Assembly: GCA_035544215.1 (NCBI GenBank)
Contig: DATKHY010000003.1
Location: 444,501-508,500 of the forward strand
From: Candidatus Binatia bacterium
GTDB lineage: Bacteria > Vulcanimicrobiota > Vulcanimicrobiia > Vulcanimicrobiales > Vulcanimicrobiaceae
Length of the DNA stretch: 64,000 nucleotides
Direction: 5' to 3'
Shown: positions 1 to 64,000 of the stretch, in pieces
Layout of the letters: each line of letters opens with the position of its first letter
Numbering within the stretch: the stretch's first letter is position 1
Translations under genes and position numbers: made by a program
The notes under the pieces: generated by a model
What the model was told of the DNA's origin: nothing
The model's input: the letters and a program-made list of their open reading frames with translations, nothing else
Databases searched by the model: none

Positions 1-730
1 AGATCAGGATGATCGCCAAGACGACGGCGAAGGTGGTCGATCGCCCTACGCCGGCCGCGCCGCCCCGAGTGGAGAGGCCCTGATAGGCGCCCACCATCGC
101 GATGATCGTCGCGAACACGAACGCCTTCACGATTCCTTTGAGCACGTCCGCCATGCCGATGGATTCACGCACAGATGAGATGAACGACTCGTAGGAGATG
201 TGAGCGTAGACCTGGGCGATCCACGCGCCTCCGGCGATCGAAACGACGTCGGCGAAGATCGTCAGCAGCGGAAGCATCACCAAGAGCGCCACGAGCCGCG
301 GGACGACCAAGAATCGGGACGGCTCGAGGCCCATCGAGCGCAGCGCCTCGATCTGCTCCGTCACGACCATCGAGCCGAGCTCGGCCGCGATCGCGGCGCC
401 CACCCGTCCCGCCACTACGACGGCCGTGAGCATCGGCCCCAGCTCGCGCACGGACCCATAGGCCACCGCGCCGCCGACAAAGGCGCTGAAGCCGTACGCG
501 ACCGCTTGCTGCGCCGACTCCAGCGATATAACCGCGCCCGTGAAGAGCGAAGTCAACAGGACGATGACGAGCGATTGGACGCCGAGAAGCGCGGCCTGCG
601 AAATCGTCTCCGCGACGCGGATGCGCAGCCGCACTATGAATCCGAGCGACTCCGCCGAGAGCAGCGTCAAACCGCCCGCGTACTCGAAGAAATTGGTCGT
701 CGCCCGCCCGAAACGATCGAGGAACTTCAT
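1..730 (-). CDS. MlaE/YrbE-type ABC transporter permease, 3' end cut by window edge
   Basis: This is the integral-membrane permease of an Mla/Mce-type ABC system, which moves phospholipids or other lipids between membranes. About 243 codons are readable from ATG at 730 and the frame is open to base 1, so only the last few residues of a roughly 255-residue family member are missing. It shows long hydrophobic helices and the family signature region around the ELGPMLTAVVVAGRVGAAIA motif, followed by ELGSM and the EQIEAL stretch, typical of the EQ loop that contacts the ATPase. Its ATG overlaps the TGA of the preceding small gene by 4 bases, so it belongs to the glmS-rph run. The ATPase and MCE-domain partners should lie to the left of the window. 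Presence of this family suggests a diderm envelope (inference). Confidence 0.9.
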   Translation of the reverse strand, partial: MKFLDRFGRATTNFFEYAGGLTLLSAESLGFIVRLRIRVAETISQAALLGVQSLVIVLLTSLFTGAVISLESAQQAVAYGFSAFVGGAVAYGSVRELGPMLTAVVVAGRVGAAIAAELGSMVVTEQIEALRSMGLEPSRFLVVPRLVALLVMLPLLTIFADVVSIAGGAWIAQVYAHISYESFISSVRESIGMADVLKGIVKAFVFATIIAMVGAYQGLSTRGGAAGVGRSTTFAVVLAIILI

Positions 731-1068
731 CTGTTGGATCCGTCCGCCTCGTTCAAGGCGAGGAGGACCGTCTGCGTGGCCTCGATGCGCTTCACGGCCA
801 CGCCGCGCTCGGCCGTCAGGTTGAAGTGGACCTGGTTGACGTGCTCCAGCCGCCGGTCGACGTCGCGGAGATGCGCGCGCGCCTCGCCGTTGAAGCTCGC
901 AAAGTACTTGCGTGCCGCCGCGAGATACGCGGCGCGCGCGCGATCGTCCACCGATCCGCTCGCGATCGCGACCTCTATGTCGTGCTGGGCGCGTTTCATC
1001 GAGCGGTCCGTAACGTGAAACGCGCCGATGCGCGCTACGAGCTCCGCCAGCGCTGCGTCAACTGGCAT
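727..1068 (-). CDS. Small helical protein of unknown function between rph and mlaE
   Basis: It encodes about 113 residues and I do not recognise the family. The sequence is mostly charged and alanine-rich, with predicted long helices ([36 protein letters not shown]) and no signal peptide or membrane segment. The start at ATG 1068 is chosen because it begins inside the last codons of rph (11-base overlap). Its TGA overlaps the mlaE ATG by 4 bases, so translation of the three genes is probably coupled. The position next to an Mla-type permease could suggest an envelope role, but nothing in the sequence shows this. Confidence 0.6.
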
Positions 1069-1798
1069 GAACCGGCGAGGTTGCCGCGAGTGCGGCGTCC
1101 TGCAACGCAAATAGCCGGCGAATCCCCAGATCCGCGAGGCCGAGCAGCGTGTCGAGCTCGCGCCGATCGAAGGGCGCGGCCTCCGCGGTTCCCTGCAGTT
1201 CGACGAACCGCCCGGCATCGGTCATGAAGACGTTCATATCGACGAGAGCCTTGCTGTCTTCGTCATAAGCGAGGTCGAGCAGCGGCTGTCCCGCAACGAT
1301 GCCGACGCTGACGGCGGCGACCATCTCGACGAGCGGCCAGTGCGCGCGATCGGCAGGGTCGAAGCGCGTGCGCAGGGCCAGCGCGAGCGCCACGCAGGCG
1401 CCTGTTACCGCCGCCGTCCGCGTCCCGCCGTCTGCCTGAATCACGTCGCAGTCGAGCCAGACGGTCCGCTCGCCCAAGCGCGCCATGTCCGTCACCGCGC
1501 GCAGAGCGCGCCCGATGATGCGCTGAATCTCGTGCGTCCTTCCGCCGAGGCGTCCCTTGGAGGACTCGCGCTGCGTGCGCTCCTGCGTCGCGCGCGGAAG
1601 CATAGCGTACTCCGCGGTGACCCAGCCGACGCCGCGGCCCTTCATCCACGCCGGCACGCGATCCTCGATCGATGCGGCGCACAGCACGCGCGTGTTTCCC
1701 ACGCTGATCAGCGCGCTGCCCTCCGCGTACTTCAAGAACCCCGGGTCGATAGTTACCGGCCGCAGCTCGTCCGCACGTCGGCCGTCGCTGCGAATCAT
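1058..1798 (-). CDS. rph: Ribonuclease PH
   Basis: A phosphorolytic 3'-5' exoribonuclease that trims the 3' ends of tRNA precursors using phosphate. At 246 residues it matches the family length. It opens with RSDGR near the N-terminus and carries the phosphate-binding and hexamer-interface region [20 protein letters not shown], then [20 protein letters not shown], both diagnostic of RNase PH rather than PNPase. The ATG overlaps the glmS stop by 4 bases and the next small gene starts inside its last codons. Pairing with glmS is a genome-compaction arrangement with no obvious pathway link. Confidence 0.97.
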
Positions 1799-3636
1799 TC
1801 GACGGTTACTGTCTTTGCTAGATTGCGCGGCTGGTCGACGTCCTTGCCCTCGATGTCGGCGATGTGATAGGCGAGCAGCTGCAGCGGGATGACGTTGACG
1901 ATCGGCGACAGCAGCTCGTCGACCTTGGGCACCCAGAACACGTGATCGGCGACGCTCTTGGCTTCGGCGTCGCCTCGGTTGGCGACGACGATGACCGGCG
2001 CCTCGCGCGCCCGCGACTCCATAAGATTCGACAGCATCTTCTCCCGCACGCGATCCTCGGTGACGATGCCGACCACGGGCACCGTCGAATCGAGCAGCGC
2101 GATCGGGCCGTGCTTCATCTCGCCGGCGGGATAGCCCTCGGCGTGAATGTACGAGATCTCCTTCAGCTTCAGCGCGCCCTCGAGCGCGGTCGGGAAGTTG
2201 ACATAGCGGCCGAGGAACAACACGCTCTGGGCGCGGCGCAGCTCGCGCGCGACCTTGCGGATCTCATCCGATGTGTTGAGCACCACGTCGACGGCCGCCG
2301 GCAGCAGCTTCGTCCCGGCCGCGACGTCCGCCAGGCGGCGCTCGTCGGTCGTGCCGCGGAGCCGCGCCAGATAGAGGGCGAAGAGCGTCATGGCCATCGC
2401 CTGAGCGACGTACGTCTTGGTGGCGGCGACGCCGATCTCGGGCCCGCCGCGTGTGTAGAGCATGCCGTCGGCTAGCCGCGTCAGGTGCGAGCCGAGCACG
2501 TTGCAGATCCCCAGGACGCCGCAGCCCGATTTTTTCGCGATGCGGACGGCCTCGATCGTGTCGGCGGTCTCGCCCGACTGCGACATGGCGATGACGAGCG
2601 TCGTGGAGTCGATGACCGGATCGCCGTAGCGAAACTCGCTGGCGAGCTCCATCTCGACGGGCAGATGCACGAGCGAGCGGAGCAAGTACATCCCGACCAT
2701 TCCCGCGTAGTATGCGCTGCCACAGCCAGTGATCGCGATCTTGCTCAGACTGAGGAGACGTTCCGGAGTGATGTCCCCGAGCTCGGTGCCGAAGTTGACG
2801 CTGCCGCTCTCCTCGACGCGCCCGCTCAGCGTTTGCTTGATCGCGTTGGGCTGCTCGAAGATCTCCTTGAGCATGAAGTGTTTGAAACCGGTCTTCTCGG
2901 CGGAGCCGGCGTCCCAGGTGATCGCGATCGGGTCGCGCTCGATGCTCGCCCCGGCATAGTCGGTGAGGCGGAAACCGTCGCGTCCGACGACGGCGATCTC
3001 GCCCTCTTGCAAAATGATCTCGCGGCGCGTGTAGGGCAGAATCGCCGGCGTGTCGGAGGCTACGTACATCTCCCCGTCGCCGATTCCCACGACCAGCGGG
3101 CTCGCGCCGTTTCGCGCAAAGACGAGGTGTTCCGGGTCGTCGGATGAGATCACGCCGAGTGCGTACGCGCCGCGGACCTCGTGGACGGTCCGCCGCACGG
3201 CCTCCTCTAAGTTGCCGTCGTAGTGCAGCTCGATGAGGTGCGCGAGCACCTCGGTGTCGGTCTGGCTGCGGAAGACGTGCCCGAGCTCGATTAGACGGGC
3301 CCGCAGCGACGCGTAGTTTTCGATGATGCCGTTGTGCACGACGGCGATCTTGCCGCCGCAATCCAGGTGCGGATGCGCGTTCGCGTCGGACGGCGCGCCG
3401 TGCGTCGCCCAGCGCGTGTGCCCAACGCCCACGGCGCCGGATAGCGGGCTGCCGTTGGCGAGCCGCTCGGCCAGCCGCGACAGCTTGCCCTCAGCCTTCG
3501 AGCCCGCGAGGCTCCCCGAGGCGTCGATGACCGCGATGCCGGCGCTGTCGTACCCGCGGTACTCGAGGCGGCGCAGCGCATCGAGGATGATCGGGACGCT
3601 ATCGCGGCCGCCGATATAGCCGACTATCCCACACAT
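1795..3636 (-). CDS. glmS: Glutamine-fructose-6-phosphate aminotransferase
   Basis: It makes glucosamine-6-phosphate from fructose-6-phosphate and glutamine, the first step towards UDP-GlcNAc for peptidoglycan. The 613 residues have the standard two-part layout. An N-terminal Ntn glutaminase domain starts MCGIVGYIG, with Cys2 as nucleophile and GHTRWATHG and NGIIENY motifs. Two SIS sugar-isomerase domains follow ([17 protein letters not shown], and the second with [12 protein letters not shown]), ending LAKTVTVE. The gene begins only 12 bases after rpoZ, so there is no room for a glmS ribozyme leader. It is followed by rph with a 4-base overlap. Confidence 0.98.
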
Positions 3637-3648
3637 CGCCGGTCTATT

Positions 3649-3921
3649 TTACTTGATCCCTTCGCGTGTCCGGCGATACTCGATCTTGCCCTCGGCGATC
3701 TCGTCCAGCGCGATCGAGACGGGCTTGTTGGGGTTGATGGTCTCGGGATCGACTAGCGGTTCGCTCGCGAAGTATTCGCGGCGATCCGTCGCCGGCAGCT
3801 GCTGCACGCGAATCCAGTTGTTCAACTGGCGGGCTCGCTTCGTCACGATGTTGACGAGGCTGAATTTGGAGTCGGCGTGCTCCAGCAGAACGTCTAGGTC
3901 GCCGAATACAGACTTGCTCAT
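3649..3921 (-). CDS. rpoZ: RNA polymerase omega subunit
   Basis: The small assembly subunit of RNA polymerase, which binds the beta' C-terminus. It has 90 residues from ATG 3921. A longer reading from TTG 3948 is possible, but ATG 3921 (MSKSVFGDLDVL) fits the family start and has AAGGA upstream, about 16 bases away. The conserved core KFSLVNIVTKRARQLN contains the omega RARQL signature, and PVSIALDEIAEGKIEY is the usual C-terminal helix. It lies between gmk and glmS. The gmk-rpoZ pairing is conserved across many bacteria and supports both calls. Confidence 0.92.
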   Translation of the reverse strand: MSKSVFGDLDVLLEHADSKFSLVNIVTKRARQLNNWIRVQQLPATDRREYFASEPLVDPETINPNKPVSIALDEIAEGKIEYRRTREGIK

Positions 3922-3958
3922 GTGGTTTCGATCGTGTTCCTTTCCCAAGTTGTCGCTG

Positions 3959-4579
3959 TCATGACGACTCGACGCGCCGAATCGAGTCGTCGGGATACCG
4001 GTGGATCCGAAAGCGCTCTGCCTGGAGGATCGCCTCCAGGTCGCGCACCGCCCACTCCGGATGGTCTTGCTCGTTGACGACGATGTAGTCGAAGCTCCGG
4101 ATGAACTTCATCTCCTGTTGCGCGATCTCGAGCCGCCGCGCGATCTCCTCGTTCGTCTCGGTGCGACGAGCGAGTAATCTTTCGCGGAGGTGTGAGAAGC
4201 GGTCCGGAACCAGGAAGATCAGGACCGCGTCGGGGTACGACGCCTTGACGGCGAGCGCGCCGTTGACCTCGGGCTTCATGACGACGTCGTAGCCTTCGGT
4301 TAAGCTCTCCTCGACGTAATCGCACGGCGTCCCGTAAAGGTTGCCGTTGTACTCGCGCCACTCCAAGAGGCGGCCGCCGCTCCGCAACAACTCGAACTCC
4401 TCGGGCGAAACGAAGAAGTAGTGCTCTCCGTTGCGCTCGTCCGAGCGTGGCGGCCGAGTCGTGGCCGAGACTGAGTACCGCAGCGTGGCCCGGCGTTCCC
4501 GCAAAGCCTCGACGAGCGTGTCCTTGCCTGCCCCCGACGGCCCCGACACGACGAACAGCAGACCCGGCCCGATGCTCAA
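3959..4579 (-). CDS. gmk: Guanylate kinase
   Basis: It phosphorylates GMP to GDP with ATP. The 206-residue protein carries the P-loop SGPSGAGKDT near residues 12-21, the GMP-binding segment SVSATTRPPRSDERNGEHYFF, and the lid region with ARRTETNEEIARRL. The usual IEVQG-type motif appears in a slightly divergent form as KPEVNGA. Translation most likely starts at TTG 4579, because the strong Shine-Dalgarno sequence GGGAGGAACA lies directly before it. It is the first gene of the gmk-rpoZ-glmS-rph-mlaE run. Confidence 0.96.
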   Translation of the reverse strand: MSIGPGLLFVVSGPSGAGKDTLVEALRERRATLRYSVSATTRPPRSDERNGEHYFFVSPEEFELLRSGGRLLEWREYNGNLYGTPCDYVEESLTEGYDVVMKPEVNGALAVKASYPDAVLIFLVPDRFSHLRERLLARRTETNEEIARRLEIAQQEMKFIRSFDYIVVNEQDHPEWAVRDLEAILQAERFRIHRYPDDSIRRVESS

Positions 4580-4627
4580 TGTTCCTCCCTTCAGGTCGTA
4601 AGGCCGCTTGCCCTACTCGGACCGGGC

Positions 4628-5065
4628 TTACGGGGGATTACAGAGCACGTTCTGCATCGCGTCGACCACGTCGGTATCGGCCTGTGCTGCCATCGGGCGG
4701 AGGTAGTAGGTACGCACCGCCTGGTTGTCGCGAACCGCGAAGCCTTCCGCCAGCAGCCGGCCGCCGCCAAGACGGAAGGTCGCAACCCCCGCCGCTCCCG
4801 GGCACGCGGGGAAGGGCTTGTTGCTACCCTGGAGCTTCGCGCCGCGGTTTTTCATCAGCGCATCGATCGTCACTTGCGACGCGAGGTCCGATAGCGTGCC
4901 TCCGAAGGGCGCGGCATCGTAGTTGTATTGCTGCGTGCCGCTCGCGTTCGTCCAGGCGTTGCGATGGCCCGCGACGGGGCGCCAGTTCTTCGGCGCTGCA
5001 GATCCGCCGCCGCCGCAGGCGCACAGCGAGACCACGGCAGCGGCCAAGGCTATTCGTATCGTCAC
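4628..5065 (-). CDS. Small secreted lipoprotein, unknown function
   Basis: It encodes 145 residues from GTG 5065. The N-terminus is a short lipoprotein signal (TIRIALAAAVVSL followed by the lipobox-like LCAC), so the mature protein should start at a lipidated Cys and a Gly/Ser linker. I do not recognise the rest. It holds a Cys in a PACPG context and another near the end (VLCNPP), which could form a disulfide in the periplasm. It is divergent from rqcH, whose ATG lies 15 bases away on the other strand, so the promoters of the two genes must overlap each other's 5' ends. It ends 48 bases before gmk. Confidence 0.7.
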   Translation of the reverse strand: MTIRIALAAAVVSLCACGGGGSAAPKNWRPVAGHRNAWTNASGTQQYNYDAAPFGGTLSDLASQVTIDALMKNRGAKLQGSNKPFPACPGAAGVATFRLGGGRLLAEGFAVRDNQAVRTYYLRPMAAQADTDVVDAMQNVLCNPP

Positions 5066-5080
5066 GATAAGATTGTTTTG

Positions 5081-6577
5081 ATGCTGACCGATTGGATCCT
5101 CATCGCGCGGCTCGCTCGGGAAATCGAAGACCTTCTGCGCGGCGCGCGCGTCGAGGATGCGGGCATGCTCGACGACGGGCGCGTAGGCCTGCTCTTCCGC
5201 AGCCGCGGCGCGCGAGCGCTTCTCGCCGTCGATCCCTTCGAGTCGCCGCCGCTGCTGACCGTCGAGGACGTCACCGCGCCGGGATCTCCCTTGACGATCG
5301 CCGAGGAGCCGGGCTTCGTGCGCACGCTCGCGCGGTCGCTGCAGGGAATGACGCTCGCGAGGGTCGACGCGCGGCGTAACGATCGGCTGCTGCGCTTGGG
5401 CTTCTCGGCTCGCTCGCGCTTCGGAGTCGGCGACGAGTTCGACCTCTTTGCGGAGCTCGTGCCACGCTTCGGCAACCTCGTGCTGGTCAAAGGCGATCGG
5501 GTCGTGGCGGCGCACAAGGAGTTCGCTCCGGCGGACAACGCGCGACGGGCCGTGCGCGCCGGCGGCCCGTACGAGCTTCCGCCATTGCCGGTCGGCGTGC
5601 GAACGATCGGTGAGCCGCCGCGCGAGGACGGTGCAATCGCGTCGACCGCGTTGCACGTGTATCGGCGCGATGGCCGGCTCCTTGCGGCCTACGTCACGCC
5701 GCTGGCGGGCGTCGAAGATGCGCAGCACTCGCGCGAACCGTCGTTGCTCGCGCTTTTTGCGGAGCTGCGCGGTCAGCGTGCGGCCCTGGCGGGGGGCCAG
5801 CGCCACGAGCAGCGGCGGCGCGCCGTGATGAAGCGGCTGGACGAGCGGGAGCGCAAACTGCGCGACGAGCTCGCGGCGCTGGCCCAAAAGCGTGAGCGCG
5901 CCGGCCGGCGCGAAGGCCTGCGCGCCGACGGCGACGCCATCTTCGCAACGCTCCACGAGCTCGAAGCCGGCGATCGCGAAGCCGCGAAGGAGCGCGCGGG
6001 CGAGCTGTTCGCGGAGTACAAGAAGCTCGGAAAAAGCGTTCCGCACATCGAGCGGCGCGAACGCGCCGTCACGCGCGTATTGGAGAGCGTCGAGGCGCTG
6101 CGATGGGAGGCCGAACGCGCCGCAGACGAAGACCTAGGGGACGTCGAGTCCGCCGTCGCCGGGCTCTTCGCGAGGGTCGCGACGCCGCGGCGCGCCGCCG
6201 TGCCCAGGCGCCGGCGGGCACCGCTCGAGTTCCGCACCGAGGCCGGGTCACGCATCGTCGTGGGACGCTCGCCCGCGGAAAACGCGGACATCACATTTCG
6301 GCTGGCGCGGCCTAACGATCAATGGTTTCACGCGCGCGGCATCCCAGGCGCCCACGTCATCCTGTCGCGCGGGGACCGCACGGAGGCGTCCGACGCCGAC
6401 GTCCGCGCCGCGGCCGCCCTCGCCGCTTTTCATTCGAAGGCGAAGGGAGCCTCGGCAGTTTCAGTCGACTACACGCTGCGCAAGCACGTGCGCAAGCAGC
6501 GCGCGGCGCCGCCGGGGCTCGTGTGGTACACGCAGGCCAAGACCGTCGTAGTTGAGCCGAAGGCTACTTTAGACTAG
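5081..6577 (+). CDS. rqcH: RqcH / NFACT-family ribosome quality-control protein (FbpA-like)
   Basis: The bacterial Rqc2/NEMF homologue. It binds obstructed 50S subunits and recruits tRNA-Ala to add C-terminal alanine tails to stalled peptides, which marks them for proteolysis. The start at ATG 5081 gives 498 residues, a little shorter than typical (about 550-570). The N-terminal NFACT-N domain begins MLTDWILIARLAREIEDLL. The middle is a charged coiled coil (RAVMKRLDERERKLRDELAAL and the segment after it). The C-terminal NFACT-R domain shows DQWFHARGIPGAHVIL, then KHVRKQRAAPPGLVWY. No HhH domain is obvious. The gene is convergent with the superoxide dismutase gene, 10 bases apart. ClpXP, the likely protease for tagged peptides, is encoded at 33-35 kb. 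Confidence 0.88.
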   Translation: MLTDWILIARLAREIEDLLRGARVEDAGMLDDGRVGLLFRSRGARALLAVDPFESPPLLTVEDVTAPGSPLTIAEEPGFVRTLARSLQGMTLARVDARRNDRLLRLGFSARSRFGVGDEFDLFAELVPRFGNLVLVKGDRVVAAHKEFAPADNARRAVRAGGPYELPPLPVGVRTIGEPPREDGAIASTALHVYRRDGRLLAAYVTPLAGVEDAQHSREPSLLALFAELRGQRAALAGGQRHEQRRRAVMKRLDERERKLRDELAALAQKRERAGRREGLRADGDAIFATLHELEAGDREAAKERAGELFAEYKKLGKSVPHIERRERAVTRVLESVEALRWEAERAADEDLGDVESAVAGLFARVATPRRAAVPRRRRAPLEFRTEAGSRIVVGRSPAENADITFRLARPNDQWFHARGIPGAHVILSRGDRTEASDADVRAAAALAAFHSKAKGASAVSVDYTLRKHVRKQRAAPPGLVWYTQAKTVVVEPKATLD

Positions 6578-6587
6578 GCCCGCTTTT

Positions 6588-7193
6588 TTAAGGTAAGCGC
6601 GCTTCGCACGCCTTCCAGTCCAGATTGGCGAAGAACGCTTCGATGTACTTGCCCTTCTCAGCCGGCTTGTAGTCTTTGATGAACGCGTGCTCCCAGACGT
6701 CCATGACGACGACCGGCACGAAGCCGGCGAGGTTGCCGTTTTCGTGGTCGCTGATCCAGTGATTTGTAATCTGACCGTTGGTCGTGTCGCAGTACGCGAT
6801 GACCCAGCCGACGCCGCGCATTCCGCCGACCGCCATGAAGTCGTGCTTCCACTCCTCGAATCCGCCGTAGCTCTCGCCCAGCGCGTCGTACAGGCGGCCG
6901 CTGCCGATCTCGCGCGGCTCGCGGATCATGTTGTCGAAGTAGTATTCGTGAAGCCTCATTCCGTTGTACTCGAAGCCGAGACGGCGGACGAGCTCGGCGA
7001 AGCTCGGGTCGCTGCCGGCGGTCTTGCCCGCGGAGCGAATCTCGCTCAGCCGCTCGTTCAACAGGTTGACGTTCTTGACGTAACCTTCGTACAGCCCAAA
7101 ATGCATCTCGAGCGTGGCGTCCGAGATGCCTTGCAGGCCGGAAAGCTCCCACTTCTTCGGTGAATAGGTCTTGGCAGGCGTGTAGATTTTCAT
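6588..7193 (-). CDS. Fe/Mn superoxide dismutase (LYEGYV subfamily)
   Basis: It converts superoxide to oxygen and hydrogen peroxide. The 201 residues show all four expected metal ligands: His31 (EMHFGLYEGYV), His82 (LHEYYF), Asp165 and His169 (MDVWEHAF). The helix after the first ligand reads HFGLYEGYV instead of the textbook HHxKHHxxYV. It therefore belongs to a divergent branch, and metal preference cannot be read with confidence. There is no signal peptide, so it is cytoplasmic. The gene stands alone, divergent from the small membrane protein at 7343 across a 149-base gap that must hold its promoter. Confidence 0.9.
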   Translation of the reverse strand: MKIYTPAKTYSPKKWELSGLQGISDATLEMHFGLYEGYVKNVNLLNERLSEIRSAGKTAGSDPSFAELVRRLGFEYNGMRLHEYYFDNMIREPREIGSGRLYDALGESYGGFEEWKHDFMAVGGMRGVGWVIAYCDTTNGQITNHWISDHENGNLAGFVPVVVMDVWEHAFIKDYKPAEKGKYIEAFFANLDWKACEARLP

Positions 7194-7342
7194 AACTTTT
7201 CGGAATACCCGGCCCCGTTCGGCGCCAAACGAGGGAGCCTCCGAAAGAAGAGTGGGGCCCGCGACTCGGACGCTTGTCGGAAGGACACCTTACCAGAGCG
7301 AGCAACTTAGGCCGGATACCGCGAACGCGAGGAGGCCTGACT

Positions 7343-7459
7343 GTGAAGAATCCTTTGGATTCGATTTGGGGGACCGTCATCAGCGGGTTCGTGTTGACGG
7401 CGATTCTTTGGCTCATAGCGCGCTGGATCGTCTCGAGCTCGCTCGGATCGGGCGCATAG
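7343..7459 (+). CDS. 38-residue single-span membrane peptide
   Basis: A very short gene starting at GTG 7343, chosen because an ideal Shine-Dalgarno sequence (GAGGAGG) lies about 8 bases upstream. An ATG at 7274 in the same frame has no such signal. The peptide has one transmembrane helix (VISGFVLTAILWLIARWIV) flanked by a short polar N-terminus (MKNPLDSIWG) and a Ser/Gly tail. Its TAG is one base before the ATG of the next gene, a four-helix membrane protein. It may be a small partner subunit of that protein, as small helices often are in haem membrane complexes (inference). I know no named family. Confidence 0.6.
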   Translation: MKNPLDSIWGTVISGFVLTAILWLIARWIVSSSLGSGA

Positions 7460-7460
7460 T

Positions 7461-7979
7461 ATGGAACTCAATCTCGACTGGGTGTTTCGCTGGTTCCACA
7501 TCATGGCCGGCATCATGTGGATCGGCCTGCTGTACTTCTTCAACTTCGTCAACGCGGCGGCCGTCAAGGAGGCCACCGCGGCCGGCGAGGCCGGGCCCAT
7601 CTCGAAGTACGTCATGCCGCGCGCGCTGCTCTTCTTCCGCTGGGGTGCGGTCGTGACGTGGATCTTCGGAGCGGCGCTGCTCGGAAACTACCGTGGCGCC
7701 GGCGAGAACGGCTTCGTCGCCGCGTTCCTGCTGCACGGCGCTATGGCGCCGATCGGCATCGGCGCGTGGCTCGGAACGATCATGCTCCTCAACGTCTGGG
7801 GAATCATCTGGCCCAACCAAAAGAAGCTGCTCGGCATCGTTCCGGCGACCGACGAGGAGAAGGCGAAAGCACGTCGTCCGGCGTTCTTGGCGTCGCGCGT
7901 CAATACGATGCTGTCGATCCCGATGCTGTTCTTCATGGCAACCGGCTTCACGTCACAGAGCCAGGGGATCTACCACTAG
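7461..7979 (+). CDS. Urate-oxidase-N (PuuD N-terminal)-like membrane protein
   Basis: 172 residues with about four transmembrane helices, including WFHIMAGIMWIGLLYFFNFV at the start and LLHGAMAPIGIGAWLGTIML in the middle. Conserved His residues inside helices (WFHIMAG, LLHGAM) are the kind that ligate haem. The arrangement matches the membrane domain found at the N-terminus of PuuD-type urate hydroxylases. The cytochrome c domain of PuuD is absent, so this is the stand-alone form, whose role is not established. It follows a 38-residue membrane peptide with a 1-base gap, suggesting a two-subunit unit. The gene is convergent with the quinone reductase gene. Confidence 0.72.
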   Translation: MELNLDWVFRWFHIMAGIMWIGLLYFFNFVNAAAVKEATAAGEAGPISKYVMPRALLFFRWGAVVTWIFGAALLGNYRGAGENGFVAAFLLHGAMAPIGIGAWLGTIMLLNVWGIIWPNQKKLLGIVPATDEEKAKARRPAFLASRVNTMLSIPMLFFMATGFTSQSQGIYH

Positions 7980-7988
7980 CAAGACGCC

Positions 7989-8972
7989 TCAAGATGGCGT
8001 GAGCACGATCTTGCCGATGTGCGCGCTCGACTCGAGGCGGGCGTGCGCTTCTTTCGCGCGCTCGAACGGATAGACCGAGTCGACCAGCGGCGCGATGGGA
8101 TCGCGCTGGGGCAGCAGCGGCCAGATCTCTTCCCACAGCCGGCGGGCGATCGCGGCCTTCTCGGCGTCGCTGCGCGGTCGCAGGTGCGAACCAATGATCG
8201 CCGCGCGCTTCGCGAACAGCCGGCCGAGGTCGATTTCTGCGATCCTGCCGCCCGGCGTCGCGAGGCATGCGACGCGGCCATCCAGCGCGAGACACTCGAC
8301 GTCGCGCGCGACGTAGTCGCCGCCGACGATGTCCACGACGACGTCGACGCCGCGTCCGCCGGTGAGGCGCATCGTCTCGGCCACGAAATCGTGCGTGCGA
8401 TAGTTAATCGCGGCCGCGGCGCCCAGCTTGATTGATGCCGCGCACTTCGCGTCGCTGCCGGCGGTGGCGATCGCCGTCGCCCCCAGCGCCCGCGCGAACA
8501 TGATCGCCGTGCTTCCGATGCCGCTCGTTCCGCCGTGGACGAGCACGCTCTCCCCGCGTGTCAGACGAGCCCGTGTGATCATGCTGTCGTAGACGGTAAA
8601 GGCGTTCTCCGGAAGCGTTGCGGCTTCGAGTGCGCTCCAGCCCGGCGGTATTGGAAGGACCTGGCCCTGCGGCACGGCCACGAATTCGGCGTAACCGCCG
8701 CCGTTGGTCAGCGCACAGACCTTATTGCCGGCGCGCCACTGTGTGACGCGCTCGCCCACGCGCGCGATCGTACCGGCGACCTCGAGTCCCAGAATGGGCG
8801 AAGCACTGGGGGGTGGCGGGTACCGCCCCGCGCGCTGCATGACGTCGGCGTGCGTGACGCCGGCGGCCTCGACCGCGACGAGTACGTCGTCAGGCCGTAC
8901 CGCGGGCTCGGCTGTTTCTTCAACGCGTAAGACCTCCGGCGGTCCCGGCGCGTCGAACGCGACGTACTTCAT
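7989..8972 (-). CDS. NADPH:quinone reductase-like medium-chain dehydrogenase
   Basis: A zinc-independent member of the MDR superfamily (zeta-crystallin/PIG3-like), expected to reduce quinones or enones with NADPH. The 327 residues begin MKYVAFDAPGPPEVLRVEE and carry the substrate-domain motif GLEVAGTIARVG. The Rossmann region has HGGTSGIGSTAIMFARALGA, which binds the cofactor. There is no structural-zinc Cys cluster. The ATG overlaps the queA stop by 4 bases, making it the last gene of the long run that starts at carB. The substrate cannot be deduced from the sequence. Confidence 0.88.
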   Translation of the reverse strand: MKYVAFDAPGPPEVLRVEETAEPAVRPDDVLVAVEAAGVTHADVMQRAGRYPPPPSASPILGLEVAGTIARVGERVTQWRAGNKVCALTNGGGYAEFVAVPQGQVLPIPPGWSALEAATLPENAFTVYDSMITRARLTRGESVLVHGGTSGIGSTAIMFARALGATAIATAGSDAKCAASIKLGAAAAINYRTHDFVAETMRLTGGRGVDVVVDIVGGDYVARDVECLALDGRVACLATPGGRIAEIDLGRLFAKRAAIIGSHLRPRSDAEKAAIARRLWEEIWPLLPQRDPIAPLVDSVYPFERAKEAHARLESSAHIGKIVLTPS

Positions 8973-10030
8973 GCCTGCTTCGAGATCAGCATGGCGTCGC
9001 CGAAGGAGTAGAACCGGTAGCGCTGCGCGATCGCTTGCGCGTACGCGCCGCGGATGCGCTCGAACCCGCCGAAAGCGCTGACGAGCACCAGTAGCGTCGA
9101 GCGCGGCAGATGGAAGTTCGTGATCATCGCGTCGACGACGCGGAAGCGAAAGCCCGGCGTGATGAACAGATCGGTGGCGTGATCGCCTGCCTCGATGCGC
9201 CCGAAATCGCGAAGGTTGCCCTCGAGGGCGCGGACGACGGTCGTCCCGCACGCGACGATCCTGCGGCCGTCGCGCCGCGCGCGTTCCAGCGTGGCCGCCG
9301 CCTGCTGCCCGATCGTGTAGGCCTCGGCGTGCATCACGTGCTCTTCGATAGCGCCGGCGTTAATGGGCCGAAACGTTCCGAGCCCGACATTGAGTGAGAT
9401 CCGCACGATCTCGACGCGCCCCTCGAGCTCACACAGCAGCTCGGGCGTGAAGTGCAGCGAGGCGGTCGGCGCTGCGACGCTTCCCGGCACCCGCGCGAAG
9501 ACCGTTTGGTAGTGCTCTTGCGCCTCGCGTGATTCATTGTGGATGTACGGCGGCAGCGGCATGCGGCCGGCCTTTTCCAAAAAACGTTCCAGCGGTAGCG
9601 CGAGGCTCAGCTCGATCTCGCGCATCCCGTCTTCCAGCTCATCGCGGATCGTCGCCTCGCCGAGTTCGCCGAACAGCACGCGCCGGCCCGTGCGCAAGCG
9701 CCGAGCCGGGCGGACCAGGGCGATCCAGCACAGCGCGGTCGCATCGTAACGCAGCTTGTCGGCGGGGTGCAGCAGCAACAGTTCCGCGCGTCCGCCGCCT
9801 TCGCGCCGCCCGACGAGCCGCGCAGCGATGACGCGGGTCTCGTTGAGCACGAGCACGTCGTCGTGCAGCAGCAGCAGCGCGAGGTCGGCAAAGCGTCGAT
9901 GCTGGATCTCGTCGTTGCGCAGGACCATCAGCCGGCTCTCGTCGCGGCGCGGCGAGGGATGCTGCGCGATCAGCTCTTCCGGCAGCGCGTAGTCGTATCC
10001 GGCCGTCGAGTGCGCGACGTGGCTAGAGAT
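8969..10030 (-). CDS. queA: S-adenosylmethionine:tRNA ribosyltransferase-isomerase, non-canonical start
   Basis: It transfers the ribosyl part of SAM to preQ1 in tRNA to form epoxyqueuosine. The core is typical: LVLNETRVIAARL, PPYIHNE, the PTASLHF segment and the ITNFHLPRSTLLVLVSAF block near the end. The first ATG in frame is at 9928, but 24 codons upstream of it still encode recognisable QueA (YDYALPEELIAQHPSPRRDESRL). No ATG, GTG or TTG occurs between the upstream in-frame TGA at 10061-10063 and that ATG. I therefore place the start near ATC 10030, though ATT 10057/10054 or an ACG codon are equally possible. A GGGAG sequence lies 12 bases before ATC 10030. The gene overlaps the spoIID stop. 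Confidence 0.88.
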   Translation of the reverse strand: MSSHVAHSTAGYDYALPEELIAQHPSPRRDESRLMVLRNDEIQHRRFADLALLLLHDDVLVLNETRVIAARLVGRREGGGRAELLLLHPADKLRYDATALCWIALVRPARRLRTGRRVLFGELGEATIRDELEDGMREIELSLALPLERFLEKAGRMPLPPYIHNESREAQEHYQTVFARVPGSVAAPTASLHFTPELLCELEGRVEIVRISLNVGLGTFRPINAGAIEEHVMHAEAYTIGQQAAATLERARRDGRRIVACGTTVVRALEGNLRDFGRIEAGDHATDLFITPGFRFRVVDAMITNFHLPRSTLLVLVSAFGGFERIRGAYAQAIAQRYRFYSFGDAMLISKQA

Positions 10031-11015
10031 GTGTGACGATCGCTCCCGGAAAATAATAGGTCACGATCTCGGGCGCCGTGCGGCCGGAAAGTGCCATTCC
10101 GCGCGCGCCCCACTGACAGAGGCCCACGCCATGACCGAGGCCGGCGCCATCGATCGAAATCTGCGCGGCGTTTCCGTCGCGGTCGAGGCGCTCGATCAAC
10201 AGGCTCGGCAACACGCGCGACCCGATCGCGCGACGGAATGCTCCGCCGGCGACCGTGCTGCTGCCCCCGTCGGCGACGAGCTCGAAGCCCCGCGCTCTCC
10301 CGCTGGGATCGCGCTCCGTGATGCGCAGGTCTTGCAACGCTCCGATCGGGCCGAGGTACGACGACAGACTTCGCTCGATTTGATCGAGCGAGAGGATCGT
10401 GGACCAGCGATAGTTCGGCGACGCCGAGCACGACGTGCACACGATTCCCTCGAGATAAGCAATCGGTGCGCCCCCCCAGGCGTCCGACGACGACTCCGTG
10501 TGTCCGCCGCAGCACGACGAATACGCTACCCTCGCGTAGGCGTCGCCGAACTTCAGCACCTGCCCCGCCGTTGCTGCGACTGCCGCGCTTCCTGCGGGTG
10601 TCTCTCCGGCGACGCCCTCGTAGAGCTGGTCGAGCTCTGAGGGAATGACGTCGAACTGCCGCCGCGGGTCGCTGCGCTGCAGGACGTACGTGCGGGCGCA
10701 GATCGACTGCACCTCGAGTGCGGCGGGCGGCCAGCGCGCCGACATCTCGCGCGAGACGACGCTATAGAGGTATTCTTCGAGATCGACGACGCTGACGATG
10801 CGTCCGTCGTCGAGGCGCGTGAACGTTCCGCGATAGGGGCGTCCGTTGAACTCGAACTGGTCCGCCGAGAGCGGCGCCGTATCGCCGTTCCCCAGCAGCA
10901 CGCGCAGCGCCGGCTTGCGCGACCAGCTCGACGGATCGGCGTCACTCTGCGCGCGCGCGGCGCGGGCGGCGAGCAACGGCGCGACGCCGAGCATGACGAA
11001 TGTGCGGCGCCGCAT
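10023..11015 (-). CDS. SpoIID/LytB-domain protein
   Basis: SpoIID-type proteins are lytic transglycosylases acting on peptidoglycan glycan strands. The 330 residues begin with a signal peptide (RRRTFVMLGVAPLLAARAARA). They contain the SpoIID core with the DLEEYLYSVVSREM region, ARTYVLQR, a CCGGHTESS motif and the C-terminal GAGLGHGVGLCQWGA signature. Such proteins are common in non-spore-formers, where they act in wall remodelling, so this does not imply sporulation. Its ATG overlaps the MFS transporter stop by one base (TGATG) and it runs into queA. Confidence 0.9.
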   Translation of the reverse strand: MRRRTFVMLGVAPLLAARAARAQSDADPSSWSRKPALRVLLGNGDTAPLSADQFEFNGRPYRGTFTRLDDGRIVSVVDLEEYLYSVVSREMSARWPPAALEVQSICARTYVLQRSDPRRQFDVIPSELDQLYEGVAGETPAGSAAVAATAGQVLKFGDAYARVAYSSCCGGHTESSSDAWGGAPIAYLEGIVCTSCSASPNYRWSTILSLDQIERSLSSYLGPIGALQDLRITERDPSGRARGFELVADGGSSTVAGGAFRRAIGSRVLPSLLIERLDRDGNAAQISIDGAGLGHGVGLCQWGARGMALSGRTAPEIVTYYFPGAIVTHL

Positions 11016-12304
11016 CAGCCGGCGTACTCCAAGGCCCGCAGCGGACGTGATTCAACGAGATCGACACCGCTGGTTTCGGGGATGAGGCATATCGATACCA
11101 GCGAGATCACCGTCATGAACATGAAGTAGAGCGCGAGCACCCACGACGCGCCGGCGGAATACTTGAGCAGCAGCGTCGCGACGAACGGCGCCAGGCCGCC
11201 CGCGAAGATCGCGGCGCCCTGGTAGCCGACGGATACGCCGCTGTAACGCACGTTCGCGGGGAACATCTCGCTGAGCATCGCGGCGAGCGGCCCGTACGCG
11301 GCGCCGCAGGCGAGGTTGAACAGGCAAACTGCGAGGACGATCAGGCCCGGGGCCTTCGTGTCGACGAGGGCATAGATCGGAAACGCGAGCACGAAGAGCG
11401 CGGCGACAGCCGTCATGAAAATGGGGCGCCGGCCGACGCGGTCCGAGATCCATCCGGAGAGCGGTACGACGACGAGCGCGACGCAGCTGCCGGCGATGTT
11501 CGCGTTGAAAAAGACGCTCGGGTTCAGCTTCAGGACGGAATGCGGTCCGGCCCCGTAGCTGATCAGCTGCGTGGTGATCAGATAGAAACCGCCGTTGACG
11601 ACGAAGAACGCCCCTCCGGCGAGGAGCACGCTTCTCAAGTTGTTGGCTAGCACCGAACGGACAGGCGCGGACACGATCTCCTTGCGCCCTTTGAAGTTCT
11701 CGAAGGCGGGCGTCTCGGTGACGCTCAGACGAATCACGAGCCCGAGCGCGACTAAGACTGCGCTGGCGAGAAAGGGGATTCGCCAATGCGCGCCGGCGGC
11801 GACGAAGCTCAGGTTTGCGAGGATCAGTCCGACGGGAACGCCCATCTGGGGAAAGCTCGCGACGAAGCCCTTCGCCCGCGCGTGCGCGTGCTCCGACGCC
11901 ATCAGCACGGCGCCGCCCCATTCGCCGCCGACCGCGATCCCCTGACATAGTCGCAACGCGACGAGCAGAACGGGAGCCCAAACGCCGATGCGAGCGTAGA
12001 TGGGCAGCACTCCCACCAGAAACGTCGCGGCGCCCATGGTCGACAGCGTCAAGACGAGCATCGCCTTGCGGCCGAGCCTGTCGCCAAAGTGTCCGAAGAT
12101 GACGCCGCCCAGCGGCCGCGCGAGAAACCCGACGCCGAAGACCGCATACGACGCCAGTTGGCCGACAAACGGATCCGACTTGGGGAAGAACAGCGCCGGA
12201 AACACGAGCGCGGAAGCCAAACCGTAGATATAGAAGTCGTACCACTCGATCGACGTGCCGATCAGGGTCGCCGCCGCGACCAGCGCGCTCGAGGAGCGCT
12301 TCAC
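11015..12304 (-). CDS. MFS transporter, metabolite:H+ symporter (ProP/shikimate-like) family
   Basis: A 12-helix secondary transporter of 429 residues. Helix 1 begins ALVAAATLIGTSIEWYDFYIYG, the hallmark of the MHS branch (IEWYDF). The family motif FGHFGDRLGRKAMLV lies after helix 2, and the second half repeats it as SDRVGRRP. RLCQGIAVGGEWGGAVLMASEH in helix 4 is also typical. Substrates of this branch are organic acids, osmolytes or shikimate-like compounds, and the sequence does not say which. It overlaps ruvB by 4 bases at its start and spoIID by 1 base at its end, with no pathway link to either. Confidence 0.88.
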   Translation of the reverse strand: MKRSSSALVAAATLIGTSIEWYDFYIYGLASALVFPALFFPKSDPFVGQLASYAVFGVGFLARPLGGVIFGHFGDRLGRKAMLVLTLSTMGAATFLVGVLPIYARIGVWAPVLLVALRLCQGIAVGGEWGGAVLMASEHAHARAKGFVASFPQMGVPVGLILANLSFVAAGAHWRIPFLASAVLVALGLVIRLSVTETPAFENFKGRKEIVSAPVRSVLANNLRSVLLAGGAFFVVNGGFYLITTQLISYGAGPHSVLKLNPSVFFNANIAGSCVALVVVPLSGWISDRVGRRPIFMTAVAALFVLAFPIYALVDTKAPGLIVLAVCLFNLACGAAYGPLAAMLSEMFPANVRYSGVSVGYQGAAIFAGGLAPFVATLLLKYSAGASWVLALYFMFMTVISLVSICLIPETSGVDLVESRPLRALEYAG

Positions 12305-13371
12305 AGCAGCCGATCTTGTGCGCCGGCGCCCGCGGCGATGCCGAGATGGCGGTACGCCGCGGTGGTCGCGCGCCGACCGCTTGCGGTGCGCGTCACAAAG
12401 CCTTCCTTGAGCAGATAGGGTTCGACGACGTCTTCGAGCGTTTCCGCGTCTTCGGTGAGCGTCGCCGCGATCGCTGCGATGCCCGCGGGGCCGCCGCGAT
12501 ACTGCTCGACGATCGTGCGCAGGAACGCGCGGTCGAGCCGGTCGAGGCCCAGCTCGTCGACGCCTTCCCGGCGCAGCGCCTCGGCAGCGATGGGTTCGGT
12601 GATGCGGCCGTCGGATCGCACCTCCGCGAAATCGCGGACACGCCGCAGGAGGCGGTTGGCGACGCGCGGCGTTCCGCGGCTGCGCGCGGCGATCGTGTGG
12701 GCCGCTTCGGCGTCGATCGGCACGCCCAGCACGTTCGCCGATCGCCGAACGATGCGTTCCAGCTCCCCCGCTGGGTAATAGTCCAAGTGCTGCACGATGC
12801 CGAAGCGCTCGCGCAGCGGAGCCGTCAGCATGCCCGCACGCGTCGTCGCGCCGACGAGTGTGAACCGCTTCAGCGGAAGCTTCAGCGTCTTCGCGTAGGC
12901 GCCTCGATCGACGACGAAGTCGATCTGGAATTCCTCCATCGCCGGGTAGAGGAACTCTTCGACGACCCGTCCGAGCCGGTGAATCTCGTCGACGAAGAAA
13001 ACGTCGCCATCTTCCAGCGAGGTCAGGATACCGACGAGGTCCTTCGGCTTCTCCAGCGTCGGGCCGCTGGTCGGGCGAAAGTTCGCTCCGAGCTCGCGCG
13101 CGATGAGGCCCGCGAGCGTCGTCTTGCCAAGTCCCGGAGGCCCATAGAAGAGAACGTGCTCGAGGGGCTCGCCCCGCTTCTTTGCGGCATCGATCGAGAT
13201 CCGCAAATTTTCGATGATGCGTTCCTGACCGACGTACTCTTCAAACGAGCGCGGGCGCAGGCTCGCGCCGTAGAGCTCGTCCTCCATGACGTCGTGCGGA
13301 TCGACGATGCGTTGCTCACTCCCCGCATCTGCGGGTCCCAGTAGGCGTTTGCGCGCCTTGGGCTCGCTCAT
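12301..13371 (-). CDS. ruvB: Holliday junction branch-migration ATPase RuvB
   Basis: The hexameric motor that drives branch migration together with RuvA. It has 356 residues from ATG 13371. Features are LRPRSFEEYVGQ, Walker A GPPGLGKT at about 77-84, Walker B VFFVDEIH at about 124-131, ATTRAG as the sensor region, and the C-terminal winged-helix part with RTIVEQYRGGPAGI and VVEPYLLKEGFV. It follows ruvA with a 4-base overlap, in the order ruvC-ruvA-ruvB, so all three parts of the resolvasome are co-translated. Confidence 0.98.
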   Translation of the reverse strand: MSEPKARKRLLGPADAGSEQRIVDPHDVMEDELYGASLRPRSFEEYVGQERIIENLRISIDAAKKRGEPLEHVLFYGPPGLGKTTLAGLIARELGANFRPTSGPTLEKPKDLVGILTSLEDGDVFFVDEIHRLGRVVEEFLYPAMEEFQIDFVVDRGAYAKTLKLPLKRFTLVGATTRAGMLTAPLRERFGIVQHLDYYPAGELERIVRRSANVLGVPIDAEAAHTIAARSRGTPRVANRLLRRVRDFAEVRSDGRITEPIAAEALRREGVDELGLDRLDRAFLRTIVEQYRGGPAGIAAIAATLTEDAETLEDVVEPYLLKEGFVTRTASGRRATTAAYRHLGIAAGAGAQDRLL

Positions 13372-13994
13372 ACCGGCTCCTTCGGCGCTCTGCGCCGGTA
13401 TATCTCCGCGAGAAGCCGTTCGGCGTCGTCGATCGCCGAGTTGGCCTCGAGCGTCTCGCGGATCATCGCCTCCGCTTCGCCGCGCTTGTAACCCAGCTGG
13501 AGGAGCACCGCGAGCGCCTCGTCGGCGAAGTCCGGAATTGCGCTCGGTCGCGCGGCGGGCGCGTCTTGGATGAGCAGAAACTTTGCGACCTTTCCCTGGA
13601 GTTTCGCGACGATGTCGCGCGCCTTTTGTTGTCCGATGCCCGGGAGACTCTTGAGAAATCCGTAGTCGCCACGATCGATCGCTGCGGCGATCGTCGACAT
13701 CGGCGCGGAGAACGCGCGCGCCGCCGAACGCGGACCGATAGATGCGACGGTAATCAGCGCCTCGAAGAACTCGCGCTCGATCGAATTCGTGAACCCGTAG
13801 TAGGTAAAGCGGCCAGTGTTGCCGTCGAGGTTGACGACCGCGTAGATCTCCAGCGCGACGTGCGCGCCCGGCGCCGGCGGGAGCTTCTCCGCGATGCACG
13901 GCGGGAGAACGATCTCGTATCCGAGCCCGCCCGCCTCGACGATCGCGGACTCGGCGGTGCGCTCGACCAGCGAGCCGCTGATCCTAGCGAACAT
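13368..13994 (-). CDS. ruvA: Holliday junction DNA-binding subunit RuvA
   Basis: RuvA tetramers hold the four-way junction and load RuvB. The start at ATG 13994 gives 208 residues and the usual opening MFARISGSLVER. The OB-fold domain covers roughly the first 65 residues (GLGYEIVLPP). Helix-hairpin-helix motifs follow (ITVASIGPRSA and LPGIGQQKARDIV), then a flexible linker and the C-terminal RuvB-binding domain (DEALAVLLQLGYKRGEAEAMI). It overlaps the end of ruvC by 11 bases. Confidence 0.97.
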   Translation of the reverse strand: MFARISGSLVERTAESAIVEAGGLGYEIVLPPCIAEKLPPAPGAHVALEIYAVVNLDGNTGRFTYYGFTNSIEREFFEALITVASIGPRSAARAFSAPMSTIAAAIDRGDYGFLKSLPGIGQQKARDIVAKLQGKVAKFLLIQDAPAARPSAIPDFADEALAVLLQLGYKRGEAEAMIRETLEANSAIDDAERLLAEIYRRRAPKEPV

Positions 13995-14493
13995 GCACGG
14001 CGCGGCGCTCGACCACGTTGAGAAACGCCAGCGCCAACGCGAGCGCGTCGGACACATCGTGCGGTTTGGGCGGCCGCTGCAGGCCGAGCAGGCGCGTGAC
14101 CATCGCGTTCACCTGCTCCTTGCGCGCGCTGCCCGAGCCGACGAGTGCGCGCTTGACGTGGGCGTGGCCGAGGGTGTGAACCGCGACGCCCGCCTGCGCA
14201 CTCGCGAGGCAGAGCACGCCGCGCGCGTGACCCATCAGGAGAGCTGCGCGCGGGTTCTTATAGGACGTGTACAGCTCCTCGATGACGACGAGCGTCGGCG
14301 ACGTCTGCGCGATGACTTCGGCAATGCCCGCGTGAAGCTCGCTGAGCCGCTGCTCGAGCGTCGCGGCAGCGCGCGGAACGACGACGCCGGCCTCGACCAA
14401 GGCGACGCGGCCGTTGCGGCGTTCGATCACGCCGTATCCCGTCGTGCGCAGCGCAGGGTCGATCCCGAGAACGCGCACCGCTGCAGGCGACAT
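13984..14493 (-). CDS. ruvC: Holliday junction endonuclease RuvC
   Basis: The resolvase that cuts Holliday junctions symmetrically. The 169 residues carry the acidic catalytic set: Asp12 in LGIDPALRTTGYG, Glu72 in VVIEELY, and Asp146 and Asp149 in PHDVSDALALA. These match the RuvC quartet, with His145 preceding the third position. It begins immediately after the stop codon of the PASTA kinase (zero gap) and its end overlaps ruvA. Confidence 0.97.
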   Translation of the reverse strand: MSPAAVRVLGIDPALRTTGYGVIERRNGRVALVEAGVVVPRAAATLEQRLSELHAGIAEVIAQTSPTLVVIEELYTSYKNPRAALLMGHARGVLCLASAQAGVAVHTLGHAHVKRALVGSGSARKEQVNAMVTRLLGLQRPPKPHDVSDALALALAFLNVVERRAVHVR

Positions 14494-16572
14494 CTACGGC
14501 GGCGGCGGCGTGCCGTTAACGGTTAGCGTGACCGACGATCCGGGCGCCAGGCTCGTTCCCGCAGGCGGCTCCGTGCCAATGACCCTCCCACCTTGACCGA
14601 CGGTTGTCGTGTACTCGGTGTGCGATACCGAGTAGCCGTACGACTGCAGCGCCTTCATGGCATCGAACTGAGACTCACCCACGGTGTCGGGCACCTCTCC
14701 CGACACGGAGAGTGTGATCGTTACCGTGGAACCCGATGCCTGCGGTCCGGCGGACGGCGCTTGCGCGACGATCGTCCCGTTGTTCGTACTCTGCTGAGCG
14801 AACCGAACGGCGATCTCGAAGCCGGATTGCGTGAGTGCCTGCCGCGCCGTCGCATAATCGTCGCCGACCACGCTGGGCAGCTGCGCGACCGGCCCATTCG
14901 CGGCCGGCGACCCGACCCATCCGTTCGGCATGCCGTTGTTGACCACGAGTCGCACGATGCTGTCGCGGTCGACCTTGCTGCCCTGCGGCACGCTCTGCGA
15001 CGCGATCGTGTCGGGCGGCATGCCCGGGATCGTCTGTGTCGTGTCCAGGGTGATCCCCAGACGGCTCGCCAGCGCGCGGGCCGCGTCGACGGTTAGGCTC
15101 ACGAAGTTGGGCACGACGATCGGCTGCGGGCCGCTCGAAACGATCAGCGTGACGCGGCTGCCCTCCGCGACCCCAGTGCCGGGCTTGGGCTGCTGATCGA
15201 CGACGTTGTCCGCGACCGTGTTGTCGTGACGGCGCACGATGTTTACGGCGAAGCCCTCTTGCTGCAGCGTGCGCTGCGCGTCGTTGACGCTGTAACCGCG
15301 CACGTCATTCAATCCGCGCAAGGGCTTTCCGTTACTGATGACGAGCTCGATGACCTGATTCTTGTCGACCTTCGTGCCCGCCGCCGGCTCTTGGCGGATC
15401 ACGCGGTCCGGTGGCACCGTCTCGCTAGCGCTCTTGGTGAAGCGCGTTCGCAGCCCGGCGTTGACGACGGCCTGTTGCGCCTGTGCCATCGTCATGCCGG
15501 TGTAATCCGCCACGAGCGTCGCGTTGCCGAGCGGCCTGCCGAACAGGAAGTAACCGATGCCGGTCGCCGCGATCAACGCGACGATCAGCGCCGGAATGGC
15601 CCAGCCGCGGCGACGTGGAGACTCCCACTCCTCGCCGGCCACGGCCGCGCGATCCGGCATCGGTGAGCGCCGCGGGGGCAGTCGCTGGGCGCCGCGCTGC
15701 GGCGGGTGTGGAGCGTCGTCGGAGATGCGATAACCGGCGACCGTAGGACGCTCGCGCGCCTCTCGCAGAGCGGTCGCGAGATCGCTGGCAGATTGAAACC
15801 GATGCTCGGGCTTCTTCTGCAGCAGGCGGTTCACGATCGAGGCGAGTGCCGGGCTGACGCCCGTTGCCGCCGCGTCGATCGTCGGAACCGGATCGCCGAT
15901 GTGCTTGAGCGCGACGGTGACCGGCGATTCCCCGGTGTACGGCAGCGCTCCAGTGAGCATTTGATAGAGCACGATGCCCAGGCTGTAGAGATCGGCGGTC
16001 TCGTGGATCTCGTGCTCCTGCGCCTGCTCCGGGGAGATGTAGTAGACGCTGCCCATCACGAGCCCCGGCTTCGTGAGCGCCATCGTCTGCTGCGAGACGG
16101 CGCGCGCGATCCCGAAGTCGGAGAGTTTCACGACGTCGTCCTTGGTCACGAGAATGTTCGCCGGCTTAATGTCGCGATGCAAGAGGCCCTGGCGGTGGGC
16201 GTAGGCGAGGCCGCTCGCGATCTGCGTCGCGTAGTCGATGGCCACCGGCTCGGGCAGGCGGCCGTCTGCGGCGATGATCTCGGCCAGCGACGGGCCGTCG
16301 ACGAGCTCCATGACGATGAAGTACGTCGAGTCCTGGCGGCCGACGTCAAAGGTGTTGACGATGTTGGGGTGGGAGAGCCGCGCGGCCGACTCCGCCTCTT
16401 GATAGAAGCGCCGCACGAACTCTTCGTCGGCGGCGTACTGCTCGCGCAGCACCTTGATGGCGACGCGCCGGCGCAGGAGAACGTCGGTGCCGCAATACAC
16501 GGTCGCCATCCCGCCTTCGCCGAGCTTGCGGTCGAGCCGGTACCTGTTGTTGAAGGTGCGCTCCTCGATCAA
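14494..16572 (-). CDS. PASTA-domain Ser/Thr protein kinase (PknB/PrkC-like), five PASTA repeats
   Basis: A membrane kinase that senses muropeptides or lipid II outside and phosphorylates division and wall-synthesis proteins inside. It has 692 residues from TTG 16572. The kinase domain has the Gly loop LGEGGMATVY, Lys40, HRDIKPANI at about 132-140, DFG at 152-154 and SPE at 180-182. A Pro/Arg-rich juxtamembrane linker leads to one transmembrane helix at about 323-345. Five PASTA repeats then fill residues 351-692, each ending in an LxVSxG-type strand, and the tail is GTPPPP. TTG is chosen because it lies one base after the PBP stop, with GAGG upstream, and it excludes an out-of-family N-terminal extension. 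The pairing with a PbpA-like gene recalls the actinobacterial pbpA-pknB locus. Confidence 0.95.
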   Translation of the reverse strand: MIEERTFNNRYRLDRKLGEGGMATVYCGTDVLLRRRVAIKVLREQYAADEEFVRRFYQEAESAARLSHPNIVNTFDVGRQDSTYFIVMELVDGPSLAEIIAADGRLPEPVAIDYATQIASGLAYAHRQGLLHRDIKPANILVTKDDVVKLSDFGIARAVSQQTMALTKPGLVMGSVYYISPEQAQEHEIHETADLYSLGIVLYQMLTGALPYTGESPVTVALKHIGDPVPTIDAAATGVSPALASIVNRLLQKKPEHRFQSASDLATALREARERPTVAGYRISDDAPHPPQRGAQRLPPRRSPMPDRAAVAGEEWESPRRRGWAIPALIVALIAATGIGYFLFGRPLGNATLVADYTGMTMAQAQQAVVNAGLRTRFTKSASETVPPDRVIRQEPAAGTKVDKNQVIELVISNGKPLRGLNDVRGYSVNDAQRTLQQEGFAVNIVRRHDNTVADNVVDQQPKPGTGVAEGSRVTLIVSSGPQPIVVPNFVSLTVDAARALASRLGITLDTTQTIPGMPPDTIASQSVPQGSKVDRDSIVRLVVNNGMPNGWVGSPAANGPVAQLPSVVGDDYATARQALTQSGFEIAVRFAQQSTNNGTIVAQAPSAGPQASGSTVTITLSVSGEVPDTVGESQFDAMKALQSYGYSVSHTEYTTTVGQGGRVIGTEPPAGTSLAPGSSVTLTVNGTPPPP

Positions 16573-16573
16573 C

Positions 16574-17992
16574 TCAAGGAGCCTCTGACGAGCTGGCGCT
16601 CTCCAGCGCGCTGCGCAACACGTCGCGGGCGATCGGTGCCGCATACGTCGCGCCATAGCCGACGTTCTCGACGACGATCGCCACGGCCACGCGCGGATGA
16701 TCCGCCGGCGCGAAACAGACGAACCACGCGTGCGAACGGCCCTGCGGATTGGTCGCCGTGCCGGTCTTGCCGGCGACAGTCACGTGGGGCAGCTGCGCCG
16801 GAGTGCCCGTCCCTCGCTGCACGACGGCGATCATCATCTGCGTGACCTTCGCTGCGGTCTCGGGCGATACCGGGTTTGCGAGCGCGGCTGCGCTCGAGAC
16901 GCTCGCCGGCGTGCCGTCGCGGACGACTTGGCGCACGACATACGGGCGGGGTTCGCTACCGCCGTTCGCGACGGTTGCGCCGATCAAGGCCATCTGCAGC
17001 GGCGTCATAAGCAGGGCGCCCTGACCGAAACCCATCTGCGCGAGCTCGCCGGGCACGATGCCGGCCTGCGGCGGCACCCGATCCGTCTCGGCGGGGAGCT
17101 GGAAGTCGAGCGACTCACCGATGCCCCAGCGCTGAAGGTATTGATAGAAGGTATCTACCCCCATCTTCAGAGCGATCTGCGCGAAGTCCACATTGCTCGA
17201 GAGCGCGAAGGCGTTGGTCAGGTCCGAGTATCCCGTCGCTTCGCTTTCGTTGTCATGCAAGACGAAGTTTCCGATCACGAGGTACCCGGGATCCTCAAAG
17301 TGCGAATCCATCGTCACCGTGTTGCTGTCGAGGGCCGATGCCGCGGTGAAGATCTTGAACGTCGAGCCCGGCGGATACAGGCCGTCGAGAGCGCGATTGA
17401 GCAGCGGCGCCTGCGGATCGGCGCGGAGCGCCGGGAACTCGTCGTCGAAGTCGTTGGGATCGTAGCTCGGCACGCTGGCGAGCGCGAGCACGGCGCCGCT
17501 GCGCGGATCCAGCACCACGCCTGCGCCGCGCGAATAGCGCGAGAGCAACGCGAACAGCTGCGCTTGGACCGAGGGCACGATCGTCGTCACGACGTCCGCC
17601 CCGCGCGCCGGAGCGGGATTTCCGCGCAGCGTCGCGACGAGCTGCTGCAGCTGCGCTAGCGGGTCACCGCCGACGTCCGGCGGCGTCAACGCCTGGTCGA
17701 AGGCCCGCTCGATGCCGCTCGTTCCGTATCGGACCGAGACGTAGCCGGCCGTCTGGGCCAGCTCCGCTCCCAACGGGTAAAGCCGCTTTCCGCCAACAGT
17801 CTGCGCGATGAGGGTTCCGTCGGTCGCGTAGATGCGGCCGCGGCCCGCATCGAGCGGCGTGTGACGCGGATTGTTCGGTCGCGCCGCGATGCGCGGCGCG
17901 GCGACGATTTGAATGTAGATTTGGCGAATCGCCAGCACGGCGAACAACAGGACGAAGAATCGGGAAAGATCCCGGATCGCGCGGTTGGTCAT
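16574..17992 (-). CDS. Class B penicillin-binding protein, PbpA/FtsI-like transpeptidase
   Basis: A periplasmic DD-transpeptidase that cross-links peptidoglycan. It has 472 residues from ATG 17992, shorter than full PBP2/PBP3. One N-terminal anchor helix (SRFFVLLFAVLAIRQIYIQIV) is followed by a reduced dimerisation domain and the catalytic domain. Catalytic motifs are Ser210 in GSTFK (210-213), SSN at 265-267 and KTGT at 409-412. Length and motif spacing match the PbpA group encoded with PknB in Actinobacteria. The usual RodA/FtsW partner is not in the window. It overlaps the upstream unknown gene by 4 bases and lies 1 base from the kinase. Confidence 0.93.
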   Translation of the reverse strand: MTNRAIRDLSRFFVLLFAVLAIRQIYIQIVAAPRIAARPNNPRHTPLDAGRGRIYATDGTLIAQTVGGKRLYPLGAELAQTAGYVSVRYGTSGIERAFDQALTPPDVGGDPLAQLQQLVATLRGNPAPARGADVVTTIVPSVQAQLFALLSRYSRGAGVVLDPRSGAVLALASVPSYDPNDFDDEFPALRADPQAPLLNRALDGLYPPGSTFKIFTAASALDSNTVTMDSHFEDPGYLVIGNFVLHDNESEATGYSDLTNAFALSSNVDFAQIALKMGVDTFYQYLQRWGIGESLDFQLPAETDRVPPQAGIVPGELAQMGFGQGALLMTPLQMALIGATVANGGSEPRPYVVRQVVRDGTPASVSSAAALANPVSPETAAKVTQMMIAVVQRGTGTPAQLPHVTVAGKTGTATNPQGRSHAWFVCFAPADHPRVAVAIVVENVGYGATYAAPIARDVLRSALESASSSEAP

Positions 17993-18719
17993 GCCTCTCG
18001 CAAGACGGTAAGGCCTCCCTGCGTGCGCACGGCCATGTGCGGACGGCCGGCGTCGCCCTCCAGCAACGCGTTGACGATCGCCGCGGCGACGGACTCCGCG
18101 ACCGCTCCGACCGTCAGCACGGCCTCGACGCGCCGCTCGGCCAGCAGCGGCAACGCGACGTACGCGCACGTGGGGAGCGTCTCGAAGTGGCGCTCCTCGT
18201 ACGCGCCGTCGTGCCACGGCCCGCGCTTGCCGAACACCTGCGCGTGATAATCCCACGCGCAGAGCTGCTTCTCTTTCCAGACGAACCCGTCGCGTACGCA
18301 GAGCCGGCGGCACGCGGCGCATTGGACGAGCGCGACCGCCGGCTGCGCGAGCGCGTCAACGATCTCTTCCGGCAAGTCCTCGACGTTGATCACGTTCGAC
18401 TCGTCGATCCGCTCGGGTAGCGCGGCGTTCCAGCCAATGCGTGCGAGCAGCTCAACGTCGCGCAGCGGCGTTACGAACGCGTGCTCGTCCTCCGGCGGAA
18501 ACGTGCGGTCCATCCAGTCGAAGAGGCCCGAGAGCGGAACGGCGACGTCTTGCCGCGTGTCGCCCACCGCGATGCCGAGCGGCGTCCGGGCAAGCGGAAT
18601 CAGCCGTGCTGTGATCGGCTCGGCGGAAGCTTGGCCCGGCGTGGCGGGCGGAAAGCCGTTGACGACGGCCAGCGTCGTCGCGTTGCCGCCGAGAACGAGG
18701 ACGGCGGCGTCTTTGGACT

Positions 18720-21917
<3,198 letters not shown>

Positions 21918-22172
21918 TAAAATGTTCCCATTATCGGACCGTAGCGAAAGTCCCTGGCCCGTCCTCATATCAGGCTACAGAGGCGCGTCAGGGGTCGCCG
22001 CAGTTTCGCCGATCGGCGGCTTAACTAACCCGTTCTATCGCTGTTTCTTGAAGGACGGTGTGCGGCTCCGTCGCGCTCGCGGAGGCAACCAGATTACTAT
22101 GCTCAACGAACTGCAGACTTAGTATCTGACGGTGCCGTCGCAAGACTGACTTAACGCGCATGCCAAAGGCAG

Positions 22173-22460
22173 CTAGGCTGGATATTTCGCTAGCAGACGC
22201 TGCGCGTACCACGCCGGCCAGGCGTCCCGCGGCGCCTGCGCGCTATACTGGTCGTCCAGCTCGACGAGATCCCGGGTGAGATGGCTGCGCACCGGTCGCC
22301 GCCCGAGCAGGCGCGGCAGCTCCGAGTGCACGAGCAGCCAGTCCGAGTAAAAGGTCGCCCAGTCGTCGTCGCTGCCTTGCGTGTCCGCGAACACCATGTG
22401 GTGGACCTCGCCGACCTGCTGCAAGAGCTCGGCGATCTTATTCGCTACGTCGTCGCTCAT
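22173..22460 (-). CDS. Small acidic Trp-rich protein, unknown function
   Basis: It encodes 95 residues from ATG 22460, beginning MSDDVANKIAELLQQVGEVHH. It is acidic and rich in Trp and Tyr (DDDWATFYSDWLLVHSELP, DAWPAWYAQRLL), probably all-helical, with no signal or membrane helix. I know no family. It is the last gene of the valS-pyr-bat run, 38 bases after pdxH. The next 255 bases (21918-22172) hold no gene that I can support and are visibly less GC-rich. They must carry the end of this transcript and the carB promoter. Confidence 0.65.
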   Translation of the reverse strand: MSDDVANKIAELLQQVGEVHHMVFADTQGSDDDWATFYSDWLLVHSELPRLLGRRPVRSHLTRDLVELDDQYSAQAPRDAWPAWYAQRLLAKYPA

Positions 22461-22498
22461 TGGCGTTGTGCTTCGATTCCGCCGCGGATGGCACCCGT

Positions 22499-23074
22499 TT
22501 ACGGCTGCAGGAGCGATTCCCGCCAGTGGCTGTTCTGCCGCGTGTAGAGCGTGCGCTCGTGCATGCGATTGGGGCGCCCGGTCCAGAACTCGAAGCGCGC
22601 CGGGACCAAGAGATAGCCGCCCCACGAGTGCGGGCGCGGCACCTGTTCTCCTTCGAATCGCTGCTCGAAGTGCGCGAAGCGCTCCTCGAGGACCTCGTGC
22701 GATTCGAGCGGCGCGCTCTGCTCCGAGGACCAGGCGGCCAGCCGATGGCCGCGCGGCCGCGAGTTGAAATACGCATCGGATTCCGCCTCGGAGAGCTGCG
22801 ACACGCGGCCCTCGACGCGAACCTGGCGCTGCAGCGCGGGCCAGTAGAGCACGGCAGCGGCGTACGGGTTCTCGAGTAGCTCCCGGCCTTTGCGGCTTTC
22901 GTACGACGTGTAGAATCGCAAGCCGCGCTCGTCGAGTCCGCGCAGCAGCACGATGCGCGCGGAGGGTCGAGCGCTCGCGTCGGCGGTCGCCACGCACATC
23001 GCCACCGCCTCGACGGAATCCGATCCGCCCGCGTCGTCGATCCAGCGCGCCAGTAACGCGTACGGATCGTTCAC
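22499..23074 (-). CDS. pdxH: Pyridoxamine 5'-phosphate oxidase
   Basis: An FMN enzyme that oxidises pyridoxine or pyridoxamine 5'-phosphate to pyridoxal 5'-phosphate. The 191 residues start at GTG 23074 with a 4-base GTGA overlap with the VWA gene. Diagnostic segments are ARIVLLRGLDERGLRFYTSYESRKG (FMN and substrate contacts), QVRVEGRVSQLSEAESDAYF, SRPRGHRLAAWSSEQS, and the C-terminal WGGYLLVPARFEFWTGRPNRMHER. All conserved positions look intact. Its place behind an aerotolerance-like module has no obvious metabolic meaning. Confidence 0.95.
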   Translation of the reverse strand: MNDPYALLARWIDDAGGSDSVEAVAMCVATADASARPSARIVLLRGLDERGLRFYTSYESRKGRELLENPYAAAVLYWPALQRQVRVEGRVSQLSEAESDAYFNSRPRGHRLAAWSSEQSAPLESHEVLEERFAHFEQRFEGEQVPRPHSWGGYLLVPARFEFWTGRPNRMHERTLYTRQNSHWRESLLQP

Positions 23075-23991
23075 GGATAGCGGCCCAGCCCGAACCCGAG
23101 CACGAAGGCGAAGAGCATCCCCGCCGCGCCGGCCAGCGCGAACCCGAGCGACGCGTCCACCGGTTTGGTCTGTAGTGACGTGATGCGTCCGAGCCGCGCA
23201 AGCGCATCGCGCAACTCCGTCGCGTTTTCGACGCGCGCGTACGCGCCGCCGCTGACCTGCGCGTAGCCGCGCAGCGCCTCCTCGTCGATGGTCGCCTCCT
23301 CGTTGGTGCCTGGGATGAGGCCTCCATTGGGCGTCCCGATTCCGACGGTGTACACGGGGATGTGATGCGCGCCGAGCCACTGCGCCATCTCGTTCGGATC
23401 GGTGCCGGTGTTGTTGACGCCGTCGGTGATCAGGATGATCACGCGATGACCGCTGGGCGGGAGCTGCTGTGCGGCGAGCTTCAGCGCGTCGCCGATCGCC
23501 GTCGCGCCGTTAGGAAGCGGAACCTGCTCGAGCGCCGAGTCCACCTGCTGGTGATCTGCGCTGCGCGGCGCGACGACTGCCGCGGCGCCGGAAAACGCGA
23601 TGATCCCGATCCGGATGCCGGGCGGACTTTCGGCGATGAACGCCCGCGCCGCGGCCTTGGCCGCCTGAGCCCGCGTCGGCACGACGTCGGTGGACGCCAT
23701 CGACCCGGACGTATCTATGCAGATGAAGACGTCGCCGTCGCGCACCGGAACGGGAATCGTAACGTGCGGCCGCGCGGCGGCCAGCGCCACCACGGCCAGA
23801 GCGATCAGCCACAGCGCCTGGAGCGTGCGCGGTATCCAGGCGCGCGGCTTCGCGGCTTGCACGAAGAACGCGACGTTCGAATACGCGAGATCGCGGGCGG
23901 TCGCGCGCCGTTGCAGACGACCATAGAGCACGGCGAACGCGGCGATCGCCAGCACGCCGATCAGGAGCCGCGCCGGGTGGTCCAGGCTCAC
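23071..23991 (-). CDS. VWA-domain membrane protein, BatA-like
   Basis: 306 residues with two N-terminal helices (LLIGVLAIAAFAVLYG and TLQALWLIALAVVALAAA), a von Willebrand factor A domain in between, and a C-terminal helix (LGFALAGAAGMLFAFVLGFGLG). The MIDAS metal site is intact: DTSGS near residue 93, plus a later TDGVNNTG. This is the BatA layout, with the VWA domain on the periplasmic side. It is the last gene of a BatD-like/MoxR/DUF58/VWA set, a module thought to assemble or activate protein complexes with a MoxR ATPase. It overlaps the DUF58 gene and pdxH by 4 bases each. Confidence 0.9.
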   Translation of the reverse strand: MSLDHPARLLIGVLAIAAFAVLYGRLQRRATARDLAYSNVAFFVQAAKPRAWIPRTLQALWLIALAVVALAAARPHVTIPVPVRDGDVFICIDTSGSMASTDVVPTRAQAAKAAARAFIAESPPGIRIGIIAFSGAAAVVAPRSADHQQVDSALEQVPLPNGATAIGDALKLAAQQLPPSGHRVIILITDGVNNTGTDPNEMAQWLGAHHIPVYTVGIGTPNGGLIPGTNEEATIDEEALRGYAQVSGGAYARVENATELRDALARLGRITSLQTKPVDASLGFALAGAAGMLFAFVLGFGLGRYP

Positions 23992-24814
23992 GCCCTTCGC
24001 CAGTTCTCAGGAGAGGCGCGCGCTCCGAAGGCGGCGGCAAGCGATTGCGCGCCGTTCTCCTCGTGGAGCACGCCGGTTCGCCAATTCGCGCGGGCGAAGC
24101 GCATCAGCAACGTTGCCTCGCGCGCTCGCACCGCGTCGCGGTAAGCGGCGCGCTCGCGTGCGCCCACGTACGCGCGCACGACGCCGCCCTCGGCGCCGCG
24201 CAGCCGCACCATCCCCGCGAGGGGCAGCTCGGCGTACCAGGGATCGCGCACGACCAGCGCCGTGCAATCGAAGCGCGCGCCGAGCTCGCAGAGGTCTCGG
24301 TCGAGCGCGTCGTCGAGGTCGTACCAGTCGCTGATCGCGAGCAGCGCCGTGCCGCGCGGCAGCGCGCCCCGCGCGGTGCGCAGCATCCGCGTGACGTCGA
24401 ACGCGTGCGCCTCGCCGAACTCCGAGTGCGCGCGATGTGGGCCGCGCTGCAGCGCCGGCGGGGTCACGCCGGACGCGTCGATGCGGATGCAGCGATCCTC
24501 GCCGCACGCCGCGCCGAACCACGCCTGCGCCGCCTCGCGCGCCGCTTCCAGCAGCGGTCGACGCCGCCCGACTCGCATCGACGGCGACGCGTCGACGATG
24601 GCGGCGAGCGTCAGCGCGACGTCTTCGAGTACGACGCGCGTCTGAAGGTCGCCTGATCGCGCCGTCGCGGCCCAGTCGATGCGGCGCACGTCGTCGCCGG
24701 GGACGTACGCCCGCAGCTCGACGAACTCGTAGCCGTCGCCGCGATAGATCGTCGGCGACCCGGCCCCGAGGTGGCGCGGCCGGCGTCGCGCGCGCAGCAG
24801 CGCCTCGCGAATCG

Positions 24815-24818
<4 letters not shown>
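23988..24818 (-). CDS. DUF58-domain protein (MoxR partner)
   Basis: 276 residues. The DUF58 core is clear: GDGYEFVELRAYVPGDDVRRIDWAATARSG followed by a VWA-like fold beginning TLAAIVDASPSMRVG, where the Asp-Ala-Ser-Pro-Ser site is a degenerate MIDAS. Unlike the second DUF58 protein of the window (57462-58784), it has no N-terminal transmembrane helices, so it should be cytoplasmic. DUF58 proteins occur next to MoxR ATPases and are taken to be their adaptors or substrates. It overlaps moxR and the VWA gene by 4 bases each. Confidence 0.88.
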
Positions 24819-25782
<964 letters not shown>

Positions 25783-25786
<4 letters not shown>

Positions 25787-26688
25787 GCGAGCGAACCCAT
25801 CGCGCGTTCCAGCGCGAAGCATGCGTCCTGGATCGCGGCCTGCAGGTCGTCGTCGTACGTGAAAGCGCCGCGCTCGAGCGCGATCAGCAGCTCGCGGGTC
25901 TCGGGCACAACGGACTCACGCCGCCTCAGGACGTCGCCCAGCGTCGCTCCGTCGTTGGCGCCGATCATGCGCCAGATCGCTCCGCGCACCGCGACGGCCG
26001 ACGCGCGCGTACGCTCAGCGCGCAGGACGACGAGCGCGTCCTGGAGCTGGTCGCGCGGCGTGCGCACGACGATAGGCGGCGCCGGCGCGGGTTCGGATGC
26101 GCGCGGAACGACGACGACGGAGCGGCGTCCTCGGCGAAGCAAGATCGCGATCAAGCACGCGACGACCGCGACGCCGAGTACCCAGAGCAGTACGCGCAGA
26201 ACCGCGACCGCTCGGCTCAGCAACTGTGAAGCGCCCGCGCGCAACGCCGACGTACTGACCCCGACGACGTTCAGCGTAAGGCTGTTGGTGTACCACTGCT
26301 TGGCCTTGCCGTCGCGGGCGTCGATCGCCTGCAGCGTCGCCGGCGCGATTGCGAGCGAGCCCCCCCGATGCGCGACCACGGTGATCGTCTCGCGGTAGAG
26401 CGTGCCGCTCCGTCCGCTGACCGTCTGGCGTTCGTCGCCGAGTAGTTCCACGTCAGCGAGAAGCGGAAGCTCCAGATTCGTGATTTGCGCGACGCGTTCG
26501 CGCACGCGCAGCGTCACGATCAGGTGAAAGGGCTGGTCCACCCGGGGCCGGGGCGTGTCGCTCGTGAGCCAGAACGTTTGCACTGTCAGCCGCGCGAGGG
26601 CCTGCGCGTCAATTGTGACCGGAGCCGCGACTAGAGCCGCGGCGAGCGCTAAAGCGGCGGGAACGTGTTTCAGAGATTCTCTAGCCAT
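25783..26688 (-). CDS. BatD-like membrane protein
   Basis: 301 residues with an N-terminal signal peptide (KHVPAALALAAALVAAPVTIDA), an extracytoplasmic beta-rich domain (FWLTSDTPRPRVDQPFHLIV, ITNLELPLLADVELLG), one transmembrane helix (LLWVLGVAVVACLIAILL) and a cytoplasmic helical tail. This is the BatD arrangement in shortened form, as BatD is usually over 500 residues. It heads the MoxR module and its start overlaps the end of carA by 19 bases, coupling the module to the pyrimidine operon. Assignment rests on layout and neighbours more than on specific motifs. Confidence 0.7.
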
Positions 26689-27752
26689 TGCGCGAAGAGG
26701 CGGCGAGCATCGAACGGCCCGGGCGAGGCTTCGGGGTGGAATTGCACGCCCGCGATCGGGAGCACGCGATGCCGGAAGCCTTCGTTCGTGCCGTCGTTGA
26801 GGTTCGTCATCGTCGGTTGGAGCTCGCCGGGTAACGACGCGGCATCGACTGCATATCCGTGGTTGTGCGCGGTAACGAGCACTTCACCGGCGTCTAGGTC
26901 CATCACCGGCTGATTCCCGCCGCGATGGCCGTACGGCAACTTGTACGTGCGACCGCCGCAGGCGAGCGCGAGAAGCTGGTGACCCAAGCAGACGCCGAAG
27001 AGCGGCTTGCGTCCCGCGAGGCGGCGCAGCAGTTCGATCGTCTCCGCGAGATCCGTGGGATCGCCCGGGCCGGGCGAGATGAACACGGCATCCGGGTCCT
27101 CCGCGAGGACCTCTTCTTCCGTCGCGTTGTACGGCACGACGGAGATGTGCGCGCCCAACGCCTCGAGCTGCTCGAGGATCGCCCGCTTTACGCCGCAATC
27201 GATCAGCACGACGCGGCGGCCGTTGCGGGCGCCGCGGGCGAACGGCTCGCGCGTGGAGACGCTGGGAACGAGCGCTTTCGTGCTCGCGTCGCGCACAAAA
27301 CGGGCGAGCCGCGACTCGGCGTCGGCGAGAGCGGCTTCGCCGACCGCGAGTGCCGCCCAGATCGTGCCGTGCTCGCGCAGCGTGATCGTGATCGAGCGCG
27401 TGTCCGCTCCGACCAGCGTGGGAACGCGCTGCTCGTCGAGCCACGAAGGCAGGTCTTGTTTGGCAAGATGGTGCGAGGGATGATGCGCGATCTGCTTGAT
27501 CACGGTTCCCGCAGCGCAGGCGCGTCCATACTGGGCGGCGCTTCCAGAGATGCCGTAGTTGCCGATCATCGGATACGTGAACGTAAGAATCTGCCCGGCG
27601 TACGACGGATCGGTCAGCGCCTCTTCGTAGCCGGTCATGCCGGTGTAGAACACTGCCTCGCCGAGCGCCGTTCCCTCGTAGCCGAGTCCGTGGCCGTCGA
27701 AGCGGCAGCCGTCGGCGAGAAAGAGCGCGGCCGCGGGCGCCGGGTTGATCAC
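26670..27752 (-). CDS. carA: Carbamoyl-phosphate synthase small (glutaminase) subunit
   Basis: It hydrolyses glutamine and passes ammonia to CarB. The start at GTG 27752 (4-base overlap with pyrC) gives 360 residues. The N-terminal CPSase domain has FYTGMTGYEEALTDPSYAGQ and IGNYG. The class I amidotransferase domain has the nucleophile Cys255 in LFGVCLGHQLLALA and the His-Glu pair in VQFHPEAS. VFISPGPGDP is also typical. It sits in the order pyrR-pyrB-pyrC-carA, while carB lies 5 kb downstream in a different run. Confidence 0.97.
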   Translation of the reverse strand: MINPAPAAALFLADGCRFDGHGLGYEGTALGEAVFYTGMTGYEEALTDPSYAGQILTFTYPMIGNYGISGSAAQYGRACAAGTVIKQIAHHPSHHLAKQDLPSWLDEQRVPTLVGADTRSITITLREHGTIWAALAVGEAALADAESRLARFVRDASTKALVPSVSTREPFARGARNGRRVVLIDCGVKRAILEQLEALGAHISVVPYNATEEEVLAEDPDAVFISPGPGDPTDLAETIELLRRLAGRKPLFGVCLGHQLLALACGGRTYKLPYGHRGGNQPVMDLDAGEVLVTAHNHGYAVDAASLPGELQPTMTNLNDGTNEGFRHRVLPIAGVQFHPEASPGPFDARRLFAQWLENL

Positions 27753-28948
27753 GCCGCGAGGTCCTCCGCGCGGTAACGGAGCTCTCCGCCTACGATCGTC
27801 GCGAGCACCTTCCGCGGCAGCGTTGCGCCGGCGAACGGCGTGCACTTGCCCAGCGACGCGAAACGGCTCGGATCGACTACCCACGAACGATCGGCGAAGA
27901 TCGTGATGTCGGCCGGCGCGCCCAGCGTGAGGGTACCGGCGCGCAGGCCGAGGATGCGCGCGGGGTTGGTCGCGAGCAGCTCGACGAAACGCGTCATCGG
28001 CAGGCCCGGCAGCGCCGCGGCGTAGGCCCCGACGGCGATCTCGAGCCCGCTGAATCCCGGCGCGGCGCCTTCGGCTGCGTGCTTCTCGGCATCGGTGTGC
28101 GGCGCGTGATCGCTGGCGAACGCGTCGATCGCGCCGTCGCGGACTCCGGCGCGCAGCGCAGCAACGTCGGCGTCGTCACGCAGCGGCGGGTTCACACGCG
28201 CCGCCGGTCCGAGTTCGCGCGCGGACGCGCTCGTACAGTTCAGGTGATGCGGCGTTACCTCGCAGGTCACTCGGACGCCGCGTGCGCGCGCCGCGCGGAT
28301 CGAGTCCAAGGCCCTGCGCGTCGTGACGTGCGCGATGTGCCAGGACTTACCGGTCTCCCCGGCTATGGAGAGGTCGCGATCGACGGTCGCATCCTCCGGT
28401 TCGCAGTGCGAGATAAACGGCGCGGCGAACGCGTTCGCGAGGCGCGCCGCCTCGCGTAGGACGCCCTCGTCCTTCACGGTGTCTCCGTCGTCGGAGAACG
28501 CGACCGCGCCGGCTTGCGCGAGCGGCGCGAAATCGCACGGCTGCGTTCCGCGGCGCCCGCGCGTGATGGCCGCGATCGGAACGACGCGGCAGCGGCCGCG
28601 CCGTTCGACCTCCCGCAGGAGCCATCGCAGGATCGCGGGATCGTCGAGAGCGGGATCGGTGTTCGGCATGCATGCCACGGTAGTGAAGCCCCCGCGTAGC
28701 GCGGCCTCCGTACCGGTTTCGATCCGTTCCTTGTGCGAGAAGCCCGGCTCGCGCAGGTGCACGTGCATGTCCACGAGGCCGGGCGTCACGACCGCTCCGG
28801 CAGCGTCGATCGTCGCCTCGCCGGTTCGCGCGTCGAGGTGCTCGCCGATCTCGACGACCGTGCCGTCGCGCGCGCGCAAATCGCGCAGGGCGTCCAGCGC
28901 GTTCGCCGGATCGACGACTCGCCCGTTCTTGATCAGCAGCGCCGTCAT
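27749..28948 (-). CDS. pyrC: Dihydroorotase
   Basis: A zinc amidohydrolase that closes N-carbamoyl-aspartate to dihydroorotate. It has 399 residues from ATG 28948 (overlapping pyrB by 4 bases). The metal site begins with DMHVHLREPGFSHKE. CMPNTDP, the active-site aspartate region DAFASDHAPHTDAEK and the closing PADITIFADRSWVVDPSRFASLGKCTPFAG block identify the type I/PyrC-PyrX dihydroorotase branch of about 400-430 residues. No separate inactive homologue is adjacent. Confidence 0.97.
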   Translation of the reverse strand: MTALLIKNGRVVDPANALDALRDLRARDGTVVEIGEHLDARTGEATIDAAGAVVTPGLVDMHVHLREPGFSHKERIETGTEAALRGGFTTVACMPNTDPALDDPAILRWLLREVERRGRCRVVPIAAITRGRRGTQPCDFAPLAQAGAVAFSDDGDTVKDEGVLREAARLANAFAAPFISHCEPEDATVDRDLSIAGETGKSWHIAHVTTRRALDSIRAARARGVRVTCEVTPHHLNCTSASARELGPAARVNPPLRDDADVAALRAGVRDGAIDAFASDHAPHTDAEKHAAEGAAPGFSGLEIAVGAYAAALPGLPMTRFVELLATNPARILGLRAGTLTLGAPADITIFADRSWVVDPSRFASLGKCTPFAGATLPRKVLATIVGGELRYRAEDLAA

Positions 28949-29853
28949 TTCGATCGCGCGTTGACGAGAAAGTCGAGCACCGCCATTCGAATGCCGACGC
29001 CGTGATGGACCTGGCGCGCGTAGCGCCACCCGGCAAACTCCAAGACGGAGTCGTCGAGCTCCATGCCGCGGTTGTACGGGCCCGGATGCATGACGATCGT
29101 TTCCTTGCGGACGAGCCCGAGACGGCGCTGGTCCAGGCGGTAGGCTCGTACGTAATCGGCATCGGAGAGCGGCATCTCGACGAAGCGCTCGCGCTGAATG
29201 CGCAGGAGAACGACGGCGTCGACGTGCGGCAACACGGCATCGAAGTCGCGCTCGATTCGGACGCCGTTGCCGGCGTATCCGCCGGGCAGGAACGCCTCGG
29301 GGCCGACCAGGACGACCGACGAACCAAGCCGTTGCAGCCCCCGAATCGTGGAATGAGCCACGCGGCTGTGGAGGACGTCCCCGACGATGGCGATGGTGCG
29401 GTCGGCGAGGTCGCCGAACTCCTCTTTGAGCGTGTAGATGTCGAGCAGCGCCTGAGTCGGATGCGCGTGCACGCCGTCTCCGGCGTTGACGACGTGGCCG
29501 TCGAACGCGAGCGCGACGCGCTGCGGAAACCCCGGCTCGGGATGACGGACGACGATGACGGAGATGCCGAGTGCGCCGAGCGTGAGCGCAGTATCCTCGA
29601 GCGTCTCACCTTTGGTGGCGAGGCTGAGCTTGTGCGGCGCGAGGTTCACGACGTCGGCGCCGAGGCGCAGCTCAGCGACGTTGAACGACGTGAACGTGCG
29701 GGTGCTCTCTTCGAAGAACATGTTCACGCAGCCGGTGCCCTCGAGGAGGCGCCCGGGCGGCGTGCGCTCGAAATGCGCCGTCCTTTCGAAGATCTGGTCC
29801 AGCTCTTCGGCGCTGAGGTCGTCCAGGTCGATCAGGCTACGCCGTATGCGCAT
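28945..29853 (-). CDS. pyrB: Aspartate carbamoyltransferase catalytic subunit
   Basis: It joins carbamoyl phosphate and aspartate in the committed step of pyrimidine synthesis. The 302 residues carry the carbamoyl-phosphate loop FFEESTRT at 47-53, LATKGETLEDT, the HPTQALLDIYT motif and MHPGPYNRGMEL. No regulatory PyrI is present, so this is the unregulated trimer type, with control presumably through PyrR encoded just upstream. It overlaps pyrR by 17 bases and pyrC by 4. Confidence 0.97.
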   Translation of the reverse strand: MRIRRSLIDLDDLSAEELDQIFERTAHFERTPPGRLLEGTGCVNMFFEESTRTFTSFNVAELRLGADVVNLAPHKLSLATKGETLEDTALTLGALGISVIVVRHPEPGFPQRVALAFDGHVVNAGDGVHAHPTQALLDIYTLKEEFGDLADRTIAIVGDVLHSRVAHSTIRGLQRLGSSVVLVGPEAFLPGGYAGNGVRIERDFDAVLPHVDAVVLLRIQRERFVEMPLSDADYVRAYRLDQRRLGLVRKETIVMHPGPYNRGMELDDSVLEFAGWRYARQVHHGVGIRMAVLDFLVNARSK

Positions 29854-30391
29854 CGGCGTGTCCCAGGATCGTCACCTCGTCGGAGCTCGCGGCTTGCGGC
29901 GCCAAGACGACCTCCACCCGCTCGTCGGGCGCGGTCGGGCTGATGCGACCCACGTAGTCGGCCTGGATCGGGAGCTCGCGCAGACCGCGATCCACGAGCA
30001 CGCAGAGGCGAACCGCGGCCGGCCGGCCCAAATCGGTGACAGCGTCGAGCGCGGACCGAATGGTGCGCCCGGTGTACAGCACGTCGTCCAGGATGACGAC
30101 GACTCGCCCGGACACGTCCACCGGAATCAGCGAATCGGGAAGTTCGTGCGTCACGCGATCGTCGCGATAGAGATTGATGTTGAGAAAACCCAGCGCCGGT
30201 GCTCCGCCGGTGATCCGCTCGATCTCGGCGGCGATCCGCGCCGCGAGCGCCTCGCCGCCGCGCCGGATGCCGAACAGGACGAGCCCGCGCTGGGCATCCT
30301 CCGGCTCGAGCATCTGCTGCGCGAGGCGCGCGATGATGCGCGCGATCTCGTCGTGCCGCAGGAGCACACGGCGCGGTGCGTTCGCCGTCAC
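29837..30391 (-). CDS. pyrR: PyrR bifunctional regulator / uracil phosphoribosyltransferase
   Basis: PyrR binds UMP or PRPP and controls pyr mRNA by attenuation. Many members also have uracil phosphoribosyltransferase activity. The 184 residues have the PRPP-binding signature VVVILDDVLYTGRTIRSALDA, preceded by GIRRGGEALAARI and RDDRVTHELP, all typical of PyrR. The gene lies between valS and pyrB with 4- and 17-base overlaps. No leader with an attenuator fits in between, so any PyrR binding site should be in front of valS. Confidence 0.95.
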   Translation of the reverse strand: MTANAPRRVLLRHDEIARIIARLAQQMLEPEDAQRGLVLFGIRRGGEALAARIAAEIERITGGAPALGFLNINLYRDDRVTHELPDSLIPVDVSGRVVVILDDVLYTGRTIRSALDAVTDLGRPAAVRLCVLVDRGLRELPIQADYVGRISPTAPDERVEVVLAPQAASSDEVTILGHADAHTA

Positions 30392-32994
30392 GCCGGTTCC
30401 TTCAAAGCCTGCAGTGCCGCCTCGACGCGCGCGAGCTCGCCGCGGTATCCGTCGAGTTTCTCGCGCTCCTTGGCTACGACGCTGCTCGCCGCTTTGGCGA
30501 CGAACGCCTCGTTGCCGAGCTTGCGCTCGCCGCGGTCGATCTCGGCTTGCAGGTGCGCCAGTTGCTTGCGGTAGCGCTCCTCGAGCACGCCGCGGGGCGC
30601 GCGAACGGAGACGGCTGCGAGCGCCTCCTCGAGGTTGCCGCCGGCGGAGTCGGCGCGCTCGACCTTTGCCTTTGCGAACAGCACGAGCAACGCGGTTACC
30701 GCATCGGGCACGCTCGCGGGAACGTCTAGCTCCACCGCCTGCTGCGGCACCAGCCCGAGCTCGGCGCGCGCGTTCCGGATGCGTTCGACGGTTCGCTGAA
30801 CGTGTGTGAAGACGCGAGCTTCTTCCTCAAATGCGGGAACTTCGAGCGCGTCCGGCCAGGTAGCGGTCACGATCGTCTGCCCGTCGTGCGGCAGCGCCAG
30901 CCAGACCTCTTCGCCGATGAACGGCGCAACCGGATGGAGCAGACGCATGGCGTTGTTCCACACGAAGGAGAGCACGGCACCGCGAGTCGCTCGGTTCTGT
31001 TCGGCCTTGGTCGCCTCCACATACCAGTCGCAGAACTCATACCACACGAAACGGTAAATCGTTTCGGTGGCAGCGCCGAAGTCGTAGCGATTCAGCAGCT
31101 CGCTCATCGCGACGATCGTCTCGCGCAGACGCGTGAGGATCCAGCGGTCGGAGAGGGTGAGCGCGTTCTCGGACGGCAGCGTCATCGCGGCCGGCAGTCC
31201 CTCGGGCAGTGCCAGGATGTACCGCGTGGCGTTCCAGACCTTGTTGTTGAAGTTGCGCGCCTCCTCGCAGCGCGACTCCTGATAGCGGATCTCCTGGCTT
31301 TCCAACCGCATCTGGCGAAGAATCGAGATGCGGAAAGCGTCCGCGCCGTACTTGTCGGCCAGCACCATCGGGTCAATGACGTTGCCGAGAGACTTGGACA
31401 TCTTGCGCCCGGCTGCGTCGAAGACCGTCGGAGTGATAACGACGTCCGAGAATGGCACGTCGTGCATGAAGTGCAGGCCCAGCATCACCATCCGGGCGAC
31501 CCACAGAAAAATGATCTCTCCACCGGTAAGCAGCACCTGCGAGGGATACCAGCAGCGCAGCTCCGCGGTCTGCTCGGGCCAGCCGAGGATCGAGAAGGGC
31601 CAGATCCCGCTCGAGAACCAGGTGTCGAGCGTGTCGGGATCGCGCGTCAGCTCGCGCGTTCCGTGAAGCCGCTGCGCGATGTCGAGCGCCTCGGCCTCGC
31701 TCTCGGCGACGACCTCGCGTCCATCGGGTGTGTACCAGACCGGAAGCTGATGCCCCCACCAAATTTGGCGCGAGATGTTCCAATCGCGAATGTTCTCGAG
31801 CCAGTGCTCGTAGGTGCGCCCGTGGCGCGCCGGAACGAAACGGACGCGCCCGTCACGGTATGCGTCCAGCGCGGGCTTGGCGAGTGACTTCATTTTGACG
31901 AACCACTGCAGCGAGAGCAACGGCTCGACGATGGCGCCGCTGCGGTCGCTCGTCGCGACCGAATGGCGGTGCGGCTGCGTCTCGATTAAAAACCCGCCGC
32001 GTTGCAGATCGGCGAGGATGCGCTCGCGCGCCTCGAAGCGGTCGAGCCCCGCGTAGGGACCGACCGGCACGTCTGCGCCGGTGATGCGCGCCTCGAGGTC
32101 GATCACGGAAGGCGCGGGCAATCCGTGGCGTGCGCCGATCTCGTAGTCGAGCGGATCGTGCGCCGGCGTGATCTTCAGCGCGCCGGTCCCGAACTCGCGG
32201 TCGACCGCCTCGTCGGCGACAACCGGAAGCGAGCGCTCGAGCAGCGGCGGGATCCACACCCGGCGCCCGATCAGTGCCGCGTAGCGGGGGTCGTCGGGAT
32301 GGACGGCGACGGCGACGTCGGCCAGCATCGTCTCGGGCCGCGTCGTCGCGATATCGATGCCGTCGGTGCCGCCCGGCTCGAACGGGTAGCGGATCCGCCA
32401 CAGGCGGCCGTCTTGCTCGATGTACTCCAGCTCGGCGTCCGAGACGGTGGTCCGCGCCTTGGGGTCCCAGTTGATCAGGCGCGTTCCCCGGTAGATCAGC
32501 CCCTCGCGATAGAGCTGGACGAAGACTCGGCACACGGCGGCCGACAGACCCTCGTCCATCGTGAAGCGCGAGCGCTGCCAATCCGGCCCGAACCCCAGGC
32601 GCCGGAACTGCGCCTCGATCTGTCCGCCGTAGGTCCGCGACCACGCCCACGCGCGCTCGACGAACCGCTCCCGGCCTAGGTCCTCGCGGGCGATCCCCTC
32701 CTTGGCCAGCTCGCGGACCAGGACCGCTTCCGTCGCGATCGCCGCATGGTCTACACCGGGCAGCCAATCGGCGTTCTCCCCGAGCATGCGATGATAGCGC
32801 GTCAGGACGTCCATCGGCAGGTACGTCGATCCGTGACCCAGATGCGCGCGCGCAGTCACGTTGGGCGGCGGCATACAGATGATGAACGGCGGACGCGCCG
32901 GGTCCGGCTCCTCGTGAAAGTACCCGTTTCTCTCCCAGCGCTCGTAGAGACGCGGTTCGATCGCCTGCGGGTCGTACTGCTTGGGGAGGTCCAT
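30388..32994 (-). CDS. valS: Valyl-tRNA synthetase
   Basis: It charges tRNA-Val. It has 868 residues from ATG 32994. The HIGH motif appears as HLGHG at 51-55 in PPPNVTARAHLGHG, and the KMSKS loop as GRKMSKSLGN. GVDHAAIATE and ISRQIWWGHQLPVWY are typical ValRS segments. The CP1 editing domain lies in between, and a C-terminal coiled coil (ERKLGNEAFVAKAASSVVAKEREKL) completes the bacterial form. It is the first gene of the pyrR-pyrB-pyrC-carA run and is preceded by a 236-base untranslated region with strong hairpins. Confidence 0.97.
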   Translation of the reverse strand: MDLPKQYDPQAIEPRLYERWERNGYFHEEPDPARPPFIICMPPPNVTARAHLGHGSTYLPMDVLTRYHRMLGENADWLPGVDHAAIATEAVLVRELAKEGIAREDLGRERFVERAWAWSRTYGGQIEAQFRRLGFGPDWQRSRFTMDEGLSAAVCRVFVQLYREGLIYRGTRLINWDPKARTTVSDAELEYIEQDGRLWRIRYPFEPGGTDGIDIATTRPETMLADVAVAVHPDDPRYAALIGRRVWIPPLLERSLPVVADEAVDREFGTGALKITPAHDPLDYEIGARHGLPAPSVIDLEARITGADVPVGPYAGLDRFEARERILADLQRGGFLIETQPHRHSVATSDRSGAIVEPLLSLQWFVKMKSLAKPALDAYRDGRVRFVPARHGRTYEHWLENIRDWNISRQIWWGHQLPVWYTPDGREVVAESEAEALDIAQRLHGTRELTRDPDTLDTWFSSGIWPFSILGWPEQTAELRCWYPSQVLLTGGEIIFLWVARMVMLGLHFMHDVPFSDVVITPTVFDAAGRKMSKSLGNVIDPMVLADKYGADAFRISILRQMRLESQEIRYQESRCEEARNFNNKVWNATRYILALPEGLPAAMTLPSENALTLSDRWILTRLRETIVAMSELLNRYDFGAATETIYRFVWYEFCDWYVEATKAEQNRATRGAVLSFVWNNAMRLLHPVAPFIGEEVWLALPHDGQTIVTATWPDALEVPAFEEEARVFTHVQRTVERIRNARAELGLVPQQAVELDVPASVPDAVTALLVLFAKAKVERADSAGGNLEEALAAVSVRAPRGVLEERYRKQLAHLQAEIDRGERKLGNEAFVAKAASSVVAKEREKLDGYRGELARVEAALQALKEPA

Positions 32995-33230
32995 CGGTTG
33001 CCCTGCGTTCAGCAACCCCGAGTGTCCCGCCTTTCCGCCTTCACCCTCCCATCGTCGGCGTGGGGCGAGCACCGGGTGACGTTCTCAAGCGAAAACTGCG
33101 ACGAGCCCGGACCAGCGCAGGATGCGCACTTTGTTCCGAGCTTGCTCGTCCGGGCGAGCGCGGTAGCAGGAGGAGCACACGATGTGCGACGACGAGCGGT
33201 TTCGCGGAGAACGTTACCCGGGCGCGAGAC
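32995..33230 (-). promoter_or_regulatory. Untranslated leader of the valS-pyr run
   Basis: A 236-base gene-free stretch between clpX and valS. Read on the minus strand it ends with a hairpin of GGTTGC pairing with GCAACC around a 10-base loop, whose right arm lies immediately before the valS ATG and overlaps the only purine-rich ribosome-binding sequence (GCAGGG). Further upstream TCACCC can pair with GGGTGA. This could be a translational control element for valS or a target of PyrR. I looked for the T-box sequence GGTGGnACCGCG and did not find it. Confidence 0.35.
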
Positions 33231-34490
<1,260 letters not shown>

Positions 34491-34517
34491 CTGGTGGTCC
34501 CGGGTCTCCTTTAGGCC

Positions 34518-35126
34518 CTAGGCCGGCATCGGCAAGCCTTGGCGATTTTCGATAATCTGGTCGATTATCCCGTAATCCTTGGCCTCTTGCGCGGTCATGT
34601 AGTAGTCCCGTTCGATGTCCTTGAGCACCTGGTCGAGCGGTTTCTTCGTCGTCTCTTCGTAGATCCGTGCGACCGTCTGGCGGGTGGCCAGCAGGTCGCG
34701 GGCCGCGATCTCCACGTCGGTGGCCTGTCCCCCGATCTGCGAGACCCAGGGCTGATGGATCACGATCTTGGAGTTCGGCAGGGCGTAGCGCTTCCCGGGG
34801 GCGCCTCCGGTAAGCAGAATCGACCCCATCGACGCCGCGAAGCCCATGCAGATGGTCGCGACGTCCGGCTTGATGAAGCGCATGGCGTCGAACATCGCTA
34901 GGCCCGCGGTTACGCTGCCGCCGGGTGAGTTGAGGTACATGTCGATGTCTTTCTCGGGGTCTTCCTTTTCGAGAAAGAGCAGCTGCGCGATCACCAAGTT
35001 GGCGAGATGATCGTCGATCGGGCCGCCGACGAAAACGATGCGATCCTTAAGCAGACGCGAATAGATGTCGTACGCGCGTTCGCCGCGCGCGGTCTGTTCG
35101 ACGACCATCGGTACGAGATGTCCCAT
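34518..35126 (-). CDS. clpP: ClpP protease subunit
   Basis: The serine peptidase barrel of ClpXP. The 202 residues show the catalytic triad Ser99 ([12 protein letters not shown]), His124 (IVIHQPW) and Asp174 (IERDYYM), with LNSPGGSV lining the oxyanion site. The N-terminus ([26 protein letters not shown]) matches the region removed or docked against ClpX loops. It lies 11 bases after tig and 27 bases before clpX. Confidence 0.98.
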
Positions 35127-35137
35127 GCTACGTGTAA

Positions 35138-36427
35138 CTACGACGCCGTGCCGGAAGTTTCTTCGTTCACCGTGACGACGGCGTTGTCGACGAGGAAGTC
35201 GAGCGTCTTATTCCTCACGATGCCGTCCATCAGGGAGAGTAAATTATTCCCTAGCGCCTTGCGAATTCGTTCCGGCGGCTGGCCGTAACGTCGCGCCAGC
35301 GCCGCAAGCTCGGCGGCCACGTCCGCGGGGGTGGCCGTAATTTCCTCGGCCTTGGCGATCGCCTCGATTAGCAACGCAGCCTTCACTCGCGATTCAGCCT
35401 CCGCGCGCAGCGACTCTCGCGGCTCGCTCGCGTCGCCGGTGCCGCCCTCGCCGCGAGCGGACGCGACCTCTTCGACGAGGTGATCGAGCTCACTTTCGAC
35501 CATCGAGGCGGGGAGCGGGAAATCGTGCGCCGTGAGGAGCTGCGTCATCGCGGCGTTCGCGACCGAGCGGCGCGCGCGCGCGCCCGCGACGGCCTCGAGC
35601 CGGGTCCTGAGGTCGGCGCGCAGCCCGTCGAGCGTCTGATGTTGCGAAACCGCTTTCGCCAGCTCGTCGTCGAGCGCCGGCAGCTCGTACTCTTTGAGAT
35701 CGTGCAGCGTGACTTCGAAGCGCGCGGGCTTTCCGGCAAGCTCCGGCGCCGAGTAATCGTCCGGGAAACGGACGTCGACGCTCTTCTTCTCGCCCGGCAT
35801 CATGCCGACGATCCCCGCGACGAACCCCGGTATGAAGCGGCCTTCGCTCAGCTCGGTCACCTGACCCGAGGCGCTGCCGCCTTCGAACGGCGCGCCGTCG
35901 ATCGTTCCGGCGTAGTCGAGCGTGGCGACGTCGCCGATCTGCGCCGCGCGCTGCACCGGAACGAGCGTCGCGCGTTCCTTGGCCAGCGACCGAAGGCTGT
36001 TTTCGACGTCGGCGTCCGTCACCGGCGTTGCCGCGCGCGAGACGGCGACGCCCTTGTAGCCGCGCAGCTCAATCGCCGGGCGCACCTCGACCGTCGCCTT
36101 CACGCGCGTGGGCCGGCCGGCGTCCTCTTCGAGGATCTCGAGCTCAGGCGCCTTGACGGGCTGCAGGTCGTGCTCGGCGATGGCCTTCGCGTACACTTGC
36201 GGCACGACTTCGTCCATCGCTTCGCGCGTGAGCGCGTCGGTGCCGTAGTTCTGCTCGAAGATCTTGCGCGGTACCTTGCCCTTGCGGAAGCCGGGGAGGC
36301 GCACGTTCTTGACGAGCTTCCGAAACGCGCGCTCTTCCGCCGCGGCGATCTCTTGCCCCGTGATCGAAAATTCGAGCGCTACTTGCGTCGGAGCGAGCCG
36401 CGTCAACGTTGAGCTGGTCATAATCAT
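35138..36427 (-). CDS. tig: Trigger factor
   Basis: A ribosome-bound chaperone and prolyl isomerase for nascent chains. It has 429 residues from ATG 36427 (or 427 from ATG 36421). The N-terminal ribosome-binding domain carries the signature [14 protein letters not shown], close to the canonical GFRxGKxP. The PPIase domain follows ([39 protein letters not shown]), then the helical C-terminal arms. The tRNA-Gly discriminator base is 36429, so a single base separates the mature tRNA from the first ATG. It leads the tig-clpP-clpX group. Confidence 0.96.
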
Positions 36428-36428
36428 T

Positions 36429-36500
36429 AGCGGAAGACGAGATTCGAACTCGCGACCCTCGCCTTGGCAAGGCGATGCTCTACCACTGAGCTACTTCCGC
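36429..36500 (-). tRNA. tRNA-Gly (GCC)
   Basis: A 72-base cloverleaf with acceptor GCGGAAG/CTTCCGC, D arm with AGCTCAGTGGTAGAGC, anticodon loop CTTGCCAAG giving GCC, and T arm with GTTCGAATC. The discriminator is U, as usual for glycine. No CCA is encoded. It is directly upstream of tig on the same strand. Confidence 0.96.
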
Positions 36501-36507
36501 GTCTGTC

Positions 36508-36678
36508 GCTCGCTGATTTTTGTCGCTTGGTCGATGTGGTTCTCGCGGACGCTCGCCTCGCACATCCGGTGCTCGGCTCTCTCGATTCTCCGCCGCTTCC
36601 GCCATCCGTGGCTCCGCGGCGGATTCAGACGCCGCGCGAACCACATCGCCCCAAGTTCCAAAAATAGCTCGCTGATTT
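36508..36678. mobile_element. MITE-like non-coding inverted-repeat element with flanking 12-bp direct repeats
   Basis: Two identical 12-bp direct repeats, GCTCGCTGATTT, lie at 36508-36519 and 36667-36678. Between them, long imperfect inverted repeats face each other. The left arm contains GATGTGGTTCTCGCG (36533-36547) and the right arm its near-perfect reverse complement (36633-36647, 14 of 15), with weaker pairing out to about 22 bases. An inner perfect 8-bp pair (36589-36596 with 36616-36623) makes the middle a second hairpin. No coding frame fits. The arrangement looks like a small non-autonomous transposable element with a target duplication, or a structured RNA between two tRNA genes. 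Confidence 0.5.
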
Positions 36679-36719
36679 AATTGTTCTTGGGACTCCCTGG
36701 CGATTCTGCTCTCTGCGTT

Positions 36720-36801
36720 TGGGCAAGCAGAGACTCGAACTCTGACGGGTCGCCCCACTGGATTCTAAGTCCAGCGCGTCTGCCAGTTCCGCCACTTGCC
36801 C
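36720..36801 (-). tRNA. tRNA-Leu (TAG)
   Basis: An 82-base class II tRNA. Acceptor GGGCAAG pairs with CTTGCCC, the anticodon stem CTGGA/TCCAG encloses CTTAGAA (anticodon TAG), and the long variable arm is TGGGGCGACCCGT-like, as needed for leucine. The T loop is GTTCGAGTC. The discriminator is A and no CCA is encoded. It is on the minus strand, 220 bases before tRNA-Gly. Confidence 0.95.
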
Positions 36802-36844
36802 GGCGACCCCGATAGATAGAACGCGCTGGGTGCTTTTCCTCCTC

Positions 36845-37579
36845 TTAAGGCAGGGCGGCGCCGCTCAACGGCGAGCCCGTGTTCGCGCGCAGCATGGCCG
36901 CGTCGACCGGGTGGCAGGTGCTGCGGTCCAGCGGGTTCTCGCAGAGCAGCACGCCGGAGAAGCTCGCGGCGCTCGTCTCCGCGCCGGCCATCTTGTCGCA
37001 CGCGGGCTGGCGCTGGGTTCCGTTCACGACGTCCCAGCACAGGATGGCGCCGTCGAAGCGCGTGCCCTGCAGGTCGGCGCCGGAGAAGTCCACGGAGAGC
37101 AAGGGAATTTCGCTCAGGTCGCGGCCCGCGAGTTTGGCTCCCGTGAAGTTGCAAAAGGCACAGCCGGCGAGCAGCTGACGCAGCTGCTCGTCGGTGACCG
37201 ACGCCGCGAAGCCTTTGAAGTTGGCCGCCATAATCTGCACGCCGGTAAACGTCGCGCCATCGAGCTTTGCGCCGATGAAGTTGCACGCCGTGCATTGCGT
37301 TCCGTCGAACGCCGCGCCGCGAAGATCGGCATTCTCGAAGTTGGCGGCGAGGATCCGCGCGTTGCGAAACGACGCGCGGCTTAGATCCGCTCCCTCGAAA
37401 TTCACGCCGCTATACACCGCGCGGGTGAAGTCGGAACCGGAGAGCTTCGCAGCCGCGTAGTTGCAGCCGGCGCAGAATTTGGGCCCGGCCGTCTGGGCGT
37501 TCTGCGCAGCCGCCGACACCGGCACGATCGCGCATAGCCCGGCGAGCGCGATCAACCGGCCAAGTCGCGGGATCGTCAT
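36845..37579 (-). CDS. Secreted pentapeptide-repeat protein
   Basis: 244 residues from ATG 37579 (4-base overlap with the Crp-like gene). The N-terminus is a signal peptide (LGRLIALAGLCAIVPVSAAAQ). After it come A(D/N)Lxx-type pentapeptide repeats such as GADLSRASFRNARILAANFENADLRGAAF, which fold as a right-handed quadrilateral beta-helix. Two CxxC-like pairs (FCAGCNYAAAKL and QCTACNF) and further Cys residues suggest disulfides in the periplasm. The role of exported pentapeptide proteins is mostly unknown. Coupling to a Crp-like regulator may mean that it is expressed together with its regulator. Confidence 0.85.
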   Translation of the reverse strand: MTIPRLGRLIALAGLCAIVPVSAAAQNAQTAGPKFCAGCNYAAAKLSGSDFTRAVYSGVNFEGADLSRASFRNARILAANFENADLRGAAFDGTQCTACNFIGAKLDGATFTGVQIMAANFKGFAASVTDEQLRQLLAGCAFCNFTGAKLAGRDLSEIPLLSVDFSGADLQGTRFDGAILCWDVVNGTQRQPACDKMAGAETSAASFSGVLLCENPLDRSTCHPVDAAMLRANTGSPLSGAALP

Positions 37580-38337
37580 GCCGGCTGCTCCGTTGAAAAG
37601 AGCTTGTCGAGCTCGGCACGACCGGCGGCGTAGCACTCGCAGGCGGCGCGTTCGAGTGCGGGCCGATTCTTCACGGTCATCTTACCGTGGCAGTACTCGA
37701 TGAGTCCGGCGCGCTGGAGGCTCTCGGCGGCCAGCGAGACCGCTGCCCGCCGCACGCCGAGCATCAAGGCGAGGTATTCGTGCGTCAAGGGGAACACGTC
37801 GGATTCGGCGTTGTCGTGCGCGGTCAGGAGCCAGCGGCAGCAGCGCTTCTTGACCGAATGCAAGATGTTGCACGCCGCCGTCCGTGCGAGCTGCGCCATG
37901 GCAACCTCGCCATATGCATGAATCGTGCGGTCGAACTCCGCGTTTTGCGCGACGGACTTCCAGAGCTCCCGTTGCGCGATGCGAAATCCCGTGGCGCGGA
38001 TCTGCACGACCGAATCGAAGACGGCGCGGTCGAAGTTCAGGGTCGCGGCGAGCGGGGCCATGCCCTCGCGCCCCACCGCGGCGATCTCCACGGCGCGCCC
38101 GCTCTTCATCGTTTTGACCATCGAGATCATTCCGCTCGCGACGAAGTACGAGTACGTAACCGGCTCGCCGGCTCGCGCCAAGGTTGCGCCGGACTCGAAC
38201 GAAACCGGTTCCATCAGGGCGCGGAGGCGGTTTCGGCTGCCGGCATCCAGCGTTGCCAAAAGCCGGTTCGCCACGGGAGGTACGCCCTCGCCTGCCATAC
38301 AGTTAAAGAAACGCATCGCGCAGGCGGTGTCAAGCAT
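37576..38337 (-). CDS. Crp/Fnr-family transcriptional regulator
   Basis: An effector-binding transcription factor. The cyclic-nucleotide-binding-like domain (SFESGATLARAGEPVTYSYFVASGMISMVK, with VGREGMAPLAA) lacks the cAMP-contacting RES motif, so the ligand is unlikely to be cAMP. The C-terminal helix-turn-helix lies around LTHEYLALMLGVRRAAVSLAAESLQRAGLIEY. The start is uncertain: ATG 38337 gives 253 residues, but ATG 38298 or GTG 38271 (just before ANRLLATLD) may be the real one. A TTGACA hexamer at 38328-38333 sits inside the longer version. It is divergent from the TPR regulator at 38384. Confidence 0.88.
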   Translation of the reverse strand: MLDTACAMRFFNCMAGEGVPPVANRLLATLDAGSRNRLRALMEPVSFESGATLARAGEPVTYSYFVASGMISMVKTMKSGRAVEIAAVGREGMAPLAATLNFDRAVFDSVVQIRATGFRIAQRELWKSVAQNAEFDRTIHAYGEVAMAQLARTAACNILHSVKKRCCRWLLTAHDNAESDVFPLTHEYLALMLGVRRAAVSLAAESLQRAGLIEYCHGKMTVKNRPALERAACECYAAGRAELDKLFSTEQPA

Positions 38338-38383
38338 TTGGGTGGAATCGCCGCCCGCGTCGGGGTAGGTAAGGCTTCGTCAG

Positions 38384-39727
38384 ATGAAGTTTACGGTCTA
38401 CGCGTTTGGGTCGTTCCGCCTCGATGTGATGCGGCGGCTGCTTATCACGGGTTCGCGGATATGCTCCCTGCCGGAAAGGCCGTTTCGCATTCTGATGCTC
38501 CTCCTGGAGTCGAATGGCGCCTTGGTTGAGCGCAATGTGCTGATCGACGCGCTGTGGCCGGATGAAGACATCGGCGAGAACAGTCTCACGCAGCACATCT
38601 ATCTCCTACGAAACCTGCTGGTGGAGTTGGGTGGAAAGCGTTCTTATATCAAGACGGAGTCGAGGCATGGCTACCGTTTTACGCTGCCGGTTGCCGTCAT
38701 CGACGATTCCGCCGATCACTTCGATCCGGACGTTGCGGCGGCGGTCGGACGCCTGATCGCCCGCGATCGGTTTGAAAGCTTCCGCGCTTATTGCGAAGGC
38801 TGTTACCTGCTTGAGAAGCGCACGCACGAGAGTTTGCTGGGCGCCGTATCCCGGTTCGACGAGGTCGTTCAAAACGATCCGATGCACTGGCAAGCCTATT
38901 TCGGGACTGCCCGGGCATACGCGTTTCTAGGGTCGTATCTCTACGCGCCCAGCCGGGAGGCGTTCCCGAAGGCGAAGACGGCCGTGCTCCGAGCCTTGGA
39001 AATCAGGCCAAGCGGAGCGGCTCACGCGCTGCTGTCGGAGATCACGATGTTCGGCGAGTGGGATTGGGCCGGAGCTGCGGCGGAGATGCAGACCGCACTG
39101 GAGCTCGAGCCGGAATCGGCGTTCGTCCACAATGCGGCGGCCTGGCTCGCGATCGGTCAAGGCGACTTCGACCGGGCGCTGTTCGAGGCGCGGGCCGCTC
39201 TCGAGCTCGAGCCTGCATCGCTGTTCTATCGCAACGTGTTGGCTCGCGTTTTCATTCATCGTGCGGACTACGGCAACGCCGTTGCGCTGCTCTCGCGAGT
39301 GCTCGAACTGGATGCTACGATCGACGTCGCCGTCGAAAACCTCGCCTTCGCGTACACCGCGAACGGCCAGCCGGAACGTGCCGTGCGTATTCTGCTCGAC
39401 AGGGCCCAACGAGGTGCGCTCGCCGATCACATGACCGGCCAGTTGGCGCGTGCGTACGGGGACTCTGGCCACAGCCCGCGAGCCGAGCGTATCTACCGCG
39501 AGCTGCAGGCCTCTGCCGAGCAGCGTTACGTCGCGGCATGGCCGATGGCGCTGGCCGCGACGGGACTTGGCCGTGAGGACGAGGCTCTCGAGCAGCTTTC
39601 GCGGGGGGCACGAGAGCGTGAGGCGGCGTTAGTCTTCCTGCAACGGCTCACGCTGTTCGACGGGCTGAAAGACGATCCGGAGTTCCACCGCATCGCCGCG
39701 GCGGTCGGGCCGGCTGGCGTTACGTAG
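38384..39727 (+). CDS. Winged-helix (OmpR-type) transcriptional regulator with TPR domain
   Basis: 447 residues. The first hundred form an OmpR/PhoB-type DNA-binding domain without a receiver (FGSFRLDVMRRLLITG, RPFRILMLLLESNGALVERNVLIDALWPDE, IKTESRHGYRF). The rest is a string of TPR-like helical pairs (HWQAYFGTARAYAFLGSY, AFVHNAAAWLAIGQGDFDRA, DVAVENLAFAYTANGQPERA). There is no transmembrane helix between them, so unlike CadC it is soluble. Such proteins often regulate neighbouring genes in response to a protein or peptide ligand. It lies 46 bases from the divergent Crp-like gene, so the two could share a control region. Confidence 0.88.
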   Translation: MKFTVYAFGSFRLDVMRRLLITGSRICSLPERPFRILMLLLESNGALVERNVLIDALWPDEDIGENSLTQHIYLLRNLLVELGGKRSYIKTESRHGYRFTLPVAVIDDSADHFDPDVAAAVGRLIARDRFESFRAYCEGCYLLEKRTHESLLGAVSRFDEVVQNDPMHWQAYFGTARAYAFLGSYLYAPSREAFPKAKTAVLRALEIRPSGAAHALLSEITMFGEWDWAGAAAEMQTALELEPESAFVHNAAAWLAIGQGDFDRALFEARAALELEPASLFYRNVLARVFIHRADYGNAVALLSRVLELDATIDVAVENLAFAYTANGQPERAVRILLDRAQRGALADHMTGQLARAYGDSGHSPRAERIYRELQASAEQRYVAAWPMALAATGLGREDEALEQLSRGAREREAALVFLQRLTLFDGLKDDPEFHRIAAAVGPAGVT

Positions 39728-39761
39728 GGGGCGGCTCCTAGGCATCGAACACCTGTTCGCC

Positions 39762-39992
39762 ATGGCTAGGCCGTCTCAGTTCCAGCGCGACGAGGAGCCG
39801 TGGGGCGAACCGGAGGCGGTCAGGGCGGCGATCAAACGCTTGCGCCCAGAGGATCGTGCGCGCGTTCTCGCGTGGCTGTGCATCTACTATCAAGACGACG
39901 GAGCCATGTTTTCGCCGCAGATTAGCCGGCGTCGCAAACGCATTACGATCGACGGCACTGAGTACTGGCTGGTCAGGGTTCCGCGGCTGTAG
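39762..39992 (+). CDS. Small basic protein of unknown function
   Basis: 76 residues starting MARPSQFQRDEEPWGEPEAV, with a helix KRLRPEDRARVLAWLCIYYQDDG and a C-terminal beta hairpin (KRITIDGTEYWLVRVP). I do not recognise the family. It starts 34 bases after the TPR regulator on the same strand, so it is probably co-transcribed with it, and is followed by a strong terminator hairpin. Composition is normal for the window. Confidence 0.6.
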   Translation: MARPSQFQRDEEPWGEPEAVRAAIKRLRPEDRARVLAWLCIYYQDDGAMFSPQISRRRKRITIDGTEYWLVRVPRL

Positions 39993-40009
39993 GGCTTTAC
40001 GGAATTTCG

Positions 40010-40046
40010 AAAGGCCTTACGTAAAGTCGTAAGGCCTTTGTGTTTT
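40010..40046 (+). terminator. Rho-independent terminator with perfect 12-bp stem
   Basis: AAAGGCCTTACG (40010-40021) pairs perfectly with CGTAAGGCCTTT (40028-40039) around a 6-base loop, followed by GTGTTTTT. It ends the plus-strand regulator transcript just before the minus-strand tRNA cluster. CTTTACG at about 39994-40000 could instead pair with CGTAAAG inside the stem-loop, giving a competing fold. Confidence 0.85.
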
Positions 40047-40118
40047 TGCACCGCCAGGGACTCGAACCCCGAACCAACTGATTAAGAGTCAGCTGCTCTA
40101 CCATTGAGCTAGCGGTGC
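40047..40118 (-). tRNA. tRNA-Lys (CTT)
   Basis: Acceptor GCACCGC/GCGGTGC, D arm TAGCTCAATGGTAGAGC, anticodon stem CTGA around CTCTTAA (anticodon CTT), T arm GGGGTTCGAGTCCC. The discriminator is A and no CCA is encoded. It is the last tRNA of the minus-strand array and abuts the terminator of the opposite strand. Confidence 0.95.
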
Positions 40119-40123
40119 GTAAA

Positions 40124-40199
40124 TGGTGCGCCCTCCGGGACTCGAACCCGGGACCAACGGCTTAAAAGGCCGCTGCTCTACCGACTGAGCTAAAGGCGC
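40124..40199 (-). tRNA. tRNA-Lys (TTT), CCA encoded
   Basis: Acceptor GCGCCTT pairs with AGGGCGC including one G-T, D arm TAGCTCAGTCGGTAGAGC, anticodon loop CTTTTAA (TTT), T arm CCGGGTTCGAGTCCCGG. The discriminator is A followed by an encoded CCA. Only five bases separate it from tRNA-Lys (CTT), so both come from one precursor. Confidence 0.95.
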
Positions 40200-40260
40200 C
40201 CGTGCGGCCGCGCTCGTTGTTTGTATTGAATACCTTCTCGAAGTCCTCCGGCGTGGTTTT

Positions 40261-40338
40261 TGGGGTGACTGACGGGGGTCGAACCCGCAACCTCCGACGC
40301 CACAGGCCGGCGCTCTAACCAGTTGAGCTACAGTCACC
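40261..40338 (-). tRNA. tRNA-His (GTG), CCA encoded
   Basis: The acceptor has the extra histidine base pair: GGTGACTG pairs over 8 positions with CAGTCACC, giving G(-1):C73 before the encoded CCA. The anticodon loop CTGTGGC gives GTG. D arm TAGCTCAACTGGTTAGAGC and T arm GCGGGTTCGACCCCCG are normal. Confidence 0.95.
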
Positions 40339-40357
40339 ACGAAACGAGAGTATATCA

Positions 40358-40431
<74 letters not shown>

Positions 40432-40436
40432 GAGAC

Positions 40437-40515
40437 TGGTCGGGGCGACAGGATTCGAACCTGCGGATCCTCCGCATCCCAAATGCGGCGCTCTACCAAG
40501 CTGAGCTACGCCCCG
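40437..40515 (-). tRNA. tRNA-Pro (TGG), CCA encoded
   Basis: It starts with C as usual for proline. Acceptor CGGGGCG/CGCCCCG, D arm TAGCTCAGCTTGGTAGAGC, anticodon stem CCGCA/TGCGG around TTTGGGA (TGG), a slightly long variable loop, T arm GCAGGTTCGAATCCTGT. Discriminator A and encoded CCA follow. Its first 10 bases overlap the 3' end of the HNH gene, whose TAG stop lies in the tRNA's own GGCGTAG. Confidence 0.95.
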
Positions 40516-40940
40516 ACACTTCGCCACCAACCTAACTGACTTGCCGTCTTTCGGCGATGGCAGTTGGCACAGCGAATTTCACATTTCGCTATCTCCAACT
40601 CGATCCTCCGCCAGTTTACTCCTCTCCCGCAGAGCTCCGCAACATTGTCGAGCTTTTCCCCCGTAACGTGATCAAATTCCAGCACACACAGGTCCGATTC
40701 CCCGCAGTCGCAGCAGCGTTTGTCCGACAAAAACTGTCGTAGACGCTCCGCATTGCGTCGGCGGTAATGCTTCTGGTTACGATATCGCCGTCGATTATGC
40801 AGACCTTTATTGCGGAGATAGTGAGCCCTCGAGTATTCGTTTTGACAGATGCGGTAGTATGAGTTTTTACCCTTCCCTGCACGCCGAGAAGCGAACGCCT
40901 CAAGCGGCAAACTCTCCATGCATTTCGGACAGCGCTTCAT
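40506..40940 (-). CDS. HNH endonuclease-like protein
   Basis: 144 residues with an N-terminal zinc-finger-like pair (MKRCPKCMESLPLEAF), a very basic middle (NRRRYRNQKHYRRRNAERLRQFL) and a C-terminal HNH domain: CCDCGES, VLEFDHVTGEKLDNV as the first His, and CEIRCANCHRRKT with the Cys pair and final His. Such free-standing HNH proteins are often encoded by phages or homing-type elements. The region is clearly AT-richer than its neighbours, a sign of transfer. The stop codon lies inside tRNA-Pro, so the gene ends on the tRNA and shares its transcript. TTGACA at 40989-40994 upstream may be a -35 box, but no good -10 follows. Activity is untested. Confidence 0.85.
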   Translation of the reverse strand: MKRCPKCMESLPLEAFASRRAGKGKNSYYRICQNEYSRAHYLRNKGLHNRRRYRNQKHYRRRNAERLRQFLSDKRCCDCGESDLCVLEFDHVTGEKLDNVAELCGRGVNWRRIELEIAKCEIRCANCHRRKTASQLGWWRSVGA

Positions 40941-41013
40941 TTAGCGATCGTCGCACACGACTGTGCCAACAGCGTCGCACAGCGGAAATGTCAAGTAGCG
41001 TTTTAAAAAGAGT

Positions 41014-41868
41014 TCAAAACAATAAACTATGATAGCCGACGTAGCGCGACATGTCTATCTCGTCCAAATCGCGCGCGAACAGGCTCACGCCTTGGACCTT
41101 CAGCCCCGCGTCGCCGGCGGCGCGCGCTACCCGGACGTTGACGGCAGGAACGAGGGCGCTGCACCAGGACGCTCCGTGCGAGCGCGCGAGTGCCATCATG
41201 CCGAACGCGAAGAATGCGACGATGTACGACGGCGAAAACGACGCGAGCGGTCCGATCCGCCCGTCCGGCCAGACGTAGGCGTAGCCGACGAACTCGCCGT
41301 TGATCGAAAACGCGCTGCCGTGCGCGTTGGAGACGAAATACAACTGATCCGCATGTCTCGCGCTGCCGCGCGTCTCGACGTCGAGCGCGTCCAGCGCGAA
41401 TCGGTGCCGAATTGGGTCGAGCGGCTCCGTCTCGAAACGATGCTCGCCGACGGCCAGCGCCGCGAGCTGCTCCTCCTTCGGAATTCGGCCGGCGAAGCGC
41501 AGGACCGGAGTTCTCGCAGCGACCCGTCTCCGCGCGAAGAACGCGATTCCGCCGAGCTCGGCCGGATCGAGAAGCCCCGAGCGCGTCACGTCGCCCGCGT
41601 CTCGCGCGGCCTCCGCGAGCAGTCGTCCTCCGAGTCCCCGACCACGAAACGACGGCTCGACGAAGAGATCGCAGAGATACCACTCCGTCTCGAGCTGGTG
41701 CGCGATCGCGATCCCAACCGGGGTGCCCTCGTCGCGCGCGACCCATGCTCCGTTCGGCGCCGCCGAGGCAAGATAAAGGTAGAGCCGCCGGGTCTCGGAG
41801 TCGCTCCAGCGCCGCCGCGCTATCTCGGCGACATCGTCTTCGGTGGCGCGAGCGACGATCTCGCTCAC
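41014..41868 (-). CDS. GNAT-family acetyltransferase, two-domain
   Basis: 284 residues from GTG 41868 (4-base overlap with rdgB). The N-terminal half is a GNAT domain (DEGTPVGIAIAHQLETEWYLCDLFVEPSFRGRGLGGRLLAEAARD), with the acetyl-CoA loop RGRGLGG. The second half (GYAYVWPDGRIGPLASFSP) looks like a degenerate second GNAT fold. The substrate is unknown. It closes the lepA-rdgB run. Confidence 0.82.
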   Translation of the reverse strand: MSEIVARATEDDVAEIARRRWSDSETRRLYLYLASAAPNGAWVARDEGTPVGIAIAHQLETEWYLCDLFVEPSFRGRGLGGRLLAEAARDAGDVTRSGLLDPAELGGIAFFARRRVAARTPVLRFAGRIPKEEQLAALAVGEHRFETEPLDPIRHRFALDALDVETRGSARHADQLYFVSNAHGSAFSINGEFVGYAYVWPDGRIGPLASFSPSYIVAFFAFGMMALARSHGASWCSALVPAVNVRVARAAGDAGLKVQGVSLFARDLDEIDMSRYVGYHSLLF

Positions 41869-42458
41869 GCTGTGTGCAGCGCGGCAAGCAGCGCGTCGGC
41901 GGCGCGCCGCCGGTGGCTGACCGCGTTCTTCTCCCTCTCGCTCAGCGCCGCGAAGCTGCGTCCCGACGGGGGATGGAAAAACAGCGCGTCGTAGCCGAAT
42001 CCGCCACTGCCCGACTCGGCCTCCAAGATGTACCCGCCGACATCGCCGGTGACGACCAGCGGCTCGCGGTGGGGCGCGATCAGCGCGAGCACGCAGACGA
42101 AGCGCGCGCTGCGGCGATAGGGCGGCACGCCGCGCAGTTCCGCGAGCAGCGCGGCGCGGCGTTCCGGCCATCCGATCTTCGCTCCCGCGTAGCGCGCGGA
42201 ATGCACGCCCGGGCGCCCGCGCAGCGCGTCGACCTCGAGCCCGCTGTCGTCCGCAAGCGCGTAGGCCGAGAGTCCCGCCTCTTGTAGCCCCGACGCGAGC
42301 GCTCGCGCTTTGAGCAGCGCGTTTCCGGCGTAGCTCTCCGCGTCTTCCGGGACGGCCGCGTATTTTCGGTACGACGCCGGCTGGAGCTGCGATCCAGCGA
42401 AGATCGCCTTGAGCTCGCGCAGCTTGCCCGGGTTGCGCGTCGCGAGATAGACCTTCAC
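41865..42458 (-). CDS. rdgB: XTP/dITP diphosphatase (RdgB/HAM1)
   Basis: It removes non-canonical purine triphosphates (ITP, XTP) before they enter DNA or RNA. The 197 residues start [20 protein letters not shown], which matches the family SxNxxK-type opening, and continue with [38 protein letters not shown] and the C-terminal [17 protein letters not shown]. Translation starts at GTG 42458 with a 4-base overlap with lepA. Confidence 0.96.
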
Positions 42459-44284
42459 TCGTTGCCGAGCCTGAGTACCGCCATGAAGGCCTCTTGCGGC
42501 AGCTCTACCCTGCCGACGCGCTTCATCCGCTCCTTACCGACCTTCTGCTTCTCCAGCAACTTGCGCTTGCGCGTGATGTCCCCGCCGTAGCATTTCGACA
42601 GCACGTTCTTGCGCATCGCGCGAACCGTCTCGCGCGCGATGATCTTCCCGCCGATCGTCGCCTGAATCGGCACCTCGAACATCTGGCGCGGGATGAGCTC
42701 TTTGAGCTTCTCTGCCAGGGCGCGCCCGCGGCTCACGGCCTTGTCCCGCGCGACGATGAACGACAGAGCGTCCACCGGCTCGCCGTTGAGCAGGATCTCG
42801 AGCTTCGCCAGCTCTCCCTCGCGATACCCGATCACCTCGTAGTCGAGCGAGGCGTATCCCTTCGTGCGCGACTTCAGCGCGTCGAAGAAGTCCACGATCA
42901 CCTCGATCAGCGGCATCTCGTACGTCAGGATGACGCGCCCGTCGTGCAGATATTCCATGTTGCCGAGCGTCCCGCGCCGGTTCTGCGTGATCTCCATGAT
43001 GGCGCCGACGTGCTCGGGCGGTGAAATGATCGTCGCCTTCACGTACGGCTCCTCGATCGAGCGGATCGCGTTGGGCGGCGGCAGCTTCGAGGGGTTGTCG
43101 ATCGTCTCGACGCTCGAGTCGGCACGCACGACGCGGAAGAGGACGGACGGCGACGTGGCGATGAGGTCGAGGCCGTAGTCGCGTTCGAGGCGCTCCTGCA
43201 CGATCTCCATGTGCAGCAGCCCCAGGAAACCGCAGCGAAAGCCGAAGCCGAGCGCGACGGAACTCTCCGGCTCGTAGACGAGCGCGGCGTCGTTGAGCTT
43301 GAGCTTTTCCAGCGCGTCGCGCAGGCCGTCGTACTCGCCCTCGTTGGGGTAGAGCCCGCAATAGACCATCGGCACGGCCTTGCGATAGCCCGGCAGCGCC
43401 ACGTGCGCGGGATCGTTCGCGGATGTGATAGTGTCGCCGACGTCGATCTCGCCGAGCGACTTGATGTTCGCGATCACGTAACCGACGTCGCCAAGCTCCA
43501 GCGAACCGGTGGCGCGCATCTGCGGCGCGAAGATGCCGACCTCCGTGCATTCGAAGACGCGCTCGTGTACCATCGACATGAATCGCGTCCCGGGCGACAG
43601 CTTCCCGTCGACGATCCGCACGTAACTGACCACGCCGCGGTAGGGGTCGAACTGCGCGTTGAAGACGAGTGCGCGCAGGCGGTCGCGGTGGCCCCTGGGC
43701 GGCGGTATGCGCTGTACGATCGCTTCGAGGATATCCTGGATGCCGACGCCGTTCTTCGCGCTCGCCAGGATGCACTCGCTCTTCTCCATCACGAGCAGCT
43801 CCTCGACCTCACCCATCACGCGGTCGGGGTCGGCGGCGGGCAGATCGATCTTGTTGATCACCGGGATGATCGCGAGATCATGCTCGAGCGCAAGATGGTA
43901 GTTCGCAAGCGTCTGCGCCTCGATGCCCTGCGCCGCGTCGATGATCAGCACCGCGCCTTCGCACGCCGCGAGCGAGCGCGAGACTTCGTAGGAAAAATCC
44001 ACGTGACCGGGCGTGTCGATCAGGTTGAGGCGATAGAGCTCGCCGTCGAGCGCGCGGTAGTTCAGCGTCACGGGGTGCATGCGGATCGTGATGCCGCGCT
44101 CGCGCTCGAGGTCCATGGCGTCCAGCGCCTGCTCCTCGAGGTCGCGCGACTCGACCGTGCGCGTGATTTCGAGCAGCCGGTCGGAGAGCGTCGTCTTCCC
44201 GTGGTCGATGTGCGCGATGATGCAGAAATTCCGGACGTTGCCCGCAACGTCGATCCGGTGCGGCCGTTCGGTTTTCAGTGCCAC
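42455..44284 (-). CDS. lepA: Elongation factor 4 (LepA)
   Basis: A translational GTPase that aids 30S assembly and back-translocation. The 609 residues have the G1 loop [14 protein letters not shown], switch [31 protein letters not shown] and the LepA-specific C-terminal domain ending with the tRNA-contacting [26 protein letters not shown]. It leads a run with rdgB and the GNAT gene and follows yggT by 13 bases. Confidence 0.98.
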
Positions 44285-44297
44285 GAAAGGAGCGGCC

Positions 44298-44588
44298 CTA
44301 GATGAGCGGTACGCAGCTGTTGAAGACCAGCGACCCCAGCGCGGGCCGAACGAGCAGCTGCAGCACGAGGATGACGATTAGGAAGGCGAGGTCGAGTCCG
44401 CCGACCGGCGGGATGATGCGCCGTATCGGCATCAGGACGGGCTCGATCAAGGACGCGAGCGCATAGACCCAGCGTCCCCGCCGCAGGTCCGGAATCCACG
44501 ACATCACGGCGTAGACGAACATCAACAGCGTGTAGATGTTGACAACCCAGTAGAGGAGTTTGGCGAGGTCGCAGGCGAGCAGGTTCAC
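44298..44588 (-). CDS. YggT-family membrane protein
   Basis: 96 residues with two transmembrane segments ([21 protein letters not shown] and [20 protein letters not shown]) and the YggT signature between them ([37 protein letters not shown]). YggT proteins are linked to cell-division proteins and osmotic resistance in several bacteria, with no enzymatic activity known. It overlaps the DUF4446-like gene by 4 bases. Confidence 0.9.
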
Positions 44589-45076
44589 GATCCCGTGCGC
44601 GCCCGATCGATGGCCTCGAGCTCCTCGGCCGACGCCTGCACGGTCGGCTTGAACCCGCTGACGGGCTTGCCGAACGTGCGCGTGTCCGTACGCGAGTAAA
44701 TGCTCGTCAGCACGACGCCGTCGCCCTCGCGGTTTAGCAGCGCCAGCGCGTACGAGAGCCCGGATTCCGCGTCAGAGAATGCGTCGTAGCGGACGAAGCC
44801 CGCGCGCGACAGGTCCGTTCGCGCCGAGGCTTCGAGCGTATCGACGCGGCCGACCGCGCTCTGCAGCGCGGTGCGCGTCGAGGCGTGGGCCTCCTCAACG
44901 GTCCGCAAGCGGTCCGCCGCGCCGACGGTACCGCCGGAGATGAGACCGTCGTGCATCCCGAGCAAATGGGCGGCCCAGGCCATCGTGGGGCGCACGACGG
45001 CGAGGTGGTAGACGAGGAGCGCGACGAGCGCTCCTATGAACGCGGCTACGGCGGCGTAGATCGCTACTGTCGGCAT
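44585..45076 (-). CDS. DUF4446-like membrane-anchored protein
   Basis: 163 residues. One N-terminal transmembrane helix (YAAVAAFIGALVALLVYHL) is followed by a helical region and the segment AGFVRYDAFSDAESGLSYALALLNREGDGVVLTSIYSR, which matches the DUF4446 family core found next to parAB or rpmE in many Gram-positives. The tail KPVSGFKPTVQASAEELEAIDRA is also typical. Function is unknown. It is the first gene of the yggT-lepA run, 35 bases from the SRP RNA gene. Confidence 0.75.
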   Translation of the reverse strand: MPTVAIYAAVAAFIGALVALLVYHLAVVRPTMAWAAHLLGMHDGLISGGTVGAADRLRTVEEAHASTRTALQSAVGRVDTLEASARTDLSRAGFVRYDAFSDAESGLSYALALLNREGDGVVLTSIYSRTDTRTFGKPVSGFKPTVQASAEELEAIDRARTGS

Positions 45077-45111
45077 CTTTCCAAACTATGAGGCTTGAGG
45101 TTGAACCACGA

Positions 45112-45214
<103 letters not shown>

Positions 45215-45217
<3 letters not shown>

Positions 45218-45233
45218 ATGGCCACGCCATGAT
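45215..45233. promoter_or_regulatory. Perfect dyad in the SRP RNA / PEBP divergent region
   Basis: ATCATGGC and GCCATGAT flank a 3-base CAC spacer, a perfect 8-bp inverted repeat. It sits between the divergent SRP RNA gene and the PEBP gene and overlaps the presumed -10 of the SRP gene. The form suits a dimeric DNA-binding protein. No regulator is identified. Confidence 0.4.
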
Positions 45234-45244
45234 ACCATACGCTC

Positions 45245-45757
45245 ATGGTTCGCGCTCTGACGATCGCCGCGGTTCTGCTGGCTGCCGAATCCGGACTCAT
45301 GCAGCTGCGCAGCGGCGACTTCCCCGCCGGCGGCCGCCTGGCGCGGCCGCTCATGGCGTCCGAGTGTGGCGGGTACGACCGTTCGCCCGAGCTGGAATGG
45401 AGCGGCGTGCCGAAGGGAACGAAATCGTTCGCTCTGATCATGCACGATCCGGATGCTCCGATCCCCGGCGGCTTCTACCACTGGGTCGTCTACGATCTCC
45501 CGGCAGGAACGCGGCGGCTCCCCGGCAGCGTCAAACTCCCGGCAAGCGAGCTCGGCGTCACGTCGGCGGGAAAGCCCGGATACTATGGACCCTGTCCGCC
45601 GACGGGACCGTCGCACCACTACAACTTAACGCTCTACGCGCTCGACGTCGGTCAGATCGCCGCCCACTCGCCCATCGACGGCGCGCAGGTGCGGCGAACG
45701 ATCGGCGGCCACGTCTTGGCGCGGGCGACGTTGCAGGGAACGGCCGCGCGGCTGTGA
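45245..45757 (+). CDS. YbhB/YbcL-family (PEBP, Raf-kinase-inhibitor-like) secreted protein
   Basis: 170 residues with a short signal peptide (VRALTIAAVLLAAESGL). The PEBP fold is shown by CGGYDRSPELEWSGVPKGTKSFALIMHDPDAP, the family's DPDAP ligand-site motif, then FYHWVVYDLPAGTRRLP and YYGPCPPTGPSHHYNLTLYALD. Bacterial members bind phosphate-like or phospholipid head-group ligands, and their role is poorly known. Its TGA overlaps the GTG of the CDGSH gene by 4 bases, making it the first gene of the cluster leading to hmgA. Confidence 0.93.
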   Translation: MVRALTIAAVLLAAESGLMQLRSGDFPAGGRLARPLMASECGGYDRSPELEWSGVPKGTKSFALIMHDPDAPIPGGFYHWVVYDLPAGTRRLPGSVKLPASELGVTSAGKPGYYGPCPPTGPSHHYNLTLYALDVGQIAAHSPIDGAQVRRTIGGHVLARATLQGTAARL

Positions 45758-45993
45758 GATTTGCCGACGGGATGGAAGAAGTCAGCATAAAGGTCCGCGA
45801 GAGCGGGCCGTATCTCGTCCGGGGCAGAGTGATCGTCACGGACTGCGACGGGAATCGTTACGCCGTCGAAGGCGATAACTTCGTGCTCTGCCGCTGCGGC
45901 GGCTCGCACACAAAACCGTTTTGCGACGGGTCGCATCGCGAGAACGGCTTTTGCGCTACCGAGCGCGCGCCGCTCGTTAACGAGGACGCGTAA
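45754..45993 (+). CDS. CDGSH iron-sulfur domain protein
   Basis: 79 residues from GTG 45754. The C-terminal part is the short CDGSH motif that binds a 2Fe-2S cluster by three Cys and one His: Cys46, Cys48, Cys57 and His61 in LCRCGGSHTKPFCDGSH. The first 40 residues form a small beta domain (VRGRVIVTDCDGNRYAVEG). Such mini-proteins carry electrons or deliver clusters. Co-translation with hmgA (TAATG, 1-base overlap) may suggest a redox or iron-supply role for the iron dioxygenases, which is an inference. ATG 45772 is an alternative start. Confidence 0.9.
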   Translation: MRFADGMEEVSIKVRESGPYLVRGRVIVTDCDGNRYAVEGDNFVLCRCGGSHTKPFCDGSHRENGFCATERAPLVNEDA

Positions 45994-47162
45994 TGCCGTC
46001 CTACGTGCGCGCCGGCTCCGTGCCGCACAAGCGGCACATCCAGTTTCGCCGCCCCGACGGCGGACTGTATGCTGAGGAGCTCTTCTCCACGAAGGGCTTC
46101 GAGAGCGTCTACTCGTTGCTCTACCACCTACGGCCGCCCACGGCGACGCTCGACGTTCGGCCGTGGAGTCGTCCCGAGCGCCGCTTAGTTGCCAACGAGC
46201 CGCTACGCAACCGCCACCTGAAGACGCAGTCGCTGCGTCTCAGCGGAACCGATCCGATCGAATCGCGCACGCCGCTGCTGGGCAACGACGACGTCGTGAT
46301 CTCCGTCGCGCAGGCGGAGGCGCCGATGGAGTATTTCTACCGCAACACCGGGGGAGACGAGCTGCTCTTCGTCCACCGCGGGTTGGGCGTGATCGAGACG
46401 CAACTCGGGGAGCTCGCGTATCGCGACCACGATTACCTCGTTATCCCGACCGGAACGACCTATCGCGTCACGCCGTCGAAGCCGACGCGGATGCTGGTTT
46501 ACGAATGCGCCGGCGCGGTGACGATCCCGCGCAAGTATCGCAACGACTTCGGCCAGCTCGAGGAGCACGCGCCGTACTACGAGCGCGATTTTAGAGTCCC
46601 CGTGCTCAAAGCCCCGACTGCCGAGCAGGGCGAATACGAGGTGCGCGTCCGGAGTGGCGGGCGCAGCGCGATCTACGTCGTTCAGAATCACCCGTGCGAC
46701 GTCGTGGGATGGGACGGCTATTGCTATCCATATGCGTTCAACCTCGAGGAGTTCGCGCCGATCACCGGCAAGCTGCATCAGCCACCGCCGGCGCACGCGA
46801 CGTTCGATGCCCCCGGCGCCGCGTTCTGCGCCTTCGTGCCGCGCCTCTTCGACTACCACCCGCTCGCGATTCCCGTGCCGTACAACCACTCGAGCGTCGA
46901 CTGCGACGAAGTGCTGTACTACGTGAGCGGTGACTTCATGAGCCGCCGCGGCGTCGACCAGGGCTCGATCACGCTCCACGCTGCGGGCGCGCCGCATGGT
47001 CCACAACCGGGCGCGGTCGAGCAGAGCCTCGGCAAGACGGCGACCGACGAGATCGCGGTGATGATCGATACGTTCAAGCCATTGCAACTCGCCGAAGCGG
47101 CGCTCGAATGCGAGGATCCGCAGTACTTCCGTTCGTGGATCGAGCGGCCGGCGCCGGTTTAG
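45993..47162 (+). CDS. hmgA: Homogentisate 1,2-dioxygenase
   Basis: An Fe(II) dioxygenase that opens the homogentisate ring to maleylacetoacetate. The 389 residues form the cupin-like fold with GTTYRVTPSKPTRMLVYECAG, the NHPCDVVGWDGYCYPYAFNLEEFAPITGKLHQPPPAHATF block, and the metal-binding segments YNHSSVDCDEVLYYVSGDF and LHAAGAPHGPQPG. It is shorter than the eukaryotic type (about 445) but matches the shorter bacterial group. fahA is convergent, 1 base away, and hppD lies 2.2 kb further, completing the pathway around it. Confidence 0.95.
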   Translation: MPSYVRAGSVPHKRHIQFRRPDGGLYAEELFSTKGFESVYSLLYHLRPPTATLDVRPWSRPERRLVANEPLRNRHLKTQSLRLSGTDPIESRTPLLGNDDVVISVAQAEAPMEYFYRNTGGDELLFVHRGLGVIETQLGELAYRDHDYLVIPTGTTYRVTPSKPTRMLVYECAGAVTIPRKYRNDFGQLEEHAPYYERDFRVPVLKAPTAEQGEYEVRVRSGGRSAIYVVQNHPCDVVGWDGYCYPYAFNLEEFAPITGKLHQPPPAHATFDAPGAAFCAFVPRLFDYHPLAIPVPYNHSSVDCDEVLYYVSGDFMSRRGVDQGSITLHAAGAPHGPQPGAVEQSLGKTATDEIAVMIDTFKPLQLAEAALECEDPQYFRSWIERPAPV

Positions 47163-47163
47163 A

Positions 47164-48459
47164 TTAGCTGGGCGCGGCCTCGATGCGCCCGCGCGCTTCG
47201 CCGAAGCCGATGCGGCGCGCGTTCGGCCTCTCGCACCATCCGCGCAGGATGACCTCGTCGCCGTCTTCCAGGAAGCCGCGCATCTCGCCGCCGCGGAGCT
47301 GCAGCGGACGTTCGCCGTTCCAGGTGAGCTCGATCAGGCTGCCTTGTGTGCCGGGAGCCGATCCGCTGATCGTCCCGGAGGCGAAGAGATCGCCCGGGCG
47401 CGTGACCGCTCCGTTAGCCGTCGCGTGCGCGAGCTGCTGCGCGACATTCCAATACATGTCGCGGAACGTCGTCTGCGAGATCCGCTCCGGCGCCGCGCCG
47501 CGCTCGCGCATCTGTAGCGTCTGCAGCTCGATCGCAAGCGTGATCGCATAGGCCCACGCGTCACCGGTGCGCAAGTAGTGTAGCGGCTGCGGATCTTGGC
47601 GCGGACCTTCGACGCGAAACGGCTCGAGCGCGTCAAGCGTGACGATCCACGGCGAGATCGTCGTCGCGAACGATTTTCCGAGAAACGGTCCGAGCGGCTG
47701 ATACTCCCAGGCCTGAATGTCGCGCGCGCTCCAATCGTTGACCAGCACCAGCCCGAAGATGTGCTCGGATGCATCCGCGACGGAAATGGGCTCGCCGAGC
47801 CGATTCCCCGGCCCGGTGACGAAGCCCATCTCGAGCTCGATGTCGAGCCGGCGGCTCGCGTCGAACTCGGGCGCCGGCGCCGTCGCGAGCTTGCGCTGGC
47901 CGCGCGGACGGCGCACGGGCGTGCCGTCGACGACGATCGTCGCGGAACGGCCGTGATAGCCTACCGGAACCCACCTCCAGTTGGGCAGCAGCGCGTCGGC
48001 GTCGGGCCGAAACATCCGGCCGAGATTTGTCGCGTGTTCGATCGACGAGTAGAAGTCGACGTAATCCCCGACGTCCATCGGAAGGTGCATCGTCACGTCG
48101 TCGCGCGCGCGGACGAATCTGTCGAGGTTGTCCTCGCGCAGCCGCGGATCGCCGTCTCCGCGCAACAGCCCGGAGAGGCGCTGGCGCAGCGCCGTCCAGA
48201 GCGTGCGCCCCGCGGCCAGCAGCGGGTTCAGCAACGGCGCCTGTAGCAGCTCCGGCTCGCAGCAGTCATCTACGTACCCTGCCTGGGCGAGCTCGTGCAG
48301 GTCGAGGACGCTATCGCCGATCGCGACGCCGATGCGCGGCAGCCGTCCGCGCGCGGAAAACACGCCGAACGGCAAATTTTGAATCGGGAAGTCGCTGCCT
48401 GCCGGAACGGGCAGCCACGATTCGAGGCGCGCGTCGGTCGTGTCCGACGGCGCAATCAT
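47164..48459 (-). CDS. fahA: Fumarylacetoacetase
   Basis: It splits fumarylacetoacetate into fumarate and acetoacetate, the last step of tyrosine breakdown. It has 431 residues from ATG 48459 (4-base overlap with the upstream unknown gene). Diagnostic segments are DFPIQNLPFGVFS, VGDYVDFYSSIEHATNLGRMFRP, WRWVPVGYHGRSATIVVDGTPVRRPRGQ, the metal site LDIELEMGFV, and NDWSARDIQAWEYQPLGPFLGKSF. All are intact. It is convergent with hmgA and divergent, through the unknown gene, from hppD. Confidence 0.96.
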   Translation of the reverse strand: MIAPSDTTDARLESWLPVPAGSDFPIQNLPFGVFSARGRLPRIGVAIGDSVLDLHELAQAGYVDDCCEPELLQAPLLNPLLAAGRTLWTALRQRLSGLLRGDGDPRLREDNLDRFVRARDDVTMHLPMDVGDYVDFYSSIEHATNLGRMFRPDADALLPNWRWVPVGYHGRSATIVVDGTPVRRPRGQRKLATAPAPEFDASRRLDIELEMGFVTGPGNRLGEPISVADASEHIFGLVLVNDWSARDIQAWEYQPLGPFLGKSFATTISPWIVTLDALEPFRVEGPRQDPQPLHYLRTGDAWAYAITLAIELQTLQMRERGAAPERISQTTFRDMYWNVAQQLAHATANGAVTRPGDLFASGTISGSAPGTQGSLIELTWNGERPLQLRGGEMRGFLEDGDEVILRGWCERPNARRIGFGEARGRIEAAPS

Positions 48460-49346
48460 CGCACCGACAATATTCCGAGCGCGGACAGGTCGTCGATCGG
48501 CTCGGAGAAGCTGCAGCTGCCGTAGGCGACGAAGGCGGTGCGCCGAGCCTGCGTGAGCTCTTCGATGCCGATGCGCTCGCCGCGCCACGCGAACGAATCG
48601 TCATCGAACCGAAAGGCGGCTGGATCTTCCTCCGCGACGATGCGCCGCAGCGCGTTCGAGTCGACGCGCGGCGCGAGCGCGGTCGCGGCGAGCAGATTCA
48701 GGAAGCCGTGCATCGCGAAGCCACCCGCGGCGTCGAGTCGGCGTACCGGGTGGTGCAATCCGGCAGTGGCCTTGAAGGGGACGCGCGCGTTGTTTGCGGC
48801 GAGAATGAAGTCAGCGACCCCTTCGACGCTGGGGAAAGCCTCGCTGGTTATCCCACCGCAGCGCAGCTTCGCACCGAGACCGGCGCGCGCGGCGGCCGCC
48901 ATCGTTTGCGCAAGACACTGTGGCGAGTGCGCGGCGCTTGGAATCTCGACGAACGCGGCGAGTCCGGTTGCGTGGCTGGCTTCCAGACGGCGGCTGAACG
49001 CATCGATCGCGTCGGGCAACGTTTCGCCTTGCGCCCAAAATCTCGGCGGGACTTCGAGCGCGGCGATTCCGCCGGCGCGTCCGCGCATCGCGGCTACCTC
49101 GTCGAGCTGCTCGAGGCCGCCGTCCAAGACGATGGAGAGCGGGGCGTCACTCGACCACGTCGCCAGTGCCGTCGCCGGAAGGATGAACCGCCCTAGCATC
49201 CAGGCGTGCGGTCCGGCGCGCGCCGCCGCGTACTCGGCCTGCGCGGTGGAAACGGAGAGCTGCGCGGGAGGGAAGAGCCCGGCGTAATCGATCAGCGCGT
49301 GTAGCGCCGCGCGCACGGAGGGCCGCAGCACCGTCGACGTGGTCAT
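48456..49346 (-). CDS. Unknown protein of the homogentisate cluster, TIM-barrel-like
   Basis: 296 residues from ATG 49346, and I do not recognise the family. The order of short hydrophobic strands ending in polar or glycine residues (LSIVLDGG, GIAALEVP, LAAFVEIP, GLGAKLRCGG, VPFKATAGLHHPVR) suggests an alpha/beta barrel. Conserved-looking Lys, Arg and His sit at the strand ends (KLRCGG, FKATAGLHH). A longer start at TTG/ATG further upstream would cross the hppD control region. It is co-translated with fahA (4-base overlap). The glutathione-dependent maleylacetoacetate isomerase is absent from the cluster, so this gene is a candidate for that step (speculative). Confidence 0.7.
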   Translation of the reverse strand: MTTSTVLRPSVRAALHALIDYAGLFPPAQLSVSTAQAEYAAARAGPHAWMLGRFILPATALATWSSDAPLSIVLDGGLEQLDEVAAMRGRAGGIAALEVPPRFWAQGETLPDAIDAFSRRLEASHATGLAAFVEIPSAAHSPQCLAQTMAAAARAGLGAKLRCGGITSEAFPSVEGVADFILAANNARVPFKATAGLHHPVRRLDAAGGFAMHGFLNLLAATALAPRVDSNALRRIVAEEDPAAFRFDDDSFAWRGERIGIEELTQARRTAFVAYGSCSFSEPIDDLSALGILSVR

Positions 49347-49398
49347 GGACGGCTGCTTTGACAGGGCTGCCCCCGGGCCTTCGCCAAGTCCGCCCGCG

Positions 49399-50514
49399 AT
49401 GAGCACCGCCGCCGAAGCCCGCAGCAATCCGCTGGCACAAATCGACTGGGACTACGTCGAGTTCTACGTAGGCAACGCGAAGCAAGCAGCACATTACTAC
49501 ATGTCGGCGTTCGGCTTCGATCAGATCGCTTACGCCGGCCCGGAGACGGGCGTGCGGGGCCGCGTGAGCTACCTCTTGGAACAGAACAAAGTCCGGTTCG
49601 TGTTGACGTCCAGCCTGGTGCCGGACGACGAAATCGCGCGCCACGTGATGCTCCACGGCGACGGCATCAAGGACGTCGCGATCTTGGTCGAAGACGCCAC
49701 AGCGGCGTTCGAGATGGCGGTGCGCGGAGGCGCGCGTGTGATCGCGGGGCCGATGGTCTTGGAGGACGCGCAAGGCAGGATCGTCAAGGCGACGATCGCG
49801 ACCTACGGCGACACCGTGCACTCATTCATCCAGCGCGACGGCTACGCCGGAATCTTCGCGCCGGGCTTCGTCGAGGCGCGCAAGACGATCCGGCACGCCG
49901 CCAAGCCCGGGCTGCAGTTCATCGATCACTGCGTCGGAAACGTGGGCTGGGGCGAGATGGACGCGTGGGGCGACTTCTACGCGCGGGTGTTCGGCTTCTC
50001 CCAGCTGGTCTCGTTCGACGACAAGGATATTTCGACCGAATATACCGCGCTGCGCTCGAAGGTGATGACCGATCCGCGGCACCGCGTCAAGTTCCCGATC
50101 AACGAGCCGGCGCAGGGCAAGAAGAAATCTCAGATCGAGGAGTATCTCGAGTTCTATCGGGGCGCGGGCGTTCAGCACATGGCGATTCGGACGGACGACA
50201 TCGCAACGACCATTCGGGCGCTCAAAGAGAACGGCGTGGAGTTCCTCGACACGCCGGATTCATACTACGAGATGCTCGCGGACCGCGTGGGCAAGATCGA
50301 CGAGGCGCTCGAGACGCTGCGCGAACTGCGCATCCTGGTCGACCGGGACGACATGGGGTATATGCTGCAGATATTCACGAAGCCGCTCCAGGACCGCCCG
50401 ACGCTGTTCTTCGAGATCATCCAGCGCAAGGGCAGCCTCTCGTTCGGCAAGGGGAACTTCAAGGCGCTGTTCGTCTCCATCGAGCGCGAACAGGAAAAGC
50501 GGGGCACTCTTTAA
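49399..50514 (+). CDS. hppD: 4-Hydroxyphenylpyruvate dioxygenase
   Basis: It converts 4-hydroxyphenylpyruvate to homogentisate with Fe(II) and O2. It has 371 residues from ATG 49399. A GTG at 49339 in frame would overlap the start of the divergent unknown gene, so it is less likely. The two vicinal-oxygen-chelate halves carry the iron ligands His177 (FIDHCVGNV), His260 (GVQHMAIRTDDI) and Glu339 (LFFEIIQRKG). MGYMLQIFTKPLQDRPTLFFE is typical of true HPPD rather than hydroxymandelate synthase. The next gene starts on its stop codon (TAATG). Confidence 0.96.
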   Translation: MSTAAEARSNPLAQIDWDYVEFYVGNAKQAAHYYMSAFGFDQIAYAGPETGVRGRVSYLLEQNKVRFVLTSSLVPDDEIARHVMLHGDGIKDVAILVEDATAAFEMAVRGGARVIAGPMVLEDAQGRIVKATIATYGDTVHSFIQRDGYAGIFAPGFVEARKTIRHAAKPGLQFIDHCVGNVGWGEMDAWGDFYARVFGFSQLVSFDDKDISTEYTALRSKVMTDPRHRVKFPINEPAQGKKKSQIEEYLEFYRGAGVQHMAIRTDDIATTIRALKENGVEFLDTPDSYYEMLADRVGKIDEALETLRELRILVDRDDMGYMLQIFTKPLQDRPTLFFEIIQRKGSLSFGKGNFKALFVSIEREQEKRGTL

Positions 50515-51761
50515 TGTTACTGATGCGCTCGAAACTCGGAGACTGGTACAGGCGCAATCGCGAGCGCTCGGCGACGCTGTTTGCCTTGATCGACGACGAC
50601 GCGTTCTACGACCGGCCGATTCCCCTGCGTCATCCGTTCGCGTTCTACGAAGGGCACATCCCCGCGTTCAGCTTCAGCACACTCTGCGACCGCGCGCTCG
50701 GTGAGCCCTCGATCGATTCGGCGCTGGAGAAGCTATTCGAGCGCGGCATCGACCCGTCGTCCGCCGACGACGCGCGGCGCCACGATCGCGCGGACTGGCC
50801 CTCGCGCGCGGCGGTGCGGGCGTTCGCCGCGCAGTGCGACCAGCACGTGGAACGCGCGCTCGAGTTGGCGCGCATCGACGATCCTGTGGTGCCGAGCCTA
50901 GTACGCGGCCAGGCGGCGTACACGATCCTCGAGCACGAGCCGATGCACCACGAGACGCTAATGTACATCGTCCATCAGCTGGCCTACGACCGGAAGCGGC
51001 GCATTGTGGGACGGCACGAGGACCACGCGCTCCCCCTCGGTCGGTTCGTGCGGGTAGAGGCGGGGACGGCGACGCTGGGCGCGGAGCCGGACGAGATCGC
51101 TTTCGGCTGGGATAACGAGTTTCGCAGAACCTTAGCGCCGGTCGCGGCGTTCGACATCGCCGAGTACCCGGTGACGAACGGCGACTGGCTGCGCTTCGTC
51201 GCCGACGGCGGTCCCATTCCGCAGTTCTGGAGGGAACGCGACGGTGAGTGGCTGCTGCGCGGCGTCTTCGAGGAGATCGCGCTGCCGCGCTCGTGGCCGG
51301 TGTACGTGTCGCACGATCAGGCCGAGGCCTATGCGAAGTGGACCGGAATGCGCCTGCCGAGCGAGGCCGAGTATCACCGCGCAGCGTTCGGGACGCCGAG
51401 CGGCGAGGAGCGCCCGTTCCCATGGGGCGACGAGCGGCCCACGCCGGCGCACGGCAACTTCGACTTCGAGCGCTTCGATCCGGAGCCCGTCGACGCGCAT
51501 CCGCGCGGCACGAGCGCGTGGGGCGTCGCGGACCTAGTCGGCAACGGGTGGGAGTGGACCTCGACGCCGTTCGCGCCGTTCCCTGGGTTCGAACCGATGG
51601 CATCCTACCCGCGATACTCCGCCGACTTCTTCGACGGAAAGCACTACGTTATGAAGGGCGCCTCGCCGGTGACGGCGGCAGAGCTCATCCGGCGCTCGCT
51701 CCGGAACTGGTTCTACGGCGACTATCCGTACATGTACGCGAAGTTCCGCTGCATCGCCTGA
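50514..51761 (+). CDS. EgtB/SenA/OvoA-like non-haem iron enzyme (DinB-like + FGE-sulfatase domains)
   Basis: 415 residues. The N-terminal DinB-type four-helix domain supplies three His that match the iron ligands of EgtB: His48 (YEGHIPAF) and His141/His145 in LEHEPMHHETLMY. The C-terminal half is a formylglycine-generating-enzyme-type fold (FDIAEYPVTNGDWLRFVADGG, HDQAEAYAKWTGMRLPSEAEYHRAAFG, DLVGNGWEWTSTPFAPFPGF, RNWFYGD). Members couple O2 to C-S (or C-Se) bond formation on histidine betaine or histidine. No EgtD-like methyltransferase is nearby, and the gene sits between hppD and a transporter lipoprotein. The actual substrate may therefore differ. Confidence 0.8.
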   Translation: MLLMRSKLGDWYRRNRERSATLFALIDDDAFYDRPIPLRHPFAFYEGHIPAFSFSTLCDRALGEPSIDSALEKLFERGIDPSSADDARRHDRADWPSRAAVRAFAAQCDQHVERALELARIDDPVVPSLVRGQAAYTILEHEPMHHETLMYIVHQLAYDRKRRIVGRHEDHALPLGRFVRVEAGTATLGAEPDEIAFGWDNEFRRTLAPVAAFDIAEYPVTNGDWLRFVADGGPIPQFWRERDGEWLLRGVFEEIALPRSWPVYVSHDQAEAYAKWTGMRLPSEAEYHRAAFGTPSGEERPFPWGDERPTPAHGNFDFERFDPEPVDAHPRGTSAWGVADLVGNGWEWTSTPFAPFPGFEPMASYPRYSADFFDGKHYVMKGASPVTAAELIRRSLRNWFYGDYPYMYAKFRCIA

Positions 51762-53377
51762 TGCGGCTTGCCGCCGTTGTCTGCGGCACCGCACTCGCGT
51801 TATACGCCGTGACGGCCTGCTCGAAGAGCGCCGGCGGTAGCGCCGCCGCACCCGAGCGCCTGCGCATTGCGCTACAGATCAATCCGACGCAACTGGACCC
51901 TATTCTCGCACAAAACTCCATCGAGAGCTTCGCCGATGGCTTGATGTTCGATCTGCTCGTCACGCTGGATCGGAACCACCGCGAGGTTCCTGACCTCGCC
52001 GCGACGGTTCCGTCGCTCGACAACGGCGGCATTAGCAAAGACGGCCTGACGATCGCCTATCACCTGCGGCGCGGCGTGAAGTGGCACGACGGCGCGCCGT
52101 TCACGAGCAGGGACGTCAAGTTTACGTGGCAAGCCATCATGAACCCGCGCAACAACGTCGTTTCGCGCCGCGGCTACGACGAGATCGCCTCGATTGACAC
52201 GCCCGACGACTCTACTGTCGTCATGCACATGAAGCGCCGCTTCCCGCCCGCCGTCGACACGATCTTCGCGGAAAGCGATATGCCGTACCGTTTGCTTCCA
52301 GCCCACCTTCTCGCCCGGTATGACAACCTGAATCACGCGGCGTTCAACGCGGCGCCGGTCGGCACGGGACCGTACGAGTTCGTGCGCTGGCAGCGCGGCG
52401 ACCAGATCGTGCTCCGCGCGAATCCGGGCTACTTTCGTGGCGCGCCGGCGCTGCGGGAGCTGACGCTCCCGATCATACCCGACGACAACACGATCGCGGC
52501 GCAGCTGCGTTCGCGCGAGGTGGATCTTGGGGTCGAGATCCCGGCGGCGGTCTATCGCGACGTCGCGGGCGTGGCGGGCGTGCGCCGCCAGCTCACGGAC
52601 GCGCCTGCGTACACGGCGGTGATCTTCAACGCGCGGCGGCCGCCGCTCGACGACGTCCGCGTCCGCAGGGCGCTCGTGCTGGGTATGGATCGGGCGGCGA
52701 TCACGCGCGACGACACGTACGGGACCGGAAGGGTCGCGGTGGCGGACCTCTCGCCCTTCTACTGGGCTTTCGATGCGGCGCTGCGGCCGACGCCCTACGA
52801 TCCCGCACAGGCCGAAGCGCTGCTGGACGCCGCCGGCTGGCGCCCCGGCCCCGACGCAGTGCGGGTGCGTAACGGCACGCGCCTGTCGCTGCTGCTCGTC
52901 TACGGGCTCGGCAGCCAGATCGTTCGAACGATCACGGTGCAGATTCAGCAGATGTACCGTCCGATCGGCGTCGAGGTCGAGCTGAAGGGCTTCGACTATG
53001 CCACGCTCTACGCGGCAGCGCAGAGCGGCGGCATCCTCAACGGCGGCAAGTTCGACCTCGCCATGTACGCATGGATCGCGGGCGCCGATCCGGACGATTC
53101 GTCGGAGTGGACCTGCGCCGCGATACCGCCGGGCGGCAACAACGTCGCGCGTTACTGTTCGTCAGAGATGGAAGCGGAGCAGCGTCTCGCGCTGTCGACG
53201 TTCGATCGGTCGGTGCGCAAGGCCGCCTACGCGCGCATTCAGGCGCTTTTGCTGCGTGACGCGCCGGCCGCCTTCATCTACTATCAGGCACTGCGCTACG
53301 CGCACGCGGACGATCTCCAGAACTTCATGCCCAACGGCATCAGCGAGGGTTGGAACGCCCAGGAGTGGCGCAGATAG
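51761..53377 (+). CDS. Peptide/nickel-type ABC transporter substrate-binding lipoprotein
   Basis: 538 residues, family 5 extracellular solute-binding protein (OppA/DppA-like). The signal peptide ends in the lipobox VTAC (LALYAVTACSKS), so the protein is a lipoprotein. The fold is shown by LDPILAQNSIESFADGLMFDLLVTLDRN, the family motif region SKDGLTIAYHLRRGVKWHDGAPFTSRDVKFTWQ, VGTGPYEFVRWQRGDQIVLRANPGYF and VRRALVLGMDRAAI. No permease or ATPase gene is adjacent, so the rest of the transporter is elsewhere. It begins on the stop codon of the EgtB-like gene (TGATG). Confidence 0.92.
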   Translation: MRLAAVVCGTALALYAVTACSKSAGGSAAAPERLRIALQINPTQLDPILAQNSIESFADGLMFDLLVTLDRNHREVPDLAATVPSLDNGGISKDGLTIAYHLRRGVKWHDGAPFTSRDVKFTWQAIMNPRNNVVSRRGYDEIASIDTPDDSTVVMHMKRRFPPAVDTIFAESDMPYRLLPAHLLARYDNLNHAAFNAAPVGTGPYEFVRWQRGDQIVLRANPGYFRGAPALRELTLPIIPDDNTIAAQLRSREVDLGVEIPAAVYRDVAGVAGVRRQLTDAPAYTAVIFNARRPPLDDVRVRRALVLGMDRAAITRDDTYGTGRVAVADLSPFYWAFDAALRPTPYDPAQAEALLDAAGWRPGPDAVRVRNGTRLSLLLVYGLGSQIVRTITVQIQQMYRPIGVEVELKGFDYATLYAAAQSGGILNGGKFDLAMYAWIAGADPDDSSEWTCAAIPPGGNNVARYCSSEMEAEQRLALSTFDRSVRKAAYARIQALLLRDAPAAFIYYQALRYAHADDLQNFMPNGISEGWNAQEWRR

Positions 53378-53384
53378 ACGCGGC

Positions 53385-54842
53385 ATGGTAGCGGGCATGA
53401 CGTTGAATAGCGTGCCGGTTACCATCGCGTACGGCGACGGCATCGGGCCTGAGATCATGACGGCCACGCTGCGCATCCTCGATGCGGCAGGGGCCTGCCT
53501 GGAGCTGGATCCGATCGAGATCGGCGAGTCCGTCTACAAGAAGGGGCTCACCAACGGCATCGAGCCTGCGTCGTGGGAGTCGCTGCGGCGCACAAAGGTC
53601 TTCCTCAAGGCGCCGATCACGACGCCGCAGGGCGGCGGCTTCAAGAGCCTTAACGTGACCGTCCGCAAGACGCTGGGCATGTACGCCAACGTACGGCCGT
53701 GCATGTCGCTCTACCCCTACGTCGCTACGAAGCATCCACAGATGGACATCGTCATCGTGCGCGAGAACGAGGAAGACGTGTACGGCGGGATCGAGCACCG
53801 CCAAACGAACCAGGTTGCGCAGTGCCTGAAGCTGATCTCGCGCCCCGGCAGCAAGCGTATCATCCGGTACGCGTTCGAGTACGCGCACGCGAACAAACGC
53901 AAAAAAGTCACGTGTTTCACCAAAGACAACATCATGAAGATCACGGACGGCCTGTTCCACCGGACGTTCAACGAGATCGCCACGGAGTATCCGGACATCG
54001 AGCACGAACACTGGATCGTCGACATCGGCGCGGCCAAGATGGCCGACACGCCGGAGGCGTTCGACGTGATCGTGATGCCGAATCTGTACGGCGACGTGCT
54101 CTCCGACGTCGCTGCCCAGATCACCGGGTCGGTCGGCCTCGCGGGCTCCGCCAACATCGGTGACCACTGCTCGATGTTCGAGGCCATCCACGGCTCGGCG
54201 CCGCGCCGCGCGGGCCAGAATCTGGCGAACCCGTCCGGCCTGCTGCACGGCGCGATGCTGATGCTCGTCCACATCGGTCAGGCGGACGTCGCGGAGCGCG
54301 TGCACAACGGCTGGCTGCGCACGATCGAGGACGGCGTCCATACCTACGATATCTTCAAAGAAGGGACGTCGCGCAAAAAGGTCGGGACCAAGGAGTTCGC
54401 CGACGCGGTCATCGAGCGGCTGGACAAGCTACCCCAGCACCTCAAGCCGATCGAGTACGACAAAGAGGCGCAGATGAACCTCGCCATTCGCCCGGCCGGG
54501 AAGCCGCCGATGAAGCTGCGTGCCGGCGTCGATCTCTTCATCGACCGGCGGGACGGCAACCCCGACCAGATCGCCGCAGTCATGGAACGCTTCGACGTGC
54601 CCGGCGCGAAGCTGACGACGATCAGCAACCGCGGCACCAAGGTGTGGCCGAACGGCAACCCCGACACGTATTGGAGCGACCACTGGTCTTGCCGCTTCGA
54701 AGCCGACGGCGAGCCGTTCGGCGCGGAGCACGTCGTTAAGCTGCTGCTGGCGGCGAATCAGGCCGGCTTCGACGTGATCAAGACCGAGGGGCTGTACACG
54801 TTCAACGGCGAGCGCGGCTACTCGCTCGCCCAGGGTGAATAG
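53385..54842 (+). CDS. icd: Isocitrate dehydrogenase, Thermus/Rickettsia type
   Basis: It decarboxylates isocitrate to 2-oxoglutarate in the TCA cycle. It has 485 residues from ATG 53385 (ATG 53397 is possible). The N-terminal catalytic part has IAYGDGIGPEI, substrate residues in LNVTVRKTLGMYANVRPC, VRENEEDVYGGIEH, the metal site NLYGDVLSDVAAQITGSVGLAGSANIG and the nucleotide region FEAIHGSAPRRAGQNLANPSG. The extra C-terminal domain of about 140 residues (LRAGVDLFIDRRDGNPDQIAAVM, GTKVWPNGNPDTYWSDHW) marks the long type II form. Cofactor preference cannot be fixed from sequence alone. It lies 7 bases after the peptide-binding protein gene. Confidence 0.92.
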   Translation: MVAGMTLNSVPVTIAYGDGIGPEIMTATLRILDAAGACLELDPIEIGESVYKKGLTNGIEPASWESLRRTKVFLKAPITTPQGGGFKSLNVTVRKTLGMYANVRPCMSLYPYVATKHPQMDIVIVRENEEDVYGGIEHRQTNQVAQCLKLISRPGSKRIIRYAFEYAHANKRKKVTCFTKDNIMKITDGLFHRTFNEIATEYPDIEHEHWIVDIGAAKMADTPEAFDVIVMPNLYGDVLSDVAAQITGSVGLAGSANIGDHCSMFEAIHGSAPRRAGQNLANPSGLLHGAMLMLVHIGQADVAERVHNGWLRTIEDGVHTYDIFKEGTSRKKVGTKEFADAVIERLDKLPQHLKPIEYDKEAQMNLAIRPAGKPPMKLRAGVDLFIDRRDGNPDQIAAVMERFDVPGAKLTTISNRGTKVWPNGNPDTYWSDHWSCRFEADGEPFGAEHVVKLLLAANQAGFDVIKTEGLYTFNGERGYSLAQGE

Positions 54843-54847
54843 GTTCC

Positions 54848-55585
54848 CTAGAGGCGTTCGAGCAGCGATTCGTCGTCGAGGCGCGCGAGCTCGGCCGGCA
54901 CGCGGTCGCGGACGCGTGACGCCAACTGCGACGCGAGCTCTTGGCGGCGCTCCGGCGAGAGCGCAGCGCGCCGCTCGAGGAAACGCTTGACCAACGCGCG
55001 CTCCTGGCCGCTCATATACGCCGTCGGCGAATACGCCGGCTCCGGCTCGGCGCGTCGGGAGAGATCGCGCGGCGGCGCGAGGCGCGCATCGCGCACCACG
55101 ATCGTGCCGGCGGCGAGGTCGCCGAGGCGCTTGTTTTCCGGCGATATCAGCGCGCTGACGGCCGCCAGGATGTAGTACCCGACGAGCTGCTCCCCGACGC
55201 GGATGAGATTGCGAATCAACGACGCGCCGAAGTCGATGGGATAGCCGCCGTCGCGCACCACGCGCAGGCCGAGGAGCTTCTTGCCCGGCGTCTGCCCGTT
55301 CCAGAGCGCCTCGAACGCGATGAAGTATCCGAAGAGCACGACGAAGAGGATCGCGACGACGAGCGCGATCGCAAGGCTTTGCGCGACCTTGTCGCTCAGC
55401 GGGGTCGCACCATGTCGTGCGGCCGCGCGCGCGCCTGCCATTACGATACCGTAGAAGATCGCGACCAACGTGAGAATTTGGATCGCCTGATCGACGATCA
55501 GCGCGAGAAAGCGGCTCCCGAGCCCGGCGAGCTCGTAGTTAAATGCGATGCTCTCGGGCGTACGAACCTCGAGCGTCCGATCCAC
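54848..55585 (-). CDS. RDD-family membrane protein
   Basis: 245 residues from GTG 55585. The RDD domain shows the opening Arg-Asp in GLGSRFLALIVDQAIQILTLVAIF. Two further helices follow (AIALVVAILFVVLFGYFIAFEAL), then the family motif WNGQTPGKKLLGLRVVRDGGYPIDFGASLIRNLIR. The C-terminal 80 residues are cytoplasmic and charged (ERALVKRFLERRAALSPERRQEL). RDD proteins next to SpoIIM, DUF58 and MoxR genes form a widely conserved but uncharacterised set. It is divergent from the SpoIIM gene by 42 bases. Confidence 0.85.
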   Translation of the reverse strand: MDRTLEVRTPESIAFNYELAGLGSRFLALIVDQAIQILTLVAIFYGIVMAGARAAARHGATPLSDKVAQSLAIALVVAILFVVLFGYFIAFEALWNGQTPGKKLLGLRVVRDGGYPIDFGASLIRNLIRVGEQLVGYYILAAVSALISPENKRLGDLAAGTIVVRDARLAPPRDLSRRAEPEPAYSPTAYMSGQERALVKRFLERRAALSPERRQELASQLASRVRDRVPAELARLDDESLLERL

Positions 55586-55627
55586 TTCGGCCAGGTTCGA
55601 CGGCGCCGGCCCGCCAACTCCTGAGCG

Positions 55628-56629
55628 TTGACGCAAGCCGCTTTCGTCGAGCGCCGGTCGGGCACGTGGCAGAGCCTCGACGCGCTCCTGCGCCGCGTCG
55701 AGCGGCGCGGCACGCGAGCGCTTTCGCCCGACGAGATCTTCGAGCTGGGCCGCCTCTACCGTGCCACGACGAGCGACCTGGCCTACGCCCAAGGTGCCGA
55801 TTACGACCGCGCGCTGCTCGAGTATCTCAACCGCAGTGTGGCGCGCGCGCACGCGCACGTGTACGCTAAGGCGCCGGAGAGCGGGATGCGGCGCATCGCG
55901 GAATTTTACGCGCGCGCGTTTCCGCAAGAGTTTCGCCGCTCGCTGCCCTACGTCGCGGTCTGCACCGCGCTCACCGTGGCCTGCGCCGTGGTCGCGTACG
56001 TGCTCGTGCGCAGCCATCCCGCCGACGCCTACGCGCTGCTGCCGAAGTTCCTCGTCTCGGAGAAGATCCGAAAGAGCCTACACGACTCCAAATTTGCCGT
56101 CGACCCCGGATTCGCGCCGGCGATGTCGGCGCTGATCATCGCCAACAACGTCAAGGTCGCGATCGTCGCCTTCGCGGGCTCGGTCACCCTCGGCGCGCTG
56201 ACGCTGTATATCATCGCGTCCAACGGCGTGATGCTGGGCGGGATGGGCGCGCTCTTCACTAACGCGGGGTTCGGCGCCGATTTTTGGGCGACGATCGCGC
56301 CGCATGGCGTCATCGAGCTGACGGCGATTCAGATCGCGGGCGCGGCGGGCTTGCTGATCGCCGCGGCGATCGTCCATCCGGGGCGAATGCGGCGGCGGGA
56401 TCTGATCGTGATCAACGCGCGCCGCGCCGGCACGCTGATTCTCGGCGTCGCCTCTATGCTGATCGTCGCCGGCACGATCGAGGCGTTCGTCTCGCCGCTG
56501 CGGCTACCGGAGACGGTGCGCATCGGGGTCGGGATCTTTACTGCGATTCTTTTGATTCTGTATTTCTCGGGCGCGGGGCGGCGATCATCGCTTCCGCGCG
56601 AGCACGGACCTCGGGAGGAAACGGCGTAG
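55628..56629 (+). CDS. SpoIIM-like (stage II sporulation M family) membrane protein
   Basis: 333 residues starting at TTG 55628, which is at family position MTQAAFVERR. The N-terminal cytoplasmic helices include WQSLDALLRRVERRGTRALSPDEIFELGRLYR. Membrane helices follow (YVAVCTALTVACAVVAYVLV, VKVAIVAFAGSVTLGALTLYII, the motif NGVMLGGMGALFTNAGFGADFWATIAPHGVIEL, and two C-terminal spans). In non-spore-formers this family accompanies RDD/DUF58/MoxR genes, as here. Its 3' end overlaps the antisense thioesterase gene by 92 bases. Confidence 0.87.
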   Translation: MTQAAFVERRSGTWQSLDALLRRVERRGTRALSPDEIFELGRLYRATTSDLAYAQGADYDRALLEYLNRSVARAHAHVYAKAPESGMRRIAEFYARAFPQEFRRSLPYVAVCTALTVACAVVAYVLVRSHPADAYALLPKFLVSEKIRKSLHDSKFAVDPGFAPAMSALIIANNVKVAIVAFAGSVTLGALTLYIIASNGVMLGGMGALFTNAGFGADFWATIAPHGVIELTAIQIAGAAGLLIAAAIVHPGRMRRRDLIVINARRAGTLILGVASMLIVAGTIEAFVSPLRLPETVRIGVGIFTAILLILYFSGAGRRSSLPREHGPREETA

Positions 56630-56990
56630 CGCGGCGCTCCGTGCGGTCGATGTGCACACCTGTGAGCTCGCACACCGCGCAGAGCTCGCCGGTCTGCGCA
56701 TCGTACAGGTCGTGCACCCACGCCATCTTACGGTCGCCGATGCTCATGATCCGCGAACGAATCTCGACGATGTCGCCGGCGAGCAGCTCCCGCTTATAGG
56801 TGATGTTTTGCTGGACCCCTGCCATGCCGGAGCGCATCTCTCTCACGTAGGCCGGCGTGATCCCGACTGCCGCCATCAAATGCCACGTCGCCTCATCGAA
56901 CTTGCCAACGTAGAACATGACGTTCATGTGGCCCATCTGATCGCAGTGCCACGGGTAGACCGATCCTCGGTAGCTAACGATCTCACTCAA
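56538..56990 (-). CDS. Hotdog-fold acyl-CoA thioesterase (YbgC/4HBT-like)
   Basis: 150 residues from TTG 56990, chosen because GGGAGGGGG lies 6 bases upstream. ATG 57014 in the same frame is the alternative. The thioesterase signature is VYPWHCDQMGHMNVMFYVGKFDEATW, where the Asp/His-containing loop and the following helix form the active site. Then come NITYKRELLAGDIVEIRSRI and KMAWVHDLYDAQTGELCAVCELTGVHID, as in 4-hydroxybenzoyl-CoA thioesterases. The C-terminal tail runs 92 bases antisense into the SpoIIM gene. It overlaps the GNAT gene stop by a few bases. Confidence 0.85.
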   Translation of the reverse strand: MSEIVSYRGSVYPWHCDQMGHMNVMFYVGKFDEATWHLMAAVGITPAYVREMRSGMAGVQQNITYKRELLAGDIVEIRSRIMSIGDRKMAWVHDLYDAQTGELCAVCELTGVHIDRTERRATPFPPEVRARAEAMIAAPRPRNTESKESQ

Positions 56991-57465
56991 GTTTGACCCC
57001 CTCCCGCCGCTCATCAGAGATGAGATAGCACATTCGTGGAGCTTGGCCGAATCGCGTCTGCACTTCGCCGGTCCGAACGAACCCGTGCTTCGCGTAGAAA
57101 TCCACCGCTGCAGGGTTGGCGGTCACCTCTATCCGTGCTGCCTGTTCCGCGCGAGCGCACTGTATGGCATCGAACAATAGCGCTGTTCCGGCGCCCCTGC
57201 GCCACCACGGTGGGTCGACAAACAGCCCGTCAAGCTCTGCTATGTCTCCGCCCGGCGCAAGCAGTACGGAGAACCCGATCATCCGGCCCTGAATTTCTGC
57301 GATTCGCACTCGCCCTTCGCGAAGGAGCATCGGATCGAGGTAAATCGAATCGGGATGCGCCAAGATTGCATCGCGATAATCAGGCACCGCGGTCGACGCG
57401 CGAAGTTGCAGTTGCGCCAGCGTGTGTCGCTCCCGAGATTTAGCGCGCCGCAAGTGCACAGTCAC
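56983..57465 (-). CDS. GNAT-family N-acetyltransferase
   Basis: 160 residues from GTG 57465 (4-base overlap with the DUF58 gene). The GNAT fold is seen in RIAEIQGRMIGFSVLLAPGGDIAELDGLFVDPPWWRRGAGTALL, with the acetyl-CoA loop WRRGAG and the closing ANPAAVDFYAKHGFVRTGEVQTRFG. The acceptor is unknown. Its base composition is somewhat less GC-rich than its neighbours, so it may be a later insertion into the MoxR module. Confidence 0.88.
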   Translation of the reverse strand: MTVHLRRAKSRERHTLAQLQLRASTAVPDYRDAILAHPDSIYLDPMLLREGRVRIAEIQGRMIGFSVLLAPGGDIAELDGLFVDPPWWRRGAGTALLFDAIQCARAEQAARIEVTANPAAVDFYAKHGFVRTGEVQTRFGQAPRMCYLISDERREGVKLE

Positions 57466-58784
57466 AGCAGGCCGCGGCGCTTCACGCGCAGGTATTCGTC
57501 GATCAATGCGGTTGACAAATTCCTCGCCGCAACGTCGATGACGAGCGCGCCCGTGCGCTCGAGAACCATCTTGGCCGTGCGCCGCTCGTTCGCCAGTTCG
57601 AGCGCCACGCTGGCGCGGTAGGCGTCGCCGACGTCGTGTGGCTCGACCGCCAGCGCGTCGCTTACCGCCGCATCGTTCATGAACACGCAGACTAGGAGGT
57701 GACGCCGCGCCAGCGCGCCGACCTCGGCCATCCGGGCCGCCTGGGCGAGCGGGTCGATGACGTCGGTGAGAAAGACGATCACCGAGCGCTTGTGCAGGTG
57801 GTGCCGCAGGTAGGCGAAGGCGCGCGTGTAGTTCGACTCCTCGAAGCGGGGCTGGAGGTCGTAGAGCTCGTCGGTGAGGCGCGCGATCGATGATTTGGTC
57901 GAACGCGGCGCCGTAGCCCCGAGGATCTCGTGCGCGAACGCAACGAGCCCGACGCGGTCGCTCGCGAGCCCCGCGATCGTCGCGAGCGAGAGGGCCGCCT
58001 GCACCGCGTAGTCGAGCTTGCGCCGGCCATCGATGCGCGCGGTCATGAGCCGCCCGCAGTCCAGCAGCAGCATCACGCTCTGGCTACGTTCGACCTCGTG
58101 CTGCGCGACCATCAGCTTGCCGCGGCGTGCCGTCGCCTTCCAGTCGACCCAACCAAACGCGTCGCCGTCGCTCCATTCGCGCAGCGATTCGAACTCCGTG
58201 CCCGCGCCGCGAAGCTTCATCCTGCGCAGGCCCGCGTCGATCGCCCGGTTACGGAGATGAAGCTTGCCATAACGCTCGACCGCGGCGAGGTTGGGATACA
58301 CGCGGATCGCCTGCGGCGATGGGAAACGGAGGCGGCGGCGGAGCAGCCCGAGCGGGTTCTCGTACCAAACGTAGAGCGTGCCGATCTCGTCCGCCCCGCG
58401 TGCGATCGGCGTCACGGAGCGCGCAGCCGTCGAGCGGCTCGCCGGCGGGAGCGTCGCGATCAGCTCGTCGGTTTCGTAGCGAAGCGTCCGCGCGGGCGTC
58501 TCTACGATGCCGACCCGGACCTCGCGCGACGAGCGGTTTTCGATCGTGTACGCGACGTCCGTCGTGACCGCTAGCGCGAAATGGTCGGGCGCCTGGCGCG
58601 CGACGCGCAGCGCCGAGGCGGGCGGTCCGATGATCGCGTCGGCTACCGTGGCCACCGCGAGCGCCGCTGCGAGCGCGACCGCCAACGGTACGAAGAGCGG
58701 CACGCCGGGGGAAAGCGCAAGCAGCAACGCGATCGCCGCGAGCACCCAGAGAAAACGAGGCGTGAACCACGCGGGCAGCCACAT
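57462..58784 (-). CDS. DUF58-domain membrane protein (second module)
   Basis: 440 residues. Two N-terminal transmembrane helices (FLWVLAAIALLLALSPGVPLFV and a second at VALAAALAVATVADAI) anchor a beta-rich domain and then the DUF58/VWA-like part (GAGTEFESLREWSDGDAFGWVDWKATARRGKLM, then VMLLLDCGRLMTARIDGRRKLD). The MIDAS-like site is degenerate (DCGRLM). This long membrane form differs from the soluble DUF58 protein at 24 kb. It follows the second MoxR ATPase with a 1-base overlap. Confidence 0.9.
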   Translation of the reverse strand: MWLPAWFTPRFLWVLAAIALLLALSPGVPLFVPLAVALAAALAVATVADAIIGPPASALRVARQAPDHFALAVTTDVAYTIENRSSREVRVGIVETPARTLRYETDELIATLPPASRSTAARSVTPIARGADEIGTLYVWYENPLGLLRRRLRFPSPQAIRVYPNLAAVERYGKLHLRNRAIDAGLRRMKLRGAGTEFESLREWSDGDAFGWVDWKATARRGKLMVAQHEVERSQSVMLLLDCGRLMTARIDGRRKLDYAVQAALSLATIAGLASDRVGLVAFAHEILGATAPRSTKSSIARLTDELYDLQPRFEESNYTRAFAYLRHHLHKRSVIVFLTDVIDPLAQAARMAEVGALARRHLLVCVFMNDAAVSDALAVEPHDVGDAYRASVALELANERRTAKMVLERTGALVIDVAARNLSTALIDEYLRVKRRGLL

Positions 58785-59749
58785 CAGGATGATACTGGGC
58801 GTGGCACGGGGAGCGTGGCGAGCACGTCGCGCAGGACGTCGTGCGCGGAGATGCCCTCGATCTCGGCGTCGGGTGCGACGATCAGGCGGTGAGGAATGAC
58901 GAAGTCGGCGACGTCTTTCACGTCGTCCGGCGTTGCGAAGTCGCGGCCCGCAATTCCAGCGGCGGCTTGCGTCGCGCTCAAGAGCGTAACGCCGGCGCGC
59001 GGCGAGGCCCCGAGCGTGACGCGTGGGTGTTTGCGCGTCGCGGCGACGATGCGATACGTGTAGTCGCGGACGCCGTCGGAGAGGTGCACGCGCCGCACCG
59101 CGCGCTGTGCTTCGAGCACCTCCGCCGCATTCGTCACCGGCGCGAGGTCCGACGCCTCCAGGGCGCGCGCGTCGAAACCGGCGGCCGTGCGCGCGAGCAG
59201 CTCGAGCTCTTGCGCCTCGGGCGGATACGAGGACTCGACCTTGATCGTGAAGCGATCGAGCTGCGCTTCGGGCAGCGGATAGGTTCCCTCGTATTCGATC
59301 GGGTTCTGCGTCGCACAGAGCAGAAACGGCTGTGGCAGCGGATAGGGAACGCCGTCGATCGTCACGCGTCCCTCCTCCATTGCTTCGAGCAGCGCCGATT
59401 GCGTCTTGGGCGGCGTGCGGTTGACTTCATCGGCGAGTACGACGTTCGCGAGCAGCGGGCCGAATCGCGTCGTGAACTGCGCCGTCTGCGGGTTGAACAC
59501 CGTCGTTCCCACCACGTCCGAGGGCATCAGGTCCGGCGTGAACGCGATGCGCCGGAAATCCAGCCCCAATAGGAGCGCGAGCGCGCGCACCGCCAGCGTC
59601 TTGCCCGTGCCCGGCACGCCTTCGATCAGCGCGTGCCCGCGAGCGAGCAGAGCGATCGTGAGGCCGAGGGTCAGCCGGTCGGCTCCGACCAGCACCTGCT
59701 CCATCCCCGCCGACAGCCGCTCGGCGATCTCTTGAACCGTTGAAGTCAC
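58784..59749 (-). CDS. MoxR-family AAA+ ATPase (second copy)
   Basis: 321 residues with Walker A GVPGTGKT, RIAFTPDLMPSDVVGTTVFN, Walker B NVVLADEVNRTPPKTQSALLEAM, sensor ATQNPIEYEGTYPLPEAQLDRF and lid ASPRAGVTLLSATQAAA. This is the common MoxR-proper form, whose partners are DUF58, DUF4350, DUF4129, SpoIIM and RDD genes, all present around it. It overlaps the DUF4350 gene by 4 bases and the DUF58 gene by 1. Confidence 0.95.
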   Translation of the reverse strand: MTSTVQEIAERLSAGMEQVLVGADRLTLGLTIALLARGHALIEGVPGTGKTLAVRALALLLGLDFRRIAFTPDLMPSDVVGTTVFNPQTAQFTTRFGPLLANVVLADEVNRTPPKTQSALLEAMEEGRVTIDGVPYPLPQPFLLCATQNPIEYEGTYPLPEAQLDRFTIKVESSYPPEAQELELLARTAAGFDARALEASDLAPVTNAAEVLEAQRAVRRVHLSDGVRDYTYRIVAATRKHPRVTLGASPRAGVTLLSATQAAAGIAGRDFATPDDVKDVADFVIPHRLIVAPDAEIEGISAHDVLRDVLATLPVPRPVSS

Positions 59750-60756
59750 GCATGCTCCTTTCGCCGTCGATATTCGATCGTTGCCTGCCGGAGGACGTCG
59801 TCGTCGTGCGGACGCTGGCGCGAGCGGCGCATCAGCTCCGCCAGCGCCGCGATATAGTGCGACGAGTCGCGCTCGTCAGGTGAATTCGCGAGATACGGCG
59901 GCGCGAACGGCACATTGGCCCCGACCAGCGCGACCAGGATCAGCCCGATGGAGATCCACACGGCGGCGTGCACGGCCGCCGGGAGCGCCTGCCACATCGT
60001 CTCGGCATCGTTGTAGCCGTGCACGTATTCGTCGAAGGCCACGTCGCCGTCGCCCGCGACGGCGTTGTACGCGAAGCGCACATTGTCGGCGTTGCGCAGC
60101 TGCGCGTTGCTGAAGATTGCCGGCGCCGTGACGGCCACGACCTGGCCGCGGCCTACGCGATAGAACGCCGCCACCACGCCCTTGTCGTTAGCGAGCAGCG
60201 GGACGCGCGGGTCGTGGAAGGGAAAAATCCAGCCGATCGTTCCGCGCAGCCGCGTTATGCCCGCCGTAAACGTATTGTGGGCCAGCGGTATTGCGTTGTC
60301 ATCCTGGGCTTGTCGAAGGACGCTGCTGCGCACCGTCGTGCCAACGCCGGGCGCGACGTCTTGCGGCCCTGCAAACTCCGCGTCTATCGCCACGAGCCGC
60401 CCGCCCTTCGTCACAAAGTCGCGCAGCCACACTGCGTCCTGCTCGCCGAGCGGCTTGGCCGACGGGTCTTCCTCGTAGCCCGTGATGACGAGCGTGCGCA
60501 CCGACGGATCGAGCAGCGGCAGTGCGCGTTGGAAACGCCGCACCGGCACCCCCGCGGCGCTTAGCACTTCGTAGAGCGCGCGATAGCCGTTCGGTCCCGT
60601 GTCATACGTCGAGTATACCGAGGCGCGGTGCTCGCCCTCGGTAACGCCGCGCTCGTAGGCGAGCAAAGCGAGCACCGCCGCGCAGGCGACCAGGATGACC
60701 ACGTCGAGTCTAAGCCCCTCGACTACGCTCGGGATAAACTTCGTCGAAGGGGTCAC
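59746..60756 (-). CDS. DUF4350-domain membrane protein containing REP-like insertions
   Basis: 336 residues from GTG 60756. One N-terminal helix (LDVVILVACAAVLALLAYE), a GATase1-like extracytoplasmic DUF4350 domain (SVYSTYDTGPNGYRALYEVLSAAGVPVRRFQ, KGGRLVAIDAEF, GRGQVVAVTAPAIFSNAQL) and a second helix (HAAVWISIGLILVALVGANV) give the known layout. Its first residues (TPSTKFIPSVVEG) and an internal stretch (SSVLRQAQDDN) are translations of repeat sequences that in other genomes are mostly non-coding. The gene is co-translated with moxR and DUF4129. Confidence 0.85.
   Translation of the reverse strand: MTPSTKFIPSVVEGLRLDVVILVACAAVLALLAYERGVTEGEHRASVYSTYDTGPNGYRALYEVLSAAGVPVRRFQRALPLLDPSVRTLVITGYEEDPSAKPLGEQDAVWLRDFVTKGGRLVAIDAEFAGPQDVAPGVGTTVRSSVLRQAQDDNAIPLAHNTFTAGITRLRGTIGWIFPFHDPRVPLLANDKGVVAAFYRVGRGQVVAVTAPAIFSNAQLRNADNVRFAYNAVAGDGDVAFDEYVHGYNDAETMWQALPAAVHAAVWISIGLILVALVGANVPFAPPYLANSPDERDSSHYIAALAELMRRSRQRPHDDDVLRQATIEYRRRKEHA
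60298..60322 (+). repeat. REP-like dispersed repeat copy inside DUF4350 gene
   Basis: The 25-base stretch resembles the widespread GTCATCCTGAGC-TTGTCGAAGG-type repeat. Read on the gene strand it encodes the tell-tale VLRQAQDD peptide and keeps the frame open. Confidence 0.6.
60715..60755 (+). repeat. REP-like palindromic repeat at the start of the DUF4350 gene
   Basis: CCCCTCGAC and GTCGAAGGGG flank a centre with TACGCTCGGGATAAACTTC, forming an imperfect hairpin. It spans the DUF4129 stop and the first 14 codons of the DUF4350 gene, including its GTG start. Confidence 0.6.
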
Positions 60757-61508
60757 TCGGTTAGCAATTCTTGATATGCGAAGCGGGCGCGGTTCCATTG
60801 AGGCTCGCCGATCGCGCGTTCCGCGTAGGCGCGTTGCACGAAGGGCGCGGCAACGGCATCGAACCGCTCGACGAGGTTCGCGTCGCGTGCGCGCAGCTGG
60901 CGGCGCAAGTCGCCCACCGTCGCGCTGCGGCTCGCAGCGAGGGCGCCTTTGCTGTCGAGCAGCGCCACCGTCGCCGCGAAGAGCAGCAGCGCCGCCGCTC
61001 CGTAGTCGCCGCCGCTCGCCGCGTCGCACGCCCGCCGGTACAGTTCGGCCGTCGAGGGCGCATCGCCGAGCGGTTCGGCCCGCGCTTTCGAGGACTCCGC
61101 GCGCGCGATCTGGATGTTGCGCACGAGGCTCACGATCGTGATCAGCAAGATCAGCGCGACGATCGCGAGCAGCGCGTCGCCGAGGCTCGCGGCTGCTTCC
61201 CTCCCGACGTGGACGCGCGAAAACAACCCATCCCAAAGCTTCTGCCAGCGGCCGGCGATCCAGGCCCAGATGCGTGACCACCACGGCTCAGGGGTTGCGA
61301 GGTTACGCTGCGCGAGCTGGTAGCGCCCCGGCGTCGCGAGCTCGCGCTGAGCAAGGGCGCCTAAGTCGGGCACCGGGTCCGCTCGGCCTCGCGGTACCAT
61401 GTGCAGATACCCAACCGCATGCGTCTTGTTGGCGCGCAGCCAGCGATCGATGAGTTCCTGCCGCGACGGTGCCGTCAGCGCGACCGCGACCGCGGTCGCC
61501 AGGATCAC
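60753..61508 (-). CDS. DUF4129-domain membrane protein
   Basis: 251 residues from GTG 61508. A signal-like N-terminus (ILATAVAVALTAPSRQELIDRWL) leads to a region ending in WWSRIWAWIAGRWQKLWDGLF, a transmembrane helix (ALLAIVALILLITIVSLVRN) and the cytoplasmic DUF4129 domain (TAELYRRACDAASGGDYGAAALLLFAATVALLDSKG, TVGDLRRQLRARDANLV, QWNRARFAYQELL). DUF4129 is a regular member of MoxR/DUF58 gene sets. It overlaps both neighbours by 4 bases. Confidence 0.87.
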   Translation of the reverse strand: MILATAVAVALTAPSRQELIDRWLRANKTHAVGYLHMVPRGRADPVPDLGALAQRELATPGRYQLAQRNLATPEPWWSRIWAWIAGRWQKLWDGLFSRVHVGREAAASLGDALLAIVALILLITIVSLVRNIQIARAESSKARAEPLGDAPSTAELYRRACDAASGGDYGAAALLLFAATVALLDSKGALAASRSATVGDLRRQLRARDANLVERFDAVAAPFVQRAYAERAIGEPQWNRARFAYQELLTE

Positions 61509-62443
61509 GCCGGTTGCGCGGCCGTCATACCTTCGAGCGACGCCTCGAGGTCGAACGCCTCCCGGCGAATGCGTACGTCGAAGTAATAGACCGCCATCAG
61601 CACGACGCCGAACGGCGTAAGCACCAGGTTCCCGACCGCCTGGACGAGCGCCTCGACGGCGGGCAAATGCAGCAACGCGAAAAAGATGCCGAAGAGGCCG
61701 AACAAACTGTTTCCCGCGATCATGGTTGCGCCTGCCGCGATCGCGAACAGAATCGCCCGCCAGAACTCGCGGCGGTTGAACACCCGCTGGAAGCCGAGGT
61801 AGAGAGATTCCATCACGCCACGATCTTCGATCACGACCGCATACATCGAGAAGTTGAGCGCGACGAAAAGCGGCGCCAGAGTGGGCAGAAGCAGCACGAC
61901 GCCGATGAAGCCGGCCACCAAGCCGAACGCGAACCCGGCTTGCGGCGCAACGGCGCCCATTGCGGCCGCGACGAAGACCACGGCGACGATCAGCAGCACG
62001 GCCGCGACGTACCACGCGACGAGCACGAGAAGGTCGACGAGGATCATACCGATGGTTTGGCTCCAGCGCCGCAGCGCCACCTCGTAGCACGCGCGAAAGG
62101 CGATCGGCAGGTTGCGATAGAGGTGCGCGACTCCGACGGCTACGGCGTTCAGCGCAAACGGCCAGACCGAGTACGTGAAGAGCAGCATCGCCACCACCGC
62201 AATCAAGATAGCCGGCGAGTTGAAGATCGTCGGGATCGGTTCGGTCGGCGTGCTGCCCGGATGCTGCAGCATGTGCCAGAATGCATCGAACTCAGGCTGC
62301 TGCGCGAGATCCACGAAATACCCCATGACGGCGGTCGGGACGATGAGGACCGCGACGATCGCCGCGAACGGAACGAAGTTGCGGATATACAGCGTAATCG
62401 CCCGGTCGAATATCTCGCCGAAGCCCAGGGGGCGAAGCTCCAT
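61505..62443 (-). CDS. Polytopic membrane protein, glycerophosphodiesterase-membrane-domain-like
   Basis: 312 residues from ATG 62443. The opening MELRPLGFGEIFDRAITLYIRNF is typical of membrane proteins with the GPDPase_memb-type domain. About six transmembrane spans follow, such as FVPFAAIVAVLIVPTAVMGYFV and YVAAVLLIVAVVFVAAAMGAV, with EDRGVMESLYLGFQRVFNRREFWRA between later helices. There is no catalytic domain. It is the first gene of the MoxR run and probably part of the same membrane complex. It is divergent from the BtuF-like gene across 93 bases, which must hold promoters for both. Confidence 0.8.
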   Translation of the reverse strand: MELRPLGFGEIFDRAITLYIRNFVPFAAIVAVLIVPTAVMGYFVDLAQQPEFDAFWHMLQHPGSTPTEPIPTIFNSPAILIAVVAMLLFTYSVWPFALNAVAVGVAHLYRNLPIAFRACYEVALRRWSQTIGMILVDLLVLVAWYVAAVLLIVAVVFVAAAMGAVAPQAGFAFGLVAGFIGVVLLLPTLAPLFVALNFSMYAVVIEDRGVMESLYLGFQRVFNRREFWRAILFAIAAGATMIAGNSLFGLFGIFFALLHLPAVEALVQAVGNLVLTPFGVVLMAVYYFDVRIRREAFDLEASLEGMTAAQPA

Positions 62444-62536
62444 CGCTGGGCGCTTCTTGCCGGGCCGTTGGGAAACCCGCCGGTCGCGGCTTCCCGTTGA
62501 AAGGACGGCACGGGTCCGCACGCGGAAGGCGCTTGC

Positions 62537-63418
62537 GTGCGCATCGTGAGCCTGTTGCCGAGTGCGACCGAGATTCTCTTTGCGATCGGCGCGGGCGAAG
62601 ACGTCATCGGCGTCACGCACGAGTGCGATTATCCGCCGGAAGCATTACGGCTTCCGAAGGTGACCTCTTCCTCAGGACCCGATCTGGACGACCCCGGCGA
62701 GATCGACCGTCACGTCCGCGCCGCGATGCACGCGGGATCGAGCCTCTACGCCCTCGACGGCGCGCTGTTGGAGCGCCTCGCGCCGGATCTGATCGTGACG
62801 CAGGAGCTCTGTCCGGTGTGCGCCGTCTCCTACGAGATCGTCGCGCGCGCCGCCACGCGTCTGCGATCCGATCCGCGCATCATCTCGCTCGAGCCGTATT
62901 CACTCGAGGACGTGTTGGCGAACATCGCCTTGCTCGGCGAGGTAACGGGCAAAGCGGACGAGGCGCGGCGACTGGTGCAAGAGCTACGACTGCGCATTGC
63001 AGCGTTGAAGCGCGAAGTTCCGTCACCCTTCGGGAGAATGCGCACTCTCGTGTTGGAGTGGACCGAACCGCCGATGAGTGCGGGGCATTGGATACCGGAG
63101 CTGGTCGAGCTCGCCGGCGGCACGCCGATCTTGGCGCATCCGGGCGCGAACTCGCAACGTCTCGAGTGGGACGCGATCGCTGCCGCCGATCCGCACGCCG
63201 TGATCGTGGCGCCGTGCGGGCTGGACCTCGACAAAACGAACCTCGTGATCGCGCGGCTGGACGGCGTCGAACAGTGGCGTTCGTTGACCGCGAGGCGTTC
63301 CGGGCGGGTGCTGGCCCTGGACGGCAACGCGTACCTCAGCCGCCCCGGTCCCCGCCTGGTGGAGGCCGCGGAAATCATCGCGCGATGGTATACTACCGTG
63401 GCGGAGTACGCTGGATGA
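62537..63418 (+). CDS. Cobalamin/iron-siderophore-binding (BtuF-like) protein without signal peptide
   Basis: 293 residues from GTG 62537. The periplasmic-binding fold type III is clear: MRIVSLLPSATEILFAIGAGEDVIGVTHECDYP, then LERLAPDLIVTQELCPVCAVSYE, ISLEPYSLEDVLANIALLGEVTG and WIPELVELAGGTPILAHPGANSQRLEWDAIAAADPHAVIVAPCG. No signal peptide or lipobox precedes it, and no BtuCD genes follow. Such cytoplasmic-looking homologues are common and may bind corrinoids inside the cell. Its last codons double as the rnpB promoter and the first bases of rnpB. Confidence 0.88.
   Translation: MRIVSLLPSATEILFAIGAGEDVIGVTHECDYPPEALRLPKVTSSSGPDLDDPGEIDRHVRAAMHAGSSLYALDGALLERLAPDLIVTQELCPVCAVSYEIVARAATRLRSDPRIISLEPYSLEDVLANIALLGEVTGKADEARRLVQELRLRIAALKREVPSPFGRMRTLVLEWTEPPMSAGHWIPELVELAGGTPILAHPGANSQRLEWDAIAAADPHAVIVAPCGLDLDKTNLVIARLDGVEQWRSLTARRSGRVLALDGNAYLSRPGPRLVEAAEIIARWYTTVAEYAG
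63389..63394 (+). promoter_or_regulatory. Probable -10 box of rnpB
   Basis: TATACT lies 6 bases before the predicted first base of the RNase P RNA (63401), inside the Trp-Tyr-Thr-Thr codons near the end of the BtuF-like gene. No good -35 hexamer is seen at the usual distance. Confidence 0.5.
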
Positions 63419-63750
63419 CCGCGCTCCCCAACCGGGGTGAGGAAAGTCCGGGCTTCATATGGGCAGGGTGCAGGATAACGTCCTGTCGAGGCAACTCGAA
63501 GGAAAGTGCCACAGAAACATACCGCCGGATGCTTGCGTCCGGCAAGGGTGAAATCGTGAGGTAAGGGCTCACGGAGCACCGCGGTGACGCGGGCTCGGGT
63601 AAACCCCACCCGAAGCAAGATCGCTCGATACAATGGACGGCCCGTCCAACGAGTTACGTCGCATTGAGGCGCTCGGCAACGCGCGCCCCAGAGAGATGGT
63701 CATCACCCACTCGTGGGTACAGAATCCGGCTTACAGGCGTACTCCGCTTC
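63401..63750 (+). ncRNA. rnpB: RNase P RNA, bacterial class A-like
   Basis: The catalytic RNA that removes the 5' leaders of tRNAs. P1 is a perfect 11-bp helix between GCGGAGTACGC (63401-63411) and GCGTACTCCGC (63737-63747). Universally conserved segments are GAGGAAAGTCCGGGCTTC, GGCAACTCGAAGGAAAGTGCCACAGAAA with the ACAGAAACATACCG core, AAGGGTGAAATCGTGAGGTAAG, and near the 3' end ACAGAATCCGGCTTAC. The length of about 350 bases is normal. Its first 18 bases overlap the end of the BtuF-like gene. It would process the seven tRNAs of this window, among others. Confidence 0.97.
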
Positions 63751-63751
63751 T

Positions 63752-63798
63752 CCCCAAAATGCCGCGCATTTCGGGGCCCCATTCCGTTCGTGGGCCCC
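63752..63798 (+). terminator. Tandem, mutually exclusive hairpins after rnpB
   Basis: CCCCAAAATGC (63752-63762) pairs with GCATTTCGGGG (63766-63776) over 11 positions with one mismatch around a 3-base loop. The same GGGG can instead pair, as GGGGCCC (63773-63779), with GGGCCCC (63792-63798). No T-run follows, so termination may depend on other factors. Confidence 0.5.
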
Positions 63799-63850
63799 CA
63801 TTGTGAAACCGGGCGGGCGACGCGGGCGTTATAGCGAAAGAGATTTAGCG

Positions 63851-64000
63851 ATGAGCCAACAGTATTTTACCCCCGAGATGACGGTGGACGAGGCGTTCAG
63901 GATACATGCCGGCGCCCGCCGCGTGTTCGCGCGCTTTCACCTTGGAGGGTGCTCGAACTGCGCGATCAGCGAAACACACACGATCGGCGCCATCAGCGTG
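63851..64000 (+). CDS. DUF1858-domain protein, cut by right window edge
   Basis: Fifty codons are visible from ATG 63851, reading MSQQYFTPEMTVDEAFRIH and running off the end. The segment ARRVFARFHLGGCSNCAISETHTIG is the DUF1858 signature, with the CSNC pair, found in small redox or iron-sulfur-associated proteins and in hybrid-cluster-like proteins. A GAAAGAG sequence upstream could bind the ribosome. Nothing can be said about the C-terminus. Confidence 0.75.
   Translation, partial: MSQQYFTPEMTVDEAFRIHAGARRVFARFHLGGCSNCAISETHTIGAISV

Follow-up and report, generated by a model that had tools for sequence, protein, structure and literature searches.

The gene at 48456..49346 on the minus strand of the 64,000-nucleotide stretch of DNA analysed here (the window) probably encodes a glutathione-independent maleylacetoacetate isomerase, a non-orthologous stand-in for the GST-type enzyme MaiA between HmgA and FahA. 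We use UNK as shorthand for this unknown gene and for its protein family, and we infer its activity from the constancy of its genomic partner, the absence of MaiA and the predicted architecture of the protein. Phenylalanine and tyrosine breakdown by way of homogentisate is textbook biochemistry, and to our knowledge the middle step of this route is known solely as a glutathione enzyme. UNK would probably supply the missing isomerase and so allow microbes devoid of glutathione to complete tyrosine breakdown. This gap has been noticed before, as no maleylacetoacetate isomerase gene was identifiable in B. anthracis, where what becomes of maleylacetoacetate was described as unclear (PMC4457819), and the accessible portion of a proteomics report on R. 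globerulus presents HmgA and HmgB and names no isomerase as detected (PMC11889516). The open-access literature, itself an incomplete set, yielded no description of a glutathione-independent maleylacetoacetate isomerase or of the UNK family. We know of no family of this fold that carries out maleylacetoacetate isomerisation; the activity class itself is known.

The organisation of the locus places UNK within a homogentisate cluster. The open reading frame starts with ATG, encodes a 296-residue protein of an unnamed family, and is flanked by fahA (47164..48459, minus strand) and by the divergently oriented hppD (49399..50514, plus strand), with an hmgA homologue nearby (45993..47162, plus strand). 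A longer mechanical reading frame extending to 49427 is unneeded, since relatives share the same start site. The original prediction had placed hmgA, fahA and hppD together here, and family matches confirm all three: the fumarylacetoacetase reaches 522 bits against a cut-off of 375 (TIGR01266), the 4-hydroxyphenylpyruvate dioxygenase reaches 455 bits against 277 (TIGR01263), and the homogentisate 1,2-dioxygenase is real and very divergent, matching HgmA_N at 1.3e-12 and falling far under the TIGR01015 cut-off (66.7 bits against 510.75). Relatives of this divergent HmgA adjoin UNK in Bacilli, Cyanobacteria and archaea, and annotation tools may miss the clade. The stop codon of UNK overlaps the start codon of fahA in an ATGA (48456..48459, minus strand), an arrangement for which translational coupling is expected and which makes the proposed co-translation of the two genes, read from 48459 to 48456, a fair description. 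Beyond hppD lies a gene (50526..51758, plus strand) for a protein with DinB_2 and FGE-sulfatase domains that falls between OvoA, EgtB and SenA and under the cut-offs of all three; in many UNK loci a similar gene stays close to hppD, and the product is possibly a thiol or selenoneine-type synthase with a new specificity.

The pairing of UNK with fahA extends far beyond the window. In the window's phylum (Eremiobacterota by contig title), 37 of the 40 loci have fahA directly downstream of UNK on the same strand and within 300 nt (median gap 18 nt), and the same arrangement recurs in 67 of 80 loci sampled more widely over many phyla, where the median gap is 30 nt. UNK is present in 92 of the 149 genomes of the phylum, a count returned identically by single-sequence and profile searches, and 91 of these 92 also carry FahA (one a truncated match). 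The corresponding two-by-two table (91 with both, 1 with UNK only, 8 with FahA only, 49 with neither) gives a Fisher p of about 1e-29 when shared descent is ignored. Among 399 genomes of Bacilli, UNK was found in 13 and FahA over its cut-off in 14, and all 13 UNK genomes were FahA-positive (13/0/1/385; Fisher p about 2e-23, again ignoring shared descent). Three weak profile matches in Bacilli, at E about 1e-4 (G347, G358 and G379), coincide with metallophosphoesterase genes and were set aside as noise. A stronger argument than these p values is that the pairing recurs in distant phyla. FahA was found in 49 of 50 named carrier genomes, 46 of them over the cut-off, with G193 as the exception; for 11 loci in which BLAST detected no fahA of the window's type, the genomes searched have FahA elsewhere, G193 excepted. 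The neighbourhood analysis, which looked for consistent pairing of UNK with fahA in genomes that lack maiA, is thus strongly positive over many phyla. Such tight coupling would also suit a non-catalytic partner of FahA, be it a chaperone, a stabiliser or a regulator, but the FahA of Pseudomonadota functions without UNK and the best-conserved residues of the family are charged or nucleophilic and sit on or just past barrel strands, where active sites are usually found, so that we regard this role as very improbable.

The second line of evidence is the consistent absence of MaiA where UNK is found. The cluster had been described as lacking MaiA, and a homologue elsewhere in the genome would have spoken against a replacement; the TIGR01262 search returned no match in the locus or anywhere in the window's genome (3.23 Mb, 97% complete), even at E<=1. 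MaiA was likewise over the cut-off in 0 of the 149 genomes of the phylum and in 0 of the 50 named UNK carriers, in a search that detects true MaiA over the cut-off in one named control genome; weak GST-type matches were seen in Cyanobacteria and a few others. A tblastn search with true MaiA found none adjoining UNK in any locus searched. Glutathione synthetase (TIGR01380) was also over the cut-off in none of the 149 genomes, with none in the window's genome, in a search for which control genomes give matches. A glutathione-dependent isomerase would therefore be without its cofactor in this phylum. Cyanobacteria do make glutathione, so an absence of this thiol does not fully explain the missing MaiA. 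Together, the pairing with fahA and the absence of MaiA lend support to UNK as the natural candidate for the isomerase step.

Annotated plasmid records show the two genes exchanging places between lineages. On the plasmids of Pseudomonadota that were examined (Sphingobium, Acinetobacter, Paracoccus, Rhizobium, Serratia, Roseomonas) maiA adjoins fahA, and on those of Actinomycetota and Bacillota (Priestia, Rhodococcus, Streptomyces, Pseudonocardia, Tsukamurella) UNK adjoins fahA; an unannotated Nocardia plasmid record held no UNK in the stretch examined. It was also considered whether UNK is linked solely to the divergent type of HmgA, an idea ruled out by five loci that combine UNK and fahA with the common type (L059 and four others, L108, L125, L137 and L147; Acidobacteriota by title), their HmgA being 60-64% identical to that of Sphingobium. 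Because UNK also occurs beside the common Pseudomonadota-type HmgA, what it replaces is MaiA and not HmgA. UNK is best classed as a probable non-orthologous replacement, and it belongs neither to MaiA nor to deoxyribose-phosphate aldolase (DERA), the family whose fold it resembles.

A different reading of the same pairing is that UNK is some other FahA-coupled barrel enzyme, for example a class I aldolase or a lyase, cleaving maleylacetoacetate or clearing a dead-end adduct, with isomerisation proceeding non-enzymatically or FahA taking the cis isomer. The DERA fold, with both lysines in place by strand order and motif, would suit such an enzyme. A maleylacetoacetate hydrolase route has been reported in Bacillus (Crawford 1976, as cited in PMC4457819), and a glutathione-dependent non-enzymatic bypass in mice (Fernandez-Canon 2002). 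FahA is moreover found in genomes with neither isomerase: eight in the phylum have FahA but no UNK and no clear MaiA (G036, G089, G090, G091, G094, G095, G117 and G139), as does G590, alone among the Bacilli. Weak GST-type matches occur in four of these eight phylum genomes as against 7 of the 92 that carry UNK (p 0.005). Since G089 is 99% complete, FahA may need no dedicated isomerase, may accept the cis isomer, or may use a third enzyme; in the few FahA genomes with neither gene, FahA might cleave the cis isomer directly, or a non-enzymatic step might intervene. A lyase acting ahead of FahA would, however, deprive FahA of its substrate, yet FahA is the constant partner; UNK occupies the position of maiA in other phyla; and the non-enzymatic bypass requires glutathione, the synthetase for which is missing in the window's phylum. 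We therefore consider an aldolase or lyase function unlikely and retain the isomerase as the preferred assignment for UNK. In G089 and G036 FahA (L072:2408-3697 and L071:4646-5944, respectively) stands with HmgA and HppD and with neither UNK nor MaiA, and in both an exonuclease-like reading frame lies beside fahA; in G590 no isomerase-like gene was recognised adjoining fahA (L217:6141-7454).

Sequence libraries offer no family to which UNK could be assigned. Neither Pfam nor NCBIfam (June 2026 release) contains a family that matches the window's protein, and single-sequence searches of the PDB returned noise only. Across 81 family members there was no Pfam or NCBIfam match beyond chance, none to the GST or MaiA families and none to a DinB or MDMPI_N domain. 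The sole PDB match of a profile search, a 4-alpha-glucanotransferase at E 0.036, was taken as chance. The protein had been described as barrel-like, and the AlphaFold model built from an 81-sequence alignment is indeed an eight-stranded alpha/beta barrel with a mean pLDDT of 95.4; the Alteribacillus protein, modelled from 56 sequences that overlap the first set, gives an alpha/beta barrel at a mean pLDDT of 95.0. The nearest structural neighbours are DERA enzymes, with scores (VIA Z) of 15.2 for 1n7k_A (204 aligned residues, 2.9 A) and 16.7 for 1ktn_B (231 aligned, 3.3 A), and the next non-DERA folds reach 12.9 and 12.7 for the two models. Foldseek agrees on the DERA fold (best E 3.2e-5), and the nearest structures include 7p75 and 7p76, engineered DERA variants with Schiff-base intermediates that act as catalysts of Michael additions. 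A comparison of the UNK family with 13 DERA sequences in hhalign found no relation (probability 0.9%), and the DeoC profile matched no UNK protein in Pfam or NCBIfam, so the likeness to DERA is claimed by fold alone. The barrel is thus of DERA type in a protein that is not DERA by sequence, and the predicted structure does not identify it as a different known enzyme. The suggestion that UNK is simply the genome's own DERA was rejected: the window's genome has no DERA, yet 22 of 29 tested genomes have one over the cut-off. DERA was also looked for in viral contigs, and none was found.

Conservation within the family delineates a putative active site in this barrel. Eight residues are invariant in the 81-member alignment (E98, E134, K160, R162, K192, H198, N217 and C278), and all but N217 are noted on or just past the barrel strands. 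The wide scan for the family used three peptide patterns, one of which spans the cysteine, and residue conservation was therefore rechecked in sets gathered by similarity only; all invariant residues are kept in the Bacilli and plasmid members found in this way. C278 is conserved in 81 of 81 sequences in one alignment (A2) and in 40 of 41 in another (A1). K160 lies in the motif AKLRCGG on strand 6 and K192 in FKATAGLHH on strand 7, and they are placed against the Schiff-base lysine (FIKTSTG) and second lysine (GFKPAGG) of DERA by strand order and motif rather than by superposition. The strand 8 turn, YGSCSF, resembles FGASSL of DERA, with C278 where DERA has serine. A degenerate copy of UNK beside an intact fahA (L070:8962-9765, in G076) has lost C278, H198, H199 and Gly196; either this copy has decayed or the cysteine is not essential.

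These features suggest a possible chemistry. In maleylacetoacetate a ketone is conjugated with a cis double bond, and in MaiA glutathione adds, the bond turns and glutathione is removed. In UNK, K160 or K192 could form an imine with a keto group of maleylacetoacetate and thereby render the cis double bond electrophilic, upon which C278, located where strand 8 ends, would add to the activated double bond; rotation about the resulting C-C bond and departure of the C278 thiol would then yield the trans isomer. The carboxylates might be bound by R162, H198/H199 and R268, and the enzyme's own cysteine would do the job of glutathione in MaiA. We put forward only tentatively, and with distinctly less assurance than the isomerase assignment itself, that an unrecognised bacterial and archaeal family isomerises maleylacetoacetate free of any thiol cofactor by means of a class I aldolase-type barrel, a lysine imine and a strand 8 cysteine. 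The alternative is that UNK is a maleylacetoacetate isomerase requiring a free low-molecular-weight thiol such as bacillithiol, mycothiol, ergothioneine or coenzyme A as nucleophile. This would be in keeping with the thiol cofactor used by the known maleylacetoacetate isomerases and by most maleylpyruvate isomerases, and the EgtB/OvoA/SenA-like gene at 50526..51758 has counterparts that stay close to hppD in many family loci; but that gene does not track UNK beyond the window's own group, the family occurs in lineages expected to differ in their thiols (Cyanobacteria, Actinomycetota, Bacilli, archaea), which argues against one specific thiol, and the near-universal retention of C278 points to a nucleophile within the protein. 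A requirement for a free thiol thus appears improbable.

Comparison with characterised enzymes further defines what is distinctive about the proposed cofactor-free isomerase. With DERA (TIGR00126, a class I aldolase) UNK shares the fold and, by strand order and motif, lysines on strands 6 and 7 that are each followed by x-x-x-G and a G-x-[SC]-S turn at strand 8; it differs in having cysteine for serine, in a long insertion separating strand 7 from strand 8 and in the lack of profile similarity, and many UNK carriers possess a true DERA besides. With MaiA/GSTZ1 (TIGR01262; HmgC of Pseudomonas) it shares the place in the pathway and the position beside fahA, whereas MaiA is a glutathione-using GST-type protein of two domains (thioredoxin-like and helical) and UNK a single predicted alpha/beta barrel of unrelated sequence; the two never occur together in our samples. 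The DinB/MDMPI maleylpyruvate isomerases, which use mycothiol or cysteine, are likewise a non-GST answer to a closely related cis-trans isomerisation, but they are helical bundles of the gentisate pathway, unlike the barrel of the homogentisate pathway described here. Addition of an enzyme cysteine to a cis double bond would be shared with maleate cis-trans isomerase, a member of the Asp/Glu racemase superfamily that has a different fold and no sequence match to UNK. If the proposed chemistry is correct, the aldolase fold gains a natural imine-plus-cysteine isomerase, and UNK would be the natural equivalent of the DERA variants engineered in the laboratory for Michael additions.

The breadth of the family gives the assignment its wider relevance. 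With each species represented by a single genome, a scan located UNK at no fewer than 559 loci, in many bacterial phyla and in archaea. A sample of 80 loci covers Eremiobacterota, Krumholzibacteriia, Actinomycetota, Planctomycetota, Cyanobacteria (Nostoc, Oculatella, Moorena), Rhodothermia, Salinivenus, Ignavibacteria, Chloroflexi, Acidobacteriota, Gemmatimonadota, Verrucomicrobia, Bacillota (Alteribacillus, Aneurinibacillus, Paenibacillus) and, among the archaea, Marine Group III, Poseidoniia and Methanoregulaceae; it includes metagenome bins, for which single taxon assignments may err, and cultured strains, for which they are sure. UNK thereby provides one candidate isomerase for Eremiobacterota, Bacillota, Actinomycetota, Cyanobacteria, Planctomycetota, Acidobacteriota, Chloroflexi and archaea. 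The annotated plasmid records examined file it as 'hypothetical protein', and pathway tools should consequently score the genomes that carry it as incomplete for this route. At least one genome holds more than a single member of the family: in G029 the locus L059 contains a second, paralogous UNK with its own fahA and a common Pseudomonadota-type HmgA (60% identity).
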